Assembly (NCBI RefSeq): GCF_963665445.1
Contig: NZ_OY762276.1
Coordinates: forward strand, 2,231,001 to 2,295,000
From: an uncultured Desulfobulbus sp.
Lineage (GTDB): Bacteria; Desulfobacterota; Desulfobulbia; Desulfobulbales; Desulfobulbaceae
Direction of reading: 5' to 3'
Length of the DNA stretch: 64,000 bases
The notes below the pieces were generated by a model that saw nothing but the letters and a program-made list of their open reading frames with translations, had not been told where the DNA came from and ran no database searches. The position numbers and the translations under genes are program-made. Numbering within the stretch: the stretch's first letter is position 1; each line of letters starts with the position of its first letter. Positions 1 to 64,000 of the stretch are shown here, piece after piece.

Positions 1-1
1 A

Positions 2-697
2 GCCAGGGAGCAGGCCATGAGCAATGTGGCCTCGAACCTGGCCAACATCAGCACCACCGGCTTCAAGAAGAATCGGATCAGCTTTTCCTCGGTTCTTCGC
101 GGTGCCCAACAGATCACGGATGCCAGCGGCAAGAATCTCGCCCGCATCCGCAAGATCAGCACCGACTTTTCCCAGGGAGGGATGCAGACCACCGACCGTC
201 CGCTTGACGTGGCCATCGACGGCGAAGGCTTTTTCAAGGTGCAGAAAGGCCAGGAGTTTTATTACACCCGTGCCGGCCGCTTCATGCTCGATGAGAACGG
301 CTTCGTGAAGACCGAAGATGGAGCCAATGTGCTGGGAGCCGGCAACAATCCCCTGCAGGTCGACACCACCCAGGGCAAAAACATATATATCGCTGAAACC
401 GGTGAAATATCGGTCAACGGGGTTATGGGCGGCGTCCAGATCGGTGTGTACACCGTTGATGACGTCGAGCAGCTGGTCAAGGTCGGCGATTCGCTGTTTC
501 GTCTCAAGGAGGGCGGAGATCAACCCCTGGCCACCGCCCGCACCCTCCAGGGGAATCTGGAGACCTCCAACATCAACATGGTGGAGGAGATGACCTCCAT
601 GATCGCCACCCAGCGGGCATTTGAAGCCAACACCAAGATTCTCGAAGGATATTCAAAACTTGGTGAAAAACAAGATGAACTCGGTTCCGTCAGTTAA
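2..697 (+). CDS. flgF: Flagellar basal-body rod protein FlgF, 5' end outside window
   Basis: FlgF is a proximal rod subunit of the flagellar basal body. The reading frame is open to the left edge and reads AREQAMSNVASNLANISTTG, the conserved amino-terminal flagellar rod motif (NNLAN..TTGFK type), so about 15 residues are missing and the ATG at 17 is internal. The carboxy end has the family signature EEMTSMIATQRAFEANTKIL. A hook/rod middle domain with the DGEGFF motif lies between. It is followed 42 bases later by flgG, the usual flgF-flgG order. FlgG-like assignment is excluded by the adjacent better FlgG. Confidence 0.93.
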   Translation, partial: AREQAMSNVASNLANISTTGFKKNRISFSSVLRGAQQITDASGKNLARIRKISTDFSQGGMQTTDRPLDVAIDGEGFFKVQKGQEFYYTRAGRFMLDENGFVKTEDGANVLGAGNNPLQVDTTQGKNIYIAETGEISVNGVMGGVQIGVYTVDDVEQLVKVGDSLFRLKEGGDQPLATARTLQGNLETSNINMVEEMTSMIATQRAFEANTKILEGYSKLGEKQDELGSVS

Positions 698-739
698 CGG
701 CGGCGCCTCCAATTGAGTATAGACTGACGAGGCCAACTT

Positions 740-1522
740 ATGCGCTCACTCTGGACATCAACCACCGGTATGTCAGCACAAAACCTGAACATGGACGTTA
801 TTGCCAACAACCTGGCCAACGTCTCAACCACCGGATTCAAGAAAAGTCGGGCCGATTTCCAGGACCTGCTCTATCAGATCATGAAGGTTCCGGGAAGCCC
901 GACCTCGGCGGACACCAAATCGCCCACCGGCATTCAGGTCGGGCTGGGAGTCAAGCCGGCGGCGGTGACCAAGGTCTTCACCACCGGCGATATCGTCCAG
1001 ACCCAGAACACCCTTGATGTGGCCATTGAGGGCCAGGGCTTTTTTCAGGTGCTGCTGCCCGACGGCAACACCGCCTACACCCGGGCCGGTAACCTGAAGA
1101 TGGATGGCGACGGTCGCCTCACCACCTCCGATGGCTACCCGATCCAACCTGAAATCACCATTCCCGAGGACGCCCGCGAAATCACCATCAGCGAAACCGG
1201 TGTGGTCAGCGCCATTCTCGGCTCGGACACCACCTCCACGGAGCTGGGCAACATCGACCTGGTCGACTTCATCAACGAGGCCGGGCTGATATCCATCGGC
1301 CGCAACCTTTTCCGCGAAACCGAGGCATCCGGCACAGCCATTGCCGGCACCCCGGGCACCGATGGCTTCGGCACCCTGTTGCAGGGATACATTGAAAACT
1401 CCAATGTCAATCTGGTCGAAGAGATGACGCAGATGATCACCACCCAACGCGCCTATGAGATCAATTCCAATGTGATCACTACCTCCGACGAGATGATGCA
1501 AACCGTGACTAACATGGTGTAA
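740..1522 (+). CDS. flgG: Flagellar distal rod protein FlgG
   Basis: Distal rod subunit connecting the hook to the proximal rod. The 260-residue product is the usual FlgG length, starts MRSLWTSTTGMSAQNLNMDV and has the NNLANVSTTGFKK motif near residue 24, an EGQGFF segment in the middle and the carboxy-terminal EEMTQMITTQRAYEINS motif. Both ends form the D0 coiled coil that packs rod subunits together. The gene lies between flgF and flgA in what appears to be one transcription unit. Confidence 0.97.
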   Translation: MRSLWTSTTGMSAQNLNMDVIANNLANVSTTGFKKSRADFQDLLYQIMKVPGSPTSADTKSPTGIQVGLGVKPAAVTKVFTTGDIVQTQNTLDVAIEGQGFFQVLLPDGNTAYTRAGNLKMDGDGRLTTSDGYPIQPEITIPEDAREITISETGVVSAILGSDTTSTELGNIDLVDFINEAGLISIGRNLFRETEASGTAIAGTPGTDGFGTLLQGYIENSNVNLVEEMTQMITTQRAYEINSNVITTSDEMMQTVTNMV

Positions 1523-1526
1523 GTTA

Positions 1527-2474
1527 TTGATTTATAGATTTTTTCTTGTATGCATCGTTTGTCTTCTCCCCTGCGTGACGCTGGCCCGGGTCGCGGTGCG
1601 TTTTCAGGAGAACGCCACCGTGACCGGCCCGCGAATCGTTTTGGGAGATATTGCGCAGATCAGCCCGACCGGAAAGCAAGGCCAGACGCTGGCCCTGCTG
1701 CCGATAGCCTCTTCCCCTGCTCCCGGCAAGAGCAAGGATCTCTACACCGTCTCGGTGATAAATTCCCTGCGCAACCGCAAGGAGGTTGGGGACGTGGACT
1801 GGCAGGGCAGTCCGAGCATAAGCGTCACCCGCCTGGCGAGCAAGATCTCAAGGGCGCAGATCGAGGCGATCCTGGGGCAGTTCCTGCAGCAAAACAGCAA
1901 CCGGTTGCCAAAGGCCGAAATCCGCCTCACCGTCCTCCATGCCCCCGATGAACTTATTTTCCCCAAGGGTGCCTTAAGCTGGAAGGTCATGCCGTCCAGG
2001 GCCGCAATTTTAGGGAGCAGCAGCTTTTCCATTGCCTTTGCGGTTGACGGACAACCGGCTGGCAACTGCGTGGTCCGCTGCAGGTTGGCCGCCCTGGGCG
2101 AGGTGGCCGTTGCCGCCCTGCCCCTGCGCAAGGGGGAGATCATTGGCGAACGCTCCATCCGCATGGAAAAGCGGGACCTGACCGGACTTGACGATCCCTA
2201 CCGCAGCAAAACACCGCTGATCGGCCTGGAGGCAGCCCGCACCATCTCCGCCGGAACCGTTCTCGACCATGAAATCATTGCCGCACCCTCAATCATCAAA
2301 AGCGGTGAAATGGTGACCATTATCGCCCTCAAAGGACCGATGCGGCTGAGCGCCAAGGGGCTTGCCAAGGAAAACGGCCGTGAAGGGGAAATGATTCGGG
2401 TGAAAAACATCAGTTCAAACAAGGTCATCTACTGCCGGGTCAACCGTCCCGGCGTTGTCACCGTGGAGTTTTGA
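1527..2474 (+). CDS. flgA: FlgA, P-ring assembly chaperone
   Basis: Periplasmic chaperone needed to build the P ring from FlgI. The 315-residue product has a hydrophobic signal peptide (about residues 1-20, ending near TLA-RVAV) and, in the carboxy half, an SAF domain (around residues 195-255, VAALPLRKGEIIGERSIRME and the TISAGTVLD turn) followed by the FlgA carboxy-terminal domain. No ATG is available near the start: the frame opens with TTG 4 bases after the flgG stop, which fits translational coupling. flgH starts immediately after it. Confidence 0.92.
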   Translation: MIYRFFLVCIVCLLPCVTLARVAVRFQENATVTGPRIVLGDIAQISPTGKQGQTLALLPIASSPAPGKSKDLYTVSVINSLRNRKEVGDVDWQGSPSISVTRLASKISRAQIEAILGQFLQQNSNRLPKAEIRLTVLHAPDELIFPKGALSWKVMPSRAAILGSSSFSIAFAVDGQPAGNCVVRCRLAALGEVAVAALPLRKGEIIGERSIRMEKRDLTGLDDPYRSKTPLIGLEAARTISAGTVLDHEIIAAPSIIKSGEMVTIIALKGPMRLSAKGLAKENGREGEMIRVKNISSNKVIYCRVNRPGVVTVEF

Positions 2475-2475
2475 C

Positions 2476-3207
2476 ATGAACAGGAAAATGGCGTCTACTC
2501 TCTGTGAATCTCGGCAACTGCTGCTGGTCTCCCTCTCCGCCCTTGCCTGCGCGCTTCTCCTTTTCGGCTGCGCCAACCAGCATACGGTCGAAGTCGCCCC
2601 TGTCACCGAACCGCTGGAAGAACCGGTGGCCGGAGATGCCCGGCCACAATCGCCCGGAACCCTGTGGAACGGCGATGAAGGCAACTGGCTGGCAGATATC
2701 AAGGCTCGGCGGGTCGGCGATATCGTCACCGTGATTATCGAGGAGGAGGCCAGCGCCTCCAAGGAGGCAACCACGGATACGGATCGTTCCTCCAGTATTT
2801 CCGCCGGTATTTCCAGCCTGTTCGGCTTGGAGCAATCCCTTGCCAATCGAAACGCCAACCTCAACCCCTCTTCGCTGATCAGCGCTTCCACAGCCAATGA
2901 TTTTTCCGGCGGCGGCAAAACCACCCGCTCGGAAAACCTGGCCGCAACCCTGACCACCCAGGTGGTCAAGGTCTACCCCAATGGCAACCTGAAGATCCGT
3001 GGCGGCAAATCGGTTACGGTCAACAACGAAAACCAGATCATCTACCTTACCGGCATTGTCCGCTCCTACGACGTTTCCGCAGACAATACCGTTGATTCGG
3101 GCAATATCCTCAACGCCCAGATTTCCTATACCGGTAAGGGATCGCTTTCCGATAAACAGAAGCCCGGCTGGTTGATGCGCATTTTTGACAACACCTGGCC
3201 GTTTTAA
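2476..3207 (+). CDS. flgH: FlgH, flagellar L-ring lipoprotein
   Basis: Outer-membrane L-ring subunit. The product (243 residues) begins with a lipoprotein signal peptide whose lipobox is LLFG-C at about residues 29-33, so the mature protein starts with a lipidated cysteine. The family core follows: GTLWNGDEGNWLADIKARRV, VTVIIEEEASASKEATT, and the carboxy-terminal VRSYDVSADNTVDSGNI and QKPGWL motifs. ATG 2476 is chosen over the upstream in-frame TTG at 2455 because GTGGAG at 2463-2468 is correctly spaced and the longer form would overlap flgA. Confidence 0.95.
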   Translation: MNRKMASTLCESRQLLLVSLSALACALLLFGCANQHTVEVAPVTEPLEEPVAGDARPQSPGTLWNGDEGNWLADIKARRVGDIVTVIIEEEASASKEATTDTDRSSSISAGISSLFGLEQSLANRNANLNPSSLISASTANDFSGGGKTTRSENLAATLTTQVVKVYPNGNLKIRGGKSVTVNNENQIIYLTGIVRSYDVSADNTVDSGNILNAQISYTGKGSLSDKQKPGWLMRIFDNTWPF

Positions 3208-3227
3208 GATTTTTTGAGGAACCCACT

Positions 3228-4346
3228 ATGAAACACCGTACTGTGCTTCCCCTGTTGTTGGTCCTTTTCTCGCAGCTTTGCTGCCTTGATAACGCGTGGC
3301 CCACCAGAATCAAGGATCTGGCGGATATCGAAGGGGTGCGGCAAAACCAGCTCATGGGCTATGGCCTGGTGATCGGCCTCAATGGCACCGGTGACGATAT
3401 CAAAAAATCCGTTTTCACCAAACAGGCCATGGTCAATATGATCAAACGGATGGGCATGGCATTGACCGACACTGTTTTCAGTCAGATGAAAACCAAGAAC
3501 GTGGCCGCGGTCATGGTCACGGCCCAGCTGCCGCCCTTTGCCCGTCCCGGCTCGGCCATCGATGTGCAGATCTCCTCCATCGGCGATGCCTCCAGCCTCT
3601 CCGGCGGTACCCTGCTGATGACGCCGCTCAAAGGTCCGGACGGCAACACCTACGCCGTTGCCCAGGGGCCGCTGGCAGTCGGCGGCATTGCCTTTGGCGG
3701 CAAGTCGGCCAAGGTGCAGAAAAATTTTCCCACCTCAGGACGCATCACCGGCGGCGCACTGGTGGAACGGGCCGTGAACTACGCCCTGCCTGCCTCGGGC
3801 AATCTGATCTATCAGCTGCGGGAGACCGATTTCACCACCGCCGCACGCATGGTCGAGGCCATCAACGCCCACTTCGGCAACGGCACGGCCCATCCCGTGG
3901 ACTCCCGAACCATCAGGGTGCAGCAGCCATCGACCTTCCAGGGCGACATGGTCAACTTCATTGCCGATCTGGAAGGCATCGATGTCGAGCCGGATCAACC
4001 GGCTAAAATCGTGGTCAACGAGCGCACCGGCACCATTGTCATGGGCCAGGAGGTGCGCATCTCCACGGTGGCCGTCTCCCATGGCAATCTCAACCTGGTG
4101 GTCACCGATTCCATGCAGGTCTCCCAACCCAACCCGCTTTCCGGGGGAACGACGGTTGCCACGCCGACAACGACCGCCAACGCCACCGAGGATGCGGGCA
4201 ACCTGGTGGTCATGCCCATGGGGGCAAACCTTGGCGACATAGCGCGAGCACTGAATGCCATCGGCGCCACCCCGCGCGATTTGATCGCCATTTTCCAGGC
4301 CATCAAGGCCGCCGGCGCCCTGCATGGCGAACTGGTTATTCTCTAA
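3228..4346 (+). CDS. flgI: FlgI, flagellar P-ring protein
   Basis: Periplasmic P-ring subunit that forms the bushing around the rod. It is 372 residues long, the normal size, with a signal peptide over roughly the first 22-25 residues and the conserved start of the mature protein RIKDLADIEGVRQNQLMGYG followed by GLVIGLNGTGDD. Other landmarks are VAAVMVTAQLPPFARPGS and the end ALNAIGATPRDLIAIFQAIK. It depends on FlgA, encoded two genes upstream, for assembly. Confidence 0.97.
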   Translation: MKHRTVLPLLLVLFSQLCCLDNAWPTRIKDLADIEGVRQNQLMGYGLVIGLNGTGDDIKKSVFTKQAMVNMIKRMGMALTDTVFSQMKTKNVAAVMVTAQLPPFARPGSAIDVQISSIGDASSLSGGTLLMTPLKGPDGNTYAVAQGPLAVGGIAFGGKSAKVQKNFPTSGRITGGALVERAVNYALPASGNLIYQLRETDFTTAARMVEAINAHFGNGTAHPVDSRTIRVQQPSTFQGDMVNFIADLEGIDVEPDQPAKIVVNERTGTIVMGQEVRISTVAVSHGNLNLVVTDSMQVSQPNPLSGGTTVATPTTTANATEDAGNLVVMPMGANLGDIARALNAIGATPRDLIAIFQAIKAAGALHGELVIL

Positions 4347-4370
4347 ATTCAACGAGGCTTGCTGATACCA

Positions 4371-4682
4371 ATGAGAACCACGCTTGACAATCCGCTGCTC
4401 ACCGCACAAACGTCGACGGTTGATTCGCAAAAATCGCTCAAGGATCGCGCGGCACTGAAAAAGGCCTGTCAGGATTTTGAAGCCATATTTATCCAGTCGA
4501 TGTTCAAATCGATGCGGAAAACCGTGCCCGACGGAGGTCTCTTTGCAAAGGACCACGCCACCGAAATGTATCAGGACATGATCGATCAGGAAATCGCCAC
4601 CCGGGTTGCACAAAGGCAAAGCCTGGGGCTTGCGGATCAGATGTATCGCCAGATGGAAAAGGTACTTTCTGCCAAGAAATGA
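4371..4682 (+). CDS. flgJ: FlgJ-like rod-binding protein without muramidase domain
   Basis: Short rod-cap/rod-binding protein equivalent to the amino-terminal half of FlgJ. The 103-residue product has the core LKKACQDFEAIFIQSMFKSM, then KDHATEMYQDMIDQEIA and a final helix AQRQSLGLADQMYRQME. The peptidoglycan hydrolase domain found in enterobacterial FlgJ is absent, so wall penetration by the rod needs another enzyme. ATG 4371 is preferred to TTG 4359 because the GAGG at 4354-4357 is too close to the TTG. It is probably the last gene of the flgF-J unit. Confidence 0.88.
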   Translation: MRTTLDNPLLTAQTSTVDSQKSLKDRAALKKACQDFEAIFIQSMFKSMRKTVPDGGLFAKDHATEMYQDMIDQEIATRVAQRQSLGLADQMYRQMEKVLSAKK

Positions 4683-4725
4683 TCGGGCCTCCAATTTTTT
4701 CTCGTTTTTTTTTTCATTTTTTCTG

Positions 4726-4753
4726 TAAAGTTTTTATTAACCACAGCCGATAA
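4726..4753 (+). promoter_or_regulatory. Sigma-28 (FliA)-type promoter for the flgM-flgN unit
   Basis: TAAAGTTT at 4726-4733 and GCCGATAA at 4746-4753 match both halves of the FliA promoter consensus exactly. The spacer between TAAA and GCCGATAA is 16 bases, one more than the enterobacterial 15. It lies about 75 bases before the first gene of the unit. Confidence 0.85.
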
Positions 4754-4827
4754 AAAGCTAACGGGAAAATGAACACTCCCGTCAAATGAGCCAGGATGGC
4801 CCAAAAATGCTGCAGGGAGGCGGGAAA

Positions 4828-5397
4828 ATGGTTAATGAAATCAGCTCAAACAAGGCAAGTAGCTCCTTCTATTCATACAAGAACTTGAACGTGGATACCT
4901 CCAGCTCGCGGGCGACCCTCAACAAGGATGGCAGCCAGTCCATCTCCTCGGAGTCGGTCAGTTTGCGCAGCGAATCCACCTCGGCGCTGACCTATACCGG
5001 GTCCATGCAGCTCAAGGATGCAGCTGAAGCCGGGTACGAAAAGCTACGGGCCTATGTAGCCAATCTGCTGCAGGAACAAGGGGTGAGCACCAAAATAGCC
5101 ACCAGTGACGGAGAAATCGACCTGAGCTCGATCGAACCCGAGCAGGCACAGGAACTGGTGAGCGAAGACGGCTATTTTGGGGTAGAAAAAACATCGGAGC
5201 GGATTTTTCAATTTGCCATTGGCATCGCCGGCGGCGATACTTCCCGCATTGACGCAATCAAAGAAGGCATCGATAAAGGTTTTGCCGAGGCCAAGAAGGC
5301 CTTTGGCGACTGGTTACCCGACATCTCCTATGCTACCTACGATGCGGTAATGGAAAAACTCGATAACTGGGTTGCGCAATCAGAGGCTGAGGCCTAA
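4828..5397 (+). CDS. Unrecognised flagellar-cluster protein upstream of flgM
   Basis: I do not recognise this 189-residue protein with certainty. The first 60 residues are rich in serine, asparagine and threonine and look disordered. The rest is helical and acidic, ending with a pattern (GIDKGFAEAKKAFGDWLP, then ATYDAVMEKLDNWV) that recalls the DUF5610-type domain of some flagellar-cluster proteins; that link is from memory. No signal peptide or membrane segment. ATG 4828 is chosen because GGGAGG (4815-4820) lies 7 bases before it; an upstream in-frame start at 4786 lacks a ribosome site. It is the first gene behind a consensus sigma-28-type promoter and precedes flgM, so it should be made late in flagellar assembly. 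Confidence 0.8.
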   Translation: MVNEISSNKASSSFYSYKNLNVDTSSSRATLNKDGSQSISSESVSLRSESTSALTYTGSMQLKDAAEAGYEKLRAYVANLLQEQGVSTKIATSDGEIDLSSIEPEQAQELVSEDGYFGVEKTSERIFQFAIGIAGGDTSRIDAIKEGIDKGFAEAKKAFGDWLPDISYATYDAVMEKLDNWVAQSEAEA

Positions 5398-5420
5398 TCC
5401 ATTGATTTAAGGTGAACGTG

Positions 5421-5702
5421 ATGACTGTCAACTTTTTCGGAATGCCTGGTAGGCCCATTGGTGGCCTGAATGTGAATCAGGTCAGCGATTCGCAAAAGTC
5501 GTCCAAAACAAAACCAGCAGAAGAAGTGTCCTTTGGCTCGACCCTTGAGAGTGCCCAGGCCGCCCAATCCACCAGCAAGGTAGAAGATCCCGAGCGTGCG
5601 GCACGGGTCCAGCAGCTCAAGGCACAGGTCAGTGCCGGTACCTATGAGCCTGATCTCGAGTCAGTCTCTGCCCAACTGCTCAAATTCTTGGTTGAAAGGT
5701 AA
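5421..5702 (+). CDS. flgM: FlgM, anti-sigma-28 factor
   Basis: FlgM binds and holds FliA inactive until it is exported through the finished hook. The 93-residue product has the expected disordered amino half and a helical carboxy half, with RVQQLKAQVSAGTYEPDLES followed by SAQLLKFLVER; the KAQVSAGTYxxD element is the family signature of the sigma-binding region. AAGGTG at 5409-5414 sets the start at ATG 5421 rather than GTG 5412. flgN begins 4 bases after it. Location behind a sigma-28 promoter gives the usual negative feedback loop. Confidence 0.92.
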   Translation: MTVNFFGMPGRPIGGLNVNQVSDSQKSSKTKPAEEVSFGSTLESAQAAQSTSKVEDPERAARVQQLKAQVSAGTYEPDLESVSAQLLKFLVER

Positions 5703-5706
5703 GACC

Positions 5707-6060
5707 ATGGAGCGTGAAACTGTTCGCGAACTGTTGATTCAGCTGCGGGATACCATCCAGTTGGAGAGGGAGCATGCCAAGACCTTGGACCTCTCCGCGA
5801 TGTTGGATGATATCCGCCGCAAAGAAACACTGATCAAGGTGCTCAACTCCGTCAAAGAACTGCACCCTGAAGATCAGCAGTATGCCCAACAGATTCAGCA
5901 CGAGAATCGGCGCAATGCCTTTTTGTACCGGGCAACCTTGAACTGGATCCAGGAAACCATGGAATTTTTTGGACGAAGGTCAGCTCCCGTGACCTACACC
6001 CCGTACGGCAAAACCCGCAACTCTGCTGCCAACGGCCGGCTCCTCTCCGGCACCATCTGA
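5707..6060 (+). CDS. flgN: FlgN-like export chaperone
   Basis: A 117-residue, mostly helical cytoplasmic protein (ETVRELLIQLRDTIQLEREH, a KTLDLSAMLDDIRRKETLIK stretch and a basic carboxy tail). Helical chaperones of this size directly after flgM and before flgK-flgL are FlgN, which keeps the hook-filament junction proteins FlgK and FlgL soluble and delivers them to the export gate. The start is ATG 5707; longer in-frame extensions would run through flgM. Assignment rests partly on position, as FlgN sequences are poorly conserved. Confidence 0.8.
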   Translation: MERETVRELLIQLRDTIQLEREHAKTLDLSAMLDDIRRKETLIKVLNSVKELHPEDQQYAQQIQHENRRNAFLYRATLNWIQETMEFFGRRSAPVTYTPYGKTRNSAANGRLLSGTI

Positions 6061-6079
6061 TCCAACGCCTCTGCCTATC

Positions 6080-6108
6080 AACCGCCATGTCTGGCGGTTT
6101 TTCTTTTT
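6080..6108 (+). terminator. Rho-independent terminator after flgN
   Basis: Stem ACCGCCA/TGGCGGT (6081-6087 with 6092-6098), 4-base loop, then a T-rich tail. It closes the flgM-flgN unit just before the flgK promoter. Confidence 0.85.
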
Positions 6109-6149
6109 CATCCAACCTGTTGTAAAACTTCCGCAAAGAGCTTCCCCCC

Positions 6150-6177
6150 TAAACTCCCTCGCACTTTCTGCCGATAG
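6150..6177 (+). promoter_or_regulatory. Sigma-28-type promoter for flgK-flgL
   Basis: TAAACTCC at 6150-6157 and GCCGATAG at 6170-6177, with 16 bases between TAAA and GCCGATAG, the same spacing as the promoter at 4726. It lies just after the flgN terminator and 100 bases before flgK. Confidence 0.78.
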
Positions 6178-6276
6178 TATCAATAGGTAACATTTTGTTG
6201 CATGCACGTATTGCCCCAGGGCAAGCGTCCACGGCAGCATGATCTATTCGCAACCATCCGGGGGATCAGCGCACCC

Positions 6277-7674
6277 ATGACCAGCCTGCTCAATGCACTC
6301 AATGCCGGCAAAACCAGCCTGCTGACCAACCAAAAATCGATCGAGATCGTCGGCAACAACATCGCCAACGTCAATACCGAAGGGTATTCGCGGCAACGTG
6401 CCGAGCTCTCGCAGATTCCCGCGGTCAACTTCGGCGACTTCTTTGTCGGCCAGGGCGTGACCGTCTCCGACGTGAGCCGTGATTATTCGGTGTTTATCAA
6501 CCGGCAGCTGCAGGACAAGACCATCGAATACGGCGAAGAGAGCGGAAAATCCAACTCGCTGTCCGAGTTGGAACGTATCTTTTCGGTGGGCGAAGACAAC
6601 CTGGCCTCGCAGATCAACGACTTCTTCGACGCCTGGCAGGAGTTGACCGCCAACCCGAGCGGCGAGGTTGAACGGGATATCGTTCTCCAGCGGGGTGAGC
6701 TCCTGGGCGATGCCTTTGCCAGCATGACCGACGAGTTGGATACGGTTGTCTCCAACATGAACACCGAAATTATCGGCGAGGTGGATTACCTCAACGAAAA
6801 GATTGCGGAAATAGCCAAACTCAACGACCGTATCAGCCTGGTGGAAATTTCCGGACAAACCGCCAACGCCGCCCGTGATCAGCGGGATTTGATTGTCCAG
6901 GACCTCTCCGAGACCCTGGGCATCGAAACCTACACCGACAACCGGGGCATGCTCTGCGTGCAGCTTCCCGGCGGCATGCCGCTGGTGCAGGGCAATCTCT
7001 GCTCGACCATCAAGACCGTCACCAATGGGTCCAATGTCGATCTGCAGCTCGAAACCACCGGCGTCACTTTGGATATCGACCTGCAAAACCTGGGCGGCAA
7101 GTTCAAAGGGATGTTCGAGACCCGGGATGTGTTCATTGCCGACCTTCAGGAAAGCCTCAATACCCTGGCCATTGACCTGACCAGTGCGGTCAATGCGCAG
7201 CATGCTGCCGGCTACGGTTCCGACGGTGTGACCGGCCGGAATTTTTTCAACGATATTTCCGCCCTCGGCGTCGGCCAGGTCGCCAGCCGCAATGTGGCCC
7301 TGGCCATCTCGGATGCAACGGAGATTGCCGCGGCCGGCAATTCCACGGCAGCTCCGGGCGACAATGAAAACGCCCTGGCCATTGCCCAGCTTGAAATAAC
7401 CCACCACGTCGGCACCACCGGTGACACCTTTGACAACTATTTTGCCAAAATGGTGGCCGATGTCGGCATCGAGGCTGCCCGCAACGAATTGGCGCTTTCC
7501 GGTGCGGAAGATGCCTCGGTGCAGCTGCAAAACCTCCGCGACGGCTATTCCGGAGTTTCCCTGGAAGAAGAAATGATCGACTTGATTCAATATCAACGCG
7601 GCTTTGAGTCTTCGGCCAAATTCCTTGCCACCGTCGACGAAATGATGAATGCCCTCCTCCAGCTCAAAGGATAA
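6277..7674 (+). CDS. flgK: FlgK, hook-filament junction protein 1
   Basis: FlgK forms the first junction layer between hook and filament. ATG 6277 gives MTSLLNALNAGKTSLLTNQK, followed by the conserved IVGNNIANVNTEGYSRQRAE; an in-frame start at 6202 would add 25 residues unlike the family. The 465-residue product ends with SLEEEMIDLIQYQRGFESSA and TVDEMMNALLQL, the terminal helix typical of FlgK. GGGGGA at 6260-6265 serves as ribosome site. The gene follows a sigma-28-type promoter and is 3 bases upstream of flgL. Confidence 0.95.
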   Translation: MTSLLNALNAGKTSLLTNQKSIEIVGNNIANVNTEGYSRQRAELSQIPAVNFGDFFVGQGVTVSDVSRDYSVFINRQLQDKTIEYGEESGKSNSLSELERIFSVGEDNLASQINDFFDAWQELTANPSGEVERDIVLQRGELLGDAFASMTDELDTVVSNMNTEIIGEVDYLNEKIAEIAKLNDRISLVEISGQTANAARDQRDLIVQDLSETLGIETYTDNRGMLCVQLPGGMPLVQGNLCSTIKTVTNGSNVDLQLETTGVTLDIDLQNLGGKFKGMFETRDVFIADLQESLNTLAIDLTSAVNAQHAAGYGSDGVTGRNFFNDISALGVGQVASRNVALAISDATEIAAAGNSTAAPGDNENALAIAQLEITHHVGTTGDTFDNYFAKMVADVGIEAARNELALSGAEDASVQLQNLRDGYSGVSLEEEMIDLIQYQRGFESSAKFLATVDEMMNALLQLKG

Positions 7675-7677
7675 GCC

Positions 7678-8652
7678 ATGAAAGCCACCCAAGGAACCAC
7701 CTATAGAATGCTGGGATCCCGTCTCAACGACGTTTCCCTGCAGCTTGAAGAGCTGCGCTCCATAGGCGCAACCGGCAAGAAGCTGAACAAGGCCTCCGAT
7801 GATCCAGCATCGGTCCGTCCGGTGCTCAATTCCCGCAAGCAGATTTCCAATATCGACCGCAATTTGGAGACCATGGGAAAATCCCTGGACACCATGCAGG
7901 CCACCGATGGCCATCTCGAGCATGTGGAAAACATCATGCAACGGGCCAAGGAAATCATGACCAATGCGGTCAACGGCTCCCTCAACGACAGCGACCTCAC
8001 CGTTCTCGCCGACGAGATGGTGCAACTGCGCAAGGAGCTCCTTGATTCGGCCAACGGCATGGTGGACGGCAAGTACCTCTTTGCCGGGTATGAGGAGGAT
8101 ACCACCCCCTTTGTGGTCAATCCCGCCTACAACCCGACGCTGTATAACGCCAGCGACTCCTCGACCTGGCCCTATCTGTACCAGGGCGATGAAAACGCCA
8201 CCTCGCTGGAGATCACCACCGGTGAGCGCATCACGGTCAATCTCACCGGAAACGATCTCTTCTTCGGGACCACAACCTGGGATTCGACCACCTCCACCAA
8301 CAACAGCACGGAGTCCGGCCGTTACGATCTCTTCCTCGAACTCACCCAGGCGGAGGAGGCCCTGCGCTCCGGTAATGTGACCGACATGCAAACCTCCATA
8401 GACGACCTGGAAGGGGCCGCCGAACAGAATCGGCGCCTGCGCTCACAGCTCGGCAACCGCGCCAATCGGGTGGAAACGGCCATGGATTATCAGGAAGGGG
8501 TCAAGATCGATCTTGAGCAGATTCTTTCCCGTTATCAAGATGCCGATGCCATCGAGGCCTTCAACGCCATCGTCCAGCAGGAGACCGCCTTTCAGGCTGC
8601 GCTCAGTGTTACGGCCCAGGTTTCGAGCATGTCCATCCTCGACTACATCTAA
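7678..8652 (+). CDS. flgL: FlgL, hook-filament junction protein 3
   Basis: Second junction protein and flagellin relative. The 324-residue product begins MKATQGTTYRMLGSRLNDVS and has the flagellin-like amino-terminal helix (TGKKLNKASDDPASVRPVLN) and carboxy-terminal helix (AIVQQETAFQAALSVTAQVS, ending SILDYI), the pairing that forms the D0/D1 coiled coil. Length and position after flgK agree with FlgL. Confidence 0.94.
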   Translation: MKATQGTTYRMLGSRLNDVSLQLEELRSIGATGKKLNKASDDPASVRPVLNSRKQISNIDRNLETMGKSLDTMQATDGHLEHVENIMQRAKEIMTNAVNGSLNDSDLTVLADEMVQLRKELLDSANGMVDGKYLFAGYEEDTTPFVVNPAYNPTLYNASDSSTWPYLYQGDENATSLEITTGERITVNLTGNDLFFGTTTWDSTTSTNNSTESGRYDLFLELTQAEEALRSGNVTDMQTSIDDLEGAAEQNRRLRSQLGNRANRVETAMDYQEGVKIDLEQILSRYQDADAIEAFNAIVQQETAFQAALSVTAQVSSMSILDYI

Positions 8653-8822
8653 GTGAGCCAACTGATTCAAACCGCTTGCCTTTTTTATTTATTTACACGA
8701 TACTACCCCTAAAGATACTCTTCCTCGCCCATGCATTGCCCTTTTCAAGGCGCGGAGTGGGAGAAGCGTCTTGAACCTTATTTTTCATTCGGGATTTTCC
8801 GAACTGCCACAGGTATGCAACT

Positions 8823-9068
8823 ATGCTGGTGTTGACCAGAAAGCCCGGTGAAGGCATTATCATCGGGGATAACATAACAATAAAAATAATCGAAATGAAA
8901 AGCGGCGGCATTCGTATCGGTATTGATGCGCCCCGGGACACCAAGATTTATAGGCAGGAAGTCTACGATCGCATCCGTCAGGAAAACATTGAAGCGGCAG
9001 CCGGTTGGGATATGAACGATCTTGATCTCCTCAGTGATCAGCTTGAAGGAAGGACGTTAAAAAAATGA
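8823..9068 (+). CDS. csrA: CsrA, carbon storage/translation regulator
   Basis: Dimeric RNA-binding protein that blocks translation by gripping GGA motifs in hairpin loops near ribosome sites. The 81-residue product starts MLVLTRKPGEGIIIGDNITI and has the strand IRIGIDAPRDTKIYRQEV, including the conserved RIGI.AP segment that with LTRK forms the RNA surface. The carboxy tail is about 15 residues longer than in enterobacterial CsrA, as is common in bacteria that pair it with FliW. Its stop overlaps the fliW start by 4 bases (ATGA). Confidence 0.97.
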   Translation: MLVLTRKPGEGIIIGDNITIKIIEMKSGGIRIGIDAPRDTKIYRQEVYDRIRQENIEAAAGWDMNDLDLLSDQLEGRTLKK

Positions 9069-9493
9069 AAACTATCAACACCCGTTTCGGTGAGGTGGAA
9101 TACGATCCCTCCCACGTCATTCATTTTCCCGAGGGTTTGATCGGGCTTGATCACCTGAAAAATTTTTTGGTCATGCCCAATCAAAAAAAAGGGCCGTTGT
9201 TTTGGATCCAGAGCGTCGACGACCCCGCCTTTGCCTTTGTCGTAACCGATCCGACCAACTTTTTTCTCGATTATATGGTGATCCCGGATAGCGAGGAACG
9301 GCGCAAGCTGGAAATGCAAAACGACAGCCCCTGTTTCGTGCTGGCCATTGTCACTGTTGCCGCCAACAAGGAAATCACCCTCAATCTGCAGGGCCCGATA
9401 CTGTATGCTCCGGAGTCCCGAAAAGGACTCCAGGTCATCTTGGAGGATCCCCGCTACGACATTCGCACCCCCCTGCCCTCGGTCAAGAAGTAA
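9065..9493 (+). CDS. fliW: FliW, flagellin-binding CsrA antagonist
   Basis: FliW sequesters CsrA and is itself displaced by unexported flagellin, linking flagellin synthesis to export. The 142-residue product carries the family marks MKTINTRFGEVEYDPSHVIH, FPEGLIGLDHLKNF and the LNLQGPILYAPESRKGLQVI region. Overlap with csrA implies coupled translation. The hairpins in the leaders of both flagellin genes downstream are the likely control points of this pair. Confidence 0.96.
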   Translation: MKTINTRFGEVEYDPSHVIHFPEGLIGLDHLKNFLVMPNQKKGPLFWIQSVDDPAFAFVVTDPTNFFLDYMVIPDSEERRKLEMQNDSPCFVLAIVTVAANKEITLNLQGPILYAPESRKGLQVILEDPRYDIRTPLPSVKK

Positions 9494-9524
9494 CGTTTTT
9501 CCATTTCACATTTTCGAGCACCCG

Positions 9525-9551
9525 CGCCGGACTTTCTGCCCGGCGTTTTTT
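9525..9551 (+). terminator. Rho-independent terminator after fliW
   Basis: Stem CGCCGG (9525-9530) with CCGGCG (9540-9545) followed by six T residues. Confidence 0.75.
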
Positions 9552-9596
9552 GTTGTATCCCCGCCTCTGCATGTCCGCATTTCAAGTTGCTCTTTC

Positions 9597-9816
9597 AAAT
9601 TTGTCGTTCTCGTAAAAAGGCCCGAGAACGACGTTTCGAGCTTCGCAAGTTGCTGATTTCACGATGCGTGACATTCAGGCTTTTGACTTTTTACGAAGCC
9701 ATCAAATTTGACAGCCTCGTGAAAAGTCAAAAGCCGAGAAATCACGGTTAGTCAAATCAATCAGTTAAAAGGCAAGAAACGTCGTTTTCGTGGTTTTTTA
9801 CGAGAACGACAAATTT
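9597..9816. repeat. Repeat family A, full copy with 22-bp perfect terminal inverted repeats
   Basis: The ends AAATTTGTCGTTCTCGTAAA... (9597-9618) and the exact complement (9795-9816) form 22-base perfect inverted repeats. Inner parts also pair (for example GCTTTTGACTTTTTACGAAG near 9691 with the complement near 9720-9737), so the whole 220 bases can fold into one long hairpin. Half-length copies occur at 18941-19040 and, inverted, at 34164-34260. There is no coding capacity; MITE-like. Confidence 0.75.
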
Positions 9817-9821
9817 TAAAC

Positions 9822-9988
9822 TGATTACTACTGACCTTCAGCTCAAGGGGAATAAAGACGAGATCCCTTGCATACGTTCGGGATGACATCGATGAGGCGG
9901 CTATGTCTAGGGAGCGTAGCGCCGCCCCGGGGTCATCTCGACCGAAGGGAGAGATCTCATCTTGTCTGCTGAGTTTTGGTGGTCATCA
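9822..9988 (+). repeat. Repeat family B, copy 1 (MITE-like)
   Basis: About 165 bases bounded by TGATTACTACTGA and GGTGGTCATCA, an imperfect terminal inverted repeat of the TGATTACCAC type. The interior carries CGTTCGGGATGACATCGATG and GTCATCTCGACCGAAGGGAG. Copies 2 (12659-12823, inverted) and 3 (12836-12978) share the same ends and interior. Together with repeat A this accounts for most of the gene-free stretch 9494-10186. Confidence 0.75.
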
Positions 9989-10053
9989 AAAATTTTAATG
10001 TAACATATTGTTACCTCGTTATTTATCACTTTTTCTTTTTCAAAAAAAAGCCT

Positions 10054-10080
10054 TAACCATTTCCCTCATTCCTCCGAAGA
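10054..10080 (+). promoter_or_regulatory. Sigma-28-like promoter of flagellin gene 1
   Basis: TAAC at 10054-10057, 15 bases, then TCCGAAGA at 10073-10080; five of eight positions match GCCGATAA. It is weaker than the other three FliA-type sites here but lies at the expected distance before a flagellin leader. Confidence 0.5.
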
Positions 10081-10132
10081 GTATTTCGAGAGAACGCAGT
10101 AAGCATTGAGAGAGCAGTTACGTTTGTATCGT

Positions 10133-10189
10133 TAGCCAAGGGTCAATCGTTGGACGACCAAGGCTAGAAAATTCATGGAGGAAACCATG
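10133..10189 (+). promoter_or_regulatory. Two GGA-loop hairpins (likely CsrA sites) in the leader of flagellin gene 1
   Basis: Hairpin 1: TAGCC (10133-10137) pairs with GGCTA (10162-10166) and GGTC with GACC inside it, leaving TTGGAC in the apical loop. Hairpin 2: CATGG (10174-10178) pairs with CCATG (10185-10189), leaving the six-base loop AGGAAA; the stem and loop contain the Shine-Dalgarno and the start codon. GGA in a hexaloop over the ribosome site is the classic CsrA target, and csrA-fliW lie 1 kb upstream. Confidence 0.65.
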
Positions 10190-12328
10190 GCTTTAACGAT
10201 CAATACAAACGTTGCGTCCCTGAATGCCCAGAGAAATTTAACCAAATCCCAGGGAGACCTCGCCACCGCAATGGAGAGGCTGTCTTCCGGGCTTCGCATC
10301 AACTCCGCCAAGGATGATGCCGCCGGTCTCGCCATCTCCGACCGGATGACCTCCCAGATTCGCGGCCTGAACCAGGCTTCCCGAAATGCCAACGATGGTA
10401 TATCCATGGCGCAGACCGCTGAAGGCGCGCTCCAGGAAACCACCAATATTCTCCAGCGTATGCGTGAGTTGGCCATCCAATCGGCCAATGACACCAACAG
10501 CTCGTCCGATCGCGCTTCCCTGCAGGCCGAGGTCAATCAGCTCCAGCAGGAAATGACCCGCATCGCCTCCAGCACCTCGTTCAACAATAGAAACGTGCTC
10601 GACGGCACCCTGAACAACGCCCAGTTTCAGGTTGGCGCCAATGCCAATGAAACCATTACCTTTTCCATTCCTTCCGCCAAGGCGGAAGACCTCGGCATCA
10701 ATTCGCTGGAGTCGACCGCAACGCCTGCCAGCGCGGTGCCCGACACCACCCAATCGGTGGTTAGCATCACCGCGGTGGGCCCTGCAAACGATACCTCGGC
10801 CGGCAATGGCATCACCACTCAGACCGTCACCCTGACCAACGACGTCACCGGTGCCACCTCCACCCTCAACGTGCTGGCCGACATGTCGGCTGCGAACATC
10901 GCCTCTTTGGTCACCCCGGCTGTCACCGCATCCACCGGTTGGTCAGCGACTGCAACCACGACCGCAACCCTGGGCACCCTGCAGAATGCCGGTGATGTCA
11001 GCTTCACCCTGGCAGGCAGCGTCGGCTCGGCAGCCATCAGTGCAACAATTGCATCGACCGCCGACCTAACCGCGCTCAGCACGGCAATCAACAATGAATC
11101 GGCCAACACCGGCATCACCGCATCGATCAGCGGTAACGTGATCACCCTGACCGACTCCTCGGGTGCTGACATCAAGTTGGATGACTTCGCCAATACCGGT
11201 ACCGGCACCCTGGATATGAGCGGTGTCACCCTCACCAGCGGTGGCACCGACTCCGCCACCATCGGCGGTACGGTTACCTTCACCGGCCCGGGTACAACCG
11301 CTGTTTCCGCTATCACCGGCGCCACCAGCGTCGACACCACCACAGCGGCCACCTCACCCCTTGGCATCGAGACCGCAACGACAGCAGCTGCCGACACCTC
11401 GGCAGGCAATAACGTTGTCGCCCAGACCCTGACCATTGTCGGGCCCGATTCCACAGAAACCGTTGATGTAGAGTTAAACGATAGTGCCTACACCATCGCC
11501 CACAACGTCAACCTGGAGACCTCACTCACCGGCGTAACCGCCGAAGCCCGGACCACGGCGACCATCTCCGACCTGGTCAGTGACGGTACCATCAGCTTCG
11601 AACTTACGGGCAGCAACGCCGATCCGATAGAGTTCAGTGCCACCGTCACCACCGACGACCTGACCTCGCTGGCCTCTGCCATCAATGATAAATCCGGCTC
11701 CACCGGCATTCTCGCCACCATCAGCGGCGATCTCAAGAGCATCACCCTGGTGCAGTCGGAAGGGTATGATATCAATATTGCCAACTATACCCACAGCAGT
11801 GACCTTGCAACCGATACCATCACCATCACCGGGAACGAGGGCGATGGGATTCAACTTGCAGGCGATAGTGCAAGTGTAACCGACTCCACGGTTATCGGTG
11901 GCGAGGTGACCTTCTACAGTACCGGTTCCTTCAACGTGCAAAGCACAGTGGATGGCGGTTTAGGCTCTATCTTTAACAGCAGTGCCGGTGTGGCCAACGC
12001 CAGTGACCTGACCTCGGTCGATACCATCGATATCAGTACGGTTGAAGGCGCCACCGAGGCGATCAAGGCGATTGACGGCGCGATCAGCCAGATCGACGAT
12101 CTCCGCGGCCTGCTGGGTGCGATCCAGAACCGGTTCGAATCCACCATCTCCAACCTGATGAATGTTTCCGAAAACCTTTCCGCCGCCCGGAGTCGTATCC
12201 TCGATGCGGATATCGCCCAGGAAACATCAACCATGACTAAAAACAACATCCTCCAACAGGCGGGCGTCTCCATTCTCACCCAGGCCAACCAAACCCCGCA
12301 GCTGGCGCTGCAGCTGCTCCAGGGCTAA
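10187..12328 (+). CDS. fliC1: Flagellin 1, large form with tandem inserts
   Basis: Filament subunit. The 713-residue product has canonical D0/D1 ends ([38 protein letters not shown]; carboxy end [20 protein letters not shown]) but a variable middle of about 400 residues, well above the usual 250-500 total. The middle holds two related Flagellin_IN-like units (roughly residues 190-365 and 385-600), each with an SAGN..TQT(V/L)T start, a VSFTL/ISFEL strand and an AIN(N/D).SGNTGI-like segment. ATG 10187 follows GGAGG; the ATG at 10175 is upstream of that site. Expression is probably by sigma-28 and controlled by CsrA through the leader hairpins. Confidence 0.95.
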
Positions 12329-12342
12329 TCGTCCCCATTTTC

Positions 12343-12372
12343 TCCGGAGGGCGCGGCAATCGCCCCTCCGGA
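12343..12372 (+). terminator. Strong hairpin after flagellin gene 1
   Basis: TCCGGAGGGCG (12343-12353) pairs with CGCCCCTCCGGA (12361-12372) with one bulged C. The tail CTTCATTTT is only partly T-rich, so it may terminate incompletely or protect the flagellin mRNA 3' end and let some transcripts reach the small gene downstream. Confidence 0.6.
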
Positions 12373-12401
12373 CTTCATTTTCAACAGTCAAGGACAGCGC
12401 C

Positions 12402-12605
12402 ATGAAAATCGTCATGTTTCAATACAACAGGGAATCCTCCGCAATCATTCAACAAAGCGAACTCAGCCGAAAAAAGGACAGCAGGGCATTGACCCAAAAT
12501 TCGATCCTTGCCAACGGCTACAACGACCGCTTCCTCTGGGAAGAGACACAGCCCCGCAAACCCAAGCCCAAAAGCGAATATATCATCCCGGGAAATTGGC
12601 AGTAA
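12402..12605 (+). CDS. Small unrecognised protein between the flagellin genes
   Basis: A 67-residue basic, polar protein (MKIVMFQYNRESSAIIQQSE start, proline/lysine-rich QPRKPKPKS near the end, terminal IIPGNWQ). I do not recognise it. No membrane segment or signal peptide. AAGGA lies 7 bases before the ATG, and a strong terminator follows 20 bases after the stop, which supports a real gene co-transcribed with flagellin 1. Confidence 0.55.
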   Translation: MKIVMFQYNRESSAIIQQSELSRKKDSRALTQNSILANGYNDRFLWEETQPRKPKPKSEYIIPGNWQ

Positions 12606-12625
12606 ACGGTCGCTGATTGTCAAAG

Positions 12626-12657
12626 GCCCCTGCTCCACAAGAGCAGGGGCTTTTTTT
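12626..12657 (+). terminator. Rho-independent terminator
   Basis: Ten-base perfect stem GCCCCTGCTC/GAGCAGGGGC with a 5-base loop and seven T residues. Ends the flagellin 1 transcription unit. Confidence 0.92.
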
Positions 12658-12658
12658 A

Positions 12659-12823
12659 TGTGATTACCACCAAAGCACAGCTTGAAAAGAGGAGATCTCT
12701 CCCGATGGTCGAGATGACCTCGGGGTGGTGCTGCGCTCCCTCGAAAGAGCAGCCTCATCGATGTCATCCCGAATGTGAGGGATTTCGTCTTTGTCCCCTT
12801 GAGCTGAAGTTCAGTGGTAATCA
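12659..12823 (-). repeat. Repeat family B, copy 2 (inverted)
   Basis: Full-length copy in the opposite orientation to copy 1. Ends read TGATTACCACCAAA and TTCAGTGGTAATCA, giving a clear TGATTACCAC inverted terminus. The interior matches copy 1 closely, including the CTCAAGGGGA and GATGACATCGATGAGG blocks. Confidence 0.75.
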
Positions 12824-12835
12824 TTTTTTTTTATG

Positions 12836-12978
12836 TGATTACCATCGAACCTCAACTCAAGGCTCTGTTTTTGAGATCCCTCTCATTCGTTCGGGATGAC
12901 ATCGAAATTGTGGGCCGCTCCGAGGAATGACGCACCACTCGGGGGTCATCTCGACCGAAGGGAGAGATCTCATTGCTT
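12836..12978 (+). repeat. Repeat family B, copy 3
   Basis: Same orientation as copy 1, starting TGATTACCATCGA and running through TTCGGGATGACATCGA and GTCATCTCGACCGAAGGGAG; the right terminus is not preserved. It lies back to back with copy 2. The two copies fill most of the gene-free region 12606-13232 before the flagellin 2 promoter. Confidence 0.7.
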
Positions 12979-13002
12979 CAAAAAAAATATTTAAAAAAAA
13001 GC

Positions 13003-13030
13003 TAAACTTTTTCCCGGCAACGTTCGATAC
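13003..13030 (+). promoter_or_regulatory. Sigma-28-type promoter of flagellin gene 2
   Basis: TAAACTTT at 13003-13010 and TTCGATAC at 13023-13030, with the same 16-base TAAA-to-box spacing as the flgM and flgK promoters. About 200 bases of leader follow. Confidence 0.7.
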
Positions 13031-13177
13031 GCATAGTGAAGGAAAGGGGCGTCATAGAGGATTGCCCCCTGAATTTTTAGCACCATTCAAGAAAACAGTT
13101 TGTAAGGAGGCGCCGATCGGCGAAAATAGTTTCAAGTAGTCGGCAGTTTTTTTTACAGAAAAGCAGTACCCAAAAAA

Positions 13178-13231
13178 CGGCAAGGATGCCGGATATAGAG
13201 AATGAGCCAAAAAATATTCAAGGAGGAATAT
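13178..13231 (+). promoter_or_regulatory. Two GGA-hexaloop hairpins (likely CsrA sites) in the leader of flagellin gene 2
   Basis: Hairpin 1: CGGC (13178-13181), loop AAGGAT, GCCG (13188-13191); CAAGGATG matches the core of the CsrA high-affinity consensus. Hairpin 2: ATATTC (13214-13219), loop AAGGAG, GAATAT (13226-13231); six perfect pairs and a hexaloop that is the Shine-Dalgarno itself, one base before the ATG. Two sites in tandem allow one CsrA dimer to bridge and block ribosome entry. Confidence 0.75.
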
Positions 13232-13232
13232 C

Positions 13233-15416
13233 ATGGCACTATCAATTAACACAAACGTAGCCTCTCTCAACGCTCAGCGCAACTTGGGTGCCTCTCAGTC
13301 CCAGCTTGCAAAATCAATGCAGCGACTCTCTTCCGGTCTGCGCATCAACTCCGCCAAGGACGATGCAGCCGGTCTCGCCATTTCCGACCGGATGACCTCT
13401 CAGATCCGCGGTCTGAATCAGGCGGTGCGTAACTCGAACGACGGTATTTCCCTGGCGCAGACCGCAGAAGGCGCGCTCCAGGAATCGACCAACATCCTCC
13501 AACGTATGCGTGAGTTGGCCGTCCAGTCCGCCAACGACACCAACAGCGCTTCCGACCGCTCCTCTCTGCAGGCAGAGGTCAACCAGCTCAAGCAGGAGCT
13601 GACCCGTATCGCTGAAACCACCACCTTCAACGGCAAGAACCTGTTGGATGGTACACTGACCTCTGCCCAGTTCCAGGTTGGTGCCAATGCCAATGAAACC
13701 ATTTCCTTTAGCATTAATTCTGCCAAGTCCACTGATCTCGGGAACAACGCCCTGGAGTCGGTAAACACGACCTATGGTACTGAGGTTGCCACCTACGTAA
13801 AAACCGCCAGTGCTGCGGGTACCGAAATGGGTGAAGTAATTACTGGTGCAGCGACGAATGGTGTCACCGGTGAGACTATCACGATTAAAGATGCTGCTGG
13901 AACTGCTAATCAATCCTTCACCATCACGGCCAACATGGAGGCAGACGCAATTGCGTCCGGTCTTGATGGCCTCACCGGTGTTTCTGCAACGGCCACGAAT
14001 CAGATTGAAATCGTCGGAACAACGGATGGCGGTGTTGGTACTTTAGCAATTGATAGCAACGGTACTGCAGTAACTGTAGCCGCTGGCGTAGACTTAACAG
14101 ATGCCAGCGCCTTGCTTACAGCCATTACCGGGCATGCGAACTATGCCACATCAGGTTTCACCGCAGCCCTTAACGATGATGGAACCGGGGTTGTTTTAAC
14201 AAACACCACAGGCAAAGACTTCACTGTAACTTCCAACGATGCGGGCGATTCGGTAACCGTTACCTCAATTAGCGGTGACTCTGCTGCGGTCAGCAATACC
14301 AACGCCACAGCTTCCGGTCGTGTCGACGTTGAACTCGATCCAAGCTACACTCTCGAGTCTTCACTTGCAACAGCTGCTGGCTACTTCGCCGACGGCGCAG
14401 CCAACACGGCTGTAACCACCGCCAAAGCAGGTCTTTCCGACACCACCGGCGGCAACAACACCGGCGCCCAAACCCTAACCATCGTTGGTCCGGAAGGCTC
14501 GGCTGCCGTTTCGGTTGCAGCCCAGAGCAGCGCCAATGCCATTGCAGGCCTGGTGAATGCCGAGTCTGTGACAACCGGTGTAACCGCAGAGGCGACGACC
14601 AAAGCGACCATCAGCGACTTGAGCGCCGACGGTTCCGTCAGCTTTACCCTGCAGGGAACCAACGATACCGCTGTTAATATCAATGCCACCGTCACCACCA
14701 GCAACCTTTCCTCGCTGGCCCAGGCTATCAATGACCAGGCAGGCAATACCGGTATTACCGCCACCCTTTCGGGTGACAACAAAAGTATCGAGTTGACCCA
14801 GTCTGAAGGTCATGACATCCAGATCGGTGACTTTACGCATAGTGCCGCCGGTGTCGCCGGCACCACTGCGACCGTCAACATTTCCGGTAATGAGGGAACG
14901 GCAACGGTCCTGACCGATGTTGCCGGTGCCGATACTACCGCGGAAGCCGCAGCCAATGCAGCCAACAACGACTCCACCGTCGTTGGTGGTCAGGTTTCCT
15001 TCTCCAGCTCCGGAAACTTCAACATTGCAAGTAACGTCACCGATGCCCAGGGATCTCTGTTTGACAAGACCGTTGCCGGCCAAGCCAACACCAGTACCCT
15101 GAGCTCGATCAACGAGGTGGATATCACCACTGTTGAAGGCGCAGCCGATGCAATCAAAGCCATTGACGGCGCCCTGATGCAGGTTGACAACATGCGCGGC
15201 GAGCTTGGTGCGGTCCAGAACCGTTTCGAGTCCACCATCTCCAACCTGAGCAACGTTTCCGAGAACCTCTCCTCGGCCCGCTCCCGTATCCTCGATGCGG
15301 ACATTGCCCAGGAAACCTCCAACATGACCAAGCAGAACATCCTGGCCCAGGCCGGTGTCTCCATCCTGGCCCAGGCCAACCAGAGCCCGCAGCTGGCCCT
15401 GAGTCTGCTCGGATAA
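13233..15416 (+). CDS. fliC2: Flagellin 2, large form with tandem inserts
   Basis: Second filament subunit, 727 residues, nearly identical to flagellin 1 in the first 160 and last 110 residues ([40 protein letters not shown]) but different in the middle. The central region again carries Flagellin_IN-like units; the second one ([40 protein letters not shown]) matches the second unit of flagellin 1, while the first has diverged. The middle looks less GC-rich than the ends. AAGGAGG precedes the ATG and is buried in a hairpin. It has its own sigma-28-type promoter and terminator. Confidence 0.96.
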
Positions 15417-15427
15417 TCTCCCTCTTC

Positions 15428-15472
15428 CCTGAAGGGACCGATGCCGGTCCCTTCAGGCTTCTGATATTTTTT
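15428..15472 (+). terminator. Rho-independent terminator after flagellin gene 2
   Basis: Thirteen-base perfect stem (15428-15440 with 15445-15457), loop ATGC, and a T-rich tail ending in six T residues. Confidence 0.88.
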
Positions 15473-15495
15473 CTCCATTACACGGAGGTAAGCAG

Positions 15496-15843
15496 ATGAA
15501 TATCGAGGCAGTCGGCAGCAATATCGCCAGTCCACCCCGCACTAGCGAGGCAAGCCAGCAGGTGGAGAACAAACGTCAGGCCAGCCAGGAAACCACCCCA
15601 AGCTCCTCGGAAGAGGAAAGCCAGGTCCAATCCGAGGAACTCCTTGATCAGATCAAGGCCCTGACGGAGGATGGTCTGTACAGCGTTCGCTTTGAACAGG
15701 AATCCGGCATCGACGATTTAGTGGTAAAGGTCGTGGACCGGGAAACCGATGAAGTGATACGGCAGATACCACCCGAAGAATTACTCAAACTCACGCAAAA
15801 ACTGAAGGCACTGGCAGGAAATCTCATTGACACGATGAGTTAG
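15496..15843 (+). CDS. flaG: FlaG family protein
   Basis: Small flagellar protein thought to limit filament length in some bacteria. The 115-residue product has a polar disordered amino half with a glutamate/serine-rich run and the conserved FlaG carboxy half: DGLYSVRFEQESGIDDLVVK, VVDRETDEVIRQIPPEELLK. CGGAGG provides the ribosome site. Position directly before fliD is typical. Confidence 0.9.
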   Translation: MNIEAVGSNIASPPRTSEASQQVENKRQASQETTPSSSEEESQVQSEELLDQIKALTEDGLYSVRFEQESGIDDLVVKVVDRETDEVIRQIPPEELLKLTQKLKALAGNLIDTMS

Positions 15844-15867
15844 CCGCTAGCCGAGGAGGACCCAGCC

Positions 15868-17232
15868 ATGACGATTCAATTTGGCGGACTTGCAACAGGA
15901 TTGGACACCAGCACCATCATCGAACAGCTGATGGAAATCGAGCGTGCACCGGTCACTCGCCTGGAAGCGGATCAGACCTGGCTGAACAATCGTCTGGAAG
16001 CCTTTCAGGAACTGGACACGCGCTTAAAGTCCTTCTCCGACAAGATCAAGGACCTCAACTACTCCTCCACCTTGCTCAAGCGTTCGGTCAAGCAGAGCTC
16101 GGAAGAGTTTGTCTCTGCCTCGGCCAACAGCAAGGCCATCACCGGCGCCAGCTACCAGGTGGAAGTCGTCTCCGTGGCCCAGGTGCAAAAGTCGGTTTCC
16201 GAAGACGGGTATGCCGACAAGGACACCGCTCGCTTTGGCACCGGCTCGCTGAGTTTTACCGTGGGCGGGAGTAGCCGCTCCATAACCTTAACCGACGATA
16301 ACAACTCGCTCGAGGGTTTGGCCAGCGCCATCAATGAAGCAGATATCGGCATCTCGGCGGCCATCATCAATACCGGAGATGCGGCCAATCCCTACCGGCT
16401 TTCCCTCACCGGCACAGATGTGGCCACGGAATTCTCCATGGATACCAGCGGCCTGAACGGCAACGAAGCCCTCTCCATCGGCACCCCGGTACAGGAGACA
16501 AGCAAGGCCCTTATACGTGTGGACACGGTCGAGATCACCAGCGACTCCAACACCCTGACCGAGGCTATCCCGGGTATGACCTTGGATCTGCTCAAGGCGG
16601 AAGAGGGAACCACCACCACCTTGAACGTCAGTGTGGACAAGGAAAACATTAAAACCGCCATCGCCGCCTTTGCCGAAGGATACAATGAGGTGATCAGCTT
16701 CATCACCGAACAGTCCGCCTTTAATGGCTCTGAAGGTGGGGTCTTGGGTGGGGATGCCAGCATAAATGCGGTCAAACGGCAGCTGCAGAACCTGCTCACG
16801 GAAACAACGACCAACTCGGGCATTTTCAAGACCATGTCCCAACTTGGTTTTGAAACGCAGAAGGACGGCACGCTCGTGGTCAATGAGACGACCTTGAACA
16901 GTGCGATCAACAACAACCTCGACGATGTGGCCACACTGCTGGCCGGCGAGACCGGGGTGACAGGAATTGCGACCAAGTTCAAGAATTATCTCTACGATAC
17001 GACCAATTCCGGTACCGGGCTGTACAAGATCAAAAAAGACAGCATTACGAGCAATCTCAATAAAATAGACACCAGTATTACCAAAACCGAGGCACGGCTG
17101 GAAATGCGGCAGAAGATGCTGGAAGCCCAGTTCAGCGCCATGGAAACCCTGGTTAGCGGTCTTAACTCTCAATCAACCTACCTGACTCAGCAGATGGAAA
17201 ACCTGAGCAAGATGATGAGCGGGGGGAACTAA
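15868..17232 (+). CDS. fliD: FliD, filament cap protein
   Basis: Cap protein that inserts flagellin at the filament tip. The 454-residue product has the FliD amino end IQFGGLATGLDTSTIIEQLM with EIERAPVTRLE, a flagellin hook-IN-like middle (GLASAINEADIGISAAIINT), and the FliD carboxy half with FKNYLYDTTNSGTGLYKIKK and the coiled-coil MEARLEMRQKMLEAQF-type end (TEARLEMRQKMLEAQFSAME). The stop codon overlaps the fliS start (TAATG), so the two are translationally coupled. Confidence 0.95.
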   Translation: MTIQFGGLATGLDTSTIIEQLMEIERAPVTRLEADQTWLNNRLEAFQELDTRLKSFSDKIKDLNYSSTLLKRSVKQSSEEFVSASANSKAITGASYQVEVVSVAQVQKSVSEDGYADKDTARFGTGSLSFTVGGSSRSITLTDDNNSLEGLASAINEADIGISAAIINTGDAANPYRLSLTGTDVATEFSMDTSGLNGNEALSIGTPVQETSKALIRVDTVEITSDSNTLTEAIPGMTLDLLKAEEGTTTTLNVSVDKENIKTAIAAFAEGYNEVISFITEQSAFNGSEGGVLGGDASINAVKRQLQNLLTETTTNSGIFKTMSQLGFETQKDGTLVVNETTLNSAINNNLDDVATLLAGETGVTGIATKFKNYLYDTTNSGTGLYKIKKDSITSNLNKIDTSITKTEARLEMRQKMLEAQFSAMETLVSGLNSQSTYLTQQMENLSKMMSGGN

Positions 17233-17678
17233 TGAACGGATATGTGAATCAATACCTGACCAACACGGTCAACTCGGCTTCGCCGGAGCAACTGATGCTG
17301 ATGCTCTATGATGGCGCCATCAGATTCGTCTCACTCGGCATTCAGGCCATCGAAAACGGAATAATCGATAAACGGGCCTATTATATCAATAAAACATCCG
17401 CCATTATCTCCGAGTTCGCGGCCACCCTCGATCATTCGCACAACCCCAAGCTCGCCGAAGATCTTGACGCGCTGTACAGCTACATGCTCAACCGTCTGCT
17501 GGCGGCGAATTTGAAAAACGACACGGCACCACTGATTGAGGTCAAGAAAATGCTCTCAGACCTGCGGGCGACATGGGCGCAGGCCATCGATATCAACAAG
17601 CAGGAAATGCGGGAAGCGGCAGGCGTGGAGCCGGCGACTCCCGGCGTGCACTACAAACCCCTTGCGGCGGCCATGTAA
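17232..17678 (+). CDS. fliS: FliS, flagellin export chaperone
   Basis: FliS binds the carboxy end of flagellin and prevents premature polymerisation. The 148-residue product has the conserved start MNGYVNQYLTNTVNSASPEQ, LMLMLYDGAIRFV and the LYSYMLNRLLAANLKND helix. It overlaps fliD by one base and is followed one base later by the fliT-like gene. With two large flagellins under CsrA-FliW control, FliS probably sets the pool of free flagellin that FliW senses. Confidence 0.95.
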   Translation: MNGYVNQYLTNTVNSASPEQLMLMLYDGAIRFVSLGIQAIENGIIDKRAYYINKTSAIISEFAATLDHSHNPKLAEDLDALYSYMLNRLLAANLKNDTAPLIEVKKMLSDLRATWAQAIDINKQEMREAAGVEPATPGVHYKPLAAAM

Positions 17679-17679
17679 C

Positions 17680-18078
17680 ATGAACACGACACTCATCGAA
17701 CAATCCATCACCGACTATCGGGCCATTGCCGAACATCTCCGCATCATTGAACGGGCCATGCGGGGCCAGGACAGCAAAGCCATTCTTGCCCTGAGTCAGC
17801 AACTGCTGGACCTGCAGGAACAGGTCAAAACAAATGACGCCTCCATTATTGAGATGGTTGAGGCGAAACCTGAATTACGGCGCGAACCCCTGCTGATAGA
17901 CTTGATCGATCTCATGCGCGGCATTCATCAACAGAACGAGCGGGTCACCTCGCAGTTACGATCAATCATGGTCATCCATCGAGAAGAGTTGATGAAGTTA
18001 AAAAAGGGCAACACGGTTCTCCAAGGCTACAGACCGGTGATGCAACGAACAGGAAAACGGATCTCCATAACCAACTGA
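17680..18078 (+). CDS. FliT-like helical chaperone
   Basis: A 132-residue helical, charged cytoplasmic protein directly after fliS. Position and size match FliT, the chaperone for FliD, but sequence support is weak, as FliT and FlgN proteins diverge strongly. Visible features are heptad-like helices (RIIERAMRGQDSKAILALSQ, QQLLDLQEQVKTNDASI) and a basic carboxy tail. ATG 17680 is one base after the fliS stop. It could instead be a FlgN-type protein. Confidence 0.6.
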   Translation: MNTTLIEQSITDYRAIAEHLRIIERAMRGQDSKAILALSQQLLDLQEQVKTNDASIIEMVEAKPELRREPLLIDLIDLMRGIHQQNERVTSQLRSIMVIHREELMKLKKGNTVLQGYRPVMQRTGKRISITN

Positions 18079-18217
18079 GTGCAGGCAAGCAGACATCTTT
18101 TTCCTGTACGAGCAGAGCAAGCACCCTTCCTTCACCACGAAAAATTTCTTCCTTTCTGGGGAGGCTTATGGCAATCTAGAGTCATTATTGCAGCTTAACC
18201 CGAGGGAAGGTAATCAC

Positions 18218-18919
18218 TTGTCATCACAATACAGTTTCTTATCTGAAATTAAGGAAGGCACCGCTCTCCGCGTGTCGATTGGACTGCAGGGAACCGCGGA
18301 AAAAGTTCGTTTCCCCTGTTTCTTCGCCACAAGCTCCCCTCCGGACTTCACCTTGAGATTTCCGTTGGATTCCCTGGAGTTTGCACAAATCGATCTCCAA
18401 CGAGACTGCCTGCTCACGATCGACCTGCCGGATCAAACCTTGGCCGTTGCTGCAGAAATAAACGAACTTCTGCCGCCCTACCTGATACAATTCACCGCAA
18501 AAGAGATAGTAACCCACACGCAGGACCGGAAATTTTTTCGTGTGGACGCAACTGCCCGGGTCGCAGCATCCTCTCTTATCCCCGAAACCATGTCGCGCAC
18601 AGGAGAGAGTTGGCGTCTGCTTGGCGATACCATCGATCTCAGCGGCAGCGGCTTGCTCTGCGCATTCAGTGATCCTCTGGAAAAAGGCTCCAAGGTACGG
18701 ATTGAACTTACCCTGCCGTCTCAGGAGATGGACGTCATAAGGGCGCTAGGGCATGTAGTGCGTTGCAAAAAAATCGAAGAAGGCCTCTACCACACAGCCC
18801 TGCATTTTGACATGATCGACTCGGAAAGCCAGGACAAAATCATGGCCTGTTGTTTTGAACTGCAACGCCGCTACCTGCGGTTGCGTGTCAGCCTGCGGCA
18901 ACCGGATGCCGGCCAATAA
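18218..18919 (+). CDS. PilZ-domain (YcgR-type) cyclic-di-GMP protein 1
   Basis: Probable c-di-GMP receptor acting on flagellar function. The amino half (about residues 1-95) resembles a YcgR-type flagellar brake domain. The PilZ domain follows, with RKFFR (the RxxxR ligand motif) and DLSGSGL (the [D/N]xSxxG motif). Start TTG 18218 is chosen because GAGGGAAGG (18202-18210) lies 7 bases before it; the next upstream in-frame start has no ribosome site. Product 233 residues. It is paralogous to the next gene. Confidence 0.82.
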   Translation: MSSQYSFLSEIKEGTALRVSIGLQGTAEKVRFPCFFATSSPPDFTLRFPLDSLEFAQIDLQRDCLLTIDLPDQTLAVAAEINELLPPYLIQFTAKEIVTHTQDRKFFRVDATARVAASSLIPETMSRTGESWRLLGDTIDLSGSGLLCAFSDPLEKGSKVRIELTLPSQEMDVIRALGHVVRCKKIEEGLYHTALHFDMIDSESQDKIMACCFELQRRYLRLRVSLRQPDAGQ

Positions 18920-18940
18920 ATAGACTTCCAAAAGTGACAT

Positions 18941-19040
18941 CTTCGTAAAAAGTCACAAGCTGAGAAATCACGGTTAGCCAAATCAATACGTTAGAAGGCA
19001 AGAAACGTCGTTTTCGTGGCTTTTTACGAGAACGACAAAA
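18941..19040 (+). repeat. Repeat family A, half copy
   Basis: Matches the right half of the element at 9597-9816: CTTCGTAAAAAGTCA, GAGAAATCACGGTTAG, AAGGCAAGAAACGTCGTTTT and the terminal TTTTTACGAGAACGACAAAA. It fills the gap between the two PilZ genes and ends about 20 bases before the second one, so it may have displaced that gene's original ribosome site. Confidence 0.75.
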
Positions 19041-19058
19041 GTAGAAACAATTGTTACC

Positions 19059-19733
19059 GTGGCACGAATAGTGGAACTTCTCAATAGAATCAAAGATCAC
19101 GCTCCAACCGTGGTCGATATACCGGCGAACGACGGCGAAAACTATCGTTGCAAGGCGGTGTTGCTCAAAAAAGACGCCACCACCGTTGAGCTGGTGTTTC
19201 CGCCCAATTCATGGGAAGAAAATAACCTTTCCATTGGCGCACAGTGTCACCTGGCGGTCGAGCATGAGGGGCAAGCCATTAATCTCATCGCCCGGCTCGA
19301 CCAGATCAGCGGCAACCGGCGGCTCCAACTGACACCGAGCGAACCGGTTTCGCCGGAAACTCTCCGCGAATATTTCCGCGTCATGATCAATATACCCATT
19401 GAGGCGAGCTATATTGCCGGACCGCGGGAAAAAAACGCAAAGACATGGAAAATGATCGGCACCACGATCGACCTCAGCGGAAGCGGGGTTCTGGCGGTCT
19501 TTGCCGAAAGACCGCAGACCCTGCATAACATTCAGTTGGTCATGACCATGCCCGAGGATGAGCCTTCCATCGTCTGCCTGGCTGATGTAGTGCGCACTTA
19601 TCGACTTCGAAAAAACCGCTATCAGGTCGCCTTTCATTTTGAAGTGATTTCCAGCAAGACACGCGACCAGGTTATCTCCTGTTGCCTGCAGGAACAACGC
19701 AGACAACTGCGGGAAAACGTGCAAACCGAGTAA
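19059..19733 (+). CDS. PilZ-domain (YcgR-type) cyclic-di-GMP protein 2
   Basis: A 224-residue paralogue of the preceding protein: an amino-terminal YcgR-like domain, then a PilZ domain with DLSGSGV and a conserved carboxy end (VAFHFEVISSKTRDQVISCC). The first arginine motif is degenerate here (REYFRVMI instead of RKFFR), though REYFR still has the RxxxR spacing. The start is a GTG with no clear Shine-Dalgarno; repeat A ends immediately upstream, so translation may be weak. Confidence 0.8.
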   Translation: MARIVELLNRIKDHAPTVVDIPANDGENYRCKAVLLKKDATTVELVFPPNSWEENNLSIGAQCHLAVEHEGQAINLIARLDQISGNRRLQLTPSEPVSPETLREYFRVMINIPIEASYIAGPREKNAKTWKMIGTTIDLSGSGVLAVFAERPQTLHNIQLVMTMPEDEPSIVCLADVVRTYRLRKNRYQVAFHFEVISSKTRDQVISCCLQEQRRQLRENVQTE

Positions 19734-19774
19734 GATTTCCCCCACCCGACCAACCATTACCAACCGGAGGGCCT

Positions 19775-21283
19775 GTGGAAATATCCCCATTGATTCCGGA
19801 AATCAAAGCCCTCATCTCTTCGGGGCAGCTGGACAACCAGAGTCAGCGCCCTCTTTCTTCCTTCACCAACGGTCAAATACTGCAAGCCACGGTCGAGTCG
19901 CAGGAGGCTCCCGATCAATTCACACTCGCCCTGGCGGATCGGAAAATTCCGGTTGAAACATCAACCCCCCTGCAAACCGGCCAGACCATTTCGGTGAAAG
20001 TTACGGCCCAATCTCCGCAACTCCAGTTTCAGCTTGTTGACTTGCCGACAAGCGACCAACGTATCAGTACAAACCTCCATACCCTTGTCCGTCAGGGCGA
20101 GACCTTTTCCCAGTTGCCCCTTGTTGCCAATACAGCGCCTCAACTTTCCCAACTGAGCCCCTCCTCGCGCAACACCCTGGTGCAAATGCAGGCGGGCCTC
20201 ACCGCTCCGGGTGGAACAAGCCAAAGTCAATCCCTTGTTGCCCACATTGCCTCCAATCTCCTGAGCCTAGCCACGAGAGGTGATATTTTTTCCTCCGCAG
20301 GCGAAACCTTGCTCTCTACCGGCCAACTTCTGCAGCAGCTCTCGCAGGCAGGGAATGTTCCCTCAAGCCTGCGCCAGTCTGCGGCCAACATGGCCACGGC
20401 TTTCCTTGGAGAAAAAGGCCCGCCCGAAACGGCCCCCCCAAAAACCGGTGCCAATGCTGCAGCTGTTTCAGCCAGCCTGACCGACAAAACTCTCCTCTCC
20501 TCTGACCTGAGACAGCAAATCAGTTTATTGCCTACCTCGCTGCAATCTTTGCTGCAACCACTTGCGCAACAATTTGACCAGGGGGCATGGGGAAACGACA
20601 ATCGGCTCCTGGGACAGTTGCTCACAGTTCTGGTCCAGGTTGGCCTCCAGACCGAACCAACCGCACTCTCTGGCCTTGACGGACCTCACCTGCAAAAAGT
20701 TCTCAACAATTTAGGGTTGAATCTCGAGCAGTCGTTCGCCCATGGAAAGGTAGAGGATGCCGCTGGCACACTGAAATTTGCTCTTTTGGAGTTAGCCAAT
20801 CTCTCGTCTACCTCCGAATCGCAACTCCAGAAGATTGACGAGCTGTTGAACTCCTTGCAATTTTCGCAACTGATGCAGATGCGACTTTCTCCGGAATCCC
20901 TTTTTTTCCTCCCCCTCCCCTTTCCGTTCCTGGAGTCTGGATTTCTCCTGATACCGAAAGAGAAAGGACGTGACGGGGACGCTGCAAAAAATAAAAACAA
21001 ACAGATGCAGGAAAACGATATCAGCATGCATCTGCAACTCGAGGGGTTGGGCAACCTGCACATTACCATTCGCCAGGACAAGGACCAGATTGCCCTCACC
21101 TTTTACACCCAGGATGCCGAGCGGGCAAAATTCATGGGGGAATACCGGGAAGAACTCCCGAAAATGCTGACACGGGGTACGCTGTACGCCGCCAATTTTC
21201 TGGTTGGGGCAAAGGAACCAGTGAAAGTTCTTCTTGAAAAGATGCTGCATGCGCCTACAGGCATGGTCAACATCAAGGCCTAA
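19775..21283 (+). CDS. fliK: FliK-like hook-length control protein
   Basis: Putative molecular ruler that is exported during hook growth and switches the export gate. The 502-residue product is glutamine-, serine- and leucine-rich over the first 350 residues and ends with a compact domain (about residues 400-502: MHLQLEGLGNLHITIRQDKD, IALTFYTQDAERAKFMGEY, LLEKMLHAPTGMVNIKA) that fits the FliK carboxy-terminal fold. GTG 19775 is chosen because GGAGG (19766-19770) precedes it by 4 bases; the open frame upstream lies inside the PilZ gene. Sequence similarity is weak; position supports the call. Confidence 0.72.
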   Translation: MEISPLIPEIKALISSGQLDNQSQRPLSSFTNGQILQATVESQEAPDQFTLALADRKIPVETSTPLQTGQTISVKVTAQSPQLQFQLVDLPTSDQRISTNLHTLVRQGETFSQLPLVANTAPQLSQLSPSSRNTLVQMQAGLTAPGGTSQSQSLVAHIASNLLSLATRGDIFSSAGETLLSTGQLLQQLSQAGNVPSSLRQSAANMATAFLGEKGPPETAPPKTGANAAAVSASLTDKTLLSSDLRQQISLLPTSLQSLLQPLAQQFDQGAWGNDNRLLGQLLTVLVQVGLQTEPTALSGLDGPHLQKVLNNLGLNLEQSFAHGKVEDAAGTLKFALLELANLSSTSESQLQKIDELLNSLQFSQLMQMRLSPESLFFLPLPFPFLESGFLLIPKEKGRDGDAAKNKNKQMQENDISMHLQLEGLGNLHITIRQDKDQIALTFYTQDAERAKFMGEYREELPKMLTRGTLYAANFLVGAKEPVKVLLEKMLHAPTGMVNIKA

Positions 21284-21383
21284 TCCAGTCGTATTTTTCA
21301 AGAATTGATTTTCAAGGGCAGCCAGAGACCTTTCTCCTCACGGGAAATCTCCAACATTCAGATGAGTTGCTCCATGACGGTTG

Positions 21384-21737
21384 TCAGCGGTTCACCGACA
21401 TCGTGATTGTCATAATTTGCTCTCCGGTGTCGAACAGCCCCATGACAACGGCATGCGGGCAATGCTCTGCTACCGTGACCGCATCAGACAAGGTAAGGTA
21501 GCGGATCGCTGATTGCACCCCTCGGCTCCAGCGTGTCGTCGCGACGCCCCCTTCCGTCAACATGCTGTATTCACTCAGGAATTCTCCGCTCCCCTGGCGA
21601 CAGACCGAATACCCGAGAAACTGGGTGTTTTCTGGAAAGCCGAGAGTTTTCCGTACCTTTTCCAGGGAATTCCGTTCCTCACCCGATTGAAGGCCGACTT
21701 TCTTTTTTGTACCACCTTGCAACTTCAACTTACCCAT
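21384..21737 (-). CDS. Small unrecognised protein
   Basis: A 117-residue basic protein (MGKLKLQGGTKKKVGLQSGE, central RYLTLSDAVTVAEHCPHAVV). No family recognised, no signal peptide or membrane segment. AAGGA lies 5 bases before the ATG. It is convergent with fliK and sits 93 bases downstream of the radical SAM gene end on the same strand only if the order is reversed, so it is probably its own unit. Confidence 0.5.
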   Translation of the reverse strand: MGKLKLQGGTKKKVGLQSGEERNSLEKVRKTLGFPENTQFLGYSVCRQGSGEFLSEYSMLTEGGVATTRWSRGVQSAIRYLTLSDAVTVAEHCPHAVVMGLFDTGEQIMTITMSVNR

Positions 21738-21830
21738 TCGATTCCTTTACTCCTGGACGGCATGCCGAAAATAGACGCGGATGACACGAATGCAATGCAA
21801 GCACGCCCATTATACATCCAATGCCATAAC

Positions 21831-22706
21831 TTATTGATTCCCGATATAAATCGGCCGAAAAGCGGATTCCTCGCGTTCCAGCCCCATCAATATTTCCTGT
21901 TGAATTCTGGGCTTATCCCGGGGCAGAATCCCATGAACATTGATATAATTGGTATAATGATCGCTGGTTAACGCAGAGGTCACCTCGAGCCGGTTCACCA
22001 ACTCCAATGTTTCCCGCAACACGCCGTGTGGGCCGAGCATGTGAAATTTTCCGGCCAATATTTCCTCAAGAAGGGGCGTATTGTTTTTCGGCAGCAGGGT
22101 GCGCAAACGAATGAAGGTCGGATTGATTGCATTCAGCGCTGATGCGGTTTCATGGGCATGCTCACGGCTTCGCAATGTACCACCCAGTCCAAGCACTACA
22201 TACTGACTCAACTCAATGCCCGCGTCCAGAACCATACGGCCCGCCTCAATCTGTTGCTGGCGGGATGTCCCCTTGCAGACATGGCGCAAGACACAATCAT
22301 CACCTGATTCAAGACCGACATGGATGCGCGAAAGGCCGGCTTCTGCAAGCTGCAGCATACCAGCAAGGCCCTTCATGTGAATATACTGCGACGAGCCGTA
22401 CACAGTCACCCGCTGCAAATTGGGGAAAACCTCATACGCATATCGGCATATCCGGCTCAATTGCTCCGTCTTCATGGCAATGGTGTTCCCGGCCGGAAAG
22501 AAAAGCGTGGTGACATGGTGTCCATACCGCTGAACGGCAAGATCCATGTCCTCACAGATTTCCTGGGTCGAGCGAATTTTAAAAGGAGGCCCTCCCTTAT
22601 ACACCATGCAGAAGGTGCATTTATTGTGAGGGCAGCCTACTGTTGCCGGAATAAGCAGTGAATCCGCTTCGCTGGGCGGTCTATAAATAGGCCCTTCATA
22701 ACGCAT
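21831..22706 (-). CDS. Radical SAM protein, unknown substrate
   Basis: Radical S-adenosylmethionine enzyme, 291 residues. C25, C30 and C33 in the segment CPHNKCTFC would bind the [4Fe-4S] cluster; the spacing is CX4CX2C rather than CX3CX2C, a pattern of a HemN/Elp3-related group. Further core motifs are LFFPAGNTIAM, RVTVYGSSQYI, RIHVGLESGDD and YVVLGLGG. There is no extra TRAM, B12 or SPASM domain. Substrate unknown; no close functional partner is next to it. The ATG is at 22704-22706. Confidence 0.85.
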   Translation of the reverse strand: MRYEGPIYRPPSEADSLLIPATVGCPHNKCTFCMVYKGGPPFKIRSTQEICEDMDLAVQRYGHHVTTLFFPAGNTIAMKTEQLSRICRYAYEVFPNLQRVTVYGSSQYIHMKGLAGMLQLAEAGLSRIHVGLESGDDCVLRHVCKGTSRQQQIEAGRMVLDAGIELSQYVVLGLGGTLRSREHAHETASALNAINPTFIRLRTLLPKNNTPLLEEILAGKFHMLGPHGVLRETLELVNRLEVTSALTSDHYTNYINVHGILPRDKPRIQQEILMGLEREESAFRPIYIGNQ

Positions 22707-22884
22707 GGCAGAAAAACCGGTTAGAGTGCAGAAATACCCGCCAAGCCGCGCCGGTAATGACTCGATCTGTGCCAGGAACTACTTTATAACATGTCTGTTC
22801 AGACTTTGCGTCTTTTGAAAACGGTCCCTTGTGCAGACAAGATGCAAGTAGAAAAGACCACTTAGAACAACTCACTGAGCAACA

Positions 22885-23751
22885 ATGCACCTTATCGATA
22901 CTCACTGTCATCTCGATGTTTCTCCAGTTTTTGACCGATTGCAACAGATTTTGCATCAGGCCAACGGCGTCGATGTTAATGAGTTTGTCATTCCCGGAGT
23001 TGATCGCGCCGGATGGGATCGCATTCTGCATTTGAGCCGCAGCAACCAAGGCATCCATGCCGCTCCGGGGTTGCACCCCATGTACCTCTCCCTGCATCGT
23101 TCTCAAGACCTTGAAGAGCTTGAGGCGCTCGCACAACGCGGCCATATCACGGCAATTGGGGAGATCGGCCTTGACTATTTTGTTCCCGACTTAGATCGTC
23201 ACGCTCAACAACGACTCTTTGAACACCAACTTGATATTGCTGGCAAAGCGCAGCTCCCAATACTGGTCCACTGTCGCAAAGCGCACGACCAGGTACTGGC
23301 AACAGTGCGACGCAAGGCCTTTGCCCACGGGGGTGTTGTTCACGCCTTTTCCGGAAGTTTTCAGCAGGCGAATGAATACATCAAACTTGGGTTCGGTATA
23401 GGAGTGGGAGGAGTCATTACCTATGATCGCGCCAAAAAGGTTCGCAAAAACTGCATCGAACTCCCCCATAAATGGCTGGTGCTGGAGACCGATACACCGG
23501 ACATAATCGTTGCACGTCACCGTGAAGAACCCTGCAACTTGCCGCAATATCTGCCGGATATCCTTGCCACGCTGGCGGAACTGCGGTTGGAGACGCAGGA
23601 AACGATCGCAGCGTATACCACGGAGAATGCGCGTCGTATTTTAGGGCTAAGAAAGAAGGACTCAATTGAAGATATCTTTACTGATGCCATTTTACCATCT
23701 TGCCAGCCTCATTCATCTGACAATGGCAAAAAGAGTGCTCAACTCCCGTAG
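22885..23751 (+). CDS. tatD: TatD-family metal-dependent hydrolase (DNase)
   Basis: TIM-barrel metallohydrolase of the TatD family, many members of which are 3'-5' DNases. All metal-site motifs are present: DTHCHLD at residues 5-11, GEIGLDYF, HCRKA, HAFSGS and ETDTPD. At 288 residues it carries about 25 extra polar residues at the carboxy end. The ATG is preceded only by a weak ribosome site. It stands alone. Confidence 0.88.
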   Translation: MHLIDTHCHLDVSPVFDRLQQILHQANGVDVNEFVIPGVDRAGWDRILHLSRSNQGIHAAPGLHPMYLSLHRSQDLEELEALAQRGHITAIGEIGLDYFVPDLDRHAQQRLFEHQLDIAGKAQLPILVHCRKAHDQVLATVRRKAFAHGGVVHAFSGSFQQANEYIKLGFGIGVGGVITYDRAKKVRKNCIELPHKWLVLETDTPDIIVARHREEPCNLPQYLPDILATLAELRLETQETIAAYTTENARRILGLRKKDSIEDIFTDAILPSCQPHSSDNGKKSAQLP

Positions 23752-23940
23752 CTATATTGAGATGAAATTCCAGGAAGAATGCCGACTCTTGCACCCAAGC
23801 TTCCACCTCTCCTCCTTCTCGCCAAGGCCTTGCTGCGGCACATTATCCATCAATGCCGACATAGATAGATTTTTCATGGTAAAAATTATATTTTTGGTGC
23901 ACGATAATGTACATCATGAATTCAAGCACAACACTATGGC

Positions 23941-24834
23941 ATGAAAAATCAAGAAAAAATCTTTTCTCAACTCAAAAAATCCCTCGATTCCGAATACGGA
24001 GGTTTGCCGATATTCAGTGCAGTTTCGGTACGGATACAGCTTGAGCTCATTAAAGATGAGCCGGATTTAAAATTGATTGAACAACTCATCATTGATGACC
24101 AATCACTCTCCAGTAATATACTCAAGCTCGCCAACTCCTCCCTGTATTCAGGACTCGTCCAAATAAGGACTGTGCGTAATGCAATAATCCGATTGGGCAT
24201 GGCTGAGATCATGCATTTTGTCTGCATTGATATCAACAACAATCTGTTTTCCTCTCCTGACAAACAAATTGATGAGTTGATGAAAAAGCTCTGGTCGCAT
24301 TCAGTTGCATGTGCCTATGGAGCTGCATTACTGACGACCCTGATTGAGACCGAGGTAGTCCGCGAGGAGGCCTTTTCCGCCGGTCTTTTTCACGATATCG
24401 GCAAACTCCTTATCCTCAAGGTGATCGAAAAGAAAAAGAAGTTCTACAAGGTGCTCGACATGCCCGAAGAGGACCTGTTGGAATCGATAGCCAAACTGCA
24501 TGCCAAACATGGACAACTCCTCATGGAGCGGATGAGGCTGCCTGCCATGTATCCGCCCATCGCCAGAGATCACCACAGCAAAAATTTCGACGAGGATAAC
24601 CACCTCTTGCTGATCGTGCGTGTCGCCAATCTGATCTGCCATAAGCTCAGCATCGGAATTGTCGAGGAGCCGGATCTTGACATCATGGCGACCAAGGAGG
24701 TTTCACTGCTGAAGCTGACCAAACCCATCATTTTGCGTGTGCAGCATTTCCTTCGCCATAACCAGACCATTGCCGAGCTTATCGAAGGCCCAAAGGCTGA
24801 CAACGACACGCCACCCGCCGCAGCAGAGAATTAA
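23941..24834 (+). CDS. HDOD-domain signalling protein
   Basis: HDOD domains are catalytically altered HD domains used as signalling modules. Residues 20-220 fit: LPIFSAVSVRIQLELIKDEP, SLSSNILKLANSSLYSGLVQ, RTVRNAIIRLGMAEIMHFVC, then FSAGLFHDIGKLLIL and HAKHGQLLMERMRLP. The FHDIGK segment retains an HD pair. No attached GGDEF, EAL or response-regulator domain. Such proteins often affect motility or c-di-GMP signalling; here that is inference only. Confidence 0.82.
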   Translation: MKNQEKIFSQLKKSLDSEYGGLPIFSAVSVRIQLELIKDEPDLKLIEQLIIDDQSLSSNILKLANSSLYSGLVQIRTVRNAIIRLGMAEIMHFVCIDINNNLFSSPDKQIDELMKKLWSHSVACAYGAALLTTLIETEVVREEAFSAGLFHDIGKLLILKVIEKKKKFYKVLDMPEEDLLESIAKLHAKHGQLLMERMRLPAMYPPIARDHHSKNFDEDNHLLLIVRVANLICHKLSIGIVEEPDLDIMATKEVSLLKLTKPIILRVQHFLRHNQTIAELIEGPKADNDTPPAAAEN

Positions 24835-24925
24835 CCCCCAAGCTCGCTGTTTGAGCGACAAACCAATGCGGTAACCACCATGAAGAAGAAACAATTTTGC
24901 CCTTCCTCAGAGCAATCGCGTCATT

Positions 24926-25057
24926 TTAACGGTACATCGAGCCCCCACATCGGGGACATACAGGCAATTTATCTTCATCCTTTTTTATGACGATTTTTTC
25001 TCCACAGGTCATGCAGATATAGGTTCCCTCTCCCGGACGGTCTCCTGTACATTTCAT
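24926..25057 (-). CDS. Zinc-ribbon microprotein
   Basis: A 43-residue reading frame too short for routine calling. It starts MKCTGDRPGEGTYICMTCGE and ends LPVCPRCGGSMYR. Two CxxC pairs (C15/C18 and C34/C37) form a zinc ribbon of the small rubredoxin-like, 'zinc ribbon-containing protein' type found across proteobacteria. GAGG lies 8 bases before the ATG. Function unknown. Confidence 0.8.
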   Translation of the reverse strand: MKCTGDRPGEGTYICMTCGEKIVIKKDEDKLPVCPRCGGSMYR

Positions 25058-25360
25058 CGCGACTTCCTCATTTCTCAAATAGCGTGTTTGCCCCAGATAG
25101 TTTATCTATTTTATTCTTGCTCTATCCAGAGATCAAAAAAAATCTTTGTGCGTGATTGGGCATCAACGGTATTTGCGCTGACCACCAACACGCACACACC
25201 AACACAGGTTATCCATCCCCAAATGGATGCCTTGGGAAAAGTCAGCATTCCAAGCAAAAAACACTTAAAAAAACAAGTTAGTTACGAATCATTAACCGTC
25301 ATTTGGGGCTCTTTACCAAAACGGCAGGCCATCACTTTCCCACGTCCTTGAACAGGCTAC

Positions 25361-25398
25361 AAACGTTTTCCCCCTTGCTTGTTTTCAAACGAACGTTT
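25361..25398 (+). promoter_or_regulatory. Paired palindromes before the TetR gene, likely operators
   Basis: AAACGTTT (25361-25368) and AAACG-AA-CGTTT (25387-25398) share the half-site AAACG and lie 26 bases apart, about 45-80 bases before the regulator start. TetR-family regulators usually bind such sites in their own promoter. The rest of 25058-25441 shows no gene I can support. Confidence 0.45.
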
Positions 25399-25441
25399 AA
25401 TTTATTTTCTCCAACGGCACAATCACAGTGAGGCACCTTTT

Positions 25442-26119
25442 ATGAAAACGACTCAGGCCGGGGGGTCAACACAAGTTTCCACCAGGGAAAAAATCATCCA
25501 GGCAGCCGTGGAGCTTTTTGCCGAAAAAGGGCTGGATGCGACTTCAATGCGTGACATCACCAACCAGGCAGGGGTGAATCTGGCGGCAATCAATTACCAC
25601 TTCGGGTCAAAAAAGGGCCTCATCGCCGAGGTTTTCTCCACCAATCTCGATCCGCTCAATACCGCACGGCTCGCCCGCCTGGATCAACTTGTCCATGAGC
25701 AGAACACTCCCTCACTTGAAGCGGTACTCGATGCCTTTATTGGCCCGGTGGTCCAGTATTATCTGGACGCGCCCAAGGGAAACAACGCTTTCATGCGCCT
25801 GATGAGCCGGTGTTTGAACGAACCGTCAAGCCATATCGAGCACGTCAAGCACCATTTCGATCCCCTGATGGAGCGCTTCGAGGCCGTCTTTACCCGGGCC
25901 CTGCCGGATCACAGCCCCACGGAGATCTTCTGGGGGCTGCACTTCACCATTGGCACTGTCCACCACACCCTCGCCGTGCTCAGCCAGTTGCAGCATCTGC
26001 CCCACTGCCCTGAAGAACCCATTATCGGGGAACATGTCGCCCAATACCTGATCGCCTATACCGCAGCCGGCATGCGAGCCCAGCATCTCCCTCCGAACCA
26101 TTCACCATCAGTCATCTAG
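25442..26119 (+). CDS. TetR-family transcriptional regulator
   Basis: Ligand-responsive repressor of 225 residues. The amino end is a TetR helix-turn-helix: REKIIQAAVELFAEKGLDAT, SMRDITNQAGVNLAAINYHF with GSKKGL. The rest is the helical ligand/dimer domain, close in style to the CerR/YbiH-type carboxy domain. ATG 25442 has GAGG 8 bases upstream; an in-frame start at 25379 has none and would cover the palindromes. The exporter gene begins 6 bases after its stop, so it likely controls that exporter in response to an exported compound. Confidence 0.9.
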   Translation: MKTTQAGGSTQVSTREKIIQAAVELFAEKGLDATSMRDITNQAGVNLAAINYHFGSKKGLIAEVFSTNLDPLNTARLARLDQLVHEQNTPSLEAVLDAFIGPVVQYYLDAPKGNNAFMRLMSRCLNEPSSHIEHVKHHFDPLMERFEAVFTRALPDHSPTEIFWGLHFTIGTVHHTLAVLSQLQHLPHCPEEPIIGEHVAQYLIAYTAAGMRAQHLPPNHSPSVI

Positions 26120-26125
26120 AGCAGC

Positions 26126-27346
26126 ATGAACGCACACCAACAGTCCGGGCATCCCAAGGCAACCGCGCCCGTCAATCTTCTGCACCTCACCCTTATCTTT
26201 TCCGCCCTCTCCGCCTTTGCGCCCCTAGCGACCGACATGTATCTGGCCAGCTTTCCCCAGCTTGCCCAGAGCCTGCACACCGATATCGGCAAGGTGGCAC
26301 TCGGTCTCTCCATCTATTTTCTTGGGCTTTCCGTGGGGCAACTGGTCTACGGCCCGTTGATCGATCGATTCGGCAGAAAAGGACCGCTCTTGCTCGGTAT
26401 TCTTCTCTTTGCCCTCAGCTCGGCATTGATCGTCGTTGCCGGCTCGATTGAATGTTTCCTTGTACTCCGTCTCCTCCAGGCCATCGGCGGATGCGCGGGC
26501 ATGGTGGTCAGCAGGGCCATGATCAGCGATCTGTTGGATGAGCGGGAGGCCGCGCGTTTCTTCTCGTTGATGATGGTCGTCTCCGGTATCGGCCCGATCG
26601 TGGCACCGATCCTCGGTGGCTATTTGATCAGTTTTGCCGGCTGGCAGGCCATCTTTGTTTTTCTCACCCTCCTCGGCCTGAGTTGCCTGGTAGCCACACA
26701 GTTCATGATTCCGGAAACCCTGGAACCGAAGGCCAAGCAACCGCTAGAAGTGAGTGCCATTGTCCGTACCTTTGGCCGCCTGCTGGTTCGCCGCAGGTTC
26801 ATGATCCCGACACTGCTCGGCTCAGCGGTTCTCGGCGGTATTTTTGCCTTTATCAGCGGCGCCCCCTTTGTCTACATGCAGCTCTACGGGGTGAGCAAAG
26901 TCAACTTCGGCTGGGTCTTTGGCATCAATGCCATCGGCATCACCCTTGCAGCCCAGGCCAATCGCATGCTGCTGCAGCGGTTCAGCACCACAACCCTGAT
27001 GCAAGCCGGTCTGTTGGTGCACATTGGCTGTGCCGTGCTCCTCTATGCCTGCGCGGCAAAGCTCTCGCTGCCCCTGCTTGTTCTCTCTATCTGGCTCTGC
27101 CTGGCACCCATTCCGGTCATCGCCGCCAATGCAACCGCCCTGGCCATGAACGCCTGTGCGCAGGATCGCGGCAGCGGCTCGGCCATTATCGGCGTGCTCC
27201 AGTTTGCCTTGGCCAGCCTGGCCAGCGGTGCGATCGGCCTGTTGCACAACGAGACCATCTATCCCATGGTAGGGCTCATGCTTGGTTGCAGTCTCCTGGG
27301 TGGCATGGTCTCCCTGACTGACCGCATGCTCCCCAAGCGCACGTAA
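26126..27346 (+). CDS. MFS exporter, Bcr/CflA-like
   Basis: Twelve-helix major facilitator exporter of the drug:H+ antiporter-1 group, 406 residues. It starts its first membrane helix at HLTLIFSALSAFAPLATDMY (the P-L-A-TDMY motif is typical of Bcr/CflA) and has motif A between helices 2 and 3 (DRFGRKGPLL). Likely exports antibiotics, dipeptides or sulfonamide-like compounds; the actual substrate is unknown. It is co-transcribed with the TetR gene 6 bases upstream. Confidence 0.9.
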   Translation: MNAHQQSGHPKATAPVNLLHLTLIFSALSAFAPLATDMYLASFPQLAQSLHTDIGKVALGLSIYFLGLSVGQLVYGPLIDRFGRKGPLLLGILLFALSSALIVVAGSIECFLVLRLLQAIGGCAGMVVSRAMISDLLDEREAARFFSLMMVVSGIGPIVAPILGGYLISFAGWQAIFVFLTLLGLSCLVATQFMIPETLEPKAKQPLEVSAIVRTFGRLLVRRRFMIPTLLGSAVLGGIFAFISGAPFVYMQLYGVSKVNFGWVFGINAIGITLAAQANRMLLQRFSTTTLMQAGLLVHIGCAVLLYACAAKLSLPLLVLSIWLCLAPIPVIAANATALAMNACAQDRGSGSAIIGVLQFALASLASGAIGLLHNETIYPMVGLMLGCSLLGGMVSLTDRMLPKRT

Positions 27347-27750
27347 AATCAGTGCTCCGAAACAATTCTTTGGTACACTCAGAGGGCATCGAGGTAAAAA
27401 ATTCAGTCCAGTTCACCAAATTTTTCTGGATTTTCCCTTGTTGAATGTTTTCAGAACCGTGTATGTTCGCACCCATTTAGGTTCATTAGATCTTCGCGAC
27501 CTTATCCACAATCATTCTCGCAACAATCCTCGAGGGTGACATATTAGGGTGAGTTCTCATCAACGAGGTTCTTCACCTTGTTCGAAACGACAGAAGGAAG
27601 AGATCGAACCTCCACAGGCAAAACGATCTCGGGCCTGTCATCTCGGACTTCGGAACATACGTATTTTACTGGACCTGGCTTCGTCCATTGTCTTGTTTGA
27701 CGAGGCTATCAACATTCATACCCACCGCGGTTACTGCTGAGGAGTCCCGC
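27347..27750. other. Gene-free stretch between exporter and nuoE-like gene
   Basis: I see no convincing gene, repeat or hairpin terminator here. It must hold the promoter of the four-gene electron-transfer operon downstream, but no clear -35/-10 pair stands out. GAGGA at 27740-27744 is the ribosome site for the next gene. Confidence 0.5.
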
Positions 27751-28209
27751 ATGTCCTCTGAACAACCATCCCTGGAAGCAATACTGGCTGGCTACAATCA
27801 AGACAGAGACAATCTCATCCCCCTGTTGCAGGAAATCCAGGAACAGTTTCAATATCTCGCCCCCGAGGCGGTGACCGCCGTGGCGGACCATCTCAACCTC
27901 TCGGAAAACGATGTCTTCGGCGTGGCCACCTTTTACGCCCAGTTTCGCTTTGTGCCGCCTGGGTTGCACCACATCAAGGTCTGCGAGGGCACGGCCTGCC
28001 ATGTACGCGGTTCCGACCGCATTCTCGAATCCATCAGCCGCACCACCGGCATCGCCCCCGGCCAGACCAGCCCGGACGGCAAATTCAGCCTCGAGCGGGT
28101 GGCCTGTTTCGGCTCCTGCGCCCTGGCACCGGTGGTGGTGGTGGATGACAAGGTATACGGCCGCATGACCGCACCGAAAACGCAAAAGCTCATTGAGGAG
28201 AAGAAATGA
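27751..28209 (+). CDS. NuoE-like thioredoxin-fold [2Fe-2S] subunit
   Basis: Electron-transfer subunit of the NuoE/HndA/HydC type, 152 residues, which passes electrons to or from the flavoprotein partner. An amino-terminal helical region (ILAGYNQDRDNLIPLLQEIQ) is followed by the thioredoxin-like domain with cluster ligands in VCEGTACHVRGS (two cysteines) and VACFGSCALAP (two cysteines). Start ATG 27751 follows GAGGA. Its stop overlaps the start of the NuoF-like gene by 4 bases, so the proteins are probably made in equal amounts. Confidence 0.93.
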   Translation: MSSEQPSLEAILAGYNQDRDNLIPLLQEIQEQFQYLAPEAVTAVADHLNLSENDVFGVATFYAQFRFVPPGLHHIKVCEGTACHVRGSDRILESISRTTGIAPGQTSPDGKFSLERVACFGSCALAPVVVVDDKVYGRMTAPKTQKLIEEKK

Positions 28210-30059
28210 GTTTCTCAGCGCGACAAGAACAGGCTCAGGCCGTCTGGCAGGCATTCGTGCGACCCGAGCGCTTACGGGTCCTGATCGGTTCCGCCACCTG
28301 CGGCCGCGCCGCGGGTTCGCTGGAGGTGATGCAGGCCTTTCACCAGGAACTGGCGACCGCCGGTCTGACCGAGGCCACCGATGTGGTCGAGGTCGGCTGT
28401 CTGGGGATGTGCTATGCCGAGGTCCTGGTGGAACTCCGTGGCCGCGATGGCAAGCGGGTGCTCTATCAGGGGGTCGAGCCGCGTCATGTGGCGGATCTGG
28501 TCAAATCCCAATTGGTCCATGGCGAAATCTACCAGCCCCTGGCCCTTGCGGTGGTGGAGGGAGAGGACGATCAGGTGCCCGGATTTAACGAGTTGCCGAT
28601 GATTCAGCCCCAGGTGCGGATCGTCCTGCGTAACTGCGGCATCATTGATCCGAGCAACATCGACCATTACCTTGCCCGCGGCGGCTACATGGGCATCACC
28701 CGTGCATTTGCCATGGGACCCGATCAAGTGATCGAGGAGATGAAGGCCTCTGGGTTGCGCGGCCGTGGCGGTGCTGGTTTTCCCACCGGGATGAAATGGG
28801 GTTTTGCCCGCAAATCAGTAGCTGACCAGAAATACGTGATCTGCAACGCCGACGAGGGTGATCCCGGTGCCTTTATGGACCGCTCCGTGTTGGAAGGCGA
28901 TCCCCATGCTGTGCTGGAGGGCTTGCTCATTGCCGGCTATGCCATCGGCGCTACTGTCGGCTATGTCTACTGCCGTGCCGAATACCCGTTGGCCATCGAG
29001 AGGCTGCAGGGCGCCATTGCCCAGATGCGGCAACATGGTTTACTGGGAGCCAACATTCTCGGCTCCGGTTTTGATTTTACAATCAAGATCAAGAAGGGGG
29101 CCGGTGCCTTTGTCTGCGGCGAGGAGACCTCGCTGATGCAGTCGATCGAGGGCAAACGCGGCATGCCGCTCTCCAAGCCGCCCTTCCCGGCGGTTTCCGG
29201 CCTGTTCGGCAAGCCGACCAACATCAACAATGTCGAAACCCTGGCCGCGGTCTCGGCGATCATGGAAAAAGGCGCCCCGTGGTACGCAGGCTTTGGCACG
29301 GAAAAGAGCCGCGGCACCAAGACCTTTGCCCTGGCCGGCAAAATCAACCGCACCGGCCTGATCGAGGTCCCCATGGGCATCCCCCTGAAAACGATCATCG
29401 AGGATGTCGGCGGCGGCGTGCTTGGCGGAAAGGCCTTCAAGGCGGTGCAGACCGGTGGGCCGTCCGGCGGCTGTATCCCGGCCCAGTTCATCGACCTGCC
29501 GGTTGACTATGAACATCTGGCCAAGGTGGGCTCGATCATGGGCTCCGGCGGCATGATCGTGATCGACAACGAGTCCTGCATGGTCGACATGGCCCGCTAC
29601 TTCCTCACCTTCACCGAAAACGAATCCTGCGGCAAGTGCGTGCCCTGCCGCATGGGGACCCAGCATCTACTGCGCATCCTTACCGACATCACCCAAGGCA
29701 AAGGGAATCCCGCTCAGATCGAGACCCTGCGCAAGATCGGCGATACCATGAAGAGCGCCTCCCTCTGCGGCCTGGGGCAGACAGCGGCCAACCCGGTGCT
29801 CACCACGCTTCGCTATTTCGAGGACGAGTACCGCGCCCACATCGAGGACCACAAATGTCCGGCCGGCGCCTGCCGCGCCCTGATTGAGTTCAGTATCGAC
29901 CCGGCCCGCTGCACCGGTTGCGGTGCATGCAGGCGTGCCTGTCCGGTGGAGGCGATCACTGGTGAGAAAAAACAGGCGCACCTCATCAACCAAGAGCTCT
30001 GCATCCAGTGCGGCTCCTGCCGCCAGGTGTGCAAATTCGAGGCAGTGCTGGTTGATTGA
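28206..30059 (+). CDS. NuoF-like flavoprotein (HydB/HndC type) with ferredoxin tail
   Basis: Predicted NAD(H)-binding FMN subunit of a soluble complex, 617 residues. Domains in order: a thioredoxin-like domain (residues 20-115, cysteines 32, 65, 69; the fourth usual cysteine is absent), the NADH/FMN domain (GLRGRGGAGFPTGMKWGF at 183-200, NADEGDPGAFMDRS at 214-227), SLBB region, the N3-type [4Fe-4S] site (ESCGKCVPCRMG), and a carboxy-terminal 2x[4Fe-4S] ferredoxin (CTGCGACRRACP, CIQCGSCRQVC). This layout is that of bifurcating hydrogenase HydB and HndC, where FMN splits electrons. No hydrogenase subunit is encoded nearby. Confidence 0.93.
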   Translation: MSFSARQEQAQAVWQAFVRPERLRVLIGSATCGRAAGSLEVMQAFHQELATAGLTEATDVVEVGCLGMCYAEVLVELRGRDGKRVLYQGVEPRHVADLVKSQLVHGEIYQPLALAVVEGEDDQVPGFNELPMIQPQVRIVLRNCGIIDPSNIDHYLARGGYMGITRAFAMGPDQVIEEMKASGLRGRGGAGFPTGMKWGFARKSVADQKYVICNADEGDPGAFMDRSVLEGDPHAVLEGLLIAGYAIGATVGYVYCRAEYPLAIERLQGAIAQMRQHGLLGANILGSGFDFTIKIKKGAGAFVCGEETSLMQSIEGKRGMPLSKPPFPAVSGLFGKPTNINNVETLAAVSAIMEKGAPWYAGFGTEKSRGTKTFALAGKINRTGLIEVPMGIPLKTIIEDVGGGVLGGKAFKAVQTGGPSGGCIPAQFIDLPVDYEHLAKVGSIMGSGGMIVIDNESCMVDMARYFLTFTENESCGKCVPCRMGTQHLLRILTDITQGKGNPAQIETLRKIGDTMKSASLCGLGQTAANPVLTTLRYFEDEYRAHIEDHKCPAGACRALIEFSIDPARCTGCGACRRACPVEAITGEKKQAHLINQELCIQCGSCRQVCKFEAVLVD

Positions 30060-30112
30060 AGGACGCCAAGGAATAAACGAAACAGTTGAGTTGAACAATT
30101 CAAGGAGATTGC

Positions 30113-32614
30113 ATGGGCAGCATCAGCTTGACCATTGACGGACAAATCGTCGAGGTCCAGGAAGGTACAACGGTGCTTGAGGCCGCACGCAAGGCGGGAA
30201 TCACCATTCCCACCATCTGCGCCCACAAGGACCTTAACCCCTACGGCGCCTGCCGCATCTGCGTGGTCGAGATCGAAGGCGTACGCGGCTTTCCCACCTC
30301 CTGCACCACCCCGGCCACCCCGGGCATGCAGGTCACCACCCAGTCCGAGCGTTTGACCGAGTTGCGCAACCGTACCCTGGAGCTGATGTTCTCCGGTCAT
30401 CCCAACAGTTGCCTGGTCTGCGTCCACCGCGAGGCCTGCGAAAAGTACCGCCCGACAGCGACCAAGGCGGCCCGCTCCACCCGTTGCGGTTTCTGCGCCA
30501 ATCGCGATGAATGCGACCTGCGGGCCATGGCGCTCAAGGCCGGCAGCAACGAACTGCACCTGCCCACGCTCTACGCCTCCTACAATCTGGAGCGCGAAGA
30601 TCCCTTCATGGATCGCGACTACAACCTCTGCGTGCTCTGCGGCCGTTGCTGGCGTATCTGCGAGAAGATTCACGGGCAGCCGGCTATCTCGATCATCAAC
30701 CGCGGCAAGTGGGCCCGGATCGGCACCGCCTTTGACAAGAGCCATGTCTTTTCCGGCTGTACCTTCTGTGGGGCCTGCATCGATATCTGCCCCACCGGCA
30801 CCCTGACCGACCGCTTCGCCCGCTGGCAGGGCAAGCCGGAACAGGAGATCCCCTCGACCTGCCTGCTCTGTCCAGAAGGTTGTTCGGTGGTGGCCCAGAC
30901 CAAGGAGGGACGCCTGCTCGCCTATACCATGACCGCCTTTACCAAAGAGGCCGGCCTCTGTGCCCTGGGCCGTTTCGGGGCCGCGCAGATCGTGGCCGCG
31001 AGCAACCGGCTCACCCGGCCGCTGGTGCGTGAAGGTGAGGATTTGATCCCCATGGACTGGCAGGGGGCGATGCAAAGCGCGAGCACGGAACTGGCCAAGT
31101 ACAAAGGAAAAATCGCCCTGGTGGTCAGTGCCTCCACCCCGCGGGAAGCCCGTTATCTGTATTCGCAGATGGCTGCGCAGCTGGAGGGACAACTCCTCCT
31201 GCTGCCGGCTGAGGCGGGAGCGGATGATCCCCAGGTAGCCCTGCTGACAGACAAGGTGAAGGATGAATCCATTGCGGCCTTGATTGTCGGCGGCAACCTG
31301 GTCCCGGTTGACCTGATCCAACAGGCCGCCTTCTCGGTGGTGATCGATGCCCTGCCCTCGGCCGTGTCCGAGGCGGCAGCCGTGGTTTTGCCCGCGGCAA
31401 TCCTGAGCGAGACTGGCGGGACCTTCCGCAACGCCGAGGGCCAGATCAAGCCCATGGCCGGCTCCAGCCGGGCACCGGGCAAGGCCCAACCCGAATGGCA
31501 CATCCTCTGCGAGCTTGGCCAGTCGCTTAATCTGAGAGGCTTTGATTACAGCAGTGTTGCCGCCATCACCCCGACTATTGTCGACGATTCCTCGCCGGCA
31601 CCGATGACGGGCAACCCGCGGCAGAATGTGCGCGACCTGGTCACCCGATTCCGTGGCCATCTCCTGGCTGACATCATCCCCTCGCTTACCGCCTTTGACC
31701 TGCCCGCCACGCCCAAGGCCGTGGTTGCAGAGAGCACGGGGGAGGGATTTGCCATCCTCGAGAAACGGGAGATCGTGCCCAACATGCACTTCTTCAAGGT
31801 GCGCGCCCCACAGGTGGCCAAGTTTGCCCAGCCCGGTCAGTTCGTCATTCTCATGGCCAAGGAGACCTCGGAACGCTCACCCTTTACCCTGATCGACTGG
31901 GATGGCGAGGCTGGGACTATTTCGCTGGTCATCGAGGAGGTCGGCCGCTCCAGCCGTGAACTGGCCTCGCTGCGGGCCGGCGATACAATGGCCCATGTCA
32001 GCGGGCCGCTGGGCCTGCCGCTCACCATCGACAAAATGGGAACCGTGCTCCTGGGCGGCGGTTGCTACGGCATCGGCGCCATCCTGCCGCTGGCCCGGGC
32101 CCTGCGCCAGGCCGGTAACCGGGTAATCTGCGCCATTGAGGCATCGTCGAGCTACCTGCTCTACCTACGTGAGGAGTTGGCGGCGGTCTGCGACGAGTTG
32201 ATCATCGCCACCAAGGACGGCAGCGAAGGGGTCCGGGGCGGTATCCAGGAGGTGGTGACCCAGGTGGCGGCTCGCGAGCCGGTCAACCAGTTCATCGCCA
32301 TTGGCTGCACCTTCATGATGCGCATGGCCACCGAGGTTTCCAAGTCGCTTGCCATCCCCACCCTGGTGGCGCTCAACCCGATCATGGTCGACGGTACTGG
32401 CATGTGCGGCGCCTGCCGCGTCTCGGTGGGCACGGAAACCAAATTTGCCTGTGTCGATGGCCCGATCTTTGATGGCCATGACATCGACTGGGACGAGCTT
32501 GCCTCCAGGCGCAGCGCCTACAGCCGCCAGGAGGTCCAGGCATTGTCGCAGCAGGTCAATCTGGACGCGCTCATGCATCAACCCCATGAAGGCGGATGCG
32601 GCTGCGGCCGGTAA
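30113..32614 (+). CDS. NuoG-NfnA fusion: iron-sulfur subunit joined to ferredoxin-NADP reductase
   Basis: An 833-residue fusion. Residues 1-80: [2Fe-2S] ferredoxin (C36, C47, C50, C64). Residues 95-135: NuoG-like cysteine-rich segment, here doubled (C100/103/109 and C125/128/134). Residues 170-228: two [4Fe-4S] clusters (C173-183, C216-226). Residues 248-520: truncated molybdopterin-oxidoreductase-like domain with a four-cysteine site (C250, C253, C257, C283). Residues 540-833: NfnA/SudB-type ferredoxin-NADP reductase subunit with FAD motif RSPFTLIDWD, GGGCYGIGA and a [2Fe-2S] site (MCGACRVSV..FAC), ending GGCGCGR. No H-cluster motifs. It links the NuoEF module to NfnB. AAGGAG precedes the ATG. 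Confidence 0.92.
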   Translation: MGSISLTIDGQIVEVQEGTTVLEAARKAGITIPTICAHKDLNPYGACRICVVEIEGVRGFPTSCTTPATPGMQVTTQSERLTELRNRTLELMFSGHPNSCLVCVHREACEKYRPTATKAARSTRCGFCANRDECDLRAMALKAGSNELHLPTLYASYNLEREDPFMDRDYNLCVLCGRCWRICEKIHGQPAISIINRGKWARIGTAFDKSHVFSGCTFCGACIDICPTGTLTDRFARWQGKPEQEIPSTCLLCPEGCSVVAQTKEGRLLAYTMTAFTKEAGLCALGRFGAAQIVAASNRLTRPLVREGEDLIPMDWQGAMQSASTELAKYKGKIALVVSASTPREARYLYSQMAAQLEGQLLLLPAEAGADDPQVALLTDKVKDESIAALIVGGNLVPVDLIQQAAFSVVIDALPSAVSEAAAVVLPAAILSETGGTFRNAEGQIKPMAGSSRAPGKAQPEWHILCELGQSLNLRGFDYSSVAAITPTIVDDSSPAPMTGNPRQNVRDLVTRFRGHLLADIIPSLTAFDLPATPKAVVAESTGEGFAILEKREIVPNMHFFKVRAPQVAKFAQPGQFVILMAKETSERSPFTLIDWDGEAGTISLVIEEVGRSSRELASLRAGDTMAHVSGPLGLPLTIDKMGTVLLGGGCYGIGAILPLARALRQAGNRVICAIEASSSYLLYLREELAAVCDELIIATKDGSEGVRGGIQEVVTQVAAREPVNQFIAIGCTFMMRMATEVSKSLAIPTLVALNPIMVDGTGMCGACRVSVGTETKFACVDGPIFDGHDIDWDELASRRSAYSRQEVQALSQQVNLDALMHQPHEGGCGCGR

Positions 32615-32647
32615 GCAGAATCGATTATTGAGGCAAGGTATTCAATT

Positions 32648-34099
32648 ATGACAACCAGTGATCCCAAGGCCGAGCAGACAGCGTCCCCGAAAAAAGGCAG
32701 AACGAAAATCCCGCGCCAGCCCATGCCCGAGCAGGACCCGCGCCGCCGCCGCACCAACTTCGAAGAGGTGCCCCGCGGCTACAGCGAGGAGACCGCCATG
32801 CTCGAGGCCTCGCGCTGCCTGCAGTGCAAAAAACCGGCCTGCGTGGACGGTTGCCCGGTCAATATCATGATCCCGGCCTTTATCAAGAAGATTGCCGAGG
32901 GCAGGTTCGTCGACGCCCTCTTGAAACTGAAAGAACATACCGCCCTGCCCGCGGTCTGTGGCCGGGTCTGTCCCCAGGAGAGCCAGTGCGAGTCACGCTG
33001 CATCCTCGGCAAGAAAGGCGAGCCGGTGGCCATCGGCCGCCTGGAACGCTTTGCCGCCGATTATGCCCGCAAGCACGGCGGGGTACCGGCGCCAGCCATG
33101 GCTCCCGCAACCGGAAAACGGGTGGCGGTGGTCGGGGCTGGGCCGGCCGGGATCACCGTGGCCGGCGAGATGGCCCGCTGGGGCCATGAGGTGGTGATGT
33201 TCGAGGCCCTGCATCTGGCCGGCGGGGTACTCATGTACGGCATCCCCCAGTTTCGTCTGCCCAAGGAGATTGTCCAGTACGAGGTGAACTCCCTGAAGCG
33301 CATGGGGGTCACCATCCATACCGACTATGTGATCGGCAAGTCCGAGACCGTGGATCAGCTCCTGGATGCAGGATTCGATACGGTGTTCATCGCAACAGGA
33401 GCGGGACTGCCCATGTTTCTCGGTATCCCCAATGAAAATGCCATTGGTGTCTTCTCGGCCAACGAATTTCTCACCCGGGCTAACCTGATGCGGGCGATCG
33501 ACTTTCCCCGCTTTGCCACCTCGCCCATCCGCCCCCATCGGGCAGTCACCGTTGGCGGCGGCAACGTGGCCATGGATGCGGCCCGGACCGCCCTACGGCT
33601 CGGTGCGGAATCCGCCATCGTCTACCGCCGCTCCAAGGCGGAGATGCCCGCGCGCGGCGAGGAGATCCATCACGCCGAGGAGGAAGGGGTGGTCTTTCAC
33701 ATGCTGACCAACCCCAAGCGGATTGTCATCGACGAGCGCAACCGGGTCACCGGGGTGGAATGCCTGAAGATGGAACTGGGCGAGCCCGACGCCTCAGGCA
33801 GACGGCGGCCGGTGACGGTGGAAGGGAGCGAGTATATCGTCCCCGCGGATACGGTGATCGTGGCCATCGGCAACCGGCCCAATCCCCTGGTGCCCCAGAC
33901 CGCGCCCGAGATCGAGACCTCACGCTGGGGCACGATCAACGCCGATGCCGAAACCATGATGACCTCCAAGCTCGGTGTCTTTGCCGGTGGCGATATCGTC
34001 TCCGGAGCAGCCACAGTCATCAGCGCCATGGGCCAGGGGAAGAAGGCGGCCTTTTACATGCACCGCTACCTCATGGGTGTTGATCCGCCCCAGGCGTAA
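32648..34099 (+). CDS. nfnB: NfnB-like NADPH-binding flavoprotein (GltD family)
   Basis: Large subunit of NADH-dependent ferredoxin:NADP oxidoreductase; in known NfnB its FAD bifurcates electrons from NADPH. The 483-residue product has two amino-terminal [4Fe-4S] motifs (CLQCKKPACVDGCPV and CGRVCPQESQCESRC), an FAD Rossmann motif VVGAGPAGITVAGEMA, an NADPH motif GGGNVAMDAARTALRLG and the final AGGDIVSGAATVISAMGQGK FAD segment. It could also be read as glutamate synthase small subunit, but the NfnA domain encoded just upstream argues for Nfn. A terminator follows. Confidence 0.92.
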   Translation: MTTSDPKAEQTASPKKGRTKIPRQPMPEQDPRRRRTNFEEVPRGYSEETAMLEASRCLQCKKPACVDGCPVNIMIPAFIKKIAEGRFVDALLKLKEHTALPAVCGRVCPQESQCESRCILGKKGEPVAIGRLERFAADYARKHGGVPAPAMAPATGKRVAVVGAGPAGITVAGEMARWGHEVVMFEALHLAGGVLMYGIPQFRLPKEIVQYEVNSLKRMGVTIHTDYVIGKSETVDQLLDAGFDTVFIATGAGLPMFLGIPNENAIGVFSANEFLTRANLMRAIDFPRFATSPIRPHRAVTVGGGNVAMDAARTALRLGAESAIVYRRSKAEMPARGEEIHHAEEEGVVFHMLTNPKRIVIDERNRVTGVECLKMELGEPDASGRRRPVTVEGSEYIVPADTVIVAIGNRPNPLVPQTAPEIETSRWGTINADAETMMTSKLGVFAGGDIVSGAATVISAMGQGKKAAFYMHRYLMGVDPPQA

Positions 34100-34121
34100 C
34101 CAAGCTTTCTTCGTTTTTTTC

Positions 34122-34153
34122 GGCGGCATCGATTTCCGGTGCCGCCTTTTTTT
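34122..34153 (+). terminator. Rho-independent terminator after nfnB
   Basis: Seven-base stem GGCGGCA/TGCCGCC, 11-base loop, seven T residues. Ends the nuoE-nfnB operon. Confidence 0.88.
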
Positions 34154-34163
34154 GTCGCCAAAC

Positions 34164-34260
34164 TCGTTCTCGTAAAAAAAACCTCAAAACGACGTTTCGC
34201 GCTTCGTAACATATTGAATTCACTATACGTAGCTTCCGGGTTGCCGACTTTTTACAAATA
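34164..34260 (-). repeat. Repeat family A, half copy (inverted)
   Basis: Starts TCGTTCTCGTAAAAA, continues AACGACGTTTCGCGCTTCGT and ends GACTTTTTACAAATA; this is the complement of the half copy at 18941-19040, with more divergence in the middle. It sits in the gene-free stretch between nfnB and the macrodomain gene. Confidence 0.65.
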
Positions 34261-34314
34261 CATCACACTTGGCACTGGTCCTTCCGCCCACAAAATTGTA
34301 CACCCCTGAAAACG

Positions 34315-34343
34315 TTGACATTGTCGACCAGGAGGCGTACACT
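34315..34343 (+). promoter_or_regulatory. Sigma-70-type promoter for the macrodomain gene cluster
   Basis: TTGACA (34315-34320), 17-base spacer, TACACT (34338-34343). The -35 is perfect and the -10 matches four of six positions. About 185 bases of leader follow. Confidence 0.55.
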
Positions 34344-34527
34344 TTTTATCGTTTGAATGGGAATTGTTTTTCTCACTGATTCCTCTTCGAGTATCCATTT
34401 TTTTTTATCTGCCGCCGCTCTGTGCAAAAGCTCCATCACAAAGTGCTACGATTGACACACAGTGTTGTTTCACCTTGTTTTTGTTGAAAAAATAATCAAT
34501 GACACGGATCCCCCTCAGGAGATTGCA

Positions 34528-35037
34528 ATGATTAAACTGGTCGAAACCGATATCACCACCATGCAGGTCGATGCCATTGTCAACGCGGCCAACGAGAGTC
34601 TCCTCGGCGGCGGGGGCGTTGACGGTGCCATCCACCGCGCGGCCGGTCCGCAGCTTTTGGAAGAATGCCGTACCATCGGCGGCTGCAAGACCGGCGATGC
34701 GGTGATCACCAAGGGCTACAACCTTCCCGCCAAGTTCGTCATTCACACCGTGGGACCGATCTGGCGCGGCGGCAACAACAACGAGCCGGCGCTTCTGGCC
34801 AGTTGTTACCGCAAGTGTCTGGAGTTGGCCGTCAAGCATAACCTCGACTCCATCGCCTTCCCCGCCATCAGCTGCGGTGCCTACGGCTTTCCCATGGACG
34901 AGGCGGCCGATATCGCGGTCGATACCATCCAGTCCTTTCTCAACCGCAACGGCAAACCCAAAGAGGTCTACATTGCCTGCTTCCATCCCCAGGCCAAGTT
35001 TGCCTTTGGCCAGTCCATTCGCGGCCTGGAAGAATAA
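34528..35037 (+). CDS. Macrodomain protein, O-acetyl-ADP-ribose deacetylase type
   Basis: YmdB/MacroD-type macrodomain, 169 residues. Such enzymes remove acetyl from O-acetyl-ADP-ribose or ADP-ribose from glutamate/aspartate side chains. Ligand motifs are [20 protein letters not shown] near residues 15-34, HTVGPIW, and [16 protein letters not shown] 34528 is set by CAGGAG; an in-frame start upstream at 34462 gives residues unlike the family. It opens a row of four genes on the same strand that ends with a deacetylase-like enzyme. Confidence 0.93.
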
Positions 35038-35051
35038 TCCCTCTCTTCATT

Positions 35052-35483
35052 ATGACTGCACGATCAACCCTTGATTTGTTCACCTACGGCTCGCTGATGT
35101 GCGAGGATATCATGACCGACGTGGCCGGTGCCCGATTGCCCGGTGAACCGGCCACCTTGAACGGATTTCGCCGTTACCTGGTCAAGGAAGAAAAGTACCC
35201 GGGAATCATTGCAGAACCAGGTGGCGTCGTTTCCGGCATTGTCTACCATAACATTGAGGCCACGAGCTGGCAGCGGCTGGATCGCTTTGAAGGCGAGTTG
35301 TATGAACGCAAGCCGGTCACGGTTCAATACGCGGATGGTCGAACGGCCGTGGTCGACTGCTATCTTTTTCGTCCCGAATTCGCCCACCGTCTGAGTTCGA
35401 CCGAGTGGGACTTCGCCGCCTTCCTCCAGGGCGGTAAAACTGTGTTTCAACATCAGTACTGCGGATTCAAGGCTATCGACTGA
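35052..35483 (+). CDS. Gamma-glutamylcyclotransferase-like (AIG2 family) protein
   Basis: A 143-residue GGCT/AIG2-fold protein. Known members release 5-oxoproline from gamma-glutamyl amines or amino acids. It has the substrate-loop motif FTYGSLM at residues 9-15, GIVYHNI, the RFEGELYERKPV segment that holds the usual catalytic glutamate, and YLF. It begins 14 bases after the macrodomain stop. Weak Shine-Dalgarno. Substrate unknown. Confidence 0.85.
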   Translation: MTARSTLDLFTYGSLMCEDIMTDVAGARLPGEPATLNGFRRYLVKEEKYPGIIAEPGGVVSGIVYHNIEATSWQRLDRFEGELYERKPVTVQYADGRTAVVDCYLFRPEFAHRLSSTEWDFAAFLQGGKTVFQHQYCGFKAID

Positions 35484-35550
35484 TCCCCCCGGCCCGGTGA
35501 CGGGCAGCCGAATCGCTAGCCTTCCCTTCCCCTTCAGGCAAGGAGTTGCC

Positions 35551-37236
35551 ATGCGCATAGGAATTGATATCGGCGGCACCCACACCGACGGCGTCCTCAT
35601 CGACGGCAGTCGGTTGCTCGCCGCCGCCAAAGCCCCCACCAACCACGACAACCTGCTGGAGTCGATCAGCCAGGTCCTGCACACCGTGCTCTCCGGCCAG
35701 GATGCACTGCGGGTGCAGACCCTGAACCTGAGCACCACTCTCACCACCAACGCCATCGTCACCGGCAAAATAGACCCGGTGGGCATGCTGGTGGTCGGCG
35801 GACCGGGCATCGCCCCCAAGCACTATCGCATCGGTGACCATTACCATCAGATCTACGGTAGCCTCGACCATCTCGGCACCGAGACCTCGGCCCTGGACGA
35901 ACCGGACCTGGAGGAGGCGATCGCCGCCTGCAGCGAGAAGGGGGTGAAATGCTACGGGGTGGCCTGCAAGTTCTCGCCCCGCAATCCGGCCTATGAAAAC
36001 CGCATCCTCGAGGAGTTGGCCGACAAGGCCGATTTCATCACCCTCGGCCACCTGGTCTCGGGCCAGCTCAACTTCGGTCGCCGCATTCACACCGTCTACT
36101 ACAACTCAGCGGTTTGGCGCACCTTTCAGAACTTTGCCAGGGCATTGAGCGCCAGTCTCAAAGGAATCAACCTCGAGGCCGAGGTCAACATCCTCAAGGC
36201 GGACGGCGGCACCATGCCCCTTTCCCGGGCCCTTGAATTGCCGGTGCAGTCGATCTTCTCCGGTCCGGCGGCCTCGGTCATGGGCATCCTCGCCACCAGC
36301 CCGGCGACCGAGGACATGTTGATGCTCGACATCGGCGGCACCACCTCGGACATCGCCCTCTTTGCCGGCGGCGAACCGCTTCTCGAGCGCGAGGGCATTG
36401 CCATCGAGGACCGCCCCACCCTGGTGCGCGCCATCCATGTCGAGTCGATCGGCATCGGCGGCGACTCGCTGATCAAGATCGAAAACGGTGTGGTCAAGAC
36501 CGGCCCTGACCGCGTCGGCCCCTGCATGGCGGCGGGCGGCTCGGTGCCCACCTTGATGGACGCCTGCAACCTGCTCGGCATGGCCGACTTCGGCGATGTC
36601 ACTGCCTCCAAAAACGGTCTCGAGGCACTCTCCGCCGCAAGCGGTATGGCGGCGGAGGACCTGGCCAACCGGGCAATCGACGATGCGGTCAATGCCATTG
36701 GCACCAAGATCGAGGCCCTGGTGAAGATGGTCAATACCAAACCGGTCTACACCATTCATGAAATTCTCGAAGATCGCGAGATCAGCCCCCAAAAACTGAT
36801 CGTCATCGGCGGGCCTGCAGCCGTCTTCGAGCAGCTTTTGGCCAAGCGGCTTGGCCTTGCGGTCGAAGTCCCTCCCCTGCACGGCGTGGCCAACGCGGTC
36901 GGAGCCGCCCTCACCCGTACCACCAGCCATCTGGCGCTGACCGCCAACACCGCCCGCGGCAAGCTCTCGGTGCCGATGCTCGGTATCTTCCGTTCCATTG
37001 GCCGCGGATTCAGCCTTCAGGATGCCACCGATGAAGCCCGAAAACTCTTGATCGAGGACCTGGAAAAGGCCTGTATCACCATGGATCCAGGCGATATCCA
37101 GATCACCCAGGCCGACTCGTTCAACATGGTTGAAGGCTCCTACACCAGCGGCAAAAACATCCGCGTGGTCGCCCAGGTGCGGCCGGCGGTGGTGGCTCGC
37201 CTTGCAGATGATTCCGCGACCGTGCAAACCGTCTGA
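35551..37236 (+). CDS. Hydantoinase/oxoprolinase family protein (HyuA-like)
   Basis: ATP-dependent ring-opening hydrolase of the HyuA group; relatives cleave 5-oxoproline or hydantoins. The 561-residue product has two actin-like phosphate motifs, MRIGIDIGGTHTDGVLI at the start and MLMLDIGGTTSDIAL near residue 265, plus GPAASVMG and GIGGDS. AAGGAG before ATG 35551 decides the start. There is no HyuB partner, which is usual for standalone forms. If the neighbouring GGCT-like protein makes 5-oxoproline, this enzyme could open it to glutamate; that link is inference. Confidence 0.88.
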   Translation: MRIGIDIGGTHTDGVLIDGSRLLAAAKAPTNHDNLLESISQVLHTVLSGQDALRVQTLNLSTTLTTNAIVTGKIDPVGMLVVGGPGIAPKHYRIGDHYHQIYGSLDHLGTETSALDEPDLEEAIAACSEKGVKCYGVACKFSPRNPAYENRILEELADKADFITLGHLVSGQLNFGRRIHTVYYNSAVWRTFQNFARALSASLKGINLEAEVNILKADGGTMPLSRALELPVQSIFSGPAASVMGILATSPATEDMLMLDIGGTTSDIALFAGGEPLLEREGIAIEDRPTLVRAIHVESIGIGGDSLIKIENGVVKTGPDRVGPCMAAGGSVPTLMDACNLLGMADFGDVTASKNGLEALSAASGMAAEDLANRAIDDAVNAIGTKIEALVKMVNTKPVYTIHEILEDREISPQKLIVIGGPAAVFEQLLAKRLGLAVEVPPLHGVANAVGAALTRTTSHLALTANTARGKLSVPMLGIFRSIGRGFSLQDATDEARKLLIEDLEKACITMDPGDIQITQADSFNMVEGSYTSGKNIRVVAQVRPAVVARLADDSATVQTV

Positions 37237-37280
37237 GCACACCGACACTCTTTCCCCAATTTTCTGCCACAGGTACTGCC

Positions 37281-38594
37281 ATGCTGAAAGCTGCCTCATC
37301 CCTCGGCGTCATCTTTTTCCCGGCCTTTGACTGGGCCATCTCCCCCACCCATCCCGAACGGGAGGAACGCCTCCTCTACACCCAGGACCAGTTCCGCGAA
37401 GAGGGCCTCTTTGATATCGACGGCATCGACGAATACCGCCCGCTCTACGCCAGCAATGAAGACATCATGCGGGCCCATTTCTGCTTCCCCTCGGTGGAGG
37501 CGGTGTGCACCGAATCGCATCGGGTCTCCGCCGGCGGCGCCATTCAGGCCGCCCGTCTGGTCCTGGAGCAGGAAACCAGGCGTGCCTTTGCCCTGGTCCG
37601 TCCTCCGGGCCATCACGCGATGAAGGTGGTCCACGGCAACCGCGGTTTCTGCAACATCAACATCGAGGCGGTGATGGTGGAGTGGATCCGCGAGCATTAC
37701 GGTCGCAAGAAAATCGCCATCGTCGACACCGACTGCCACCACGGCGACGGCACCCAGGATGTCTACTGGCACGATCCGGATGTGCTCTTCATCTCGCTCC
37801 ACCAGGACGGCCGCACCCTCTACCCCGGCTCCGGCTTTCCCCATGAAAACGGCGGTCCGCGTGCCCTGGGCAAGACGATCAACATCCCCCTGCCGCCGCA
37901 GACCTCGGACGAAGGCTACCTCTATGCCCTGGAAAACGTGGTCCTGCCCATTCTCGCGGACTTCAAGCCGGATCTGATCGTCAACTCCGCCGGTCAGGAC
38001 AACCACTATTCCGACCCGATCACCAACATGCAGTTCTCGGCCCAGGGCTATGCCCGGCTCAATGAGTTGCTCAAGCCCGATATCGCCGTGCTCGAAGGCG
38101 GCTACTCGATCAAGGGTGCCCTGCCCTACGTCAACCTCGGCATCTGCCTGGCCATGGCCGGCTGCGACTATTCGGGCGTACGCGAACCGGACTACAACGC
38201 GGCAGCCCTTCGGGAAGCGCCGGAAACCATGGAATACATCAAACACAGTTGTCCCCACCTGCTGGAGGGTTACTTCCATCCGCAGCCAGGGCAGTTTGAA
38301 AAATCCGGTGATTTTTTTATTCGCGAACGCAAGATCTACTACGATACCGACGCCATCCTTGAAAAGCAGCGCGAGGAGCTCAAGGACTGCGAGCACTGCC
38401 GGGGACTGCGTCTGATCAAGACCAGCTCGAGTCACCTCCTGCCCTGCCTGGGCGTGGAGTTGCCGATTGACTGCTGCCCGGCCTGCGAACGTGAGGGGTA
38501 TGAGGCCTATCATACCAGCAGCGACAAGGACTATCTGGTGTTACAGATGCTTGACCAGAAGAACAAGCAGTTCATGTACAAACAGGATAAATAG
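37281..38594 (+). CDS. Histone-deacetylase-superfamily amidohydrolase with C-terminal zinc ribbon
   Basis: Zinc amidohydrolase of the HDAC/acetylpolyamine amidohydrolase/acetoin utilisation group, 437 residues. Active-site motifs: VRPPGHHAM, VDTDCHHGDGTQDVYW, SAGQDNHYSDP (glutamine replaces the common phenylalanine before the metal aspartate) and EGGYSIKGA. Beyond the domain is a region of about 110 residues with CEHC and CCPAC pairs (near residues 373-400), a probable zinc ribbon not usual in the family. Bacterial relatives act on acetylated polyamines or lysine. It lies 44 bases after the HyuA-like gene. Confidence 0.88.
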   Translation: MLKAASSLGVIFFPAFDWAISPTHPEREERLLYTQDQFREEGLFDIDGIDEYRPLYASNEDIMRAHFCFPSVEAVCTESHRVSAGGAIQAARLVLEQETRRAFALVRPPGHHAMKVVHGNRGFCNINIEAVMVEWIREHYGRKKIAIVDTDCHHGDGTQDVYWHDPDVLFISLHQDGRTLYPGSGFPHENGGPRALGKTINIPLPPQTSDEGYLYALENVVLPILADFKPDLIVNSAGQDNHYSDPITNMQFSAQGYARLNELLKPDIAVLEGGYSIKGALPYVNLGICLAMAGCDYSGVREPDYNAAALREAPETMEYIKHSCPHLLEGYFHPQPGQFEKSGDFFIRERKIYYDTDAILEKQREELKDCEHCRGLRLIKTSSSHLLPCLGVELPIDCCPACEREGYEAYHTSSDKDYLVLQMLDQKNKQFMYKQDK

Positions 38595-38632
38595 CCCCAA
38601 ATCGCCGTGTAGGCTGTAGGGGAGCTCTTATT

Positions 38633-39130
38633 GTGAGGAACCTGAACAAACTGATCCTGCTCGCCGCGGTGACGGCGGTGGCCGTCCTGGTAGGCTTGCG
38701 TTTCTGGCAAAGTGACGAGCGGGCCATTGGCAAGCAGGTTGCCAAGATCGAAGCCCTGGCCTCCAAGGCCAGGGAGGAAAAAACGCTCGATTCCCTGCTC
38801 CGAGCCCGGCAACTGGCCGCCCACTTTACCGATCCCTGCGTCCTCCAGGTGGAGGCAGCTGATATCAGCGGCGACTACAGCCGCAAACAACTCCAGGATC
38901 GGATCGCCATGACCCGTGGTTTCTACACCGAGGCCGCGGTCTCGGTCCGCGACCTGGACATCACCCTGGTCGACGATACGCACGCCACCGTACTCGGAAC
39001 CTTACTGGTCAAGGGCGAGGGAAACAGCCAGCCGGTGGCCGACCTCCAGGGGGTGGAAGCGGAAATGGACAAGATCGAAGGCGACTGGCTGGTGCGCAAA
39101 CTCACCCTGATGGAGGTGGTTGGGCGGTAA
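38633..39130 (+). CDS. Membrane-anchored small protein, possible NTF2-like fold
   Basis: A 165-residue protein with an amino-terminal membrane anchor or signal peptide (LNKLILLAAVTAVAVLVGLR) and a soluble part with alternating helix and strands (RKQLQDRIAMTRGFYTEAAV, ITLVDDTHATVLGTLLVKG, EGDWLVRKLTLMEV) suggestive of an NTF2-like, SnoaL-type fold. No catalytic residues recognised. GTG start at 38633 with GGAG about 10 bases upstream. It ends 3 bases from the convergent mechanosensitive channel gene. Confidence 0.65.
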   Translation: MRNLNKLILLAAVTAVAVLVGLRFWQSDERAIGKQVAKIEALASKAREEKTLDSLLRARQLAAHFTDPCVLQVEAADISGDYSRKQLQDRIAMTRGFYTEAAVSVRDLDITLVDDTHATVLGTLLVKGEGNSQPVADLQGVEAEMDKIEGDWLVRKLTLMEVVGR

Positions 39131-39133
39131 GAC

Positions 39134-42100
39134 TCAGCCCTCTTCCCCCTCTCTCATCTTTGCCTCATCCTCCCGCACCAAATGCACCGCAAGCGGTGTG
39201 GTGGTATCGAGATGGACATCCTGCTGGGGAAAGGCGATACTGATGCCGGCTGTGCGGAAGGCGTCGTCGATCCCCAAATGAAGGTCGGACCGAACCCGGA
39301 CCCGATTATCCACCGAGCCGACAAAGCACCGTAGATTCAAAAGTAGCGCACTATCGGCAAAACTATCAAAGGTGACCCAGGGTTTTGGATCCTTCAACAC
39401 CAGGGGATGGTTCTCCGCCGTCTGTCGCATCAGTTGCATGGCCCTGGCCAAATCACTGCCATAGGCGACCCCAACCGGAAGGAGAATGCGAATCATCGGA
39501 TCGCTGAGCGACCAGTTAAGCAGCCGCCCGGAGATGAATTCCTTGTTGGGGACAAGCAGTTCCTTGCCGTCAAAATCGCGGATGGTGGTGGCGCGGATAC
39601 GGATACGGGTGACCACGCCGTCGGTGGTATCGACGGTGACCACATCGCCCACCCGAATGGGACGTTCAAAGAGAATGATGATGCCGCTGATGAAGTTGGC
39701 CACGATCTCCTGCAAACCAAAACCGATCCCCACGCCCAAGGCGGCTACCAACCACTGAATCTGCGCCCAGCTGAATCCAAGCCCGTCGGCGATGTAGAGG
39801 ATACCCGCTGCCCCGATGCCGTAGCGGGTCAGAGTAACCACGGTATAGCGACTCGCGGCGCTCATCTGTAGTCGTTTCAAAAAGATGATGGTCAACAACG
39901 AGGGCAGGTGGCGGGTACCGATAACGGTGAGGCAGCCGATAACCAGGGTCATGCCTGCATCGGCCACGCTCACCGGAATGGTGGTCGTCTGGCCGTTGAC
40001 CTGGACCACGTTGGTCCACAGGCTGTACTGGTTGAGCATGCGCAGGGCGGGCAGGAGCTCAAACCACACCAGCCACAGCCCGACCAGGCCGACAATGGTC
40101 ATCAGGGAATTGAGCAGCTTGCGGCTCTCCTGGCTCAGATTGGCCAAGTTTTCTTCGGGTTGCGCCATGGTCGCCGATTCCGGATCATGACTGGACGAGG
40201 CCACGCCACCCTCGACCATATCTCTGGAAGAGCGGCTCCAGGATTTCTTCAAGGCCAGTTGCCGCTCGGACTGGATCAACCAGCGTTCAAACATCTGGTG
40301 CCCGAGCACCAGGGCAAAAGAGAGCCAGACAGTGTTGATCAGACAGCCGAGCAGACCGCCGACCGCAAAGATATAACCGCTCACGACGAGCCCGGCGAGA
40401 AAGAGCGGCAGCATCAGCGCAGCCACAAAGAGAAAAGGTCGCAGACGGATCAGACAATTTTTTGGAGCGGTGGCGTGTATGTCTCGCCAGAGCACCGCAC
40501 GCGGATGGAGCAGACGGACGGAAAAGACCATGAACACCGCCAGGATCAGGAGAATGCTCAACCTCCCCAGGGTATGACTGCTTCCGGCCCGGTAATTGAT
40601 GAAAAAGGCGATCTGGGTAAAAAAGACGATCGGTATGAAGGTGAAGATAAACCACTGAGTTTCCTGACGGAGAAACTGAACCTTGTCCTTGGGCCAAAAA
40701 AAGATCCGTGTTGCCAGGCCCACCGGCCGGAGGCACTCGATGATGATCCGCAGGTAGTAGAGACGAAAGCTGAGAAAAAAGAGTGCCGTGCCCACGGACC
40801 GGGAAAAATCGTTGGCCTCGCCCAGGCTGTGCAGTTGCCACCCGACCACGCCCAGCAGCAGCGGACAGGGCAGGGCCATGATCATGGTCAACAGCAGGGC
40901 GATGACCTGCTGCCCGAAATGGTAGGAGGCCGGATTCCCCGCCAGGTTGACCGCCGACTCCATTTTGTTGATCAAAAATCGGCGGGCAGCGAGCAGACCA
41001 CCGCTGCAGAGCAGGGCCAGGAAAAAGAGCGGGGAGAGAATCGCCTGCTGCACCAGGGCCTTGCCCACTGCAATCCATTGATCGGGGACGAACAGGGCCT
41101 GAAATTCTCCGGGTACCCGCAGTAAATCAGCCAGATGAATCAACGGAGTGGAACGCATCCACAGTAAACGTTCCTCCAGGAAATTGTTGAAATCATCCAC
41201 CGTGTTCAGCAGGTTGGCATACAGCAGTTCGATCTCCGAGAGTTGACTGAGATAGGATCGATTGGCGGCAATGATCTTGCCAAGGATATCTCCGCGGCTG
41301 GCCAGCAGGGTACGCAGTTCCGGATGCAACTTTTTTGCCATCTCCGCGGGGAGATCGCCGATCAGCTCGTTGATGGTGCCGTCGAGATCATCGATTTTCT
41401 TCTTCTCATCCTCGGTTTGGACCTGGACCAGTCCGGTTTCAGCAGTTACCTGCCGATTGCGCGACAGCTGCCTGCTGAGCTGACGGTCATTGGGCAGGTT
41501 GCGCTGAATATCGTGCAACAAAAGGCCCAGTGCGTGGCTCAGGCCCGCCATTTCAATCTTCTGCTTGGTGCTGGCGTAGCTCTCTTCGATGCGGTTGAGC
41601 TCGCTGGTGAGCTCGTCGCGTTGTTTGGCCGTCGTCTTGAGGGCGGCGGAAATGTTGAGCAACTGCTCACTGTAGGATGCATTGAGGGCGGCGGCCTGCT
41701 GCAGAATCGGCTGGTTGTCGGCCATCTGTGCCACCACCTCCTGGGCCTCTCCCACGCTCTGGCTCGCATCCAGCTGGCGTTTGCGGTTAAGATTGGCCTC
41801 GAGTTTCTGCAGTTGCTGACGTGCCAGGTCCAGGCGGACACTCGCTTCATCTCGCTGCACGTTTACCAGCTCGCTTCGCAACGGCATGCTCACCAACTCC
41901 TGGTTAAGCATGCGCGATTCGCTCTGCAGTGCCGCCACCTGGGTTTGCGCCATCAGGCTTTGCGCCTGGACCAGCTCGGAATTATCGGTGGGCTGGGGCG
42001 CGGCCTTGGAGATCGCGGCCAGGGAATTTTCGTTCTCCTTGATCTCGGCAAGACGCTGGCTGATCTTTGCCGGCCGCTCGATGAACTGGGTGCTCTGATG

Positions 42101-42607
42101 GGTCAAATTGGCTACCTCGGATTCCAGTTCGGTGGCCTTGGCCTTGGCCTGCAGTAGCTCCTGTTCAAGATCCTTGAGCGGCCTGGGATCGACCTTGTCA
42201 TCCGTGGTCTTTTGATCAGCGGCCTCCTGGCGCGCATTCTGCCGTTTCAGCGAGAGATTCAGCTTCCTGATCGCCTCCGGTGCGCTCTTGATGGCATGGA
42301 CAAAGGCATCGGCCTGGGCCTTGTTCGTCTCGATGGCACTGAGATTGTCGAGTCCTTGGCGATACAGTTCCAACAGCTTGTTCTTGGCTCCCTCATCAAG
42401 TTGTGTGTTCTGAGTGACGGCGTCGATCTTTGCCTTGAGCGTTTCTGCGCTCACCTGCTGTCGATCGGTGTTTGTCCCGGCAGTGTCTGCCGCTGCCTGC
42501 CCCACGGTGAGCACCATCAGGAGAATAATCACAGCAACAAGCCATCCTAAGGGCTGCAGGTTGTACCGCGGAATGAGAACGTATCGTTTCAATCTTTCTG
42601 AGAGCAT
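39134..42607 (-). CDS. MscK/KefA-like large mechanosensitive channel
   Basis: MscS-superfamily channel that opens under membrane tension. The 1157-residue product has a signal peptide (hydrophobic VAVIILLMVLTVGQAAA, residues 16-32), a periplasmic coiled-coil region of about 400 residues, roughly 11 membrane helices (residues 530-950) and the carboxy-terminal MscS core: ALGVGIGFGLQEIVANFISG, ERPIRVGDVVTVDTTDGVVT, RIRIRATTIRDFDGKELLVP and NKEFISGRLLNWSLSDP. This is the MscK architecture. ATG at 42605-42607 begins 21 bases after the AEC gene ends; the frame extends upstream without family features. Confidence 0.93.
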   Translation of the reverse strand: MLSERLKRYVLIPRYNLQPLGWLVAVIILLMVLTVGQAAADTAGTNTDRQQVSAETLKAKIDAVTQNTQLDEGAKNKLLELYRQGLDNLSAIETNKAQADAFVHAIKSAPEAIRKLNLSLKRQNARQEAADQKTTDDKVDPRPLKDLEQELLQAKAKATELESEVANLTHQSTQFIERPAKISQRLAEIKENENSLAAISKAAPQPTDNSELVQAQSLMAQTQVAALQSESRMLNQELVSMPLRSELVNVQRDEASVRLDLARQQLQKLEANLNRKRQLDASQSVGEAQEVVAQMADNQPILQQAAALNASYSEQLLNISAALKTTAKQRDELTSELNRIEESYASTKQKIEMAGLSHALGLLLHDIQRNLPNDRQLSRQLSRNRQVTAETGLVQVQTEDEKKKIDDLDGTINELIGDLPAEMAKKLHPELRTLLASRGDILGKIIAANRSYLSQLSEIELLYANLLNTVDDFNNFLEERLLWMRSTPLIHLADLLRVPGEFQALFVPDQWIAVGKALVQQAILSPLFFLALLCSGGLLAARRFLINKMESAVNLAGNPASYHFGQQVIALLLTMIMALPCPLLLGVVGWQLHSLGEANDFSRSVGTALFFLSFRLYYLRIIIECLRPVGLATRIFFWPKDKVQFLRQETQWFIFTFIPIVFFTQIAFFINYRAGSSHTLGRLSILLILAVFMVFSVRLLHPRAVLWRDIHATAPKNCLIRLRPFLFVAALMLPLFLAGLVVSGYIFAVGGLLGCLINTVWLSFALVLGHQMFERWLIQSERQLALKKSWSRSSRDMVEGGVASSSHDPESATMAQPEENLANLSQESRKLLNSLMTIVGLVGLWLVWFELLPALRMLNQYSLWTNVVQVNGQTTTIPVSVADAGMTLVIGCLTVIGTRHLPSLLTIIFLKRLQMSAASRYTVVTLTRYGIGAAGILYIADGLGFSWAQIQWLVAALGVGIGFGLQEIVANFISGIIILFERPIRVGDVVTVDTTDGVVTRIRIRATTIRDFDGKELLVPNKEFISGRLLNWSLSDPMIRILLPVGVAYGSDLARAMQLMRQTAENHPLVLKDPKPWVTFDSFADSALLLNLRCFVGSVDNRVRVRSDLHLGIDDAFRTAGISIAFPQQDVHLDTTTPLAVHLVREDEAKMREGEEG

Positions 42608-42627
42608 ATTCGTTGTGATGTGCGTGT

Positions 42628-43548
42628 TCAGGCCACCGCCAACAGGACCAGAGCCATGGACCCGAAGGAGAGCAGGGTTGAAAGGACAATCACCGCCGAG
42701 GCCAGTTCGGTATCGGAGTTGAGCTGGGAGGAAAGAATGTAGATCGCGGTTGAGGTGGGTTGGGCAAAAAAGAGCATGCTGACCTTGAAGGCCAGCCCGT
42801 CCACCCCAAAGAGCCACAGCATGCCCAAACCGACAAGGGGCAGAGCGACCAGTTTGAAGACCGCCGCCGCCAGGGCCAGGCCTAAATTGGCCCGCAGATT
42901 GGCAAAGGTAAGGCTGCCTCCGATGGAAAACAGGGCCAGGGGCAGGGTCACCTGGCTCATCAGCTTGAGGGTGTTATCGATCGGGGTCGGGAAAAAACCC
43001 ACCAACCGGGAATAGGCAATACCGGCCACACAGGCGATGATCAGCGGATTGGCCATCAGATGCTTGAGGGTGAGCATAAATCGATTGCCCTGGAGGGTTG
43101 CACGTCCACCGTACCAGATCAGGATCGAGACGCAGAGGACGTTGATCAGCGGAATGATCAGACCGATGAGAATGCCGTAGAGCTGAACCCCTGTCTGGCC
43201 GAAGGTATTGATCAGCACTGCCATGCCGATGTAGGTGTTGAACCGGTAACAGCCCTGATTAAAGGAACCGACCTGAAAATCCCCAACCGGCCTGTATCGA
43301 ACGTAGAGCAGGCTCAACCCGCAGACAAACAGCACGCTCAGGGCTGCGGCGGGAAGATACTGCCAGTTGCCCCCGAACTGCAGGGGAGCCGCACCGATCT
43401 TCCAAAAAAGCATCAGCGGAAAAAAGAGGAAATAGACCAGTCTGTCCGAGACGCGGTGAAAATCTGCGTCGGTGATGCGGAGGCGACGGATGCACCAGCC
43501 AAAGATCACCAGGGCCAGCACCGGAAAGAGGGCGTTGAGAAGTATCAT
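42628..43548 (-). CDS. AEC (auxin efflux carrier) family transporter
   Basis: Ten-helix secondary carrier of the AEC family, 306 residues, whose bacterial members move malate, malonate or other organic acids. It starts MILLNALFPVLALVIFGWCI and has the two five-helix halves with the broken-helix NLR/N.YIGMAVL region (CYRFNTYIGMAVLINTFGQ) and an end AVIVLSTLLSFGSMALVLL. The ATG at 43546-43548 is preferred over GTG at 43566. It is upstream of the mscK-like gene on the same strand. Confidence 0.88.
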   Translation of the reverse strand: MILLNALFPVLALVIFGWCIRRLRITDADFHRVSDRLVYFLFFPLMLFWKIGAAPLQFGGNWQYLPAAALSVLFVCGLSLLYVRYRPVGDFQVGSFNQGCYRFNTYIGMAVLINTFGQTGVQLYGILIGLIIPLINVLCVSILIWYGGRATLQGNRFMLTLKHLMANPLIIACVAGIAYSRLVGFFPTPIDNTLKLMSQVTLPLALFSIGGSLTFANLRANLGLALAAAVFKLVALPLVGLGMLWLFGVDGLAFKVSMLFFAQPTSTAIYILSSQLNSDTELASAVIVLSTLLSFGSMALVLLAVA

Positions 43549-43664
43549 TGAAGGACCGAGGCCCACAGGCCGAAGGCGAGGTTTTACGTATGAACAATCA
43601 GGGACGGTCTGTCTTTTCGCCGCACTGAGAGGCGGCCGTTCTTTGCCATGGACGTAGCGGGCTT

Positions 43665-44426
43665 CTACAGGATCTGCCGCAGAAATTCCCGGGTGCGTTC
43701 CATGGCAGGTCGATGAAAAAAATCCTGACTTGCAGCCTGCTCGACGATCCGTCCGGCTTCCATGAACACGATTCGATCGCCGACCTCGCGGGCGAATCCC
43801 ATCTCGTGGGTCACCACCACCATGGTCATCCCCTCGCTGGCCAGGTTCCGCATGACCTCGAGCACCTCGCCGATCATCTCCGGGTCAAGGGCGCTGGTAG
43901 CCTCGTCAAAAAGCATCACCTTGGGCTGCAGGGCCAAGGCCCGGGCAATGGCAACCCGCTGCTGCTGGCCGCCGGAAAGCTGGCCGGGATAGACCTGCAA
44001 TTTTTCCCCGACCCCCACCTTGTCAAGCAGCGCGGTGGCATGGCCCGTGGCCTCGGCCTTGGTGCGACCTCGCACCAACCGCTGGGCCAGATTGACGTTT
44101 TCCAACACCGTCATGTGGGGGAAGAGGTTAAAGGACTGGAAGACCATGCCAACCTCACGGCGAATGGCCAGCCGGTTCTGCTCGCTCTCGTTGAGTTCAA
44201 CACCGTCGATGACGATGCTGCCACGGTCAACCTCCTCCAGACCGTTGAGGCAACGAAGAAAGGTGGATTTCCCCGAGCCCGAGGGGCCGATCACCACCAC
44301 GACCTCACCCCGATCGACGCTCAGGGAAAAGTCATCCAGCGCCGCAAGATTACCGAACATTTTCACCAGATGGTCGGCACGGATGATGGGATCAGCCTCA
44401 AATTGACTGTTGTCAGGTCGTTTCAT
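43665..44426 (-). CDS. Polar amino acid ABC transporter ATPase (GlnQ-like)
   Basis: ATP-binding subunit, 253 residues. Walker [11 protein letters not shown] near residue 48, Q-loop [17 protein letters not shown], signature [15 protein letters not shown], Walker [15 protein letters not shown] and the switch histidine in VVTHEMGFA. The closest family is GlnQ/GltL/ArtP. Its ATG overlaps the permease stop by 4 bases, so both make one transporter. No binding protein gene is next to them. Confidence 0.95.
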
Positions 44427-45217
44427 GACTGCATCTGCGAAAAACGGTGTTCCAGGCGTACGGCCACAGCGGAGAGGCTCAGGGTGAGGACGAGATAGAT
44501 TGCGGCGATGGTAAACCAGATCTCAAAGCTGAGAAAGGTTTCGGCAATGATGGTCCGGCCCTCCATGGTCAGGTCATACACGGCAATGGTGGAAACCAGG
44601 GCCGAATCCTTGATCAGGGAAACCGCCTGGCTGGTCAGGGGCGGCAGGACCCGCCGCAGGGCTTGGGGCAAAACCACCCGCCGGTAGCTCTGCATCCGGC
44701 TCAACCCAAGGCTGTAGCAGGCCTCCCACTGCCCCCGGTCAATCGAGGTGATGCCGGCGCGAAAGATCTCCGAGGCGTAGGCGCCCTCAAAAAGACTCAA
44801 TGCCAGGACCGCGGTGGCGCTGCGCCCTATATCGAGAATCGGCGCCATGACAAAGTAGAGAAAGAAAATCTGCACCAACAGGGGCGTGTTGCGAATGACC
44901 TCAAGATACACGGATGCCAGCAACCGCCCGACCATGGAACACGAGAGCCGCAACAGGGCAGTCACCAGGCCGAGGATTGCCGCCAGCACCAGGCTGGAGC
45001 CGGTGATCTCCAAAGTGACGAGCAATCCCTGGACCAAAGGGCCGGCAGTGAAGCCGGCATCGCCCAGGGTACCAAAATAACGGGGAATCTGCCGCCAGTG
45101 CCAGGCATAGCCGAGTTGTTCTCCTCCGCGCCACACCAACCAGATCATTCCCCCAAGGGTCAGCAGGTAGAGGCACCAATCTCTGATAATGGTGTATTTG
45201 GAAGACGATCGGCGCAT
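44423..45217 (-). CDS. Polar amino acid ABC transporter permease
   Basis: Membrane subunit of the HisM/GlnP type, 264 residues, with about five or six membrane helices. It has [20 protein letters not shown], the [15 protein letters not shown] motif, and the ATPase-contacting loop [20 protein letters not shown] with [12 protein letters not shown] 45215-45217 gives [14 protein letters not shown]; the frame runs further upstream but that part overlaps the divergent gene's control region. Substrate probably a polar or acidic amino acid; unresolved without the binding protein. Confidence 0.9.
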
Positions 45218-45429
45218 GATGATCCAACAATCGAACCGGACAAAGGGAACAAAGAGGTACGCGGGCTGCAAAGGCGACTCTTTGATGTACACCACAATCC
45301 CCTCTGGTTTCAAGTCTTCTTCTCGCTGCTCGTTCGCGGCAGAGGGCGCAAAGGCGTGGCTATCTTCCTGTTGCCCGGAGGCGGGGCCTGGGGTACAGTA
45401 TCTCGTCATTACTCTTATCTGGAAATTCC

Positions 45430-47067
45430 ATGGCTCCTCTACTGACCCTCGACAACTTTTCGCTCTCTTTTCTGGGTGCAGGCGGCGAAACCACGCCGGT
45501 GCTCTCCGCGCTCAACCTGGAGATTGAACACGGCCAAACCCATGCCCTGGTCGGTGAATCCGGATCGGGCAAATCGGTCACCGCCCTCTCCATTCTTCGC
45601 CTGCTCGAGGAGACCTCCGAGATCCAGACCAGCGGCTCGATCCGCTTTGAGGGGCAGGAGATCACCGCACTCAATAAACGGGCCATTCGCGCCATCCGCG
45701 GCAACCGCATCGCCATGATCTTCCAGGAGCCGATGACCTCGCTCAACCCGGTCTACACCATTGGCAACCAGCTGATGGAACCGCTTATGCTCCACCAGGG
45801 CCTCAGCAAGGCCGAGGCTTCAGCCCAGGCCCTGCAGCTGCTGGAACGGACCGGTATCGACAACCCCGAATACCGCATCAACTGTTATCCACACCAACTC
45901 TCCGGCGGTCAACGCCAACGAGTGATCATTGCCATGGCCCTGGCCTGCCGCCCCACCCTGCTCATTGCCGACGAACCCACCACCGCCCTCGACGTCACCA
46001 TCCAGGAACAGATCCTTCGCCTGATCAAGGATATTCAGGCCGAATACGGCATGTCGGTGCTGCTGATCACCCATGACCTGCCCATGGTGCAAAAGATTGC
46101 GGACAGGGTGTCGATCATGCATCAAGGGCGGATTGTCGAACAGGGGAGTGTCGATGCCATTTTTTCCGCGCCCAAGGAGGACTACACCCGCCACCTGCTG
46201 GCTGCGGTCCCCCAGGGAATCCAGCAAACCCGGCCGGGGGGCGAGAAACTGATCGAACTTCAGGGGATCCGGTGCAGCTTTTCCATGAAAACCCAGTGGT
46301 CGGGATGGTTCAAACGCGACAAACAGGTGATCAGGGCGGTGGATGATGTCAGCCTCAGCCTCAACCTGGGCACCACCCTAGGATTGGTGGGCGAATCGGG
46401 CTCCGGCAAATCGACTCTGGCCCTGTGCCTGCTGGGGTTGAACAAATTCGACGGCAAGGTCCTCTATTTCCCGCAATCCGGGGAAAGCCACTGCCTCTCA
46501 TCCTTGAGCAGCAAGCAGTTTCGCCCGCTGCGCAAAGAGTTGCAAATCGTGTTCCAGGACCCTTTTTCCTCGCTTTCGCCACGGATGACCATTGGCCAGA
46601 TCGTGGCCGAGGGACTGCAGGTGCACGGCATGGGCGGCAATCGCGAGGAACGGCAGGCACTGGTGGCCCAGGCGCTTCGAGATGTGGAGCTTGCTCCCGA
46701 ACTGGCCAGCCGTTTTCCCCACGAATTTTCCGGTGGCCAGCGCCAGCGCATCGCCATTGCCCGGGCCCTGATCCTCCGGCCTAAACTGCTGATCCTCGAC
46801 GAGCCCACCAGCGCCCTGGACATGACCATCCAAAAGCAGATTCTCGAGCTGTTGCAGGACCTGCAGGAGCGTTACCAACTCACCTACATCTTCATCACCC
46901 ACGACCTGCGCACCGTGCGCTCGCTCGCCGATCAACTGGTGGTGATGCGCCGGGGCCGCATCGTCGAGGCCGGGCCGGCGGCGGCCATCTTTGCCCATCC
47001 GCAAGAGGAATACACCAGGCGACTGTTTGACGCCGCCTTTCATCTCAACAAACGTCTGGAGAACTGA
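45430..47067 (+). CDS. Double ATPase of a peptide/nickel-type ABC transporter (DppD-DppF fusion)
   Basis: Two ABC domains in one 545-residue chain, as in YejF/GsiA. Domain 1 (residues 1-265): Walker [14 protein letters not shown], signature [15 protein letters not shown], Walker [14 protein letters not shown]. Domain 2 (275-545): Walker [14 protein letters not shown], signature [15 protein letters not shown], Walker [14 protein letters not shown]. These are oligopeptide-importer signatures. No permease or binding protein genes lie beside it, so it may serve a transporter encoded elsewhere. It is divergent from the amino-acid permease. Confidence 0.93.
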
Positions 47068-47069
47068 CC

Positions 47070-47426
47070 ATGCCCATGACCTACCGTGCCGTCTTTCATG
47101 TCGACCTGGATGAGGCCAAACCCTTCAACATCGCGCTGGCCAACGTCGGCAACCTCATCCGCGCCATTCCGGAGAAGCACTATGATCTGGTCATGCTGTT
47201 CAACGGTCCGGCGGTGACCCTGTTGGAAAACGACAAATGCGCCCCCTTTCGTGACGAGATTTGGCGTCTGCAGCAATCACGGGTGGCCTTCAAGGTCTGC
47301 CGCAACGCGCTCAACAAGTTCAACGTCGACCCGGATAACCTGATCGACGGCTGCGAGATCGTTCCCGCAGGCGTGGTGGCGTTGATCGAATTACAGCAGG
47401 ATGGGTATGCCTATATCAAGCCGTAA
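47070..47426 (+). CDS. DsrE/DsrF-like family protein
   Basis: A 118-residue alpha/beta protein of the DsrE-like fold (VFHVDLDEAKPFNIALANVG, a DLVMLFNGPAVTLLENDK strand-loop and a GCEIVPAGVVALIELQQDGY end). DsrE relatives handle sulfane sulfur, but many single-domain members, including this one, lack the conserved DsrE cysteine position, so a sulfur role is unproven. It starts 2 bases after the ABC ATPase stop and is likely co-transcribed with it. Confidence 0.8.
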   Translation: MPMTYRAVFHVDLDEAKPFNIALANVGNLIRAIPEKHYDLVMLFNGPAVTLLENDKCAPFRDEIWRLQQSRVAFKVCRNALNKFNVDPDNLIDGCEIVPAGVVALIELQQDGYAYIKP

Positions 47427-47443
47427 CACCGTTGCCTCGGGTT

Positions 47444-47668
47444 CTACCGGGGTGCACCGTCAGCAAGCTGGCATTTTTCCAGGTTGCCCTGACAGGAGAG
47501 CCTGCTGGTCGCATTGGGCCAGAAGCGGACATTGGTGAGGCTGTATTCTCCGGACGGATGAGTACAGTAGGGAATGAACACAAAACCGCTTTTTGATTCA
47601 CGCCAGCTGGATTGAATTTCACGTGCCCGGGGTTGCTGTTCGACCCGATAATATCGACAAAAGGCCAT
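47444..47668 (-). CDS. Possible small cysteine-containing protein
   Basis: A 74-residue frame with plausible composition in its second half (GFVFIPYCTHPSGEYSLTNV, then VRFWPNATSRLSCQGNLEKC). I recognise no family. There is no Shine-Dalgarno and an in-frame stop lies directly before the ATG, so it may be a remnant. The stretch 47669-47886 before the next gene shows nothing else. Confidence 0.3.
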   Translation of the reverse strand: MAFCRYYRVEQQPRAREIQSSWRESKSGFVFIPYCTHPSGEYSLTNVRFWPNATSRLSCQGNLEKCQLADGAPR

Positions 47669-47886
47669 CTAAGTACTCGCAGAAAAATTTGTAATGATTG
47701 TGTAACTGCCCAACACCATGCTCATTTCCGCACCGTGGGCCGGGAAACGCGCGCCACGCGGAAAGGAAAGCTTGAATTAATCGAATTTTTACCCGAAACG
47801 CAACATCCTTGTGGTTGAAGACTTCCCGTTCTCGGCAGACTGATCAACAGCGCAACAACACCAGAGTATTCACAAGCAGAGAATGT

Positions 47887-49377
47887 ATGAACCAGATACT
47901 GATCGGTAAAGGCCAACAACCCGTTCACCTGCTCTCTCAATATGGCAACCGCCACGGTCTGATCGCCGGCGCCACCGGCACCGGCAAGACCGTCTCCCTC
48001 CTGGTGCTGGCTGAAGGATTTTCCCGGCTGGGTGTGCCGGTGTTCATGGTGGACGTCAAGGGGGATGTCGCGGGCCTTGCCATGGCCGGCAGCCCCAATG
48101 AAAAAATCCAGCAGCGGGTGGCCCAGATCGGCCTTGAGGGCTATGGTTGTGAAGCCAACCCGGTCCTGTTCTGGGATGTATACGGAAACTCCGGGCATCC
48201 GGTGCGAACAACGATCAGTGAACTCGGCCCCACTCTCCTTGGGCGGATGCTGGAACTCAGCGCCCCCCAGACCGGTGTGCTGGAAATCGTGTTCAAGCTC
48301 TCCGATGACCGGGGGTTGCTCCTGCTGGACCTGGATGACCTCAAGGCGCTCCTGGGATTGGTCGCGGAAAATCGCAAGGCCATCTCCGCCGAGTACGGTC
48401 TGGTCAACAGCCAGTCGATCAGTGCGATCCAACGTGCACTCCTGCGCTTTGAGCGTGAGGGCGGCACGGCCTTCCTCGGCGAGCCGGCCCTGGAACTTGC
48501 CGACCTGATGCGAACCGATTTGAGCGGCCGGGGGATCATCAACATCCTTGCCGCAGATCAGTTGATCCTCAAACCGCGCCTCTACTCCAGTTTTCTGCTC
48601 TGGCTGCTGTCCGAACTGTTTGAGACCCTGCCCGAGGTGGGCGATCTGGAGAAACCCAGGCTGGTGCTCTTTTTTGACGAGTCGCATCTGCTCTTTGACG
48701 ACACACCAGTGGCCTTGCGGCAACGGGTGGAGCAGGTGGTGCGCATCATCCGCTCCAAGGGCGTGGGGGTGTACTTCTGTTCCCAATTTCCCGATGATCT
48801 CCCCGGCGAGATTCTCGGCCAACTCGGCAACCGCATCCAGCACTGTCTGCACGCCTACACGCCAAGGGACCAGAAGACGGTTCGAACCGCGGCAGAGACC
48901 TTTGCCGCCAACCCCGGACTGGATGTCGCCGAGGCCATCTCCCAGCTGGCGGTGGGCGAGGCGCTGGTCTCCACCCTCCAGGAAAAAGGCGTACCCCTGC
49001 CGGTTGAACGAACCATGATCTGTCCGCCACGCTGCCGCATGGGCACCCTCAGCGCCGAGGAACGGGCGATGATCCGGGCACGAAGTCCGCTGGGAGCGAA
49101 GTATGATCTTCCGGTCAACCGTGACTCCGCCTATGAAGTGCTCAACCGGCGGGCCCTGGAACGATCAGCTGTCGAGGAGGAAACGCAGCGGATAAAGACC
49201 GAAAAGAAAATCGATCAGCCCAGTCCGCTGAACGATATACTGTGGGGGACGAAACGCCGCCAGGGCATGGTGGAGACCGTGGCCAAGCAGGCTGCCCGCA
49301 CCATTGGCAGCCAGATAGGCCGTCAGATCCTGCGCGGAATCCTTGGCGGAATTTTTGGCGGTTCGCGCCGCTCGTGA
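47887..49377 (+). CDS. HerA-like ATPase (DUF853 family)
   Basis: FtsK/HerA-superfamily ATPase of the DUF853 group (YjgR-like), 496 residues, function not established. Walker A AGATGTGKTVSLL at residues 27-39, VFMVDVKGDVAGL after the first strand, and Walker B RLVLFFDESHLLF near residue 265, then IIRSKGVGVYFCSQFP sensor. The end is a hydrophobic, glycine-rich GSQIGRQILRGILGGIFGGS tail that may bind membrane. ATG 47887 is used; in-frame upstream codons lack a ribosome site. Confidence 0.88.
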   Translation: MNQILIGKGQQPVHLLSQYGNRHGLIAGATGTGKTVSLLVLAEGFSRLGVPVFMVDVKGDVAGLAMAGSPNEKIQQRVAQIGLEGYGCEANPVLFWDVYGNSGHPVRTTISELGPTLLGRMLELSAPQTGVLEIVFKLSDDRGLLLLDLDDLKALLGLVAENRKAISAEYGLVNSQSISAIQRALLRFEREGGTAFLGEPALELADLMRTDLSGRGIINILAADQLILKPRLYSSFLLWLLSELFETLPEVGDLEKPRLVLFFDESHLLFDDTPVALRQRVEQVVRIIRSKGVGVYFCSQFPDDLPGEILGQLGNRIQHCLHAYTPRDQKTVRTAAETFAANPGLDVAEAISQLAVGEALVSTLQEKGVPLPVERTMICPPRCRMGTLSAEERAMIRARSPLGAKYDLPVNRDSAYEVLNRRALERSAVEEETQRIKTEKKIDQPSPLNDILWGTKRRQGMVETVAKQAARTIGSQIGRQILRGILGGIFGGSRRS

Positions 49378-49417
49378 TGTCTTGGGTTTCTGACTGCATG
49401 AAGAAGAGCAGATGCTG

Positions 49418-49741
49418 ATGGATAACCAGTGGTTTTTCCTCGGAAGCTCCGGGAAGAGATATACCTTTGATGTTGCCGGGAAAACGGCCCCTTTGCCATG
49501 CACAGGGGGGATCTTCATCCCTGTTTACGCGCACCCGCGGGGGCACCTGGCCGGATTTGCAGTTCATCCGCTCCTGATTGAGGAAACCGATGATCTGCAG
49601 TCGGCGGTTTCCGCTGTGCAACACAATGACTGCCTGTTACAGGCATGCTGGAATTATACCCTCATTCTTCCTCTTGACGATCCTGGGCAACGGATACAAA
49701 CTTTTCAGGACCTGGCTCTTATCGATGTTCCCTGCCAGTAA
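49418..49741 (+). CDS. Unrecognised small protein
   Basis: A 107-residue mainly beta-strand protein (MDNQWFFLGSSGKRYTFDVA, GGIFIPVYAHPRGHLAGFAV). No family recognised; no signal peptide. AGAAGAG about 9 bases before ATG 49418 supports this start; ATG 49412 is possible. It lies between the DUF853 ATPase and uvrC on the same strand. Confidence 0.5.
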   Translation: MDNQWFFLGSSGKRYTFDVAGKTAPLPCTGGIFIPVYAHPRGHLAGFAVHPLLIEETDDLQSAVSAVQHNDCLLQACWNYTLILPLDDPGQRIQTFQDLALIDVPCQ

Positions 49742-49836
49742 GGAGATGCCGTTGCACGTACCGCAGTTCTTTTCCGGCTGGATTCCCCCATCAGGGGACA
49801 CTTTTATCCTCTTTCCAATTCAGGGGCACAGCAACT

Positions 49837-51759
49837 TTGACCTCCCCAGCATCACCCTCAACGACAGCCCCCCCCTCTTCCCCTGCCCCGCTCACCGCTG
49901 AGTTCCTGGCCACGGTCAGCCATGGACCGGGCGTCTACCAGATGCTTGGCAAAAAGCAGGTGCTCTATGTGGGTAAGGCCCGTGATCTGCGCAAACGGTT
50001 GGCCCAATATGCCCATTACACCGGCCCCGCCCACTCCAAGACCGCCGTCATGCTCTCCCATGTGCAGCGGGTCGAGACCATCCTCACCACCACCGAGAAG
50101 GAGGCACTGATCCTCGAGGCCTCGCTGATCAAACAGCATCGACCGCGCTACAACGTCATTCTCCGTGACGATAAAAACTATCCCCTGATCAAGGTCACCA
50201 TCCGCGACCCCTGGCCGCGGGTGGTGGTGACCCGCAAGCGGTTGCGTGACGGCAACCGCTACTTTGGTCCCTACTCCTCGACCACCGCCATGCGCGCCAC
50301 CCTTGCCCTCCTCTACGGCCAGTTTCCCCTGCGCCGCTGCAAGACCATGCGCGAACGAAGCCGCCCCTGCCTCAACTTTCAGATGGGCCGTTGCCTTGCG
50401 CCCTGTGCGGGCAAGGTGGACAGCGCCGAATACCAGCGCATGGTTCGCGAAGTCCTGCTGATTCTCGAGGGTAAGGTCGACGAGGTGGTGAAAGAACTGA
50501 CCTCCAAGATGGAGCAGGCCGCCGAACAGTTGGCCTTTGAAAAGGCGGCAATCTACCGGGACCAAATCCGAGGCCTGACCAAGACCATCGAGCATCAGGC
50601 CATTGTCGCCGACCATCACCTTGACCAGGATGTGTTCGGCATCCATCGTCAGGACGCCTCGGTGGGCATAGCCCTGCTCTTTGTTCGCGGTGGCATGATC
50701 ACCGGGGCGCAGAATTTTTTCCTGGCCGATCCCCTTGGAGAGGACGACAGCCTGCTCAGCCAGACCATTGGCCAATTTTACTCAGCCGAGCGTCAGCCGC
50801 CACGGGAACTGCTGCTTCCCTTTGTCCTCGAGGATCGGGAGCTGATCGCAGAGCGGCTGGCTGAGTTCCGGGAAGGGCCGGTCTCGCTGCTCGCGCCGCA
50901 GCGCGGCAAACGCATGCAGCTGATGCAGATGGCTGCGGCCAATGCGGCCCAGATATTTTCGGAAAAGGCCAAGAAGGAGCAGAGTTGGGAGACGCTCGCC
51001 GCCAGCCTGCAGGCCAAGCTGCGGTTGCTGAACAAACCGGAAACCATCGAATGTCTGGATATCTCCAACCTCCTGGGCAAGCAGGCGGTTGGCTCGCTGG
51101 TCTGTTTCGTTCAGGGGGAAAAGGAGGCCAAGCACTTTCGCCATTACCGCATTCGCAGCCAGGATACCCCGGACGATTACGCGATGATGCGCGAGGTCCT
51201 GGAACGGCGGATGAGCAAGGGGGTCGAGGAGGACCGGCTGCCGGATATGCTGCTCATCGACGGCGGCAAGGGCCAGTTGCAGGTGGCCTTTGATGTGCTG
51301 GCAACCTTTGATCTCCTCGGGCGCATTGACCTGGTCTCCATCGCCAAGGAAAAGGAGGATGAAGGGGAAAAGCTGTTCAAGCCCGGCCGCAAGAATCCGA
51401 TCTTGCTCCCGGCCCACTCGCCGGTGCTGTTGTACCTGATGCGCATCCGCGACGAATCCCACCGCTTCGGCATCACCTTTCACCGCAAGCTGCGCGGCAA
51501 GGACCAACTGCGCTCACAGCTCGATAGCCTCGAGGGCGTCGGCCCGAAGCGCAAGCAGTTGCTGCTCAAACACCTGGGATCGCTTAAACGGATCAACGAG
51601 GCCGGACCGGACGAGCTGGCCCAGGTACCGGGTATCGGTGTGGAACTGGCCAGCCAAATCTACAATCAGCTCCACCCGCAGGGAGAGGCGTCCTGCACCG
51701 CAAACGCGGATAAAATCCAACAAACCTTGATGGAGAAGTCAATTGATGGAGCCGGATGA
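49837..51759 (+). CDS. uvrC: UvrC, excinuclease ABC subunit C
   Basis: Nuclease of nucleotide excision repair; makes both incisions around a lesion marked by UvrAB. The 640-residue product has the GIY-YIG nuclease (GPGVYQMLGKKQVLYVGKA), the TTEKEALILEASLIKQHRPR segment, the cysteine-rich RPCLNFQMGRCLAPC, a UVR domain near residue 210, the RNase H-like carboxy nuclease (ECLDISNLLGKQAVGSLVCF, LLIDGGKGQL) and tandem helix-hairpin-helix motifs (LEGVGPKRKQLLLKHLGS, VPGIGVELA). The start is a TTG; the first 20 residues are proline- and serine-rich and poorly constrained. Confidence 0.96.
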   Translation: MTSPASPSTTAPPSSPAPLTAEFLATVSHGPGVYQMLGKKQVLYVGKARDLRKRLAQYAHYTGPAHSKTAVMLSHVQRVETILTTTEKEALILEASLIKQHRPRYNVILRDDKNYPLIKVTIRDPWPRVVVTRKRLRDGNRYFGPYSSTTAMRATLALLYGQFPLRRCKTMRERSRPCLNFQMGRCLAPCAGKVDSAEYQRMVREVLLILEGKVDEVVKELTSKMEQAAEQLAFEKAAIYRDQIRGLTKTIEHQAIVADHHLDQDVFGIHRQDASVGIALLFVRGGMITGAQNFFLADPLGEDDSLLSQTIGQFYSAERQPPRELLLPFVLEDRELIAERLAEFREGPVSLLAPQRGKRMQLMQMAAANAAQIFSEKAKKEQSWETLAASLQAKLRLLNKPETIECLDISNLLGKQAVGSLVCFVQGEKEAKHFRHYRIRSQDTPDDYAMMREVLERRMSKGVEEDRLPDMLLIDGGKGQLQVAFDVLATFDLLGRIDLVSIAKEKEDEGEKLFKPGRKNPILLPAHSPVLLYLMRIRDESHRFGITFHRKLRGKDQLRSQLDSLEGVGPKRKQLLLKHLGSLKRINEAGPDELAQVPGIGVELASQIYNQLHPQGEASCTANADKIQQTLMEKSIDGAG

Positions 51760-51982
51760 ACGAATGATGGCCCGGCTCAAAGCCGGCTGCGTCTGCAAGG
51801 GAGTCAAATTGATCCGCCTGATAGAGGCGATCGAACATGGAGCAGCCACCGTTGCCGAAGTACAGCAGGCCTGCGGCATCGGCGATGGTGCCTGCAATGG
51901 CAAACGCTGTGGGGAAAAAATACGGCAGTTGCTCGCTTCACCCAAGGGGAGTGCGTCCATGGAAGATGAGCTCAGACCATAA
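51746..51982 (+). CDS. BFD-like [2Fe-2S] domain protein
   Basis: A 78-residue stand-alone BFD-type domain, as in bacterioferritin-associated ferredoxin and NifU/NirB. Likely cluster ligands are C15 and C17 (CVC), and C43, C50 or C55 (ACGIGDGACNGKRC). It starts inside the end of uvrC (14-base overlap) with GGAGAAG 7 bases upstream, so translation is coupled. Its role next to uvrC is unclear; an electron-transfer or iron-release role is family knowledge only. Confidence 0.75.
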   Translation: MEPDERMMARLKAGCVCKGVKLIRLIEAIEHGAATVAEVQQACGIGDGACNGKRCGEKIRQLLASPKGSASMEDELRP

Positions 51983-52014
51983 TTCAAGTAAAGACCAACC
52001 CTGGATAACAAAGG

Positions 52015-52308
52015 ATGTCGGTGGAAAACGAAAACAGAACCGTCAAAAAAGCGGTCGCCCTGCTCTATGACCAGAAAAAGTCCGCCGCTCCCCGGGTCGT
52101 GGCCAGCGGGACCCATCTGCTTGCCGACAAGATCATTGCCATCGCAAAAGAGGCAGGCGTGGCGATCAAGGAAGACAAAGACCTGGTTGAGCTTCTGGCC
52201 AAGGTGCCCCTGGGAGAGGAGATTCCCGCAGATTTGTACCAGACCGTTGCCGAGGTATTGGCCTTTGTCTATATGGTGAATGAAAAATACAAGGATGCAA
52301 AAAAATGA
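52015..52308 (+). CDS. FlhB C-terminal-like small protein (FhlB type)
   Basis: A 97-residue protein matching the cytoplasmic domain of the flagellar export switch FlhB after its cleavage site: KKAVALLYDQKKSAAPRVVA, then IIAIAKEAGVAIKEDKDLVE and LAKVPLGEEIPADLYQTVAE. It has no membrane part and no NPTH self-cleavage site. Such FhlB proteins often sit beside fliK in flagellar clusters; here it lies 31 kb away. The start may be ATG 52015 or GTG 52021, as AAAGGA fits the latter better. Confidence 0.85.
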   Translation: MSVENENRTVKKAVALLYDQKKSAAPRVVASGTHLLADKIIAIAKEAGVAIKEDKDLVELLAKVPLGEEIPADLYQTVAEVLAFVYMVNEKYKDAKK

Positions 52309-52467
52309 AACTTTCTCCACACCTGAGGCAAACAGTACTTTCGCACGGGTGGTTTTTCATCTCTCCCCTCTTCTCCGCATTCAACTGATATTATTTCCCT
52401 TCCCCTCCATATCCTTCGGTTTTCTCCCCAGCCCCCCTGATCAGCACAATTCTTTACACAAACAAAC

Positions 52468-52508
52468 TGAGAATTATTATTGACTTCGGGTTAACTTATT
52501 CACATTAT
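52468..52508 (+). promoter_or_regulatory. Sigma-70-type promoter overlapped by a Fur-box-like site
   Basis: TTGACT (52480-52485), 17 bases, CATTAT (52503-52508). TGAGAATTATTATTG (52468-52482) agrees at 12 of 14 defined positions with the 7-1-7 Fur element and overlaps the -35. The remainder of the gene-free region 52309-52611 shows no gene. Confidence 0.5.
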
Positions 52509-52611
52509 TGAAGTCGTAAACAGCACTATCAAAGAGAGCCTGGAGCCTCATCCTTTCTGTCAGTGCATCTCAGCCAGAGTGCACCTTTAACATACTGAAG
52601 TGGAGTTCATT

Positions 52612-53163
52612 ATGCGTCAATATACAATTGCCGTTATCGTCGGCAGCCTTCGCAAAGAATCATTCAACCGCCAATTGGCCAATGCACTGGCCAAACTGGC
52701 TCCTGATGAGTTTACCTTCAACCTGGTCGATATCGGTACGCTGCCCCTCTACAATCAGGACGACGATGCCACCCCGGCCCCGGAGGTTGTTCAATTTAAG
52801 GAAACCATCAAGGCCGCTGACGGTCTGCTGTTTGTCACTCCGGAGTACAACCGATCCATTCCCGGCGTGCTGAAAAATGCCCTGGATCAGGCTTCACGGC
52901 CCTACGGGCAAAGCGTTTGGGGCGGAAAACCAGGTGCAGTGGTTGGTATGACCATTGGCCCTTCGGGGACCGCAATGGCGCAGCAACACCTGCGCAATAT
53001 CCTGGCCTACCTCGATGTGGCCACCATGGGCCAACCCGAGGTCTTTCTCCAGAACAACGAGGGATTTTTTGATGAAAACGGCAATATTGGTGCCCCCAGC
53101 AGGGACTTCCTCCAAGGATGGATGGATCGCTTCGTTGCCTGGGTGAAACGCCAGGTTGACTGA
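52612..53163 (+). CDS. NADPH-dependent FMN reductase
   Basis: Flavodoxin-fold flavin reductase of the ChrR/YieF/SsuE type, 183 residues. FMN-binding motifs are IVGSLRKESFNRQLA near the start and TPEYNRSIPGVLKNALDQAS in the middle. Relatives reduce quinones, chromate, ferric chelates or free flavin. ATG 52612 is set by GTGGAG 7 bases upstream. The Fur-like site in its promoter suggests iron control, which would fit a ferric or flavin reductase role. Confidence 0.9.
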   Translation: MRQYTIAVIVGSLRKESFNRQLANALAKLAPDEFTFNLVDIGTLPLYNQDDDATPAPEVVQFKETIKAADGLLFVTPEYNRSIPGVLKNALDQASRPYGQSVWGGKPGAVVGMTIGPSGTAMAQQHLRNILAYLDVATMGQPEVFLQNNEGFFDENGNIGAPSRDFLQGWMDRFVAWVKRQVD

Positions 53164-53210
53164 TCGACCGATTTTTTTTGAACCTCTTGCTCATTTCGGG
53201 GAAAAACACC

Positions 53211-53249
53211 AAGGCCCTTTGCCGTAGTTCGGTAAAGGGCCTTTTTTTT
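53211..53249 (+). terminator. Rho-independent terminator after the FMN reductase gene
   Basis: Fourteen-base stem (53211-53224 with 53230-53243, one G-T pair) and eight T residues. Confidence 0.92.
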
Positions 53250-53282
53250 CGCCATGCGGGCAACATCAACATCAAAAGGCAC

Positions 53283-53315
53283 AAAAAAGCCCCTGCCGTA
53301 CAAAACGACAGGAGC
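53283..53315 (-). terminator. Terminator of the superoxide dismutase gene
   Basis: On the - strand GCTCCTGTCG pairs with CGGCAGGGGC (two G-T pairs), followed by six T residues. It lies just after the sod stop codon. Confidence 0.75.
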
Positions 53316-53337
53316 CGGTGAACAGCGCCTGAAGCGC

Positions 53338-53946
53338 CTATTTGCCGATAGCCTTGAGATAATATTCGTTAATCTTCTCCCAGTTAATCACATTGAAGAA
53401 GTTGGCCACATAGTCCGGTCTCCGGTTCTGATAGAGCAGATAGTAGGCATGCTCCCACACATCCACGCCAAGAACCGGTGCCTTGTCCGTCATGATGGGA
53501 TTATCCTGGTTGGCTGTGGTGAGGATCGTCAGATCGCCCTTGTCTACGGCCAGCCAGGCCCAACCGCTACCAAACAATTTGACCGCAGCGGCGGAAAACT
53601 GCTCCTTGAAAGCGTCAAAGCTACCGAACTTTTTGATGATCGCATCCACAACCGGTCCTTGTGCCGCCACATCTTTTTTCAGACTCGGCCAGAAAATGCT
53701 GTGATTAGCGTGACCTCCGCCGTGATTACGCACAGCGGTGCGAATGGCTTCCGGAACCTCGTTAAGATTTTTGAGCAGTTTCTCCAAACTCATGGCCGCC
53801 AAGTCTGGCTGGTCTTTGAGAGCGGCGTTGAGATTGGTGATATAGGCTTGGTGATGCTTGGTATGATGAATCTCCATAGTCCGGGCATCGATAAAGGGCT
53901 CTAATGCATCATAGGCATAGGAAATTTCAGGAAGTTTGTGTTCCAT
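53338..53946 (-). CDS. sodA: Superoxide dismutase, Mn/Fe family
   Basis: Converts superoxide to oxygen and peroxide in the cytoplasm. The 202-residue product has all metal ligands: [17 protein letters not shown] (first histidine), [11 protein letters not shown] (second), and the signature DVWEHAYY (aspartate and third histidine). Glycine at the GGGHANH position together with glutamine in TANQDNP is the pattern of Mn-type enzymes, though cambialistic use cannot be excluded. Unlike many Desulfobulbales loci it is not next to a catalase or rubrerythrin. Confidence 0.95.
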
Positions 53947-54111
53947 GGTTGAACCTCGTCAATGCATATGAAAAACGGATCCGCAGAGTGCATATCCGTT
54001 TTGGTGGATACATGAGAATCGCTGAAATCACGTGCAGCCAAAAAGGGAAAAGGAGTATCGCAACTCCAACGATCCTGTCCTTGCTCAATAACTTATAACC
54101 GAAGAAATAAT

Positions 54112-54142
54112 TGTCAAGATAATGCTAAATTATAATTTATAA
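54112..54142 (-). promoter_or_regulatory. Probable sod promoter with a PerR-like palindrome
   Basis: On the - strand TTGACA lies at 54117-54112, about 165 bases before the sod start. Upstream of it is TTATAAATTATAA (54142-54130), which resembles the PerR element TTATAATNATTATAA but is two bases shorter. The -10 is unclear. The surrounding 53947-54180 is very AT-rich and contains no gene. Confidence 0.3.
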
Positions 54143-54180
54143 GTTTTATTCTTTTTCTTATTTATTTCAACAAGTATTGA

Positions 54181-55005
54181 TCAATCAACCCAGGTAATGT
54201 CCGGATGTTTTCGTGTCGGCAACCGACAGTAATGGAATTTCGCATACCCGACCATCATTGCCCCGTAACATTGCTGGTCTTTGGAGAGTGGCAGAGCCTC
54301 CCTCAATGGCGGGTAGGTATTGGCCGCGGCATTGAAATATCCGGCCCAGCAGGTACCGAGCCCCAGACCGGTGGCAGCAAGTTCCAAATAACTCAACGCA
54401 ATGGTGCAGGAAGTCGGCGCCATGCGGCTATTGGCTTCACCATAGGCAACGATCAGGACCGGTGCGTGACGCAAAATGCCATCGTCCCCGCCCTGCCAGC
54501 GCTCTATAACTCGATCCACATGGAGTGAAAGGGCCAGATCCGGCATCTCCGTCTTGAGCCACCGCATCCAGTCGATGACCAGAGCTGCCAGTCGCTCCAG
54601 GGTCTGCCGGTTGTCCAGAACCAGCCACCGGACGCCCTGCGAATTGATTGCAGTGGGGGCGCAGCTCGAGATTTCGATCAATCGCTGCAAGGTTGCCCGC
54701 TCCACGGGTTGTTGTCTATAGACGCGAATGGAGCGGCGGGACCTGAGAAAATGCTCGGATTGCGCAGCATTGAGTTGCAACTCCGGCTGGACGGGCGGGC
54801 AGAGAGCAGGATCCATATCGCGGTGGTGAAAACTGGCACTGGGACAGATGGCCACGCAATGGCCGCAACGGATACACAGGGGTTCGGCATTGGCTACGGC
54901 AAGCGGGATCTGTCCCGGAGGGCCATCGATGATCCCCAAGGGGCAGACCAGGGCACAGAGCCCATCTTTGCGGCAGGTTTGTTGATCAATTGTGAACAGT
55001 TCCAT
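54181..55005 (-). CDS. Nitroreductase with N-terminal ferredoxin domain
   Basis: Flavin nitroreductase fused to a 2x[4Fe-4S] ferredoxin, 274 residues. Cluster motifs are CRKDGLCALVCPLG and CIRCGHCVAICPS in the first 60 residues. The nitroreductase domain has the FMN motif RSRRSIRVYRQQPVE, SSCAPTAINSQGVRW and GLGLGTCWAGYF. Members of this anaerobe group are thought to accept electrons from ferredoxin-type donors; substrate unknown. AAGGAG before the ATG at 55003-55005 decides the start. Confidence 0.92.
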   Translation of the reverse strand: MELFTIDQQTCRKDGLCALVCPLGIIDGPPGQIPLAVANAEPLCIRCGHCVAICPSASFHHRDMDPALCPPVQPELQLNAAQSEHFLRSRRSIRVYRQQPVERATLQRLIEISSCAPTAINSQGVRWLVLDNRQTLERLAALVIDWMRWLKTEMPDLALSLHVDRVIERWQGGDDGILRHAPVLIVAYGEANSRMAPTSCTIALSYLELAATGLGLGTCWAGYFNAAANTYPPLREALPLSKDQQCYGAMMVGYAKFHYCRLPTRKHPDITWVD

Positions 55006-55059
55006 AGAGCTCCTTGGCAAGCAATGGTTGACAGCAACCGAGGAAAAGTGGTTTCCTAG

Positions 55060-55445
55060 TCAAAGACCACCGGCAAAGCCGGTGGCTTGAAAGACTGGGA
55101 GCCGCTCAAAGCGGCATATGCAACTGATCCACTGACCACCCTTGGTGGTCAAGTTGTTGGCAAGATCCAGCAATAAAATATCACGAGTTCGCATCTATTA
55201 TCTTTCGATTCTGACTCTTGTTGTTTTGTGTGAGTATAAGCAAAAACTGATGCTCCGGTATTCGTTGATCGATTCCTCATTGAAATCTGGGAATTAAGCA
55301 TCAGAAAAAATTGTGTTGATTCTTGCCTATGCTCTTTGCATTGTTGATCTCAACAAAGACGATCAAGAACGCAATCAATTGTTTCTTTTCTGCAATCCAG
55401 TAACCGTCAAACTGTTGGAGTCCCCCGGCAAAGCCGGGGGTTTAC
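55060..55445. mobile_element. Hairpin-bounded remnant resembling an IS200/IS605-type element
   Basis: Left part has three perfect hairpins in a row: CCACCGGC-AAA-GCCGGTGG (55067-55085), GCCGC-TCAAA-GCGGC (55101-55115) and GACCACC-CTT-GGTGGTC (55134-55150). The right end has CCCCCGGC-AAA-GCCGGGGG (55422-55440), with the same CCGGCAAAGCCGG core as the first. About 350 AT-rich bases without a plausible protein lie between. Subterminal hairpins without inverted termini are typical of IS200/IS605 ends; no transposase or TnpB is present, so this would be a non-autonomous or deleted copy. Confidence 0.45.
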
Positions 55446-55661
55446 CCAAGGGAAATTATTTTGACGCGTACGGCTCGTTAAAACAAACTGGTCCGGGCAT
55501 GTGCATTTTGACATTGCCACTCTGCCGATGGTGCATATTTCATTCAACTAATTGAAAAAATATAACCAATTGCCCAACCACCTGTATATAGAAAGCCCGT
55601 ACTCCCAGCACTCTATTTTTTTCTCTACCTTTCCAGATATCAAGAGGCAATACAGACACCG

Positions 55662-56804
55662 ATGGCCCGGCCTGCTCCCGACAAGGATACAAAATCCCCA
55701 AAAAAGAAGTCTAACCCGCCGGCTGAGCAAGCTCCTCTCAAGGAAGATACGCCCAAAGAAACGAGTTCCCCCAAAAAAACGGCCAAGCCCAGGACACGAA
55801 AGAAAACCGCCCGTAAAAAGATCCCCAAGAAGCCGCCGACATCCAAAAGACTGGTGGCCCTGTTGCTCAGTCTGGAGATCCTGGGACTGCTGTTCTCCCT
55901 GCTCACCGCGGTGGTGGTGGTCCTGGGATACGCCGCGGGAAAATTTTCCGGGACCGAATTTTTTACCCACCTGCTCCCCTTCACCCTGGGCGTGACCGCC
56001 CTGATCGTTGTTACCGCTACCCTGCTTCTGGGGTGGCTGCGTCTCAGACGGTGGGTACGTCCCCGATTTCTCTTTCTCCCCCCTGCCCTGGCCCTGGTTC
56101 TGGCCCTGAGCGTCGGTGGCCTGACCCTGCGGGGTGATTTTTTCTTTGCCTTTTCTCAATTTCGCATCCTGGTCGGCGCTAAGGAAGAGGCAGCTCGAGT
56201 CACCCTCACCCACCAGATATTTGCCGCCTACCGTCGACTCGACGCCGTCCAGGAACAGATACTCATTGACCGGGCCCGCGCCTATGGCGAGCCCATGGAC
56301 GAGGCCGCCGAGTCCTACGGTCTTGATCCTGATCTATTGCGCGGGCTTGCGGCCACCGAATCCTCGTTTTTACCCCGTGATAGCAAGGATGGCGGCAAGG
56401 GGCTCTTCCAGATCACCCAGGTTCCCCAGCACATCCTTCTCGGTACAGCCAAACTGCTGGGCGTGGAAAAAGTTGACGTAGAAAATTATCACCACAATGC
56501 CTTTGTCGCCGCAGCCACCCTCCGCTACTACCTGCGCCAGATGAACGATGATCTCTTTCTGGGATTGCTTGCCTACAATATTGGCCCCCAAAACGGTGGT
56601 CTGCGCTTTATCATGCAACAGTACGGCGCCACCGATTTCATCACCATCCAACCCTATCTACAACAGCTGCCACGGGACTACCCCATCCGCGTTCTCTCCC
56701 ATGCGCTTGCCTTTCGCCTCTATCGCACGATGGATAAACTCCCGGCATACGAGAAGGGGCTCAATGCGGTCCGCATTCAGCATATCGGCATTCCAGGAAT
56801 GTAG
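55662..56804 (+). CDS. Membrane-anchored lytic transglycosylase (SLT domain)
   Basis: Peptidoglycan lytic transglycosylase, 380 residues. Residues 1-62 are a lysine/proline-rich disordered cytoplasmic tail; three membrane helices follow (about 63-92, 102-126, 136-156); residues 185-350 form a goose-type SLT domain with the catalytic glutamate E233 in AATESSF, then GLFQIT and LLAYNIGP motifs. This would place the enzyme on the periplasmic side. Because FlgJ here lacks a muramidase, an independent transglycosylase such as this could open the wall, but nothing ties it to flagella. Confidence 0.88.
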   Translation: MARPAPDKDTKSPKKKSNPPAEQAPLKEDTPKETSSPKKTAKPRTRKKTARKKIPKKPPTSKRLVALLLSLEILGLLFSLLTAVVVVLGYAAGKFSGTEFFTHLLPFTLGVTALIVVTATLLLGWLRLRRWVRPRFLFLPPALALVLALSVGGLTLRGDFFFAFSQFRILVGAKEEAARVTLTHQIFAAYRRLDAVQEQILIDRARAYGEPMDEAAESYGLDPDLLRGLAATESSFLPRDSKDGGKGLFQITQVPQHILLGTAKLLGVEKVDVENYHHNAFVAAATLRYYLRQMNDDLFLGLLAYNIGPQNGGLRFIMQQYGATDFITIQPYLQQLPRDYPIRVLSHALAFRLYRTMDKLPAYEKGLNAVRIQHIGIPGM

Positions 56805-57011
56805 CGCCGTCAAGGAGAGATGAAAAAATCGGCCCAGCATGGCCTGGTTGGAGCAGTCCAATACAGATCGGCTCTTTGGCTGAAAACTTGGAAGCGTTCG
56901 ATAACGGCCCTTCAAAAGCTGCACAATTGTCCCAAAGACAACCACCACGATGTAATTTTGGGTTGTTTGGCAACAAATCGTTCCTTAATTTTTTCTTACA
57001 GGAATATAATA

Positions 57012-57041
57012 TTGACGGGGAACGGACCAATTTGCTATAGC
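57012..57041 (+). promoter_or_regulatory. Possible sigma-70-type promoter of coaD
   Basis: TTGACG (57012-57017), 18 bases, TATAGC (57036-57041). It would give a leader of over 200 bases. No gene is seen in 56805-57263. Confidence 0.4.
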
Positions 57042-57162
57042 TATCAAGCATTCGACGATTAAAGAGGGCCTTTTTACATGCCCGATATGGAACATCCGGC
57101 GGTGGAAGACATCCCCCTGCCATAAACAGGGTGGGACAGACTGGCGCTTTGACCGTTCGACT

Positions 57163-57234
57163 GAGGATGTCCTTCGTGTTCAGGTAATTCATGCGACAAG
57201 CACATCGCCTCGACGACGATGAGGGGACATCCTC
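57163..57234 (+). promoter_or_regulatory. Structured leader before coaD
   Basis: GAGGATGTCC (57163-57172) pairs perfectly with GGACATCCTC (57225-57234). The 52-base interior can fold further (CATCG with CGATG). It lies 30 bases before the coaD start. I do not match it to a known riboswitch. Confidence 0.4.
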
Positions 57235-57263
57235 CATCCACAACGTAAGCTACGGGATTTTCT

Positions 57264-57794
57264 ATGAAAGGAATCTACGCTGGAAGTTACGACCCGCCTA
57301 CTAACGGACATGTGTGGATGATCGAACAGGGAGCGCGGCTGTTCAGCAAATTCTATGTGGCTGTCGGTCAAAATTCCCAAAAGGAATACACCTTTTCCCT
57401 CGATGAACGGATGCAGATGCTTGAAGAGATCTGTGCTCACCACCGCAATATTGAAGTGGTTCACTTCGAAAACAAATTTTTGGTCAAATACGCCGAGTCC
57501 ATTGGCGTTGATTACATTCTGCGCGGTATCCGTAACGAAAAAGACTATACCTACGAGCGCGGTATGCGTTACGTCAACAGCAACATGAACAACGGCATTC
57601 AAACCCTGTTCATGATGTCGCCACGGCAACTTGTCGAGGTCAGCTCATCCCTGGTCAAGGGCCTGATCGGCTCCGAGGACTGGGAGATGGTAGTCCGGGA
57701 ATATGTCCCGGATATTGTCTATTACAAGATGCTCAGTAAGTTCGGTCGCCTCCACCTTCGCTCAACCCGTCGGAGAATACTTGAAAGAATCTGA
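57264..57794 (+). CDS. coaD: Phosphopantetheine adenylyltransferase (CoaD)
   Basis: Transfers AMP from ATP to 4'-phosphopantetheine, the penultimate step of coenzyme A synthesis. The 176-residue product has the nucleotidyltransferase motif YAGSYDPPTNGH at residues 5-16 (T/HxGH site), VDYILRGIRNEKDYTYERGM and the ISSS/T-type end VEVSSSLVKGLI. It is about 15 residues longer than usual, with a basic carboxy tail (RLHLRSTRRRILERI). Single gene with a long structured leader. Confidence 0.92.
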   Translation: MKGIYAGSYDPPTNGHVWMIEQGARLFSKFYVAVGQNSQKEYTFSLDERMQMLEEICAHHRNIEVVHFENKFLVKYAESIGVDYILRGIRNEKDYTYERGMRYVNSNMNNGIQTLFMMSPRQLVEVSSSLVKGLIGSEDWEMVVREYVPDIVYYKMLSKFGRLHLRSTRRRILERI

Positions 57795-57889
57795 GTGAAA
57801 GGCTTTCTTTTTCTATTTGCAGATTGCTTTCAGGTTTGCTCTGCCTTTCTTGAGCACCATACACGCCCTGCAAAACAACCAAACCTCGT

Positions 57890-58393
57890 TTGGTTTATGA
57901 GAGTGTAGCCGGCACTATCCAGAAGTTCAGCCAAGTCTTGGGCAGAGCGCTCGAAGCGCAGCTGGTCATTGCCGTCATCAATTCCATACTGACCGCAATC
58001 GGCATCAGTCTGCTGGGCCTGGGGCAACAGCTCGCCTTTTTAACGGGGATCGTCTTTTTTTGCAGTTTCTTTCCGGTGTCGGCGTTTTTATCAGTTTGAT
58101 CCCCATCTGCCTGGTGGCCCTGCAGATCTCGGGTTTGCAGACCATGCTCCTGGCCGGCCATCGCCCTCATCGCTGTCATTCACATCATCAAAGGCTATAT
58201 CCTCAATCCGCGGGTCTACGGCGGCTACATGCGGATTAATTCAGTTATCATCTTGATTCTTTTAACCATTGGCGGCAAACTGTTCGGTTTATGGGGACTG
58301 ATTCTCGGCGTTCCCGTCTGCACCTATATTTTGGGTCACGCCATCCGCTCCAGGGAGCTGGACCTCTTGATGGGGTGGCTGAACACACGGTAA
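57890..58393 (+). pseudogene. Broken AI-2E/PerM-family permease
   Basis: Only the carboxy third of an AI-2E family transporter is present, in three frames. Frame 1 (57890-58080) gives YESVAGTIQKFSQVLGRALE and AQLVIAVINSILTAIGISLL; after a shift near 58081 comes GVFISLIPICLVALQISGLQ; after another near 58155 comes AVIHIIKGYILNPRVYGG, then LTIGGKLFGLWGLILGVPVC. The amino-terminal two thirds is missing and no start codon with a ribosome site is seen. A remnant, not a functional gene. Confidence 0.8.
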
Positions 58394-58414
58394 CAACAAA
58401 GGAAAATAAATAAT

Positions 58415-59179
58415 ATGGAGTGGTTGTTGGATATCGGCGTCTGGAGTTCCCTCCTGACCCTGACCGTTCTCGAAATCGTCCTGGGGATCGACAACATTGT
58501 CTTTCTCACCCTACTGGTGAGTAAGGTTCCGGTGCATCAGCGCAGTTTTGCCCGTCAATTCGGTTTGCTTGCCGCTATGGGCACGCGTATCCTGCTGCTG
58601 ATATCGGTCGCCTGGCTGGCCAAACTGGTCACCCCATTATTTGCCGTCATGCAGCATCCGGTCTCAGGCCGAGATCTGGTCCTCCTGGCAGGGGGTCTTT
58701 TCCTCATTTACAAGGCGGTCATGGAAATTCACGGCAGCCTTGAGGGGGGGGGAGAAGTTCATGGCCCCAAACACCTGGCAACCAACCTGCCCATGGTCAT
58801 TGCCCAGATAGCGGTGATCGATATCGTTTTTTCCCTGGATTCGGTTATCACCGCGGTAGGCCTTGCAGAGCATCTCTGGGTCATGATCGCGGCCATCGTG
58901 CTTGCCATTGGGGTGATGATGTTTTCGGCAAGACCAATTGGTGACTTCGTTGAGCAACATCCCACAGTTAAGATGTTGGCGCTCTCTTTTCTCGTCCTGG
59001 TCGGCGTAGCCCTGGTCGCCGAAGGAACCGGGCATGAAATGCCCAAAGGATATCTCTACTTTGCCATGGCCTTTTCCTTTATCGTTGAAATGCTCAACCT
59101 CCGGCTTCGCAAAAAAAATATTCCAGTGCATCTCCACTCGCCCCATCAACAGCTTGAGCACAAAAAGCTCAGTCAATAA
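58415..59179 (+). CDS. TerC-family membrane protein
   Basis: Integral membrane protein of the TerC/Alx family, 254 residues, seven or eight helices. Relatives export manganese or other metals, often at the secretion machinery. The hallmark acidic motifs are VLGIDNIVFL (residues 24-33) and IDIVFSLDSVITAVG in the middle. The carboxy end is short and basic, with no CBS or CorC domain. GGAAAATAAATAAT precedes the ATG. A strong terminator follows. Confidence 0.92.
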   Translation: MEWLLDIGVWSSLLTLTVLEIVLGIDNIVFLTLLVSKVPVHQRSFARQFGLLAAMGTRILLLISVAWLAKLVTPLFAVMQHPVSGRDLVLLAGGLFLIYKAVMEIHGSLEGGGEVHGPKHLATNLPMVIAQIAVIDIVFSLDSVITAVGLAEHLWVMIAAIVLAIGVMMFSARPIGDFVEQHPTVKMLALSFLVLVGVALVAEGTGHEMPKGYLYFAMAFSFIVEMLNLRLRKKNIPVHLHSPHQQLEHKKLSQ

Positions 59180-59201
59180 TAGCCAGCACGCTACAGATGC
59201 A

Positions 59202-59238
59202 AAGAGGCCGGTTGTTTGCTGCAACCGGCCTCTTTTTT
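59202..59238 (+). terminator. Rho-independent terminator after terC
   Basis: Thirteen-base perfect stem (59202-59214 with 59222-59234), 7-base loop and a T run. Confidence 0.93.
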
Positions 59239-59277
59239 ATTGATCTCTACAATTCTTGTTATATATTCACCCGATGT

Positions 59278-59370
59278 GACTGGTTGAGTTGGCTGGTGCC
59301 GGCCGCGGGCTTCAACCCCGTTGAGCTCCTTGTGAAAGAGCAGCTGTTTGGTTCGATTCCGAAGCCAGTC
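59278..59370 (+). tRNA. selC: tRNA-Sec (anticodon UCA)
   Basis: Selenocysteine tRNA, needed to read UGA as selenocysteine. The fold fits bacterial tRNA-Sec: an 8-bp acceptor stem GACTGGTT (59278-59285) with AGCCAGTC (59363-59370); a 6-bp D stem GTTGGC/GCCGGC with the 4-base loop TGGT (59288-59303); anticodon stem-loop GCGGG-CTTCAAC-CCCGT (59305-59321) with anticodon TCA at 59312-59314; a long variable arm (59324-59345); and a T arm with loop TTCGATT (59352-59358). Odd points: the next base, the discriminator, is T rather than G, and CCA is not encoded (TCCC follows). Confidence 0.85.
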
Positions 59371-59391
59371 TCCCCCCCTTCTCTCCTGCCT

Positions 59392-60315
59392 TCAGCTGTT
59401 TGCCCCCTGCACCATTGGTTTCTGCAGCACCTTCACCACTTTTTTTGGTGAGATCACAAGGGTGCAGGTCATGCCTGCGGCAAGGGGAATATCCTCAGGA
59501 ATACTGTCAATACTGATTCGAACCGGCACCCGCTGGGCCAAACGCCCCCACTGAAAGACTGGATTGACGTTGGCCAGGAGTTCCCCTCCGGTCGGGTTGT
59601 CCCTATCGGTTATACCACGCGAAAAACTCTCCACATGGCCATGGAGGACTGTTTCCGTCCCCAAAAGTCGAATTTCGGCAACATCTCCAGGTTGAAACAA
59701 GGGTAATTTGTTTTCCTCAAAATAACCGTAGACCCAATACGAATTTTTATCGACCACCGCCAATTTGGGGACACCGACCGTTACAAAATCTCCGGCATGA
59801 ACGGAAAGATTGGTTATATACCCGTCCACCGGTGAACGAACCTCCGTTCGTGTCAAGTTGAGCTTGGCCAGATCAACCGCAGCCACCGCCTCTTGGTAGA
59901 GCGCATCGGCACTTTCGGCAAGGCCTATGGCATTTTCCTTGTTCTCATGGGAGACCACATCGTTTCCCACGGACGAGCCTCTCTTTGCCTCCCGTGTTCG
60001 CATCGTCCGCTCGGCCTCTCGGGCAAGAAGGTGTGCCTGGGCCTGGGAAAGGGCCAGACGATACCGTGCCTGATCAATGACCAACTGCAGCTCCCCTTTC
60101 TTGACATACTGATTGTCCTTGACCGCCATCTCGGTTACTGCACCGGAAACATCCGGAGCGACATCAATAACATTGGCCCGTATTCGTCCGTCTCTTGTCC
60201 AGGCAGAGTGCATATAGCGATCCCAAAGAGCCATGCTGGCAAAAATCGCCCCGAAAAAGACGGCAAGGGTGACAACGACTTTGACAATCAACTGAATTTT
60301 TGTTGTGTGCATCAA
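59392..60315 (-). CDS. HlyD/EmrA-type membrane fusion protein (AaeA-like)
   Basis: Periplasmic adaptor of a tripartite efflux pump, 307 residues. One amino-terminal membrane helix (about residues 9-30), a lipoyl half-motif DVSGAVTEMAVKDNQYVKKG, a coiled-coil hairpin (ALSQAQAHLLAREAERTMRT), then SPVDGYITNLSVHAGDFVTV and a beta-barrel domain. It resembles AaeA/EmrA of FUSC-type aromatic acid exporters. It is the last gene of the - strand efflux operon and the only one there with an intact frame. Confidence 0.9.
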   Translation of the reverse strand: MMHTTKIQLIVKVVVTLAVFFGAIFASMALWDRYMHSAWTRDGRIRANVIDVAPDVSGAVTEMAVKDNQYVKKGELQLVIDQARYRLALSQAQAHLLAREAERTMRTREAKRGSSVGNDVVSHENKENAIGLAESADALYQEAVAAVDLAKLNLTRTEVRSPVDGYITNLSVHAGDFVTVGVPKLAVVDKNSYWVYGYFEENKLPLFQPGDVAEIRLLGTETVLHGHVESFSRGITDRDNPTGGELLANVNPVFQWGRLAQRVPVRISIDSIPEDIPLAAGMTCTLVISPKKVVKVLQKPMVQGANS

Positions 60316-60342
60316 GAACCTCAGAAAGAAAAAAACTGGCGA

Positions 60343-60544
60343 TTACTGCATAACCACCAGGCCAAGCGTGCAGAACAGACCAACAAACACACTGAAGCGA
60401 AACAGGGGGGGGATGCCAAACATATTGATAAAAATCAAATTGTTTGCACAGTTTATCAACAAGGGCCTGCAACACAACACTACCGATGAAAACAAGCAGC
60501 AGTGTCGGTACAAGGGCATCAAGCAGGACAAATTCTCGGGGCAT
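60343..60544 (-). pseudogene. DUF1656 (AaeX-like) small membrane protein, frameshifted at a G8 tract
   Basis: Starts MPREFVLLDALVPTLLLVFI behind GAGGAGG, typical of the small inner-membrane DUF1656 partner of FUSC exporters. The first part ends KQFDFYQYVWHPP, after which the frame goes wrong; in the next frame it continues LFRFSVFVGLFCTLGLVVMQ and stops. The shift falls in a run of eight C on the coding strand (G at 60405-60412); seven would restore a 66-residue protein of normal length. Confidence 0.8.
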
Positions 60545-62639
60545 GGTCAACCTCCTCACAAAACATGGACGCACTATCGACAAGGGGGATACGTATGCTG
60601 TGCAGCGAGGCCAGGATCGCCCCTCTAACGGCACTGTTTTCCATTTCATCATCTTGTGCCACGGCAACAATTGTGTCGTTGACAGCAGCTAATACGACCA
60701 GGCGACGAACATCAGAGGGTTTGGCAAACAGCTCGGCAAGATCGTGGCAAATGTTAGTCACCCTCTTCTGCAGAGCATCCTGTTGCAACTGCTGTCCGTC
60801 TCGGCGAAGATGGATGACGGCCCTGCCAATTTCGAGAACAATAAACATCCAATCAACTGAGGAACGATCCTGGTCATTCTTGACTGATCCGGTTGCGGCG
60901 ATGCGCTGCATAATATCTCGCGTCCCGGATTCGAAGCGGGCGCCCAGTCGTGGGAGTGGCGCGGAACAGACGAGAACAATTTACCGACGTAACATTTTCG
61001 GAATGCGCTCTTTCAGCCAAGGGGAATACACCGGGAAAAAAAGAGCGAACATAACCGATGCAGCCGCCTGGCCAAACACCTGGGAAATACCGAAATTTAC
61101 CATCTTAATCGGGTCGTAGACCATGCTGTTGTCCGGGGCGATCATGAAACAAAACATGCAGCAAAAGCCCAGGCCAAACATCATTGTTTTTTTGGACAGC
61201 CCCATCAACCAGGCACTGATCAACAGTATTGGTCCCAAGATGGCGCACAGCAGCAAAAAGCCGTTCACCGCAGGCATGAGAAAAAATTTACACACAAAAG
61301 CAACCGGCAATGCAACACATCTACCGTAAAGCCCCATGTTAATAGCAAAAATTGGGGCCGGAGCAGGTGCAAACAGGGAACAGGCAATGGCAACCATCAT
61401 GACTGCGTAGTTGCCATAGGGCCAAGCGGTTGCGATCCCAAAAAGTGCCACCAAAAGAACGGCGAGCGAGGCGCGAACACCATTGAGGAGGGCGATGAAC
61501 GAGTCGGTCAAGGGGGAGAACTCCGTTCGACGACGGGCCTGCCTTTTCCCTGTAGGCTGAAATATCTCCTGATACTGTTCAAGAAAATCCCGCCATTTTC
61601 CGAGCAAACGCCGAACCAACTCAAGACCGGTTTCAAGCTCAAGGGCAGCAGGGTGCTTGGAATGAATGCTCATACCCGATTGCAATTCTTCACTTCGTTG
61701 CAACAGTCTTTGGGAATAGACACGCAATTGCAAAACAGTTTGCTGCGCTGCATCATAGTCGAGGACATTGGAGCCATTTCCCCCCATGATGGTATCCAAT
61801 TCCAGTAACAGTGTGTGGAGAATCGGCCCTGCGGGGGAAGACGTGGAATCAAGACGGAGGATGAGATGGCGAAGAAAATAGGCAGCCGTGGTCATAGCCA
61901 TGAAATCGGCATTAAGGCGAGGAAGGCCCACATGACGTTTCTTCAAGGGAGCAGCCTCCCAATAGACGGAGCAGCGGAGCGATTCCAGGGTCAGCGCCAG
62001 GGTAATAAAACGTAAAAAATTATGCTCTATACTCCTGTCCTCTTTCTGGATTTGTGAATACAAGATGGACAAAGCCGCTAAATTGAGCCTAGGCCTGTTG
62101 AATGGTGGCTAATATTGGCGGACGCAAACTTTGCGGAAATACCAGATCGCTGATTAAAGCCGAACACAGGATGCCCACCATGACCTCGGAGCAACGCCCT
62201 ACGGTATAATCAAAAAATCCGTAAGGATTGGCAATGTTGGTCATTCCGACCATAGCAGCAGTATATCCCGCAAGAACGAAGGCATAACAAAGAAAATTAC
62301 GGTACAGCGTTGCCCCTGCGGTAAAAGGCCAATCCATACGGCAAGACCCGTCAAATATAAAACACGCTGCTGAGGAAATAGGGCAAATAGAGTCAGACAA
62401 AAAAATGCAACGGAAAGTGTGCCGAACACACGATAGATGGATTTGGTCAGAACCGGACCGCTTTGCGGTTGCATAAGGAGAAAAACGGTTACAACCGCGG
62501 TAACCGGTTGGCTGAGCTGAAAACGTATGAAGATCCAGAGCGCAAGCAGTGCGGCTATGGTGGTTTTGCAGGCAAAGAGCCAATGGATGCCCTCTTTTGG
62601 GACACGCCTTGACCTGGCTGGCGGAACACCAGGAGGCAA
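60519..62639 (-). pseudogene. FUSC-family (AaeB-like) exporter, disrupted
   Basis: Inner-membrane permease of aromatic-acid efflux. The pieces run in order: FACKTTIAALLALWIFIRFQ with QLSQPVTAVVTVFLLMQPQS (from 62639), a shift near 62310, then YRNFLCYAFVLAGYTAAMVG and FPQSLRPPILATIQQA, a shift near 62085, then the central block (60981-62072) with LNGVRASLAVLLVALFGIAT and FAPAPAPIFAINMGLYG, an in-frame TAA at 60981-60983, and the carboxy part ARFESGTRDIMQRIAATGSV to 60519. At least two frameshifts and one stop. The end overlaps the DUF1656 start by 26 bases. Confidence 0.85.
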
Positions 62640-62672
62640 GTCGAGAAGATAGATGGGCTGTATTGACCATGC

Positions 62673-64000
62673 TCATGATCGTGATGGTCCTTCATGCTGA
62701 TTTACTGGCACAAGGCCACCTTGAGCGGCGCCTCCTCCGAGTGCTTGCATCAACAACGCATAAGCTTCCAGGTATTGTGCATCGATCTGAGCACAGTGAT
62801 TTGTTTGCACAAGAGTCTGCTCCTGTGCGTTGAGTACTGACAGATAGTTGGCCAAACCGGCTCTGTACGCCTTCAGGATAACGGCATAGGCATGATCAGA
62901 AAGTTGTTTGGCCTGATGGGCTTCATTTTGTTGACGCTGCAAAGAATCAAGTGCAACCAGCCTATTGGAAATCTCTTCGAGGGCTTGTAGAAGACTCTGG
63001 TTGTACTGTTCAACCGCGATATTGTAGGCACAATGGGCCATGCCCAATTGGCTTTGTAAGTGTCCCCCGTCAAAGAGAGGAAGATGGAGCGCTGGTGCCA
63101 AACCGTAGGTGAGCGAGCTATTACTGAGGAGTCGGTCAAAACCGATGGCCTGCAACCCAAGAAGGCACGCAGATTAATATTGGGATAAAAAGCTGCTCTA
63201 GCCTGATGAATATGTTCACTTTGAGCGAGTACCAGCCATTTTTTTGCGGTCACATCAGGTCGTCGCGCAAGGAGAGCAGCGGGTAAGGAGGAAGGAATCT
63301 CTATCGTTTTGTTTAACTTGATTGTAGGACGACTGAAGTTTGCGCCCTCACCTGGACCTTTGCCAATCAAGGCACTTAACTCTGTGCGTAATTGAATGAT
63401 TTCAGAGTTAACCACGAGCAGCTGGCAAGGGGGTCTTGGCTTGGCTCACCTCGATTTCCGTTGCCAATCCAGCCGCGAATTTTTATTGGGTGACGTGGAA
63501 AATATCAGTGCGCTGTTGAAGTGTTTGTTGTCCGATATCGTGCAGAAAATAGAAAAGGGAAAGGCGCAGATAGGTTCGCACGACCGCTGTTTGCAGGGTT
63601 AAGGTAACTTCCTTTTGCTCGGCGGCTGCCATCTGTGCCACGTCAAGGGAGGTGGCAAATGCCGATCTGTTCTGCCCCCACAGGTCGAGTTGGTAATTGA
63701 GGTCGTTGGTGATCTGATTGTTCCAGTACACATTACCCGCATAGGGTGCGCGATAGAATTGATTTTCCGTAAATCGTTCCTGCATGAACAAGGAGGAGGT
63801 TTCAAGCGAGGGTAACAACGACGAATGAACCTCCTTGGACTGCAAAGCAGCGAGCTGCTCGCGTACCCTGGCAATTTTTATACTGGGGTTGTCATGGATG
63901 GCGCCCTCCACCAGTCGATTGAGTTGCGGGTCGTTGTACAACGTCCACCAGCGACTTTGTGGCCAGGAGAGACTTTTATTTTTCGCATGGTCGATGACCT
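62673..64000 (-). pseudogene. Outer-membrane efflux factor (NodT/TolC type), disrupted and cut by window edge
   Basis: RND/FUSC-type outer-membrane factor. Reading from the right edge: SWPQSRWWTLYNDPQLNRLV, NNQITNDLNYQLDLWGQNRS, RTDIFHVTQ, then an in-frame TAA (63483-63485) followed in frame by KFAAGLATEIEVSQAKTPLA; a shift near 63425 to VNSEIIQLRTELSALIGKGP and SLPAALLARRPDV; a shift near 63165 to LTYGLAPALHLPLFDGGHLQ and the end at 62673. The amino terminus lies outside the window. It is the first visible gene of the efflux operon. Confidence 0.85.

Follow-up and report, generated by a model that had tools for sequence, protein, structure and literature searches.

A BfuA-NfnA fusion operon in Desulfobulbus encodes a predicted hydrogenase-free transhydrogenase with BfuBC and NfnAB modules

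The window, a 64,000-nucleotide stretch of DNA from an uncultured Desulfobulbus sp., contains four adjacent plus-strand open reading frames that form an operon at 27751-34099 (Table 1). Their identities, NuoE-like, NuoF-like, a NuoG-NfnA fusion and NfnB, had been proposed in the original prediction and are borne out by the reading frames and by Pfam and NCBIfam matches. The bfuB gene overlaps bfuC by 4 bases (ATGA), and the remaining intergenic gaps are 53 and 33 bases. The list of open reading frames starts bfuC at a TTG at 27688; the ATG at 27751 is directly preceded by GGAG. The hairpin downstream is a consensus match, and the region has 11 such sites, compared with 6.5 on average in shuffled sequences. 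A plasmid search gave no match.

Table 1. Features of the operon, in window coordinates.
Feature	Position	Strand	Description
bfuC/hydC/nuoE-like	27751..28209	+	152 aa; one [2Fe-2S]; PF01257 (2Fe-2S_thioredx), 1.1e-51
bfuB/hydB-type NuoF	28206..30059	+	617 aa; FMN/NAD(H) domain, B1 and B2 clusters, C-terminal 2x[4Fe-4S] ferredoxin-like domain
BfuA(NuoG)::NfnA fusion	30113..32614	+	833 aa; Pfam and NCBIfam matches
NfnA half of fusion	31748..32554	+	residues 546-814
nfnB	32648..34099	+	483 aa; FAD, NADP(H) site, two [4Fe-4S], E111 and R203
terminator-like hairpin	34122..34146	+	directly 3' of nfnB; 10-bp stem, 8 G-C pairs, T7

The first two proteins show the features of the Bfu family, namely the FMN domain, NADH_4Fe-4S and C-terminal Fe-S domains in BfuB, the 2Fe-2S domain in BfuC, and the histidine and cysteines of the B2 cluster. 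The four-cysteine motif of BfuC is present in all 44 BLAST match lines checked. BfuB matches Complex1_51K, NADH_4Fe-4S and a C-terminal 2x[4Fe-4S] domain in Pfam, and its best PDB matches are 7t2r_B (759 bits) and 8oh5_B (749 bits). His545, which corresponds to H525 of the NiFe-Bfu B2 cluster, is found in 39/39 aligned rows; the B2 cysteine ligands C458, C551 and C556 are each found in 38 of these rows, and T496 occupies the variable C476 position. The N-terminal region associated with the B5 [2Fe-2S] cluster has three cysteines in the window's protein (C32, C65 and C69), as in StnB, with C32 kept in 28/39 rows and C65 in 32/39. The B2 histidine is reported to be missing from non-bifurcating homologues (Schut 2022), so its retention argues for a bifurcating BfuBC, which we predict to act with NAD+ and ferredoxin.

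At the other end of the operon, NfnB matches Fer4_20 and Pyr_redox_2 in Pfam and TIGR01316 in NCBIfam (578 bits), and its best PDB match is Thermotoga maritima NfnB (4ylf_B, 523 bits). It keeps the glutamate (E111) and arginine (R203) of bifurcating Nfn, and the cluster motifs, FAD motifs and N5 arginine are all present. Glu111 lies in the motif GRVCPQE, found in 44 of 45 complex-group matches; the remaining match is a 292-aa fragment that lacks it. Arg203 is conserved in 43/43 aligned rows, and a pattern search recovered the arginine motif in 42/45 complex-group matches. Since the B2 histidine of BfuB and Glu111/Arg203 of NfnB are both retained, the sequence features of two distinct kinds of bifurcation site occur together in a single operon.

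The fusion protein between them matches Fer2_4, NADH-G_4Fe-4S_3, Fer4_Nqo3, part of Molybdopterin, and DHODB_Fe-S_bind in Pfam. It runs from a Fer2 domain (residues 1-78) through a doubled [4Fe-4S] motif (96-134), 2x[4Fe-4S] (164-232), a further [4Fe-4S] motif (C250/C253/C257/C283) and a degenerate molybdopterin-like domain (about 300-530) to the NfnA half, which matches the NfnA-type NCBIfam model PRK06222 with 326 bits. Only a fragment of the Molybdopterin profile is matched (positions 275-351 of 353), and neither an MGD-binding C-terminal domain nor an H-cluster domain (PF02906) is among the fusion's Pfam matches, in line with the earlier expectation that no H-cluster or molybdenum partner is encoded. 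An AlphaFold2 model of the fusion alone (mean pLDDT 72.4, pTM 0.48) is confident for most of 241-520 and 546-800 and poor for the Fe-S region at 113-240. The best Foldseek matches are Nfn small subunits (5jca_S, 5vj7_B, 4ylf_A), followed by NuoG-type chains. The doubled cysteine motif, C100/C103/C109 followed by C125/C128/C134, had been singled out as unusual. The motif is confirmed, with conservation of at least 90% among relatives, but it is not peculiar to the fusion: an Fdh-type BfuA (L083) and the unfused BfuA of L102 also have it, and we therefore rejected it as a signature of the complex.

The fusion is not an assembly or frame artefact, a possibility that the original prediction had raised. 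The fused reading frame occurs in 8/23 genomes of the genus, that is, in seven besides the present one, and in contigs of the cultured strains Desulfobulbus rhabdoformis DSM 8777 and Desulfogranum japonicum DSM 18378. It is also found on contigs named to several phyla. All 26 fused loci with enough flanking sequence have BfuC and BfuB upstream and NfnB downstream, although the reading frame is interrupted in BfuB (L050, L058), in the fusion (L069) and in NfnB (L071); in L071, BfuC is also fused to BfuB. The fused set includes L069 as well as L060, L061 and L081, which are cut by contig ends. Among unfused relatives, where counts of operons are lower bounds, all five genes stand in the same order in at least 7 of 12 regions (L123-L127, L133, L134). 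A reordered operon shows all five in 6 of 10 loci; within the examined flank, L072 lacks BfuC and BfuB, L079 lacks BfuB, and L078 and L082 lack NfnA. The union in one chain of BfuA and NfnA, which relatives encode as separate neighbours (a Rosetta stone pattern), argues for a joint complex, as does the operon structure with its short overlap, small gaps and terminator-like hairpin.

In phylogenetic analysis, a single clade unites the fused copies (UFBoot 100, 34 leaves) within a clade of Bfu-linked NfnA (UFBoot 98, 55 leaves), a pattern that suggests one fusion event. Support for the larger clade was only 0.66 in an earlier, quicker tree. Same-contig duplicates (L001, L010-L013, L015) were removed from the trees, and the final tree also excludes the near-duplicates L085, L086 and L131. 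L087 and short fragments were excluded too, and a few close relatives (L009/L045) remain among the rows. Within the genus (n = 23), 8 genomes have the fusion, 13 a stand-alone NfnA, none both and 2 neither, counts that ignore shared ancestry and draft-genome gaps. It is as if the fused complex replaces Nfn in the genus, the fusion and stand-alone NfnA being mutually exclusive. This exclusion is not general: genomes G510 and G102 carry both kinds of NfnA, and support for it across the class is weak (P = 0.06).

A signature difference between Bfu-linked and canonical NfnA lies in the NAD-site motifs, where Cys651, Glu676 and Cys732 replace Gly, Gly and Pro. We report these three changed residues as new here; they are present in 55/55 Bfu-linked NfnA and 0/31 canonical NfnA. 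The expected complete NfnA half stands as far as its cofactor motifs go, since it keeps the FAD motif ERxPxT and the [2Fe-2S] ligands D760/C765/C768/C780, but it departs from an ordinary, NAD-handling NfnA in that the NAD-site motifs are changed in every Bfu-linked copy compared. The Asp/Cys3 ligands are kept in 54/55 of these copies, the remaining, unfused row being masked at those residues. The three residues track the Bfu partnership, because L102, a Bfu operon with NfnA and no adjacent NfnB, has them too. They may block NAD+ use, although the first NAD-site motif is still GGxxG and the arginine two residues past Glu676 is kept in all 21 unfused Bfu-linked copies, which argues against this. 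An extra metal site formed by C651, C732 and the C-terminal cysteines was rejected: C829 occurs in 13/13 canonical NfnA, and C831 in only 20/44 complex copies.

If a hydrogenase or formate dehydrogenase subunit completed the complex, it should recur beside related loci. Neither is among the 17 Pfam families matched by at least two of 83 neighbouring ORFs at 30 related loci, and we reject a missing partner of either type in the ORFs scanned. The scan covered 83 of 108 ORFs and 30 of 31 loci (L042 was left out), with the first 25 of 116 families listed and single matches partly covered. Two of the neighbouring ORFs match complex I/Mrp antiporter families. The genome's [FeFe] hydrogenase is encoded elsewhere, adjoining its own BfuB and BfuA, with H-cluster (PF02906) copies at 1792155 and 1798077.

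Comparison with characterized systems places the operon among known modules, although we found no description of the BfuABC-NfnAB arrangement in the literature searched. As suspected originally, it resembles StnABC of Sporomusa ovata (Stn/Nfn-Bfu) by modules, with a NuoE and HydB-type core, a NuoG-like third protein, and hydrogenase-free coupling, here predicted, of ferredoxin to NAD(H) and NADP(H). Domain order and partners differ, as the original prediction had allowed. Stn has a GltD domain inserted within its NuoG protein, at the position of our doubled cysteine motif in the Stn-like chain 9bov_A, whereas NfnB here is a separate subunit of the bifurcating type. Stn also has no NfnA homologue (PMC10482914), whereas NfnA is fused to NuoG here, and the proximal cluster of Stn has a lysine (K170) in place of Glu111. 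On these three defining features, we rejected a Stn orthologue. NfnAB shares the NfnB cluster, FAD and arginine motifs and the NfnA FAD and [2Fe-2S] motifs, but it has two subunits and no HydBC homologues; in the present operon, NfnA forms one chain with BfuA, is altered at its NAD site and is co-encoded with BfuBC. HydABC/FeFe-Bfu and NiFe-Bfu have the BfuBC core with B2 histidine and C-terminal 2x[4Fe-4S], and the BfuA Fe-S chain, but the present operon lacks an H-cluster and NiFe subunits. A union of Bfu with a second bifurcating module has been proposed for Bam-Bfu, the benzoyl-CoA reductase system (PMC9304861), where that module is HdrA rather than NfnAB and the substrate differs. Pyrococcus furiosus NfnII (Xfn) is an NfnAB-like pair whose small subunit has lost the NAD-binding motif; it is described as a pair, with no Bfu partner named, and the residues at its NAD site are different.

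Taken together, these observations favour, at a probability of about 0.5, a soluble bifurcating/confurcating transhydrogenase complex in which a BfuBC core and NfnAB are joined through BfuA. The idea that a single hydrogenase-free complex would link NADH, NADPH and ferredoxin is supported, with assembly of the four chains suggested by operon, fusion and synteny. The FMN and Fe-S clusters of BfuBC would handle NAD(H) and ferredoxin, and the bifurcating FAD of NfnAB would handle NADP(H) and ferredoxin. Electrons would pass between NADP(H), the b-FAD of NfnB, and the [2Fe-2S] cluster and a-FAD of NfnA, which would exchange them with the BfuA Fe-S chain instead of NAD+, and onward with the FMN of BfuB and NAD(H). 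Entry into BfuA is probably at C250-C283, the position of the metal site in formate dehydrogenase, and ferredoxin would exchange at the C-terminal clusters of BfuB and the distal cluster of NfnB. Electrons from the Nfn high branch seem too oxidising to support ferredoxin reduction by BfuBC; a serial route would therefore be sensible mainly towards NADPH, and the most likely direction is NADH plus reduced ferredoxin to NADPH. A bolder version is possible but tentative: two bifurcation sites that differ in mechanism (NfnB FAD and BfuBC FMN/Fe-S) would act in series, with the NfnA NAD site rebuilt, by two cysteines and a glutamate, into an electron link to BfuA.

Three other explanations must be weighed against this complex. 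NfnB and NfnA might only deliver NADPH electrons, with all bifurcation at BfuBC, much as the non-bifurcating FAD of the Stn GltD domain feeds a HydBC core (PMC10482914). The energetics would be simpler, but simple delivery needs neither the proximal-cluster glutamate, a lysine in Stn, nor the NfnA Asp/Cys3 ligands, and we consider this unlikely. It also seems improbable that the NfnA pocket was remodelled for another substrate, its two cysteines by the flavin forming a redox disulfide or a site for another carrier, with BfuBC and NfnB supplying electrons. An abandoned site would drift, whereas C651, E676 and C732 are invariant, and P. furiosus NfnII, which also lost the NAD motif, may have a different acceptor (PMC6405883). 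However, no substrate-suggesting gene is found among the neighbours (first 25 of 116 families listed), the residues track BfuA linkage, and a partner closer at hand is provided by the fusion itself.

Very unlikely, in our view, are two independent enzymes that are merely tethered, with NfnAB keeping NAD+ at NfnA while BfuABC acts on something else or serves in substrate channelling. Both modules do appear complete and the genes are unfused in some genomes, but the uniformly altered NAD motifs of Bfu-linked NfnA speak against it, as does the absence of an evident third substrate site for BfuABC, given that no H-cluster or MGD domain was matched in the fusion.

For the favoured complex of BfuBC and NfnAB, the cellular role is probably to balance NADH, NADPH and ferredoxin. 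Cys651, Glu676 and Cys732 provide a simple marker: among all sequences compared, it told Bfu-linked NfnA apart from the ordinary type without exception. In the bolder version with two sites in series, full coupling at both would give a stoichiometry of about 1 NADH + 3 Fd2- to 4 NADPH, versus the 1:1:2 of Nfn and Stn. The complex would be a natural case of two bifurcation mechanisms on one Fe-S chain and, in sulfate-reducer-type and other anaerobes, a third architecture of ferredoxin-linked transhydrogenation besides Nfn and Stn.

The four genes that the original prediction had located in this window match the ORF positions we found. Pfam and NCBIfam assign them as a NuoE type (BfuC), a NuoF type ending in a ferredoxin domain (BfuB), a NuoG-like half joined to an NfnA half (the BfuA-NfnA fusion) and NfnB/GltA. 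The gene starts have Shine-Dalgarno-like sequences ahead of them, that of nfnB being the weakest. The bfuC and bfuB genes share four bases, and nfnB is followed by a terminator-like hairpin that is GC-rich and 10 bp long. The host genome is a single 5.08-Mb contig. Among named sequences, those closest to the fusion come from Desulfobulbus, so that the host is probably Desulfobulbus-like. That the operon is a new variant in the Bfu family of bifurcating enzymes, one that also carries NfnAB, is well supported, and the four proteins likely form a complex.

The predicted fusion is genuine and old; it recurs at full length in other genomes of the genus and is also found in other named genomes. Within the genus, 8 of 23 genomes carry it (host included), 13 have a stand-alone NfnA that is 43-46% identical, none has both, and both are missing from two, of which one is just 76% complete. 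This non-overlap would have a chance of 9e-5 if the genomes were independent, which they are not. Scanning named genomes, we obtained 47 loci, not all of which contain the fusion, from Desulfobulbus, Desulfogranum japonicum, Desulfonatronum, Syntrophobacteraceae, Phycisphaerales, Riflebacteria, Neomarinimicrobiota and others; most come from metagenome bins, whose names we take as given. The order BfuC, BfuB, fusion, NfnB holds in all 26 fused loci with enough flank, and frame breaks occur in L050, L058, L069 and L071 (L-numbers denote related loci). A survey of the class (159 genomes, at least 90% complete) found the fusion in nine genomes and NfnA matches without fusion in 41; none of the nine had an additional match to a stand-alone NfnA. 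In the phylum (394 genomes), four carry the fusion, one of these across two contigs. Desulfogranum japonicum DSM 18378 has the whole fused operon twice (L041, L049).

Unfused relatives are also found. BfuA-type and NfnA matches lie within about 3 kb on the same contig in at least 14 genomes of the phylum survey, and G510 is a fifteenth genome with neighbouring matches. BfuA, NfnA and NfnB are consecutive in 9 of 12 fetched regions; seven of these also have BfuC and BfuB in the window's order, and the remaining two sit at contig starts. L133 encodes NfnB in two frames, and L125 matches NfnA in two separate pieces. The other three regions are a fused copy, an ordinary Nfn pair and a divergent arrangement (L132, genome G306), with BfuC and BfuB::GltD on one strand and BfuA, NfnA and NfnB on the other. 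A reordered group of 10 loci has the order BfuC-BfuA-NfnA-NfnB-BfuB; six of them (L065, L066, L067, L074, L076, L080) show the complete set of five, and contig ends cut L064 and L075. In the fetched flanks, no BfuB was seen at L079, and neither BfuC nor BfuB at L072 (where NfnB is partial); at L078 and L082, which are relatives of the reordered operon, BfuC and BfuA were seen and NfnA was not. Bin or assembly faults are possible at these four loci, all from metagenome bins; the Bfu-Nfn gene link is strong, with exceptions in these bins.

Some loci vary in their Bfu subunits. In one unfused group BfuC is about 340 residues long (L066 and L074, and similarly L064, L065, L067, L075-L080, L082 and L084), with an N-terminal response-regulator receiver domain in both copies checked by Pfam; a Cache-HAMP-HisKA sensor kinase gene lies downstream of the operon in 3/3 loci examined. 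This combination suggests that signals may control the bifurcation gate. In L052, L053, L054, L056, L063 and L070, the C-terminal ferredoxin domain of BfuB has given way to an NADPH-type GltD module that lacks the glutamate of NfnB (Pfam domains run on L052 only), so that these complexes would have two GltD domains each.

Coordinates of the operon and of features noted in the window and at related loci
Locus	Coordinates	Feature
Window	27751-34099	bfuC, bfuB, BfuA-NfnA fusion, nfnB
Window	59277-59374	Selenocysteine tRNA gene, sole tRNA found in the window
L052	2729-5956	BfuB with GltD module
L066	4903-5913	Long BfuC
L071	3551-5980	One 810-residue ORF, BfuC fused to BfuB
L074	789-1811	Long BfuC
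L083	5899-8730	Latescibacterota BfuA, same doubled cysteine motif as the fusion, fuller molybdopterin oxidoreductase domain; probably Fdh-type Bfu
L102	5039-11272	Bfu operon with Bfu-type NfnA, no adjacent NfnB, then a cyclic-nucleotide-binding protein; further NfnA match elsewhere in genome

A maximum-likelihood tree with 55 Bfu-linked (encoded with Bfu genes) and 31 canonical NfnA sequences, for which P. furiosus NfnII served as the root, unites the Bfu-linked sequences in one clade (UFBoot 98) and, nested in it, the fused sequences in another (UFBoot 100). A quicker FastTree (47 Bfu-linked, 29 canonical) gave the Bfu-linked clade a support of only 0.66. The simplest history is a five-gene operon, unfused at first, followed by one fusion.

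Bfu-linked NfnA keeps the FAD motif ERxPxT, with the last threonine changed to serine in 6/11 unfused colinear-type copies and to alanine in one fused copy, and the [2Fe-2S] ligands D760/C765/C768/C780 (one row is masked at the cysteines). Three other motifs have changed: C651 turns GGG into GGC, E676 replaces the glycine in LG(A/F)R, and C732 turns GP into GC. These residues occur in 55/55 Bfu-linked sequences versus 0/31 canonical ones, which include P. furiosus NfnI and T. maritima NfnA. In folds of the ferredoxin reductase type, these three motifs surround the site for pyridine nucleotides. The NfnA of L102 has the same residues and no adjacent NfnB; therefore, they go with the Bfu partnership. 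The changes may have a single origin, as the Bfu-linked sequences are one clade, and their persistence since arising argues for a function. A precedent is the NfnII enzyme of P. furiosus: the NAD motif has likewise been lost from its small subunit, and the enzyme lacks NAD+-dependent activity (available text of PMC6405883). Given the changed motifs, the Bfu partnership and this precedent, we propose that the NfnA FAD would exchange electrons with BfuA in both directions. A live rival is that the remodelled pocket serves another substrate, and the invariance of C651/E676/C732 argues that the pocket is still in use.

The bifurcation motifs are in place. BfuB has the B2-cluster residues C458, C551, C556 and H545, the last kept in 39/39 aligned rows; this histidine is reported to be missing from non-bifurcating homologues (available text of Schut et al., PMC9304861, also the source of the residue list). 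The window's BfuB has a full set of C-terminal 2x[4Fe-4S] ligands. NfnB has RCx2Cx4Cx3CPV and GRVCPQExQC, with the proximal-cluster glutamate ligand, and the arginine contacting FAD N5 (motifs as defined in the available text of PMC6405883). In contrast, the Stn enzyme has lysine at the glutamate position, and its FAD is non-bifurcating (available text of PMC10482914).

Elsewhere, the host genome encodes an [FeFe] HydABC-type locus, a HoxF-type gene and complex I (the latter two judged from length and match), and a GltD-like protein that shares 45% identity with NfnB. No second NfnA was found in it, the next match to the NfnA half being only 30% identical. We scanned 83 neighbour ORFs from 30 related loci: within the first 25 of 116 families, none of hydrogenase or formate dehydrogenase type had two or more matches, and two members of the scanned set match complex I/Mrp antiporter families. 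We found no description of a BfuA-NfnA fusion, or of a Bfu core joined to NfnAB, in the available text of PMC9304861, PMC10482914, PMC7483475, PMC6405883, PMC10553843, PMC6037941, PMC5109826, PMC11406978, PMC6085437, PMC4287179, PMC7082340 and PMC8880783, or in the titles and opening abstract lines of the other papers that our literature searches listed. An earlier listing is possible, because the Bfu classification names its members in supplements. The fdhF2-nfnB pair of Seep-SRB1g is a different arrangement (available text of PMC10553843).

A Type 1 Fdh-Bfu enzyme has its pterin site beside cluster A5 (available text of PMC9304861). The fusion residues C250/C253/C257/C283, invariant in 30/30 aligned rows, are taken for a putative A5-like cluster, and NfnA occupies the place of the remaining molybdenum domain. 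We offer the electron wiring of the predicted complex as a hypothesis. With E' values of -280 (NADH), -380 (NADPH) and -500 mV (ferredoxin), an Nfn-type stoichiometry computes to near equilibrium (-1.9 kJ per NADPH), and full coupling of both sites in series (NADH + 3 Fd2- -> 4 NADPH) to -12.5 kJ per NADPH. Because this series is favourable forward and would be uphill in reverse, NADPH formation is the likelier direction of the predicted enzyme.
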